From a virus, in IMG/VR virus record IMGVR_UViG_3300037245_000460, positions 1 through 21,318 of that record: DNA of 21,318 bases. The stretch is one strand, 5' to 3'. Below are positions 1-21,318 of this stretch, piece by piece. Made by a program: the position numbers and the translations under genes. The notes beneath the pieces are model-generated. The model saw nothing but the letters and a program-made list of their open reading frames with translations, was not told the origin of the DNA and did no database searches. Position 1 is the first letter of the stretch. Every line of letters starts with the position of its first letter.

Positions 1-2
1 CT

Positions 3-149
3 AAGAACACGGCCCCCAAAGTAAGCGAAGACCAGTCACGGCTAAATAAGGAGCTTCAATTAAGACGATGGGCTATAGAGGATCATCAAGAAAGAGTTAG
101 GATAATAACAAAAACATCAGAGGTGAAGGATGGAACAGTATATAAATGA
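3..149 (+). CDS. C-terminal end of a cut-off small protein, unknown function
   Basis: An open frame enters from the left edge and runs 48 codons to a TGA at 147-149. The visible part is very hydrophilic, with alternating acidic and basic residues (RLNKELQLRRWAIEDHQER) that suggest a helix. It overlaps the next gene by 20 bases, an arrangement common in dense phage operons. The frame could instead be a chance opening, since its start lies outside the window. I do not recognise a family. Confidence 0.45.
   Translation, partial: KNTAPKVSEDQSRLNKELQLRRWAIEDHQERVRIITKTSEVKDGTVYK
104..126 (+). repeat. direct repeat copy 1, translation-initiation block
   Basis: A 23-base block containing AATAACAAAAACA and CAGAGGTGA, placed directly before the ATG at 130. 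It matches 464-486 at 22 of 23 positions; the mismatch is T at 117 against G at 477. It carries the ribosome binding site of the following gene. Confidence 0.75.
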
Positions 150-468
150 CGCGGGAAAACTCTGTTTTAAAAAAGTTGAGCCTGATTCAAAGTTTAGCCC
201 CGATTTATTTCACAAGCCCGAGTGGCAACCAAAAGATTACGGTGACGAAAGCTTTGCTTTTCATACAAATCTAGGAAGCATCACAGTCTTAAACAGAATG
301 ACAGGATTTGGTCACCGAGACACTGAAACAGGCTTCAGAGACAAAGACGATAACTTTTGGCTAGCGAGCGGTATGTACGATGTAAGAGAAAGTTATTGCA
401 AAACTGTAGGTCAGGCCATCGACTGGATTAAGCAGCGAGCAAATACGTGTGATCCAGATAACAAATAA
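130..468 (+). CDS. small phage protein, unknown function
   Basis: A 112-aa soluble protein with no signal peptide or membrane segment. The second half carries an aromatic and charged stretch, GFRDKDDNFWLASGMYDVR at about residues 68-86, which looks like a compact alpha/beta fold, and the C-terminus (AIDWIKQRANTC) looks helical. I have an impression of similar short proteins in accessory parts of other phages but cannot assign a function. The ATG is chosen because CAGAGGTGA ends 3 bases before it, a strong Shine-Dalgarno site. The same initiation block recurs, with one mismatch, before the next gene. The gene overlaps the end of the cut-off frame upstream. Confidence 0.75.
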   Translation: MEQYINDAGKLCFKKVEPDSKFSPDLFHKPEWQPKDYGDESFAFHTNLGSITVLNRMTGFGHRDTETGFRDKDDNFWLASGMYDVRESYCKTVGQAIDWIKQRANTCDPDNK

Positions 469-486
469 CAAAAACAGCAGAGGTGA
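464..486 (+). repeat. direct repeat copy 2, translation-initiation block
   Basis: The second copy of the 23-base block at 104-126. It contains the TAA stop of the preceding gene (466-468) and the ribosome binding site AGAGGTGA used by the ATG at 489. Because the same block supplies the start region of two consecutive, unrelated small genes, it may mark gene duplication or insertion boundaries. Confidence 0.75.
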
Positions 487-488
487 TT

Positions 489-785
489 ATGCTATCAGAT
501 CAACAAATTAAAGATGCAATTCCAAATAGGCAATCATGTTGGACAGATGAATATATGTGTTTTTGGATGGGCCGATTTATTGAACGTGAAGTTTTAAAAC
601 AAGTTGAGCAGGAAATTGACAAATTAAAGGCCGATAACACGTTACTAGCCGAAAAGGTGAAAGAGTTAGAGAAAGGCCACGAAGCGGATGCAAGGCAAAT
701 TAATTATTTAGTCCAAAGAGAAGTAGAGCTGATTAATAAGATTGCGGAATTCGTAAAAGGTACAAAATTTGGTGGGGAAGGATAA
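489..785 (+). CDS. small coiled-coil protein, unknown function
   Basis: A 98-aa protein with a mixed N-terminal part (a Cys/Trp/Met-rich patch at about residues 17-30) and a long predicted coiled coil at about residues 31-90, rich in regularly spaced Leu, Val and Ile between Glu and Lys. The frame is open from a GTG at 483, but that GTG lies inside the Shine-Dalgarno sequence AGAGGTGA, so the ATG at 489 is the better start. The stop overlaps the next start (TAATG at 783-787), so the next gene is probably translated by reinitiation. The role is unknown; the shape suggests an oligomeric regulator or accessory protein. Confidence 0.75.
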   Translation: MLSDQQIKDAIPNRQSCWTDEYMCFWMGRFIEREVLKQVEQEIDKLKADNTLLAEKVKELEKGHEADARQINYLVQREVELINKIAEFVKGTKFGGEG

Positions 786-1102
786 TGAATAAACTATTAG
801 CAGGGCTTTTGATAATTATTTCTTGTGAATCAGCTATTGCGGGCAAGCGAGCTAAAGAAATGCATGTGGCTTGGTGTGTAAATATTTGCATGGAGGATAT
901 TTTTAAAGATGTTCACAGTAAGGGGGATTCTTGGGGATCTTCTAGTAGCTCAATAAATGGATTTAAGCAGGATAATGCTTTTGTAGAGATTAAAAACTAT
1001 TGCCAATCTATTTATGAGAAATCTTGTTACGAGGTTCATCGCTCTGCTGGCACCGGCATTCACGGCAATGGCGTTTATTACGCGACAACTGTGTCTAATT
1101 AA
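785..1102 (+). CDS. small exported cysteine-rich protein, possible lipoprotein
   Basis: A 105-aa protein with a clear export signal: two residues then Lys3, a hydrophobic core at residues 4-13, and two possible processing sites. Ile-Ile-Ser-Cys14 fits a lipobox, and Ala-Ile-Ala19 followed by Gly20 fits signal peptidase I. The mature part carries two Cys pairs, Cys31-x3-Cys35 and Cys73-x7-Cys81, consistent with disulphides in the periplasm, and a Ser-rich linker near residues 51-57. Its start shares a base with the previous stop (TAATG), and GGGGAAGGA supplies a strong ribosome binding site. Phage-encoded envelope proteins of this size are often superinfection-exclusion or lysogenic-conversion factors, but that is inference; no family is recognised. 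Confidence 0.75.
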   Translation: MNKLLAGLLIIISCESAIAGKRAKEMHVAWCVNICMEDIFKDVHSKGDSWGSSSSSINGFKQDNAFVEIKNYCQSIYEKSCYEVHRSAGTGIHGNGVYYATTVSN

Positions 1103-1109
1103 ATAAATA

Positions 1110-1124
1110 GAGTTAACTTAACTC
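1110..1124. promoter_or_regulatory. 15-bp perfect palindrome, operator-like
   Basis: GAGTTAACTTAACTC has two perfect 7-base arms around a single C. It lies 8 bases after the stop of the exported-protein gene and upstream of the micro-ORFs and terminase genes. There is no T tract, so it does not look like a terminator. The size and symmetry fit a binding site for a dimeric regulator. Function is inferred from shape only. Confidence 0.4.
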
Positions 1125-1178
1125 AAGAAGAGATAAATATAGCTGAAGAATGTTATTAGATAATGGATAAATGATATA

Positions 1179-1268
1179 ATGACCAAGACTAAAGAACAGA
1201 TAGCCGAGTATATCACCGAATCAAGCGAGATAGAGAAAGCCTTAAAAGCTAAGTCAATTAAGGTATAA
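1179..1268 (+). CDS. micro-ORF of 29 codons, unknown function
   Basis: An ATG frame encoding a 29-aa hydrophilic peptide (begins MTKTKEQIAEYITESSE) with strong helix-type composition. It sits in the gap between the exported-protein gene and the terminase genes and leaves only 33 bases before the next small gene. A ribosome binding site is weak. The codons look like real coding sequence, but the length makes chance possible. An antisense frame over this area has a Ser/Leu/Ile-rich, membrane-like composition, which is the usual artefact of the complement of A-rich, Lys/Glu-rich coding sequence and supports the plus strand. Confidence 0.4.
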   Translation: MTKTKEQIAEYITESSEIEKALKAKSIKV

Positions 1269-1301
1269 TAACCAACCAGCAACAACCGAAAGGACTGCAT
1301 A

Positions 1302-1466
1302 ATGTACGACAAAGACAAGCGACATAAGGTAGAGAAACAATCTACCGATAGAGCAAAAGAGCTTAACAAGGCTTTCAATACACCGCTTAAAGAGAGTCAT
1401 AACTGGCACGATATAATGAATGGTAGGTATATTTATCCTGTGAATGGTGTGTCTAATGGGGGCTAA
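1302..1466 (+). CDS. small 54-aa hydrophilic protein before the terminase genes
   Basis: A 54-aa frame with a good Shine-Dalgarno site (GAAAGGA at 1288-1294, seven bases before the ATG). The first half is strongly charged (MYDKDKRHKVEKQSTDRAKEL), and the second half holds aromatics, His and Asn. Its TAA at 1464-1466 lies inside the start region of the small terminase gene, overlapping that gene by 11 bases when the ATG at 1456 is used, so the two are probably translationally coupled. Function unknown. Very small proteins upstream of terminase are common in phages of this kind. Confidence 0.6.
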   Translation: MYDKDKRHKVEKQSTDRAKELNKAFNTPLKESHNWHDIMNGRYIYPVNGVSNGG

Positions 1467-1923
1467 GGGTAATAAGTTCTGGGAGATTAGAAGTACTCAC
1501 GGTAGGAAGCCAATATTCGAGACTTCAGAAGATTTATGGAGGGCATCTTGCGAGTATTTTGAATGGGCTAACGACACCCCTTTAAAGGAGGATAAACTCT
1601 TTGCGTTTCAGGGTGAGGTAACTAGAGACACAATCGATTTAATGCGGCCTTTTACTATTAGTTCTCTTTGCATATTCCTAGATATAAGCGATCAAACCCT
1701 TGCCGATTACGGTAAAAGAGATGGTTTTATTGGGGTCGTTGACAATATTAAGAAGATTATATACGAACAGAAGTTCTCAGGTGCCGCTACAGGACTTTTA
1801 AACTCTAACATTATAGCGAGAGATCTAGGCTTAAAAGACAAGTCAGAGCTAACAGGGGAAGACGGTGGGCCTATACAAACAGCTACTACTTTTAACTTTG
1901 TTCCGGTTAATTCCAAAACCTAA
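1456..1923 (+). CDS. terminase small subunit (P22 gp3-like DNA-packaging protein)
   Basis: A 155-aa protein that should recognise the packaging site on the phage concatemer and hand the DNA to the large terminase. The N-terminus (GNKFWEIRSTHGRKPIF) and the following helix-rich region fit the gp3 DNA-packaging family, in which a short basic N-terminal motif precedes the oligomerising helical core. The tail IIARDLGLKDKSEL near residues 118-131 is also typical. The frame is open from an ATG at 1444, but the start at 1456 is preferred because relatives begin immediately before GNKFW. The TAA shares its last base with the large-subunit ATG, so both subunits are made in step. By analogy with P22, the pac site may lie inside this gene; this is not visible in the sequence. 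Confidence 0.85.
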   Translation: MGAKGNKFWEIRSTHGRKPIFETSEDLWRASCEYFEWANDTPLKEDKLFAFQGEVTRDTIDLMRPFTISSLCIFLDISDQTLADYGKRDGFIGVVDNIKKIIYEQKFSGAATGLLNSNIIARDLGLKDKSELTGEDGGPIQTATTFNFVPVNSKT

Positions 1924-3437
1924 TGAATGCAATCAATATAGAGTACGTCGACAAGCTTCACCCTGTATTCACTAAGCCTAAGCGGATTAAGATTATCGTT
2001 GGCGGTCGTGGATCAACTAAGTCTACGGGTGTTGCTGATTACGTATCAGCTCAAATGACAGTAGGCCAGCTATGGTGCTGTGCGCGTGAGAATCAAAACT
2101 CTATTGAGGAATCAGTACACCGAACGATACTAGATGAAATATCACGTTTAGAGATTCCAAACTTCGAAGATACTAAGACTGCTATCAGACATCTACCGTC
2201 TGGAGGTCGTACCTTTTACCGCGGGCTAGCTAGAAACATCACCTCACTTAAGTCTACTCTATCGGGCATTGATGGCCTTTGGATTGAAGAGGGCGAAGAC
2301 GTTTCAGCTAATACGCTTAGGGTTCTTACCGCCTCTGTTCGATTAAACGCTAAAGACTCTCAACGGCTTATATCTGGTGAAGATGTCAAGATGCCAGAGA
2401 TAATAATCACAATGAACCGCGGCGCCAGAACAGGTGCAATAGCTGAGAAGTGGCTAGAGCGTGCTGAGAAAGAGCTTCAAAGGTGCGGATATTATGAAGA
2501 CGACCTAATAATGGTTGTTGAAATGAACTACACCGATATGCCACAAAGCTGGTTTAGGGCCTCGGGATTAGAAGAAGAAAGGCTAGACGATAAAGAAAAG
2601 CTAAGCACCGCGGCATACAGACATAAGTGGTTAGGTGATTACTTAGACGAAGTGGAGAACTCTATCATAAAGCCTGAATGGTTTGAGGCGGCTATCGATG
2701 CGCATAAGCTGGAACACTTAAAGGAGGTGTTTAAACCTTACGGCGCCAAGGTAGCTGCACATGATTGTTCTGATACTGGTAACGATCCTAAAAGCTACGT
2801 GTTAAGGCATGGGTCTATACTTCAAAAGGTTAAGGAAAAGACTACCGGTGAAATTGACGAAGGTTGTGATTGGGCAACTAACCTAGCTATTGCTGATGGT
2901 GCCGACCTATTTGTATGGGATGGCGACGGTATGGGCGCAGGGCTTAAGCGCCAAGTATCAGGTGCCTTTGCCGGTACTCGCGTTGATTACCAAATGTTTA
3001 GAGGTTCTCTATCGGGTAGTGCTCAAGATAATGCAGAGGAAATATACTTACCTGTCGAGGGTGAGGACCGCGGCAAAGCTAAGATGCATAAGGAAGCGTT
3101 CTTAAATAACCGTGCTCAGTACTATATAAAACTTGCTGATATGTATTTCAACACTTACAAGTGTGTCGTCAAGGGTCAATATATAGCGCCAGAGTTAATG
3201 ATAAGCATTGATTCTGATGGCGTAGAGAATATGAACGCATTTAGATCGGAGACTTGTCGCATACCTAGAAAGCCAAACCCTAAAGGCTTACATCAGATAA
3301 TGAGTAAACAGGAAATGAAAAGGCTAGGTATTGATTCGCCTAATTTAACTGATGGCTCTATGATGTGCTTGGTAAATCCTGTTATTGTGGAAGTACAGGA
3401 AAAGCTACCCCAAGGCCGTAAAAGACACAGAGCATAA
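1923..3437 (+). CDS. terminase large subunit (ATPase and nuclease)
   Basis: A 504-aa packaging motor that hydrolyses ATP to pump DNA into the prohead and cuts the concatemer. Visible motifs: a Walker A-type P-loop GGRGSTKST at residues 27-35, a Walker B-like segment GLWIEEGED at 118-126 with Glu122/Glu123 as likely catalytic acids, a motif III-like stretch IIITMNRG at 160-167, the conserved YRHKWLGDY at 232-240 joining the two halves, and nuclease-type acidic clusters AAHDCSDTG near 278-286 (Asp281, Asp284) and FVWDGDGMG near 330-338 (Asp333, Asp335). Length is close to that of P22 gp2 (about 500 aa). The gene starts on the last base of the small-subunit stop. It is complete, with no missing key motif. 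Confidence 0.93.
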   Translation: MNAINIEYVDKLHPVFTKPKRIKIIVGGRGSTKSTGVADYVSAQMTVGQLWCCARENQNSIEESVHRTILDEISRLEIPNFEDTKTAIRHLPSGGRTFYRGLARNITSLKSTLSGIDGLWIEEGEDVSANTLRVLTASVRLNAKDSQRLISGEDVKMPEIIITMNRGARTGAIAEKWLERAEKELQRCGYYEDDLIMVVEMNYTDMPQSWFRASGLEEERLDDKEKLSTAAYRHKWLGDYLDEVENSIIKPEWFEAAIDAHKLEHLKEVFKPYGAKVAAHDCSDTGNDPKSYVLRHGSILQKVKEKTTGEIDEGCDWATNLAIADGADLFVWDGDGMGAGLKRQVSGAFAGTRVDYQMFRGSLSGSAQDNAEEIYLPVEGEDRGKAKMHKEAFLNNRAQYYIKLADMYFNTYKCVVKGQYIAPELMISIDSDGVENMNAFRSETCRIPRKPNPKGLHQIMSKQEMKRLGIDSPNLTDGSMMCLVNPVIVEVQEKLPQGRKRHRA

Positions 3438-3456
3438 TTCACAAAATAAATGATAG

Positions 3457-3485
3457 TTGTTTTATATATCATTGATGTTTATAAT
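3457..3485 (+). promoter_or_regulatory. candidate sigma70 promoter between terminase and portal
   Basis: A perfect TATAAT at 3480-3485 lies 17 bases after a partial -35 (TTGTTT at 3457-3462, three of six consensus bases) in one of the few gaps of the operon. It would drive portal and the head genes. The gap is AT-rich, so a chance match is possible. Confidence 0.4.
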
Positions 3486-3500
3486 TCATGGCAATTATAA
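3479..3500. promoter_or_regulatory. palindrome overlapping the -10 box, operator candidate
   Basis: Perfect 8-base arms TTATAATT and AATTATAA are separated by CATGGC. The left arm contains the TATAAT of the promoter candidate, so a dimer bound here would block or modulate transcription initiation. The portal start codon follows 19 bases later. A structural role in the mRNA is an alternative, although an all-AT stem would be weak. Confidence 0.4.
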
Positions 3501-3518
3501 CGTTCTCAGGTCCCATAC

Positions 3519-5609
3519 ATGCCTAAAATGAATGACACAGAATTATCTTCTATAGTCGGCACTCTTTTAAATGATACGACTAGCTATAATTCCGAGTTTA
3601 TGGGAGATAATGAGGACTACCTAAAGCGATATAATCAAGAATGTTACGGAGACGAAGAGACTGGATACTCTCAGGTCGTCGCCTCTGATGTTCGTGATAT
3701 TGTTGATTCCGATATGACCAGCATGGTTAGAGTCTTTCTTGGTTCTGGTGATGTCATGGTATTTGATGCCTTAAGCGATGATGAGGCAGAAGTAGAGGAA
3801 GCTTTAGAAAAGACAGAGCTAGTTAACTGGATGGTTCTTCAAAGACCTTCAGCCTATAACACTATCCACGGATTCCTTAAAGATGCTGAGATACAGAAAA
3901 TGGGCGTCGTCCATTACTTTATCGATACTGTAAGGACTACCCGAGAAGAGTTAATAAAAGATCAGACCGCAAAATCTATCCACGTTTTCATGGAGAACAT
4001 GAAAGAAAAGGATAAGTCAATAGAAAGAGTTGACATTGTAGAGAAGGAACCCTTAAAAGATGAGGGAAAGTTTCATTTCAGATTGCGCGTAACTGTTTCA
4101 AATAAAGAATTGATAATAAAGAATATCCCCACTGAAGACTTTTTGTTAACTACCGGCTCAGCTTGCCTTGATGATGCGTCGGCTGTAGGCCATCAAACCT
4201 CTATCACTAGAAGCGAGTTAGTAGCTAGCGGAATGAGCGAAGAGGAAGTTAATAAATTCCCTGCATCTTCTGATAATGGTGATAATTCAGGTCAAACAGG
4301 CGGCAATCAATCGAACAACATGAAGGAGATCCGCTGGAGAGATGAGGGCGGTGCGGTTGTAGATGCAGAATCCTTTACTGAGTGGTCACAGGAAAAAGTT
4401 GATCATGTTCTATTATTCGCATTAGTTGATTACGATGGCGACGGAATAGCAGAGCGTAGACGTATTGTTAAGATTGGTGAAACTATCACCGAAAACGAGC
4501 CTTACGACCATATACCTTACGCTGTGACTTCATGCATTATTGAGCCCCACAAAGCTATAGGCAATGGTAGAGCGTCTTTAGTAATGCAGGACCAGTCTAT
4601 CAATACAGAATTAGAGCGCGGTATGCTCGACAATATTTATGACGTTAGTAACCCGAGATCACTGCTTGGCGACGGCGTTAATACTGACGACTTTCTCGAT
4701 GATAAGAGAAATGGCGCGGTAAGAATGAAGGCTAATAGTACGCACTCTGCTAGAGATTCTATTATCCCAATACCAGTACAGTACGTTGGTGGCGAGATAA
4801 TGCAGGTTAAGCAGTCTAGAGACCAGTCTAAGGCGTCTAGAACAGGAACCATGCTAGATTCTCAAGGCTTAGAAGCTGACCAGCTACACCAAGAAACAGC
4901 AACTAGGTTTACAGGTATAGAGAGAGCTAACGAGGCTAAGATAGAATTAGTCGCTCGTAATCATGCAGAGGTTGGCTTTAGAAAGTTATTTGATGGCGTT
5001 GCGTGGACTCTACAGAGATTCATGGACCGAGTAATAAGAGTTAAGATTAACGGTAAGCCTATCAGCGTTAACCCTTCAGAATGGGAGTTTGAAACCGTTA
5101 CTAAATCTCAAGTCGGATTAGGCGCTGGAGCTGGTGACAAGGCGGTAAATCAACTGTCAGGCATATACTCCATTCAGCAGCAGTTAAAAGCTACAGGCTC
5201 TTTGCTAGTAGATGATCAAGACTTATACAACACACTAGACCAGATGGTGCAGGCATTAGGATATTCAAATACTTCTGACTTCTTTAACGATCCTTCAGCA
5301 CCACAAGAATTAATATTCGCTCAGTTGCAACAAGTAACGGCGGCACTGCAAGAATCTCAAGCCATGCTTGACCAGTTATCACAGCAAAATCCACTTAAAG
5401 AAGCTGAAATGGTTAAAGCTCAAGCATCACTAATCACCGCTCAAAGTAAAGGCGATGTAGAGCTGATTAAGGCTCAGGCTAATAAAGATGTTAAAGAGAT
5501 GGAAATGCTACAAAAGACAGCTATCCACGAGTCAGACCAGACATTTAAGTACACGCAACTAGAAGTAGAAAATAACGTTGACATACCGACTAAGGGCGTA
5601 AATGGATAA
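3519..5609 (+). CDS. portal protein (P22-type family)
   Basis: A 696-aa protein forming the ring at one head vertex through which DNA enters and leaves. The N-terminal pattern (about residues 40-130: GYSQVVASDVRDIVDSDMTS, then VFLGSGDVMVF, a VNW-type segment and a GFLKDAEIQKMGVVHYF-type segment) matches a widespread podovirus portal family. P22 portal is slightly longer (about 725 aa). The C-terminus, roughly residues 575-690, is rich in Gln, Ala, Lys and Glu in heptad-like order and should form the long helical barrel. The ribosome binding site CTCAGG lies 8 bases before the ATG. The last 8 bases overlap the following gene. The Gly/Gln/Asn-rich stretch near residues 250-266 is probably a surface loop. 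Confidence 0.9.
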   Translation: MPKMNDTELSSIVGTLLNDTTSYNSEFMGDNEDYLKRYNQECYGDEETGYSQVVASDVRDIVDSDMTSMVRVFLGSGDVMVFDALSDDEAEVEEALEKTELVNWMVLQRPSAYNTIHGFLKDAEIQKMGVVHYFIDTVRTTREELIKDQTAKSIHVFMENMKEKDKSIERVDIVEKEPLKDEGKFHFRLRVTVSNKELIIKNIPTEDFLLTTGSACLDDASAVGHQTSITRSELVASGMSEEEVNKFPASSDNGDNSGQTGGNQSNNMKEIRWRDEGGAVVDAESFTEWSQEKVDHVLLFALVDYDGDGIAERRRIVKIGETITENEPYDHIPYAVTSCIIEPHKAIGNGRASLVMQDQSINTELERGMLDNIYDVSNPRSLLGDGVNTDDFLDDKRNGAVRMKANSTHSARDSIIPIPVQYVGGEIMQVKQSRDQSKASRTGTMLDSQGLEADQLHQETATRFTGIERANEAKIELVARNHAEVGFRKLFDGVAWTLQRFMDRVIRVKINGKPISVNPSEWEFETVTKSQVGLGAGAGDKAVNQLSGIYSIQQQLKATGSLLVDDQDLYNTLDQMVQALGYSNTSDFFNDPSAPQELIFAQLQQVTAALQESQAMLDQLSQQNPLKEAEMVKAQASLITAQSKGDVELIKAQANKDVKEMEMLQKTAIHESDQTFKYTQLEVENNVDIPTKGVNG

Positions 5610-5907
5610 TAAAGTAAGAGAGATACAACTTCTTAAAGAAGCTAGAGAAGGTGATGAAGCAAAGGCTTTTGTGTTTAACCCGCTATGGATTGAAACGATA
5701 GCCGAGATGGAATCAATGTATCTGAGAAGCATTAAGAGCAATAAATGGCTTGATATGCTTGACAGAAAAAACATTATCGAAGCCGGTCGAAGGATACAGG
5801 TTTTAGATGATATTAAATGCTTTATAGAGAACAAAATAACCACGGGTGAAGAAGCCCATAAGCGACTTGAGGCCAATAGAAATGGAAGCAAACAACGCAG
5901 AGCTTAG
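5602..5907 (+). CDS. small helical protein between portal and scaffold
   Basis: A 101-aa, mostly helical, charged protein with no membrane segment. The middle (AFVFNPLWIETIAEMESMYLRS, then RRIQVLDDIKCFIENKITTGEE) resembles the short uncharacterised protein that often follows the portal gene in podovirus-type genomes, where a helix pair ends in a leucine- and threonine-rich segment. Its position between portal and scaffold suggests a head-assembly accessory. It overlaps the portal end by 8 bases and the scaffold start by 26 bases, so its translation is tied to both. The C-terminus is basic (NRNGSKQRRA). Function is not established. Confidence 0.75.
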   Translation: MDNKVREIQLLKEAREGDEAKAFVFNPLWIETIAEMESMYLRSIKSNKWLDMLDRKNIIEAGRRIQVLDDIKCFIENKITTGEEAHKRLEANRNGSKQRRA

Positions 5908-6709
5908 TACAGAACAAGTAACGAATCAGGAAACAGCAACGGATACTGTAGCCAGTACAACCAATGTTAGTTCCATAGATGCGGGTGATACCGCAAAGGG
6001 TGAGCAATCGTCCAGTGAAGTTAGCAAGGATCAAAGTAGCAATGTTGAGAACCTTTTTTACGATATACAAGGTGAAGAAGTAAGTCACGATACTGTTATG
6101 GGCTGGAAAAACGGCCATATGATGCAGTCTGATTTTACAAAAAAGTCGCAATTAAACGCAGAGGAAAGGAAAGGCTTGGAGGCTAAACATGTATTAGCTG
6201 ATGAGAAGATTGCTAGCCTTAGCGACTCTATCGAAAAGGTTAGGGCTTTTATTAAAGAGGAGTCCACAAGCGAAGAGTTAGAGGATTTGCGCGATACTGA
6301 CATGGCCGAATGGTCAAGACGTAAAGAGGCTATTGCAAAAAAAGAAAAAGAGGTTGAACAAGCTGATAAAGACTTGAAAGCCATGCAAGAAAGTGAGAAC
6401 CAAGAGCGTGCTTTAGTAGAGCATCAACTCTTCAGGGATTCACAGCCATCGTGGGTAGACCAGAAAGTTATGGATGCCGACTTAGCATTGATTGAAAGTT
6501 ATGTGAAGGATTCTGAATTTTCACCTGAAGATTTTAATTCTCTGCAAACGCATAAATTAATGAATATGGCTCTCGATGCGTCAAGATATAGAAAGCTACA
6601 AGGGGAGGCAACAGAGACAGAGAAACAAGTCCGAGATGCGCCAAATGTAGTTAAGGCTACTGTCAAAAAAACTAAACCAAAGGGCAAAGCTCGTTCTTTA
6701 TACAGCTAA
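5882..6709 (+). CDS. capsid scaffolding protein
   Basis: A 275-aa acidic, helix-rich protein that should guide coat assembly and then leave the prohead. The first 55 residues are a disordered Thr/Ser/Glu-rich leader. The motif VMGWKNGHMMQSDFTKKSQ near residues 72-90 corresponds to a segment seen in many phage scaffolds (a Trp-Lys-x-Gly and DYTKKTQ-type pattern). A long coiled coil follows at about 90-180. The extreme C-terminus is strongly basic (KKTKPKGKARSLYS), as in scaffolds whose positive tail binds the coat. The frame is open from a GTG at 5846, but the ATG at 5882, with GAGG about 10 bases upstream, gives the expected N-terminus. It lies between portal and coat, as in P22. Confidence 0.82.
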   Translation: MEANNAELSTEQVTNQETATDTVASTTNVSSIDAGDTAKGEQSSSEVSKDQSSNVENLFYDIQGEEVSHDTVMGWKNGHMMQSDFTKKSQLNAEERKGLEAKHVLADEKIASLSDSIEKVRAFIKEESTSEELEDLRDTDMAEWSRRKEAIAKKEKEVEQADKDLKAMQESENQERALVEHQLFRDSQPSWVDQKVMDADLALIESYVKDSEFSPEDFNSLQTHKLMNMALDASRYRKLQGEATETEKQVRDAPNVVKATVKKTKPKGKARSLYS

Positions 6710-6746
6710 CCCTTTATCTATGGTAATTAACTAAGGTGAAATTAAA

Positions 6747-7766
6747 ATGGCAACTTTAAGTACTACAAATCCTACTATGATGGATTGGGCCAAGACCCGA
6801 GATCCAGACGGTAGCACTTCTCAGATCATTGAGATGCTTTCTCAAAAGAACCGTATGTTAGACGATATGGTAATTAAAGAAGGTAACACACCAACTGGCG
6901 AGCAAGTAACTTTGCGCACTGGATTGGCTACAGCTTCTTTTAGAGAGCTTAACCAAGGTACAGCAGCAACTAAATCGACAACTGCGCAAGTAACCGAGAA
7001 TGCAGCTATTCTTGTTAGTCGCTCACATGTTGATGAAGATATTGCAAACCTAGAGGACGACCTATCAGCTTATAGAATGTCTATGGCTCGCGGTCACATG
7101 CAAGGCATGAGCAACACACAAGCCACTACAATGGTTTATGGCTCTGCTGCTAACCCTGAAGAGTATGTAGGTTTTAATAACCGCTATAACTCTTTAACTG
7201 GTGATGCTAACAGTGATAACGTTTTAAGTGCTGGCGGCTCTGGCTCTGATAACATGTCTATCTTGTTAGTTAACTGGTCTACTGATGGCGTCTACACTTT
7301 CTTTCCTAAAGGTTCTGATGTTGGTTTAACTCATCAAGATCTAGGCTTGGACGATGTTGACGATGCAAGTGGTAACCCTTTCCGAGCTTATAAAGATTTA
7401 TATAAGTGGAAGTTAGGTCTTGCTGTTGCTGATTGGCGTGATGCTGTTCGTATTTGTAATATCGACAATTCTGATTTGGTCAATTTAACAGGTACTCAGG
7501 CAATTACAGCTAGCACAGCTATCCATAAGCAAATGGCTAAAGCTCTTGATCATATCCCTGATATTTCAAGTGGTCGCCCTGCGTTTTACGTTAACCGTAC
7601 TGTTGCTAGTAATCTTCGTATTGCTGCTATGGATACTTCTAACGGCGCCGTAACCATCGAGCCAGCTATTAACCAGTTCGGTAAAAACATCCACCAGCTA
7701 ATGTATCTAGGCACTCCTGTTCGTCTTATGGACGCACTAACAATCGCCGAAGCTACAGTATCTTAA
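6747..7766 (+). CDS. major capsid protein (epsilon15 gp7-like family)
   Basis: A 339-aa coat subunit that builds the icosahedral shell. The sequence follows a well-known podovirus coat pattern: a helical N-arm (DWAKTRDPDG), the segment IIEMLSQKNRMLDDMVIKEG, then PTGEQVTLRTGLATASFREL and NQGTAATKSTT in the region expected for the E-loop, and FNNRYN, FFPKGS and a KLGLAVADWRD-type core later on. I assign it to the gp7-like coats with an HK97-type fold; the precise family name should be confirmed by profile search. AAGGTGAAATTAAA before the ATG is a strong ribosome binding site, fitting the most abundant virion protein. Directly followed by the cement gene. Confidence 0.88.
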   Translation: MATLSTTNPTMMDWAKTRDPDGSTSQIIEMLSQKNRMLDDMVIKEGNTPTGEQVTLRTGLATASFRELNQGTAATKSTTAQVTENAAILVSRSHVDEDIANLEDDLSAYRMSMARGHMQGMSNTQATTMVYGSAANPEEYVGFNNRYNSLTGDANSDNVLSAGGSGSDNMSILLVNWSTDGVYTFFPKGSDVGLTHQDLGLDDVDDASGNPFRAYKDLYKWKLGLAVADWRDAVRICNIDNSDLVNLTGTQAITASTAIHKQMAKALDHIPDISSGRPAFYVNRTVASNLRIAAMDTSNGAVTIEPAINQFGKNIHQLMYLGTPVRLMDALTIAEATVS

Positions 7767-7778
7767 GGAGATATTAAA

Positions 7779-8252
7779 ATGTATATTGATAACCTTTTAA
7801 AACTTAGTGACGCTCAAGCGTTAACCGCAACCGCTGTTGCAACTAATGTTGTTGATTTGGGCGTAGCTCGATCAGTCGGCAATGGTGAGCCCATGGCTGT
7901 TGTATTTAGTGTTGGCGTTGCTGCTGACGTAGCAGATGGCGACGAGGATTATACTTTTGATGTTAAGTATAGCTCTAACGCTGCCCAAACTGCTGGCGAG
8001 CAATTAATGTCTAGACGTATCTTTGAATCAGGAACTCCCGCCGCACCTGCGCAGGATGCTGATTTATTGGTAGCTGGATTTTTATTCGCTATGCCATTAC
8101 CTCCAACAACTTTAGACGAAGATGGTCAGTTTCTAGGTGTGGAATACACCTTAGCTGGCACTACTCCTTCGATTACAGTTGATTGTTGGATTGCACCATT
8201 AAAGGACGTTGAACAGTATGTTTCTTATGCTGATAACGTTACTATTGGTTAG
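7779..8252 (+). CDS. Bbp16-like capsid cement protein
   Basis: A 157-aa protein expected to sit on the outside of the shell and lock coat subunits together. The N-terminus (LLKLSDAQALTATAVATNVVDLG) and the overall beta-rich layout match the cement family named after Bordetella phage BPP-1 Bbp16, where the SDAQA-(I/L/V)-TA-TA-x-STNVVDLG pattern is characteristic. It has no signal peptide or helical segment of note. It follows the coat gene by 12 bases and uses a near-consensus ribosome binding site (AAGGAGAT), so it should be made in coat-like amounts. The hairpin just downstream could lower expression of later genes. Confidence 0.85.
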   Translation: MYIDNLLKLSDAQALTATAVATNVVDLGVARSVGNGEPMAVVFSVGVAADVADGDEDYTFDVKYSSNAAQTAGEQLMSRRIFESGTPAAPAQDADLLVAGFLFAMPLPPTTLDEDGQFLGVEYTLAGTTPSITVDCWIAPLKDVEQYVSYADNVTIG

Positions 8253-8267
8253 TAAGTAAATTAGAAA

Positions 8268-8287
8268 AGCCCTCAGCAATGGGGGCT
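8268..8287 (+). terminator. weak hairpin after capsid genes, possible attenuator
   Basis: AGCCCTC and GGGGGCT can pair over seven bases with one G-T pair and a six-base loop (AGCAAT). Only a short, interrupted T run (AATCTT) follows, so full termination is doubtful. Position after the highly expressed coat and cement genes suggests partial termination or protection of the upstream mRNA end. Confidence 0.5.
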
Positions 8288-8303
8288 AATCTTAAGGATT
8301 ATT

Positions 8304-8591
8304 ATGTTAGTAACTGCGATTAAGAGAGGTTTTTTCGGTGGTCAATACCGGAAAGAGGGCGATAAGTTTGAATGCCCAACAGAAAAAGAATTTAGTGAAA
8401 ACTGGATGTCTAAAGAAGACGACTTCGAGCCTGAAGTATTAGACAACAGCGAAGCAACAAAAGGCGAAGAGATTAAGCGCGAGTCTTTAGAGGTTCCCGA
8501 CTTAACCAATAAGCCTAAGCGAAAGCGAAGAACACCGGCAGAAATGGCAGCGGCTAGAGCAAAAGAAGAAGCGGCTAAAAAAGAGAAATAA
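8304..8591 (+). CDS. small head-region protein with basic C-terminus
   Basis: A 95-aa protein. Residues 1-25 (VTAIKRGFFGGQYRKEGDKF) form a short beta-type module, with a Gly-Gly turn, seen at the start of several small phage proteins coded next to coat genes. The middle is acidic, and the last 30 residues are Lys/Arg/Ala-rich (KRKRRTPAEMAAARAKEEAA), likely a charged helix that may contact DNA or the head interior. AAGGA lies 5-9 bases before the ATG. It is placed between the cement and adaptor genes. The exact role is unknown; a minor head or joining component is most likely from context. Confidence 0.7.
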   Translation: MLVTAIKRGFFGGQYRKEGDKFECPTEKEFSENWMSKEDDFEPEVLDNSEATKGEEIKRESLEVPDLTNKPKRKRRTPAEMAAARAKEEAAKKEK

Positions 8592-8594
8592 CTC

Positions 8595-9221
8595 ATGGCT
8601 TTAGCAAATTTTTCAGATTTGAAAGCATCTATAAAGAAATGGTCTAAGCGTGAAGACGTTGACGACCTTATACCTGACTTTATAGCTATATGCGAGAATC
8701 AGATATATTCTAATACTACCGAGCCATTGCGTGTTGGTAGTATGGTCCAGACTTCTGTTGGTGCCACTAGCGCATCGGTTAGAACTCAAGCTAAGCCCAC
8801 AGGTTATTTAGAGGTTCGCCGCTATGACTTTGAAATATCCGGCCAAAGACCATCTATACACTATGTAACGCCAACAAAAATGAATATTCGTGATGGTTCT
8901 GGCTTACCGGCCACTTACACTATCACCTCTCAAATTGAATACGATATTCAGCCAGACCAAGTTTATGTAACCAATATGATTTACTACGGCAAACTAACTG
9001 CTTTAAGTGACTCTAATACTACTAACTCAATACTTACAGATAGCGCAGAAATTTACCTTTACGGATCTTTAATGGCCTTATTCCAATGGGCTGAAGATGA
9101 TGAGCAATCTATTAAGTATCAGAATCTATTCTTTCAAGCTATACACGGCGCCAATTCCGCTGATAGTGCAGGCAATATCGGCGTAGCTACTCAAAAGCAA
9201 CGATGGGGGCGCAATCCTTAA
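8595..9221 (+). CDS. head-tail adaptor protein (SU10-adaptor-like)
   Basis: A 208-aa protein expected to form a ring beneath the portal, the position held by gp4 in P22. The N-terminal helices (MALANFSDLKASIKKWSKRED, then VDDLIPDFIAICENQIYSN) match the adaptor pattern of a short helix, a DLIPDFI-type motif and an E-x-x-I-x-x helix. A beta-rich middle and a late helix (AEIYLYGSLMALFQWAED) complete the fold. It sits between coat-region genes and the gp10-like gene, as expected. It starts 3 bases after the previous stop, and its TAA shares a base with the next ATG. The end is basic (QKQRWGRNP). Confidence 0.82.
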   Translation: MALANFSDLKASIKKWSKREDVDDLIPDFIAICENQIYSNTTEPLRVGSMVQTSVGATSASVRTQAKPTGYLEVRRYDFEISGQRPSIHYVTPTKMNIRDGSGLPATYTITSQIEYDIQPDQVYVTNMIYYGKLTALSDSNTTNSILTDSAEIYLYGSLMALFQWAEDDEQSIKYQNLFFQAIHGANSADSAGNIGVATQKQRWGRNP

Positions 9222-10624
9222 TGCCTTTCCAGAACGTACCACTTAGCATAATAGGCGGCACTAGCCAGAATAGAAGCCATCAGGCTAATAACCAGCTTAC
9301 TAAAAATTGGTATCCCGAGTTGACACCTAGCGGCGTTGCCCCTGCTGTATTATTGCCGTGGCTTGGATCTAGCGCCCTTGGATCTAATGCGGTTGGAACT
9401 GATCGAGGTACGCACGAATTCAACGGCGTTTTATATCATGTCGTTGACCAGACTCTTTATTCGGTTAACTCCTCCGGTGGTAGAGTATCCATAGGAACCA
9501 TTGACGGAACCCAGCGCTGTATATTTTCTAATAGCGTTGTTGGGTCACTTGATCAGATGGTTATTGCAGCGGGCAAGATATACACCTATGACGGCACAAC
9601 ATTAACAGAAACATCCCTATTTGCTGACTCAGTAACTTATTTAAACTCTAAATCTATTTACCCTGATGGCGGCTTTAACTTCGCTGTGAGTGGTGCAGGC
9701 GGACCCGCTGACATTACAAGCACCGGAAGTGCAGAAAGCTCCACAGATGATTTGCTTAGGCCGTATGCGTTTAATCAGTGGGTTTACATGTTTGGAATCG
9801 AAACTATAGAGCCTTTTTATGATTCTGGAGCAACAACCGGAACACCTTTAGCTAGAATAGATAACTCTATAATGCAGAAAGGCTTAGGAGGTCTTTATAC
9901 TATAGCTAATACAGATCAAGCCTTATATTTTCTAGGAGATGATTCAAACGTATACAAGATAATCCAAAGCCAGTTAACTAACATTACACCCCCTGATATT
10001 GTTAACAGTATAAAGGATAAGAACAAAACAACAGCTTATGCGTTCACTATTATTATTAACGGCCAAGATTTTTATATCCTACAATTTAGCACGGGGTTAA
10101 CTTATGCTTATAGCGAGCAGATAAATGAATGGTTTAATTTATCTACCGGAACGGGCGATGATCCTTACTTAGCGGTCTCATATACTCGCGCATACAATAA
10201 ACACATTGCAGTAGATTACAGAACAGGTAAGACAATAGAGCTAAGCTTTGATGCTTTCGACGATTTAGGCGAAACAATACAAAGACGCAGAGTTTTACCA
10301 CCTCTAACATCTGTCAATTTAGGTGCTGGAACTGGAAAAAGACTTAAAATGTCTCGCGTTTATTTCTCTCTTCAAACTGGCCAAGGATTAGCTAGCGGTC
10401 AAGGTTCGGACCCTAGAATAATGGTAGAGTATTCCATAGATGGCGGCGAAACATTTTCAACCGAGCAATGGGTTAAGTTCGGCAAGCTTGGGCAGTATTT
10501 ATTAAAAGTTAAGTTTGACGCAATGGTCAGTTTTTACGAGATAACCTTTCGGATAACTGTATCAGACCCAGTATTCTGCTCACTACATGACGCTTCTATA
10601 GATGTTAAAGCGGGGGGTTACTAA
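9221..10624 (+). CDS. packaged-DNA stabilisation / tail hub protein (P22 gp10-like)
   Basis: A 467-aa beta-rich protein that closes the portal channel after packaging and forms the tail hub. Length is close to P22 gp10 (472 aa). Shared features include the N-terminal strand pattern with an NWYPEL segment, a repeated beta-blade style (RGTHEFNGVLYHVVDQTLYS), a central GLGGLYTIANTDQALYFLG segment that parallels the gp10 region before its Ile/Ser-rich blade, and the late RVYFSLQTGQG and MVEYSIDGGETF strands. The frame opens at an ATG at 9203, but the ATG at 9221 forms a TAATG junction with the adaptor gene and is preferred. Completes the gp4-gp10 type neck. Confidence 0.85.
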   Translation: MPFQNVPLSIIGGTSQNRSHQANNQLTKNWYPELTPSGVAPAVLLPWLGSSALGSNAVGTDRGTHEFNGVLYHVVDQTLYSVNSSGGRVSIGTIDGTQRCIFSNSVVGSLDQMVIAAGKIYTYDGTTLTETSLFADSVTYLNSKSIYPDGGFNFAVSGAGGPADITSTGSAESSTDDLLRPYAFNQWVYMFGIETIEPFYDSGATTGTPLARIDNSIMQKGLGGLYTIANTDQALYFLGDDSNVYKIIQSQLTNITPPDIVNSIKDKNKTTAYAFTIIINGQDFYILQFSTGLTYAYSEQINEWFNLSTGTGDDPYLAVSYTRAYNKHIAVDYRTGKTIELSFDAFDDLGETIQRRRVLPPLTSVNLGAGTGKRLKMSRVYFSLQTGQGLASGQGSDPRIMVEYSIDGGETFSTEQWVKFGKLGQYLLKVKFDAMVSFYEITFRITVSDPVFCSLHDASIDVKAGGY

Positions 10625-10950
10625 TGGCTAACGTCAATCCATCCCCAATAAGACCGCCAAGAAAGTGGCTTGATGATAAGGAAATTAGTAAGGATGTCCA
10701 AGATTTATATTTTTTCATTTATCAGCTATTGCAGAGAACGGGCGGCGGCGTTGATATAATCGAGAAAAACCAAATAAACATTGATAATAATGAGGTAAGC
10801 ATTTTCCTTCTTGATCAGTTTAGGGCTAGTACTCAGCCACAGATAAACGACATTAGGGCGAAGATAGGGAGCGGTGACTTTCTAACAAGTGATGAAACAG
10901 GTTTTACAGTAGATTCAACAAGATTATCCGTGGATATGACAGAGAGCTAG
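10624..10950 (+). CDS. small tail-tip or connector protein
   Basis: A 108-aa protein with a Pro-rich N-terminus (NPSPIRPPRKWL), a helix (KDVQDLYFFIYQLLQRTGGG) and a short possible coiled coil near residues 45-80. It starts on the last base of the gp10-like stop and is followed one base after its own stop by the fibre-like gene. In P22 this slot, right after gene 10, holds the tail needle gp26, whose N-terminus plugs gp10. The Pro-rich start could similarly dock, and the following fibre gene could supply the distal part. This is inference; length is much shorter than the 233-aa P22 needle. No enzyme motif. Confidence 0.65.
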   Translation: MANVNPSPIRPPRKWLDDKEISKDVQDLYFFIYQLLQRTGGGVDIIEKNQINIDNNEVSIFLLDQFRASTQPQINDIRAKIGSGDFLTSDETGFTVDSTRLSVDMTES

Positions 10951-10951
10951 C

Positions 10952-12256
10952 ATGGCACAAGAAATTATTAATGTAGGAGTAGAAGCCAACGATAGGACGG
11001 GGGATACTTGGCGCGAAGCGTTTATAAAGGTCAACAATAATACTGCCGAGCTATTCGGCAGTAACTTAACCGAGAGGGTTATTGTCAGCGAAGCTTCAGA
11101 CTTATCAGGAATACTTGACAGCACTAAAGAGTATTTTATTGATGGTATTATTGATATGGGGAGCCAATCAATAGCCGTTCCTGCTGGCGGGCTAAACCTA
11201 TCGGGCTATAATTTTAACTTATCTCAGTTAGTGTCAACCGCTGATTCTTATACCATGTTTACCTCCCCTATTGGCGGATCTGGTGATTTTCTTGGCAACA
11301 ATTATGCTGTTGATGTTTCTGGGTTAGGATCTAAAGTTTACGATATTACCGATGCGACAGGTGACAATTCTTTTGAGTTTTATCGAATAAACTATAATAA
11401 TTGCTCATCGCTTGGCACTATTTCAGGATATAGACAGGGTTTAGAAACTGGCACTGGTCGATTCGGCGGAAAGCCAGAATTAACACTCGCAGGCACTTGG
11501 TCAGGTGGTTATTTTATTGACACTTCTATAGTGAGAAGCTTAGACGATGGCGCTTATACACTGTTTAAATCAGGCGCTAGTTTCAGCATGGCTTCTCGAT
11601 TTAGAACTAATCAGAATACAGACCTTCCCGCTAGCGCTAGTTTTTTAGACTTCTCATCTTCCGACTTTGTTAGCTCGTCAACGGTGCAGCTTGAAGGATG
11701 CATTATAACTAGAGATGGCGTATTTAATGCTAATGACTCAAATCTTACGCCTAATATATCAGCCTCTGATTTAGTTTGTGCGTGGTCATCAAATAATGGA
11801 TTGCCTAATACTTTTGTTGGTGGTGAGTTGATAGTAACCTCAGAATTAACCACTAGCATAGGGACAAGCGGCGTATTTGTTGATCTGGATGGCACTTTTA
11901 CCGCAAATGATTTGCAGCATTTTGATTCGCCTTCGAATGGTCATATGAGGCATTTAGGATCATCACCAAGAGAATATACGCTGTCCGGACAAATTGTTCT
12001 TGATAGCGGTGGTAATAATGTTGTTGATTTAAAGGTGGTCATATTTAGAGATGCAACGGCTAGCTTTGAAGATGCGAAAACTCAAACTAGAGTCATTAAC
12101 AATCTACAGGGCGGGCGGGATGTCGGATATTTTGATATTACTGACAATATAACCCTTAACACTAATGATTATGTAAAACTTCAGGTTGCCAACATGTCAG
12201 GCACCACTAATATCACAGCAGAACTAGATTCTTTTTTTATTGTCGGGGCGAGATAA
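10952..12256 (+). CDS. tail fibre or needle-like protein with jelly-roll-like C-terminus
   Basis: A 434-aa virion protein. The first 35 residues (INVGVEANDRTGDTWREAF then IKVNNNTAELF) are a short attachment module common in phage fibre and virion proteins (an NDGTGDxLRxAFxKxNxN-type pattern). Residues about 50-310 are Ser/Gly/Asp-rich beta sequence, perhaps a solenoid. The last 110 residues (YTLSGQIVLDSGGNNVVDLKV at about 345-365 through DNITLNTNDYVKLQVAN and SFFIVGAR) have the strand pattern and final motif of a TNF/C1q-like jelly roll, often a trimeric receptor-binding knob. Position after gp10 and the small connector suggests a needle with a knob, as in Sf6, but a separate fibre is possible. 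The stop overlaps the next start (TAATG). Confidence 0.7.
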   Translation: MAQEIINVGVEANDRTGDTWREAFIKVNNNTAELFGSNLTERVIVSEASDLSGILDSTKEYFIDGIIDMGSQSIAVPAGGLNLSGYNFNLSQLVSTADSYTMFTSPIGGSGDFLGNNYAVDVSGLGSKVYDITDATGDNSFEFYRINYNNCSSLGTISGYRQGLETGTGRFGGKPELTLAGTWSGGYFIDTSIVRSLDDGAYTLFKSGASFSMASRFRTNQNTDLPASASFLDFSSSDFVSSSTVQLEGCIITRDGVFNANDSNLTPNISASDLVCAWSSNNGLPNTFVGGELIVTSELTTSIGTSGVFVDLDGTFTANDLQHFDSPSNGHMRHLGSSPREYTLSGQIVLDSGGNNVVDLKVVIFRDATASFEDAKTQTRVINNLQGGRDVGYFDITDNITLNTNDYVKLQVANMSGTTNITAELDSFFIVGAR

Positions 12257-12603
12257 TGCCAAACGATAGCGCCTTAATTAAAAACGCAACAATATCAGCA
12301 GCGGATACGATAACTATTCTCTATGTGTCGCCAGCATCAAGCGACGGCACGGTGATAAGATCCCTAACTGTTAGCAACAATTCGCCAGCTAGCTCAAGTT
12401 ACAAGGCGTATATTTACGACTCGGACGGGGTTTCTGTGTCGGCAATAGTTCCAATGAAAGTGGTGGTTAAAGATAAGTTTGATTCTGCATCTTCAGCGGT
12501 TAATCAAACAATACCAGCAGGCGGAACTTTAAGAGCAGAAAATAGCACGGCAGACGCGTTAAACTTTTATATGTCAGGCCTCGAGCAAGTGAAAAGGGAT
12601 TAA
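12256..12603 (+). CDS. small beta-rich virion protein
   Basis: A 115-aa protein of alternating hydrophobic and polar residues, with no signal peptide or catalytic motif. The pattern (a strand ending ILYVSPASSDGTVIRSLTV, then YKAYIYDSDG, then an IPAGGTLRAENSTADALNFY end) resembles small phage beta-sandwich proteins that decorate heads or fibres. It begins on the last base of the fibre gene stop and closes the block before the promoter-like gap. It probably assembles with the fibre protein. Function is inferred from fold pattern and position only. Confidence 0.65.
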   Translation: MPNDSALIKNATISAADTITILYVSPASSDGTVIRSLTVSNNSPASSSYKAYIYDSDGVSVSAIVPMKVVVKDKFDSASSAVNQTIPAGGTLRAENSTADALNFYMSGLEQVKRD

Positions 12604-12605
12604 AG

Positions 12606-12633
12606 TTGTAAAATGAAGCGGTTATAGTAGAAT
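12606..12633 (+). promoter_or_regulatory. candidate promoter for ejection-protein genes
   Basis: TTGTAA (12606-12611, four of six -35 bases) and TAGAAT (12628-12633, five of six -10 bases) are separated by 16 bases. It lies in a 93-base gap, one of the largest non-coding gaps inside the late genes, and would give the ejection proteins an extra transcript. Confidence 0.4.
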
Positions 12634-12668
12634 AGAGAGCACATCGGACACTCTAAGTACAACCGCTT
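12616..12668. repeat. inverted repeat with nested inner arms
   Basis: Perfect 8-base arms AAGCGGTT (12616-12623) and AACCGCTT (12661-12668), 37 bases apart, enclose smaller matching arms TAGAG (12633-12637) and CTCTA (12651-12655). Together they could fold the RNA into an interrupted stem-loop; a TTTTT run sits 10 bases past the outer arm. The outer left arm lies between the -35 and -10 boxes of the promoter candidate, so an operator or an RNA switch are both possible. Confidence 0.45.
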
Positions 12669-12696
12669 GTAAACTAATTTTTATAGGTGGTTGGCA

Positions 12697-13656
12697 ATGG
12701 GTTTTTTAAGTGATTTCGTTGGGGGCATAACTGGTAGTAGCGCGGCGGGTGCGGCGACTAGAGGCGGTCAACAATTATCCCAAGCGGCTTTAGATGCTGC
12801 TACAGCCAGAGAGGGCGGAATAACGGCAGGGTTAACCGCTCAAGAGGGTTTAGGCCGCGAGGGATTAGATATTCTAACCGGCGGATTAAAGCCTTTCATG
12901 CTAGAAGGTGGAGACCCTTTTGTTTCAAATCTTCGCGGCTTATCTTCAGATCCTAGTCAGCAAGTAGATTTCCTTCAAGGTAATCCGCTATTCAATGCTT
13001 TAAGAGGTCAAGCCAGAGAGGACACATTTAGAACTCAATCCGCTAGCGGCACTCTAGGTGGTAGTGGTACTGATGAAATACTAGAAAACAGATTCTTATC
13101 TATTGGTAATGACTTAATTAACCAGCAAATTAATAGGCAAATTCCTTTGCTTCAATCTGCACAGCAGGCCGGTACTGCTTTTGGTACTGGGGGCGCAAAC
13201 ATCCTACAGAATCTTGGCCAATCTCAGTTATTAGGACAGCAAGGTATTGGTGAGGCTCAAGCAGGCGGGCTAGAGCAATCAGCTCAAGCTTTAGCTACTG
13301 GTCGAATAGGCGCGGCAAACGCTAGAGCTGGTGGAGTTCAAAATATACTAGGGCTTGGATCTGCTGCTTTATCTGGTGGTCTAGGCGGCGGCTTAGCTGG
13401 TGCTGCTGGCGGTATAGCTTCTTTATTCTCGGATGAGCGATTAAAAACCAACATTGAAAAGATCGGATCTAAAAACGGTATTAATGTTTATAGCTGGAAC
13501 TGGAACGATATAGCCGGTGATATTGGTTTAACTGGCAAAGGTCATGGCCATATAGCTCAGCAGGTTCAAGAGGTTTATCCAGAATTAATATCTAAGCACG
13601 ATAACGGCTATCTAATGATTAACTACTCAACAGATAAAACAGTGAGCTTAAACTAA
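12697..13656 (+). CDS. ejection protein (gp7 position) with C-terminal S74-type chaperone domain
   Basis: A 319-aa protein. Residues 1-215 are Gly/Ala/Gln-rich and helical with repeated Ala-x-Ala patterns, typical of the smallest DNA-ejection protein (P22 gp7 slot). Residues about 216-243 form a Gly/Ala/Leu-rich hydrophobic stretch that could insert in a membrane. From Ser245 the sequence SDERLKTNIEKIG begins an intramolecular-chaperone, peptidase S74-like domain with the Ser and Lys250 of the self-cleavage dyad, then YSWNWND and GHIAQQVQEVYPEL. In tailspikes such a domain trimerises the protein and is cut off before the Ser; cleavage here would release 75 residues. The frame also opens at a TTG at 12691, but AGGTGG six bases before the ATG at 12697 decides the start. 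Confidence 0.8.
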   Translation: MGFLSDFVGGITGSSAAGAATRGGQQLSQAALDAATAREGGITAGLTAQEGLGREGLDILTGGLKPFMLEGGDPFVSNLRGLSSDPSQQVDFLQGNPLFNALRGQAREDTFRTQSASGTLGGSGTDEILENRFLSIGNDLINQQINRQIPLLQSAQQAGTAFGTGGANILQNLGQSQLLGQQGIGEAQAGGLEQSAQALATGRIGAANARAGGVQNILGLGSAALSGGLGGGLAGAAGGIASLFSDERLKTNIEKIGSKNGINVYSWNWNDIAGDIGLTGKGHGHIAQQVQEVYPELISKHDNGYLMINYSTDKTVSLN

Positions 13657-14840
13657 TGCCAATAGATCCAAATGTTTTATTAAGAGGAATTGTCCCTGAT
13701 GCGGTCGGAGCGGCTTCACGTGGATTTGATCTAGGAAACGCCATTAGAAACGCACCATTACTAAGGCAGCAAAGAGAGCAGGCATTAGCAGCTGGCGAGC
13801 AAAAAGCTCAGTCAGAAAAACTAAAGCAAGGCCAAAACGAGGCTTTGGTAGCATTTCAGCTATTCGGCAACGAGCCTATTACTCAAGATAATTACAGCCA
13901 AGCCATTTCCCTAGCTGCTGCTCAGGGTCTACAGATAGACGACAAAGAAAGAATGCCAAGCCCTGAAAATATATCGATGTTTAATCAGGTTGTACAAGCC
14001 GGTGGACAATTGGCTCAGGGTTCTGGTCGCGGTGGACTAGCTAGCGCCACAACAACAACTTGGAAAAATGGAACTACCCTTTTTAATCTTCCTAACGGTT
14101 CTCAAAGGTTAGTTTTTCAAGGCAGAGAGATAACAGACCCTGCTGAAATTGATAGAACAATAAAAGCTGCAAATAAAAGCGGATTAATTCAGGCTGGACA
14201 AAAAGAATTTACCAAGGCTCAGCAAAAAGCTTTAGGAGCTGCAAAAGGCGGCGAAGAAGTGTTAGATATAACCGCAGACATCGCGGAGGAAACAGCGGCG
14301 GCTACTCAAAGAGGAAAGGCTAGAATTAAGTTGGCAACCGATCCCGAGATAGCAAAGTCAGTCGCAAAAGCTAGAGCTGAAGGCGTTACGGAAGCGGACG
14401 ACATAGAAAGACTTTCTAACTTGGATGCTAATATGACCGGATTGCTTGATGTTGTTGGCAACCTAAAAGAGCTTGGTCAAAAATCTACCTTCACAATGAA
14501 AGGCAGGGCATTTGATGCCGTTACCAGAGAGCTAGGATTTAATGTAGGTGAGGGCGCTAATGCTAGAGCTAAGTTTATCGCTGTTATTGATAACCAGATT
14601 TTACCTTTGCTTAAGCAAACTTTCGGTGCTGCATTTACCTTTCAAGAGGGTCAGTCACTTAAGAAGACTTTAGGTGATCCAAACGCAAGCCCAAGCGAAA
14701 AAAACGCCCAGCTTGACGCCTTTATTGAAGGAAAGTTTAGAGAGGCGCAGGCTGCTAGAGAAAAGCTAGGAATTGAAGCGCCAGCAGCGGCGGATGACGT
14801 TGTCGTTACTGAATTATCAGACGAGGAATTATTTAGATAA
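13656..14840 (+). CDS. ejection protein (gp20 position)
   Basis: A 394-aa helix-rich, Ala/Gln-rich protein with no signal peptide. N-terminal residues (NVLLRGIVPDAVGAASRGFD) and a charged coiled coil near residues 35-60 precede a central Gly/Thr-rich linker and a C-terminal helical region (about 255-365) that includes IDNQILPLLKQTFGAAFTF and a GDPNASPSEK turn, a pattern I associate with podovirus internal or ejection proteins. It lies second in the trio, as does P22 gp20 (471 aa), and overlaps both neighbours by one base (TAATG). It would leave the virion with the DNA to help form the envelope channel. Assignment rests mainly on order and composition. Confidence 0.75.
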   Translation: MPIDPNVLLRGIVPDAVGAASRGFDLGNAIRNAPLLRQQREQALAAGEQKAQSEKLKQGQNEALVAFQLFGNEPITQDNYSQAISLAAAQGLQIDDKERMPSPENISMFNQVVQAGGQLAQGSGRGGLASATTTTWKNGTTLFNLPNGSQRLVFQGREITDPAEIDRTIKAANKSGLIQAGQKEFTKAQQKALGAAKGGEEVLDITADIAEETAAATQRGKARIKLATDPEIAKSVAKARAEGVTEADDIERLSNLDANMTGLLDVVGNLKELGQKSTFTMKGRAFDAVTRELGFNVGEGANARAKFIAVIDNQILPLLKQTFGAAFTFQEGQSLKKTLGDPNASPSEKNAQLDAFIEGKFREAQAAREKLGIEAPAAADDVVVTELSDEELFR

Positions 14841-16741
14841 TGGCGACTACTAAAGAAAAATGGCAAGAAATAGCTAATAGAGGTTTGCAAGATAACTTTG
14901 ACCCAACTACTCGCGCCAAATTTGACGAGGCCGTTAACCGTGGGCTAATAACTGTTCCAGATACTCAAGGGTTTGTAAGTGCAGCCGGTGAAACTGCTAG
15001 AACTATTGGACAAAGCGCATTAGCTGAGGCTGGTTCTGGATTGGCTGGATTATTAGAGCTTGCTAAAACTCAAGATCCTATAGCGGCCGAGAACGCTATT
15101 AAACAATTTCAATCTGGATTTGCAGCACCGGAACCTAGCGCTAGATCACAGGAGCAATTGCAAGATATTGGCGGCGTAGTTGAATCAGTAATGAGCGCGG
15201 CTAATATACCTTTGTCTGGTATTGCTGGATTAACTGAATTAGCTACTGGCCAAGGGTTACCGCAAGCTATAGAAACTATTGAAGATGTTCAAGCTAGGGG
15301 ATTAGGAAAAGCAGCGGGTGAAAGAGTATTAGAGGAAACAGGAAGCCCATTAGCCGCCACTGTTGCAGAGATAGCCCCTACAGCAATATTAGACGTTGCA
15401 GGGCTTGGCGCAGCTAGACCGTTAACTAGATTAGCTACCGGTGAAAATATAGCTCAGGGCGCAAGACAAGCTGCTGATGTGGCGGCACCTGTAGCTAGAG
15501 AAGCTATTCAAGCTGGCGAAGATATTACCAAGGCTGTATTTGATTTCCAAACACCAGCTAAACAGAGAGTAGCCGAACTAATAAGAGAGGGTGCGGGCGA
15601 CATCGATACAGCTAAGTTTGTATTGACCGAAACCGGAAAAGTTAAGGCTGATAAGCTGGCTAGCGAAACTATTAGGCAGGGTTTTGATGAAGCCATTATA
15701 GCCACAGTTAAGACAGCATCGAAAGCCGATAAAATAAAGATGAATAAAATGGCTAACATCATGGAAAAGGGTAAGCGCAATGCTAGATTTGCTGCTGAGA
15801 ATCGCCCTAGTGATGTTGTTGGTGACACCTTATTATCCAAAGTTAAGGTTATTAGAGGCGCTAACTTAGCGGCTGGTAAAAGTATCGATAAGGTAGCTCA
15901 AACCTTAAAAGGTAAAGAAATAGATATTTCTGCTGCTGTTGATGATTTCGCTAGCAGCTTAGATAACTTGGGCGTTCAGCTAGTTGATGATGGCAAAGGC
16001 GGCTTTAAACCTGATTTCGAATTATCCCAATTAGCGGCTGGTGATAGAGGTCCGTTAAAAGAAGTTATTAGGCAGATGAATATTAGAGGCGCGGCCGGTG
16101 TTGATGGCTTTGCGGCTCATAGAATGAAACGCCTTATTGATAATAATGTCACTTTCGGAAAAACTAAGACCGGTTTAAGTGGTGATGCTGAAAGAGCTTT
16201 GAAATCATTTAGAGCTAATCTTGACGCTTCACTAGACAATACTTTTCCAGCTTATGATAAGGCGAATATTGCTTATGCTGACACTATCGGAGCACTTGAT
16301 TCAATACAGAGCGCGCTAGGAACCAAGTTAGACCTTAAAGGGCCTCAAGCAGATAAAGCCTTGGGAACAAAATTAAGAGGCTTGCTGAGCAACAACGCAA
16401 CACGGGTTAATCTACTGGACGCTACAAAAGAGATAGAGTCGGTAGCTAAAAAGCATGGTGCTAAGGGTAAACTTTTGGTAGAGGGTAAAGGTTTAGGTAG
16501 TGACGACCTTTTAAATCAAATACTTTTTGTTGATGAATTGGATTCTCGCTTTGGCCCTGTGGCTAGGACATCATTCCAAGGTCAGATAGATCAAGCAGCG
16601 CAGAGAGGTGTTAGCGCATTAACTGAGGCCAAAGTTAGTCCTGTTACAGCAGCTATAAAAGGCGCGGCTAGTATAGCGGAGAAGTTTAGAGGAATTAACG
16701 ACGACAACGCATTTAAAGCAATTAAAGACTTACTAAAGTAG
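14840..16741 (+). CDS. ejection protein (gp16 position)
   Basis: A 633-aa protein near the length of P22 gp16 (609 aa). The N-terminus (EKWQEIANRGLQDNF then FDEAVNRGLI) is a recurrent start of large podovirus ejection proteins. Residues about 45-75 and 120-150 are Ala/Gly/Leu-rich and amphipathic, suited to membrane interaction. The rest is a long series of Ala/Lys/Asp helices with no lytic transglycosylase motif that I can find. It begins on the last base of the gp20-like stop and ends the ejection block. The likely role is forming the periplasmic and inner-membrane part of the DNA channel. No frameshift or missing part. Confidence 0.77.
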   Translation: MATTKEKWQEIANRGLQDNFDPTTRAKFDEAVNRGLITVPDTQGFVSAAGETARTIGQSALAEAGSGLAGLLELAKTQDPIAAENAIKQFQSGFAAPEPSARSQEQLQDIGGVVESVMSAANIPLSGIAGLTELATGQGLPQAIETIEDVQARGLGKAAGERVLEETGSPLAATVAEIAPTAILDVAGLGAARPLTRLATGENIAQGARQAADVAAPVAREAIQAGEDITKAVFDFQTPAKQRVAELIREGAGDIDTAKFVLTETGKVKADKLASETIRQGFDEAIIATVKTASKADKIKMNKMANIMEKGKRNARFAAENRPSDVVGDTLLSKVKVIRGANLAAGKSIDKVAQTLKGKEIDISAAVDDFASSLDNLGVQLVDDGKGGFKPDFELSQLAAGDRGPLKEVIRQMNIRGAAGVDGFAAHRMKRLIDNNVTFGKTKTGLSGDAERALKSFRANLDASLDNTFPAYDKANIAYADTIGALDSIQSALGTKLDLKGPQADKALGTKLRGLLSNNATRVNLLDATKEIESVAKKHGAKGKLLVEGKGLGSDDLLNQILFVDELDSRFGPVARTSFQGQIDQAAQRGVSALTEAKVSPVTAAIKGAASIAEKFRGINDDNAFKAIKDLLK

Positions 16742-16751
16742 AGATAAAACA

Positions 16752-17051
16752 ATGTCATCAAAAATAGAAGCAACAGAAGTAACCAGTGGTTCGACTTACA
16801 CTTGGCCCACAGACGGTAACGGTTCTGATATTAGCATATACAGGGACCATACAATCCAAGTAACTAGCGCCGGTTCTGGTGTTGGCACTATTACAGCTGA
16901 TTTAGGTAATGGCGTTTATGTAGCTGTAGCGGCTTTGTCTGCTCCAGACTATGATACTTACCTGCTTCCAAATTGCGCCGGAATAAAAGTGGCTGCTAGT
17001 GTTGCTGACATCGTTTTATCAATTAAATCATTTTCTAGCACCGAGAAATAA
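16752..17051 (+). CDS. small beta-rich protein before the receptor-binding genes
   Basis: A 99-aa acidic protein of alternating Thr, Ser, Gly, Val and Ala residues, with an aromatic TYTWPTDG turn early and a DYDTYLLPNCAGIKV segment. It is probably a small beta sandwich. GAGA at about -10 and a short A-rich spacer precede the ATG. Its stop shares a base with the BspA-like gene start, so the two are coupled and perhaps form one attachment unit. Similar style to the 115-aa protein at 12256, but no sequence repeat between them is obvious. Function unknown. Confidence 0.65.
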   Translation: MSSKIEATEVTSGSTYTWPTDGNGSDISIYRDHTIQVTSAGSGVGTITADLGNGVYVAVAALSAPDYDTYLLPNCAGIKVAASVADIVLSIKSFSSTEK

Positions 17052-17908
17052 TGGCTTACCCTAAGACATACCCCAAAGTATTAACTAAGGCTTATCCTAA
17101 GGTCATAGGCGCTATTAACTCTTTTGATATAGAGATTGATACCACTAAGACCGAGGTAGGCAGTAGCACGTCATCCACTGTTATATTGCCACTAGTTAGC
17201 GGCCTAGCTTACGACTTCAATATTGACTGGGGTGATTCTCTAGTAGAAAGCTATGATAGTTCTTCACTTGCCAGTATCACTAGAACTTATTCAGCCTCGG
17301 GTGTATATACGATTAAGATATGGGGAACGTTCCCACGAATTAATTATAATAACAGTTCTGCAAACGACAAACTGAAGATTACCAAAATTAAAAACTGGGG
17401 GATTATTGAATGGTCCAGTCTTCAAACTGCCTTTTTTGGATGCGCGAACCTAGTGGCTGATTATGCAGACTTTCCCAACCTATCCGCTGTCACAAACACA
17501 AACACCGCATTTAGAAACGCCGTCTTGTGGAATGGTGATTTATCTAGCACTAATATGGATCTAGTTGTTGATGCTGGGAATATGTATTATGGTGCATCGG
17601 CATTTAACCAGCCGTTTCCAAATATGCCGTCGGTCATAGTTTTAAATAACACCCTAAGAAATACGCCGTTCAACCAGAATATAGACAACCTAACCATGCT
17701 AAACGTCACATCGGCAATAAATTTCATGAGCGGCAATACGGGATTTAGTCAGGAAAATTATGACTCATGGCTTGGTGTCGTTGATAATACGAACGTTAAT
17801 TCATCAGTTACAGCACATTTCGATTCAGCAACTTATACCGACACAAGCGGACATGACTGGCTTGCAACCACTAAAAGTTGGTCAATTACTGACGGCGGCG
17901 CAGCATAA
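17051..17908 (+). CDS. BspA/DUF285-type repeat protein with PKD-like domain, surface adhesin
   Basis: A 285-aa protein. Residues 1-20 contain three Tyr-Pro-Lys units and may dock on the virion. Residues about 25-110 look like a PKD-style beta domain: LPLVSGLAYDFNIDWGDS at 46-63, then SASGVYTIKIWGTF at 81-94. Residues about 115-230 hold BspA-type repeats of the surface-protein family (LQTAFFGCANL, NTAFRNAVLWNGDLSS, MYYGASAFNQPFPNM, FNQNIDNL). The end (WLATTKSWSITDGG) is a typical terminus for this family in phages. These repeats bind surface ligands in bacteria and parasites, so a receptor-binding or fibre role is likely, next to the tailspike gene. No lytic motif. Confidence 0.75.
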   Translation: MAYPKTYPKVLTKAYPKVIGAINSFDIEIDTTKTEVGSSTSSTVILPLVSGLAYDFNIDWGDSLVESYDSSSLASITRTYSASGVYTIKIWGTFPRINYNNSSANDKLKITKIKNWGIIEWSSLQTAFFGCANLVADYADFPNLSAVTNTNTAFRNAVLWNGDLSSTNMDLVVDAGNMYYGASAFNQPFPNMPSVIVLNNTLRNTPFNQNIDNLTMLNVTSAINFMSGNTGFSQENYDSWLGVVDNTNVNSSVTAHFDSATYTDTSGHDWLATTKSWSITDGGAA

Positions 17909-17931
17909 TTAATTTAATAAGGTGATAAAAA

Positions 17932-20223
17932 ATGACAACTTGGATACCTATAAGCGGCGTAGTTCCACAGTCAACTAAGGATGGGAATCAAGCCAATGGT
18001 ATGGTGCTAAAGTTCTATGAAGTTGGAACTGTTACGCCTTTGGCCGTGTCGACTAATGGAACCGGATCGCCAACCACTACAGAATTTTTATTAGATACTC
18101 AGGGCTACACAACTCTAAGCTCTATTATCGTTATACCTCACGTAAGTTCAGAATATAAAGAGGTTTTATACTTAAATCAGGTAGATGCAGATGCAGACGA
18201 TACTGGTAGCGCCGTTTATGAAATTGATAATATTTCTCTAGGTAATGTGTTTAGACCTTTTTTTTCTGACTTTGACAATCTAGCGGCGGCAATTGCCGAC
18301 GTTGATGGGATTGCGGTTTTAGGCACATTTATAAGAACTGGAGAATATATTGCCGGGAGCGGGATAGGTGGGGGTACATACGAAGTGGTTTCAGTCAATC
18401 CTTTATTTAATTTAATTAACCCCGCTAAAACAGACGGGAGCGGAAACTTTTTAAAACTGGTTAGCTTCGACGTCATAACTCCCGCTCTTGCTGGGTGCTC
18501 TTTCGACGGAACAACAAACTATGCCGCAAATTTTGCTGATCTGTTCGATTTTTCAGCGGCTAACAATTACACCATTGACGGACAGCACCAAACCTATCAA
18601 ATAAACTCTACCATAGACGTTTCCAATACATCCGTAATCAACATGAATGTTATCGGAGTGTCAACCGTAGATTGCTTTAGGGTAGAGGTAGAAGACGCCT
18701 CTTTCTATTGCAATAAGCTAACGATAAGCACCGCTAAGCGCGCTCTAAGCTCTATAATTGGGCTGGAGGACATGACCAATCTAAAATTGATTGATTATAG
18801 TGCTGATGGCGTGAGGCTAGGTGCCTTCTTTCAAAATAGTTTCGTTTCTGTAGAAGTAAGGGGGGGTGTAATATCTAACGTTGGCGGTGCCGACCTAACC
18901 GCTGATCCTGTAATAGGACTTCAATTCGGTAACTTTGCAGGCGGTGCGGCAGAGGCTGATTTTAGAATAGCAAAGGATTTGATTGTTACTGATGTAACTA
19001 TGACCGATGTTATCTATACCGGAACACTTACCAATAACGAAGTGCATGGGATTATATGCTACGGTGAAAACTTAATAATTACAGACAATATAATCAATAA
19101 TGTTACGCGGGCAAACATGCCCGATAACGAGAATGACGCAGGGTGTGAGGGTATTTATACCAAGGCTTTAAGATCCACTATTATAAGCAATAATATTGTT
19201 GTTGATGCTGGTTTACGTGACGCAGCTATTACAATGAAAAGACCTTCAGCTACAGTAGCCTATCCAGAGGACTACTACATCATAACCGACAATAAAATTA
19301 AATTTGTTGCTGATGAAAGTAGACAATGCGGGGGCATTATATCATTCGCGCCAGCTATAATCTCAGGTAACACCGTCGAGGGCGGCACTTATTATGCTAT
19401 CCGCGTATCTGGTGAATTAGCGAATAGATCCACAATTAAAGATAATACGATTTTAAATCATAAATATTTTTCAGCGATTCGAGTAGCTGGCGACGATATA
19501 GTTATTAGGGATAATGATCTAATAAATCCTATCGGAGATGTCAACGGGCTCATCACTGATTTAGATTTTATCACCCTTGAACCTGCTTCAACATTAGGCG
19601 CGTGCACGGTTTTAAGAAATACTTATACGGTAGGTACCCAATTAGATTCTGGCATACGGCCTAGACTGATAGAGTTTGATTATACTAGTGGAAAATACAA
19701 CAGATTAGTAATTGACCAGAACACCCTTATAGACCAGCAATTTCCCAGCACGGATAATGGTAATGTTGGCGTTTTCGCTACAAATCACACAACAGGTATT
19801 GTTGAGGTTTTAGGAAATAATTTCGATTGCACTATTAATGGCCGTTTAATTCTTGGCGCGGTAGAAAATGAGGTTAAAACGGATTTTAGTTTTTATACCG
19901 CAATACCAACTAGTAACAATGCATATTGGAACGAGGGAGATATAGCCTATAATAATAACGTAGATGTCGCAGTTTCTAACGGGTGGGTCAACAGGACATC
20001 GGCGGGACAGTGGGTGGAACTGCCACCGCTAGAGCCTAATTTCTCCGCGAATGACGCTGTTTTAAATGACATATCTCAGGCAGTAAATACCACCGGTAAA
20101 TTTGCGGGTAGGCTGGTATTCAACTCGAGTAGAGGATATATAGTTTTTGCCTCCGGTGCTGCTGCTGGCGACACTTGGAAAGCTATATGGCAAGAGAATG
20201 CAGTGGTTAACACACCTGTATAA
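17932..20223 (+). CDS. tailspike with right-handed beta-helix domain
   Basis: A 763-aa receptor-binding protein, probably trimeric. Residues 1-100 form a head-binding module of a kind widespread in podovirus spikes (GNQANGMVLKFYEVGTVTP, with later GYTTL). From about residue 190 to 640 there are many short beta-strand rungs rich in Asn, Ile and Asp (for example IITDNIINNVTRAN and IISGNTVEGGTYYAI), fitting a pectate-lyase-like beta helix that can bind or cut surface polysaccharide. The last 75 residues (NDISQAVNTTGKFAGRLVFN and YIVFASGAAAGDTWKAIW) are a recognisable C-terminal cap. AAGGTGAT before the ATG is a strong ribosome binding site. Whether it cleaves glycans cannot be told; no catalytic residues can be assigned by eye. 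Confidence 0.85.
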   Translation: MTTWIPISGVVPQSTKDGNQANGMVLKFYEVGTVTPLAVSTNGTGSPTTTEFLLDTQGYTTLSSIIVIPHVSSEYKEVLYLNQVDADADDTGSAVYEIDNISLGNVFRPFFSDFDNLAAAIADVDGIAVLGTFIRTGEYIAGSGIGGGTYEVVSVNPLFNLINPAKTDGSGNFLKLVSFDVITPALAGCSFDGTTNYAANFADLFDFSAANNYTIDGQHQTYQINSTIDVSNTSVINMNVIGVSTVDCFRVEVEDASFYCNKLTISTAKRALSSIIGLEDMTNLKLIDYSADGVRLGAFFQNSFVSVEVRGGVISNVGGADLTADPVIGLQFGNFAGGAAEADFRIAKDLIVTDVTMTDVIYTGTLTNNEVHGIICYGENLIITDNIINNVTRANMPDNENDAGCEGIYTKALRSTIISNNIVVDAGLRDAAITMKRPSATVAYPEDYYIITDNKIKFVADESRQCGGIISFAPAIISGNTVEGGTYYAIRVSGELANRSTIKDNTILNHKYFSAIRVAGDDIVIRDNDLINPIGDVNGLITDLDFITLEPASTLGACTVLRNTYTVGTQLDSGIRPRLIEFDYTSGKYNRLVIDQNTLIDQQFPSTDNGNVGVFATNHTTGIVEVLGNNFDCTINGRLILGAVENEVKTDFSFYTAIPTSNNAYWNEGDIAYNNNVDVAVSNGWVNRTSAGQWVELPPLEPNFSANDAVLNDISQAVNTTGKFAGRLVFNSSRGYIVFASGAAAGDTWKAIWQENAVVNTPV

Positions 20224-20309
20224 TGAACGAGTTAGAGCTTTCGCACCTCCTAATACCCATAGCTACTAAAATGGAAATAACGAATATAAATATCGACGTA
20301 GAAGCATAA
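20223..20309 (+). CDS. 28-aa micro-ORF coupled to the tailspike
   Basis: A 28-codon frame starting on the last base of the tailspike stop (TAATG), the same junction used by eight other gene pairs here. The peptide has a short hydrophobic centre (LLIPIA) and an acidic end (INIDVEA). It fills most of the space before the holin, whose ATG follows 5 bases after its stop. It could be a real leader coupling spike and holin translation, or a chance frame. No family is recognised. Confidence 0.4.
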   Translation: MNELELSHLLIPIATKMEITNINIDVEA

Positions 20310-20313
20310 AAAT

Positions 20314-20694
20314 ATGAGCTTATTATCAATATTCAAAGCCCCCGAAACGATAGATAAAGCCCTTGGCGCAGTTATAAGCGCGGGTGACGCATTAGCATAC
20401 ACCCCAGAAGAAAAAGCCGAGATGAAAAAGAAAATGGCTGAGATTCATCTTGATCATATTAAAGCTACGGCAGGCGAGAACAATCACACCTCAATAGCTC
20501 GACGATGGTTTGCAATGGCGGTTACGGGGCCGTTTATATTCCTAACATTAGGTAGCGCGATATTTGAAGCTTTCGGGAAAACTGACATAGCTAACCATTG
20601 GCAAGAATTAGCTATGTCAGATTATTCAAATCTGGTTCTTATGGTTGGTGTTTTTTACCTCGGGGCCCACGCGGCTAAAGCATTTAAAAGTTAA
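20314..20694 (+). CDS. holin (3TM/GTA-type holin-like)
   Basis: A 126-aa membrane protein that should form lesions in the inner membrane at the end of infection. An amphipathic N-terminal segment (LLSIFKAPETIDKALGAVISAG) and a charged helix at 31-52 precede two hydrophobic segments, about 66-87 (ARRWFAMAV then FIFLTLGSAIF) and about 106-123 (NLVLMVGVFYLGAHAA). The layout resembles holins whose N-terminus starts with a SIFKAPE-type motif and whose first transmembrane helix is preceded by an Arg-Arg pair. The ribosome binding site is weak, so translation may depend on reading through the micro-ORF upstream. The end is basic (KAFKS). Confidence 0.78.
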   Translation: MSLLSIFKAPETIDKALGAVISAGDALAYTPEEKAEMKKKMAEIHLDHIKATAGENNHTSIARRWFAMAVTGPFIFLTLGSAIFEAFGKTDIANHWQELAMSDYSNLVLMVGVFYLGAHAAKAFKS

Positions 20695-20750
20695 ATAAGA
20701 CGCTATAACGCACACCAATATAGATACGCTCATAAAGCATATTAGGGTTT

Positions 20751-20843
20751 TTAGCATTTCTTTTTATCGCTCTTTATCAAAGCCGTTAATTTATTGATTT
20801 GCTTATTCTTCTTGCGTGCTTCTTTGCGCTTTCGTCTATGCAT
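20751..20843 (-). CDS. 30-aa basic micro-ORF coupled to endolysin
   Basis: On the minus strand a 30-codon frame starts on the last base of the endolysin stop (TGATG). The peptide is very basic (MHRRKRKEARKKNKQINKL) and ends in Cys, with about half its residues Lys or Arg and only two acidic residues. It has no membrane segment and is too short for a normal Rz/Rz1 spanin. It may be a real coupled gene or a chance frame in AT-rich DNA. Confidence 0.35.
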   Translation of the reverse strand: MHRRKRKEARKKNKQINKLTALIKSDKKKC

Positions 20844-21241
20844 CACATGGTCTCGATAATTTCTATATGCGGCCAATCCATAAACGATTGATCAGTTATA
20901 TCCCCGTCATTATCCCAGTCACAACCGCACCGCAACACATAACCTTTAGTGTGGGCAATTCCGCGAACGATTCCGATAAGATGAGCAAAGCGCTCAATGT
21001 TATTCCAGTCAATCGGATATGGAGCAATATCGACCGCTTTAGATGGCATTTCGTTATGATTAGAATCAGGAAACTTTAATTTGCTTCTGCCTTCGTGGAA
21101 TGCCTTGTTCTGCTCGCTCTCTCCTCTGTGGCCGCATAACACGGTGAAGTCGATAACCTTTATAGCTTCGTCTAAAACCTCCTGTAATCGCCTGTCACAG
21201 CTTAATAGGTTGTTCTTTGATCTTGTTCCAAATTTATACAT
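20843..21241 (-). CDS. endolysin, L-alanyl-D-glutamate peptidase (M15, T5-type)
   Basis: A 132-aa lytic enzyme that cuts the peptide of peptidoglycan between L-Ala and D-Glu. The sequence aligns by eye with T5 endolysin (137 aa): an early YKFGTRSKNNL, zinc ligands His62 (SNHN), Asp71 (AVDIAPY) and His125 (DWPHIEI), and likely catalytic Asp122. Residues 108-119 (DWDNDGDITDQS) read as an EF-hand-like loop, in the place of the calcium-regulated loop of T5 endolysin. It has no signal peptide, so it needs the holin. GAGGGTGAG just before the ATG is a strong ribosome binding site. It lies opposite to all other genes, converging on the holin. Confidence 0.9.
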   Translation of the reverse strand: MYKFGTRSKNNLLSCDRRLQEVLDEAIKVIDFTVLCGHRGESEQNKAFHEGRSKLKFPDSNHNEMPSKAVDIAPYPIDWNNIERFAHLIGIVRGIAHTKGYVLRCGCDWDNDGDITDQSFMDWPHIEIIETM

Positions 21242-21269
21242 TTACTCACCCTCTATCTATTAGTATTAG

Positions 21270-21318
21270 TTATTTGGTTTCTTCGACTGCTTTTTCTAAA
21301 AATATATTCATAGCGTTA
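21270..21318 (-). CDS. possible C-terminal end of another minus-strand gene
   Basis: A minus-strand frame enters from the right edge and ends at a TAA (21272-21270); its last residues would be NIFLEKAVEETK. It stops 28 bases before the endolysin start and could be the preceding gene of a short minus-strand operon. Only 15 codons are visible, so it may be chance. Confidence 0.3.
   Translation of the reverse strand, partial: NAMNIFLEKAVEETK

Follow-up and report, generated by a model that had tools for sequence, protein, structure and literature searches.

The locus was analysed within a window of 21,318 nucleotides, that is, positions 1 to 21,318 of the IMG/VR virus record IMGVR_UViG_3300037245_000460. 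This window has a P22-like gene order, with a gp3-type packaging protein, a terminase, an SU10-type portal, a GP7-type capsid protein, an adaptor, the head closure protein Hc3 and three genes in ejection positions. Comparison of this order with that of P22 places the gene under study first of the three behind the gp4/gp10 connector genes. It encodes a protein of 319 amino acids in an open reading frame that starts with an ATG at 12697, just downstream of a ribosome-binding-like site (AGGTGG), and stops at 13656. The features of the locus are the following:

8595..9221, plus strand: head-tail adaptor, synteny marker (PF24175 SU10 adaptor, E 3e-21)
9203..10624, plus strand: P22 gp10-like head closure protein Hc3, synteny marker (PHROG 578, E 3e-68; PF11134)
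12697..13656, plus strand: gp7-type ejection protein ending in a minimal S74 domain, CDS of 319 aa (ORF; PF13884; PHROG 4287)
12697..13428, plus strand: residues 1-244, gp7-like ejection protein body (S74-less gp7 profile; AF2 helical residues 74-160)
13339..13428, plus strand: residues 215-244, hydrophobic tail rich in Gly and Ala that ends GGIASLF and corresponds to the P22 gp7 C-terminus (GIGLLGSLF-stop)
13426..13431, plus strand: predicted scissile bond Phe244/Ser245, codons of both residues (alignment to S587 of MYRF and S911 of endoNF; invariance)
13429..13653, plus strand: residues 245-319, minimal S74 (ICA-like) domain that lacks the trimerisation helix at its C-terminus (PF13884; AF2; structural match 7dc3)
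13444..13446, plus strand: codon of Lys250, which with Ser245 forms the putative catalytic dyad (Lys in 240/240 scored domains)
13656..14840, plus strand: second ejection-type gene, gp20 position (position as in the P22 gene order; PHROG 26675, E 3e-27)
14840..16741, plus strand: third ejection-type gene, gp16 position (position only)

The protein in the gp20 position matches a PHROG labelled endolysin and occupies the place of an ejection protein; probably this label is either mistaken or due to a lytic domain that is fused elsewhere in that family. No family match was found in Pfam or PHROG for the gene in the gp16 position. Further along the window, a DUF285 (BspA-like) repeat protein (17051-17908) adjoins the tail fibre region, and a 132-aa ORF on the minus strand (20843-21241) resembles by eye an M15-type peptidase endolysin, with no Pfam match at E 0.01.

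Judged by sequence, residues 1-244 make up an ejection protein of the P22 gp7 type. PHROG 4287 (DNA ejection protein) matches residues 101-311 (E 4e-15), and the Pfam family P22_gp7 misses the 319-aa protein, yet matches its S74-bearing relatives L040 and PVA1. Because tblastn of residues 1-244 alone against the named phages gave no match (low complexity), homology to gp7 was tested with a custom profile, built from 30 homologues of P22 gp7 from named phages, IMG/VR contigs and prophages, none of which carries an S74 domain. This profile matches residues 47-244 over its columns 33-220 of 220 (E 4e-8 at a search size Z of 40000), with no match among 200 shuffled copies and with a large composition bias term in the real match. 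The AF2 model of the full protein is confident for a helical region (residues 74-160) and for the S74 domain, and poor for the rest, residues 165-243 being mostly of low confidence. The top structural match of the helical region (residues 64-166) is the internal virion protein gp14 of T7 (7ey7_A), a weak one (Z 5.7, rmsd 6.3 over 94 residues) that makes the likeness in the predicted model only suggestive. The protein is probably carried in the virus head and ejected ahead of the DNA.

The initial annotation had placed an S74 domain at 13429-13656, starting at Ser245 (codon 13429-13431) with SDERLKTNI and followed by GHIAQQV, and had proposed a comparison of residues 245-319 with PF13884. Our results bear this out: PF13884 (Peptidase_S74) matches residues 245-297 with an E of 9.9e-11 and 42.2 bits, against a cut-off of 22, SDERLKTNI corresponds to residues 245-253 and GHIAQQV lies within 282-290. 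This is the sole S74 match in the whole virus record. That such a domain sits on an ejection protein in the gp7 position holds as well, given the intact Ser-Lys dyad, the PHROG 4287 match and the gp7 profile. A search of the 319-aa protein against NCBIfam gave no match. Furthermore, when 67 minimal S74 domains were combined into a profile, it matched S74 chaperones of solved structure (6f45, E 7e-7; 3gud, 5e-5; MYRF 7dc3, 7e-5; 8jov, 9e-5). The isolated domain is predicted by AF2 as a confident monomer (mean pLDDT 86), and its best structural match is the ICA domain of MYRF (7dc3, Z 3.9, rmsd 2.4 over 59 residues), the next, unrelated row having a Z of 2.8. Foldseek alone yielded no significant match for either model, only insignificant kinase-like rows.

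The domain is a minimal one. The ORF stops 75 residues past the catalytic-position Ser245, and the C-terminal trimerising coiled coil (alpha4) is absent; the structural alignment to 7dc3 stops short of most of the C-terminal helix. In relatives, the residues past the Pfam core number 3-20 in minimal domains and at least 24 in fibre-type proteins, where the sequence is typical of a coiled coil, the sorting by length (20 vs 24 residues) being partly arbitrary. No C-terminal coiled coil was found in any gp7-like carrier, carriers having been chosen by a tail of 60-95 residues, and no full-length S74 was found in gp7-like proteins outside this filter. No triple beta-helix or beta-stalk is predicted upstream either, residues 180-233 being modelled by AF2 with low confidence as one helix and no strands. 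A conserved aromatic core (Y.W.WN) is peculiar to the minimal domain, and no part of the protein is better conserved, with a dN to the relative L003 of 0.13 in the S74 part vs 0.43.

The dyads S587-K592 of MYRF and S911-K916 of endosialidase NF are proven and equivalent to each other, and both proteins cut on the N-terminal side of the dyad Ser (PMC8326128). Ser245 and Lys250 align with both dyads at equal spacing. Ser, Asp and Lys are present in all 144 minimal domains (28 clusters below 75% identity), 78 of which were retrieved by scanning for patterns that lie downstream of the dyad. When S74 domains were scored with neither Ser nor Lys weighted, Lys was found in 240/240 and Ser in 238/240, in a set that includes some fibre domains, a few of them in the minimal group; fibre domains keep the dyad too. 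The two Ser exceptions are a frameshifted fragment (L283) and an intact gene with Cys in place of Ser (L257). In the sequences compared, Ser and Lys are thus the strictest positions of an otherwise divergent domain. The trimer helix has been lost and the dyad has not, which speaks for a catalytic pair that is still in use. As to the individual contigs, L257 (IMG/VR contig 3300009033_000001) has a natural Ser-to-Cys at the S74 nucleophile (AFCDRRLK) of an intact gp7-like gene, and Cys is the expected tolerated substitute for a nucleophile; L283 and L294 carry frameshifted gp7-S74 genes that may be assembly errors.

The putative cut site coincides with the end of gp7. Indeed, the last column (Phe220) of the S74-less gp7 profile aligns with F244, the residue before the putative cut, and Ser245 follows the gp7 end directly, with no linker. 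The gp7 proteins of P22, Sf6 and prophages end in LLGSLF (GIGLLGSLF in P22), and all 16 closed prophage gp7 homologues found end in Phe. Among distinct S74-less gp7 proteins the last residue is Phe in 11/19, the remainder being mainly Ile, and in S74-bearing gp7-like proteins Phe precedes the nucleophile (position -1) in 22 of the 28 distinct sequences. Minimal S74 domains on other proteins have Phe at this position in only 17/87 (Fisher p 3e-8 against the gp7-like set), and fibre-type domains mostly have Ser or Thr. In Pseudomonas phage AH02 the residues leading up to Ser read LTGLSLF. Since Phe at -1 is common in gp7-like proteins and rare in other S74 carriers, it follows the gp7 body and not the S74 domain. 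In the L006 locus, an S74-less paralogue ends SSIAGLFA-stop, aligned within one residue of the cut site (TIASLF/S) of the preceding S74-bearing gene. As the putative cut site coincides with the natural C-terminus of S74-less gp7, the Gly/Ala-rich hydrophobic stretch noted in the initial annotation before the cut is real (about residues 215-244) and can be specified further, as it is gp7's own tail. Tandem gp7-like genes with and without S74 lie at L006:4810-6252 and about 6252-6821, respectively, and L007 has the same arrangement, as L005 probably does.

In a tree of gp7, the S74 module changes state 8 times by parsimony, and at least 5 times on starred (well supported) branches. If the module is cleaved, repeated gain or loss is expected, because the mature product would be the same with or without it. 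No free-standing S74 partner was found near S74-less gp7 genes; a masking role would therefore not be needed by all homologues. Two PHROG families, phrog_6121 and phrog_4287, were found in 66 and 62 of the 75 scanned carriers. Many virion proteins without recognisable likeness to gp7 (starting MSKGK.. or MGS..SPPP..) likewise end in a minimal S74; in these, Phe at -1 is rare, and their mature ends may differ from that of gp7. One viral locus (L205:379-1515 and 4077-5156) has a full S74 on a tail-spike-type protein as well as a minimal S74 on an ejection-position protein.

From the domain, the dyad and the coincidence of the cut site with the gp7 end, we infer cleavage at F244/S245. The reading we favour, and hold to be fairly probable, is that residues 245-319 act as a self-removing C-terminal cap that regenerates the normal gp7 tail. 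The gp7-type protein (residues 1-244) would be translated with this module, a minimal S74 that has kept the catalytic core and the Ser245-Lys250 dyad and lost the C-terminal coiled coil. The module would fold behind the hydrophobic Gly/Ala tail of gp7, keeping it covered and soluble during synthesis and assembly (the masking is a guess), and would then cut its own F244/S245 bond, freeing a piece of ~8 kDa. This would expose the -SLF C-terminus that S74-less gp7 proteins get straight from their stop codon. The trigger and timing of the cut are likewise a guess, and could be self-assembly of gp7, contact with scaffold or portal, or plain folding. In P22, gp7 residues 21-154 suffice for uptake into procapsids (PMC8402733), and a C-terminal cap therefore need not block assembly or packaging.

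Other readings have to be weighed against the self-removing cap. MYRF cleavage needs the dyad plus a trimer, built mainly by the C-terminal three-stranded coiled coil (PMC8326128), and the helix in question is missing here. This argues against the cap and for a non-cleaving S74 fold, one that the ejection protein would keep as a structural or docking module (for scaffold, portal or other ejection proteins), with Ser and Lys in structural roles. The aromatic core and the confident monomer prediction also favour such a fold. The two residues could be retained for folding and Phe at -1 for another reason, and the abutment of gp7 and S74 fits a stable module too, because a domain fused at an old stop codon would likewise begin directly at the gp7 end. 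However, in intact genes Ser is swapped solely to Cys, never to Thr, Ala or Asp, and Lys is never swapped, which is stricter than is usual for a structural role; moreover, the gp7 end abuts Ser without a linker, with the C-terminal Phe of gp7 preserved at -1. We therefore regard a permanent module as unlikely, albeit a serious contender.

The remaining readings keep the cleavage and change its purpose or its moment. The initial annotation had noted that such domains normally trimerise fibres and are cut off, and had suggested that here the domain may order oligomerisation of the ejection channel or be released before packaging. Of this, cleavage before Ser245 is plausible and is strengthened by the dyad and by the position of the cut at the gp7 end, as far as sequence can tell, and trimerisation is weakened by the missing C-terminal helix and the missing upstream triple beta-helix. 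A classical chaperone, in which three copies would trimerise through S74, template the assembly of the ejection channel and then be cleaved as in tailspikes, has on its side the family and dyad that it shares with tailspike and MYRF domains. We nevertheless consider it improbable, as neither a coiled coil in any gp7-like carrier nor a beta-stalk upstream was found, and T7 gp14, the closest structural analogue of the body (weak, Z 5.7), is arranged eight-fold in virions and six-fold in the channel once ejected (PMC11784390). Finally, the domain might be packaged intact and cut only during ejection, the cleavage causing the gp7 tail to insert into the outer membrane. The sufficiency of P22 gp7 residues 21-154 for procapsid uptake (PMC8402733) would allow for this order of events. 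We deem it very improbable, however: known S74 cleavages come after folding and assembly.

The domain described here resembles the ICA domains of endoNF and MYRF in its PF13884 core, in the spacing of the Ser-Lys dyad and in a predicted cut just before Ser, with MYRF ICA as the best structural match. It differs from them in lacking a C-terminal trimerising helix, in being preceded not by a trimeric beta-stalk but by an ejection protein that is helical and Gly/Ala-rich and, as compared with fibre types too, in having Phe and not Ser or Thr before the cut. With P22 gp7 and Sf6 gp11 (PF25688) the 319-aa protein shares its body, the place in the gene order and the Gly/Ala-rich hydrophobic tail ending in Phe, but the gp7 proteins of P22 and Sf6 have no S74 domain. 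A minimal S74 is also found at the C-terminus of an ejection-position protein in the phages Pseudoalteromonas H6/1, Pseudomonas AH02, Vibrio PVA1 and 199E37-1, Salmonella 7-11 and Octadecabacter DB2, and the S74 proteins of these six are annotated in GenBank as 'ejection protein', pfam13884 or 'intramolecular chaperon'. The presence of S74 on ejection-position proteins is thus already known, from GenBank annotations only. A literature search, run mostly outside subscription journals, returned no description of the fusion, its truncation, cut site or function; in the SU10 and P22 papers, neither an S74 domain nor processing at the C-terminus is mentioned for ejection proteins. Three points appear not to have been observed before: that the domain is truncated, that its dyad is retained, and that the putative cut site matches the C-terminus of gp7.

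On fibres and on MYRF, S74 autocleavage is taken to be a quality check that depends on trimer formation. It is conceivable, and we suggest it tentatively, that a pared-down S74, which works without the usual trimerising coiled coil, serves many short-tailed phages as a removable cap at the C-terminus of ejection-channel proteins, with folding- or assembly-triggered cleavage creating a membrane-active tail only when needed. This is directly testable, because several cultivable phages carry a minimal S74 on ejection proteins. P22 gp7 is itself trimmed at its N-terminus by host OpdA (PMC8402733). Should our suggestion hold, a widespread minimal S74 with a near-unvarying dyad and no trimer helix would mean that the catalytic core is able to function when controlled in another way, and C-terminal self-processing would join the poorly understood maturation of ejection proteins.
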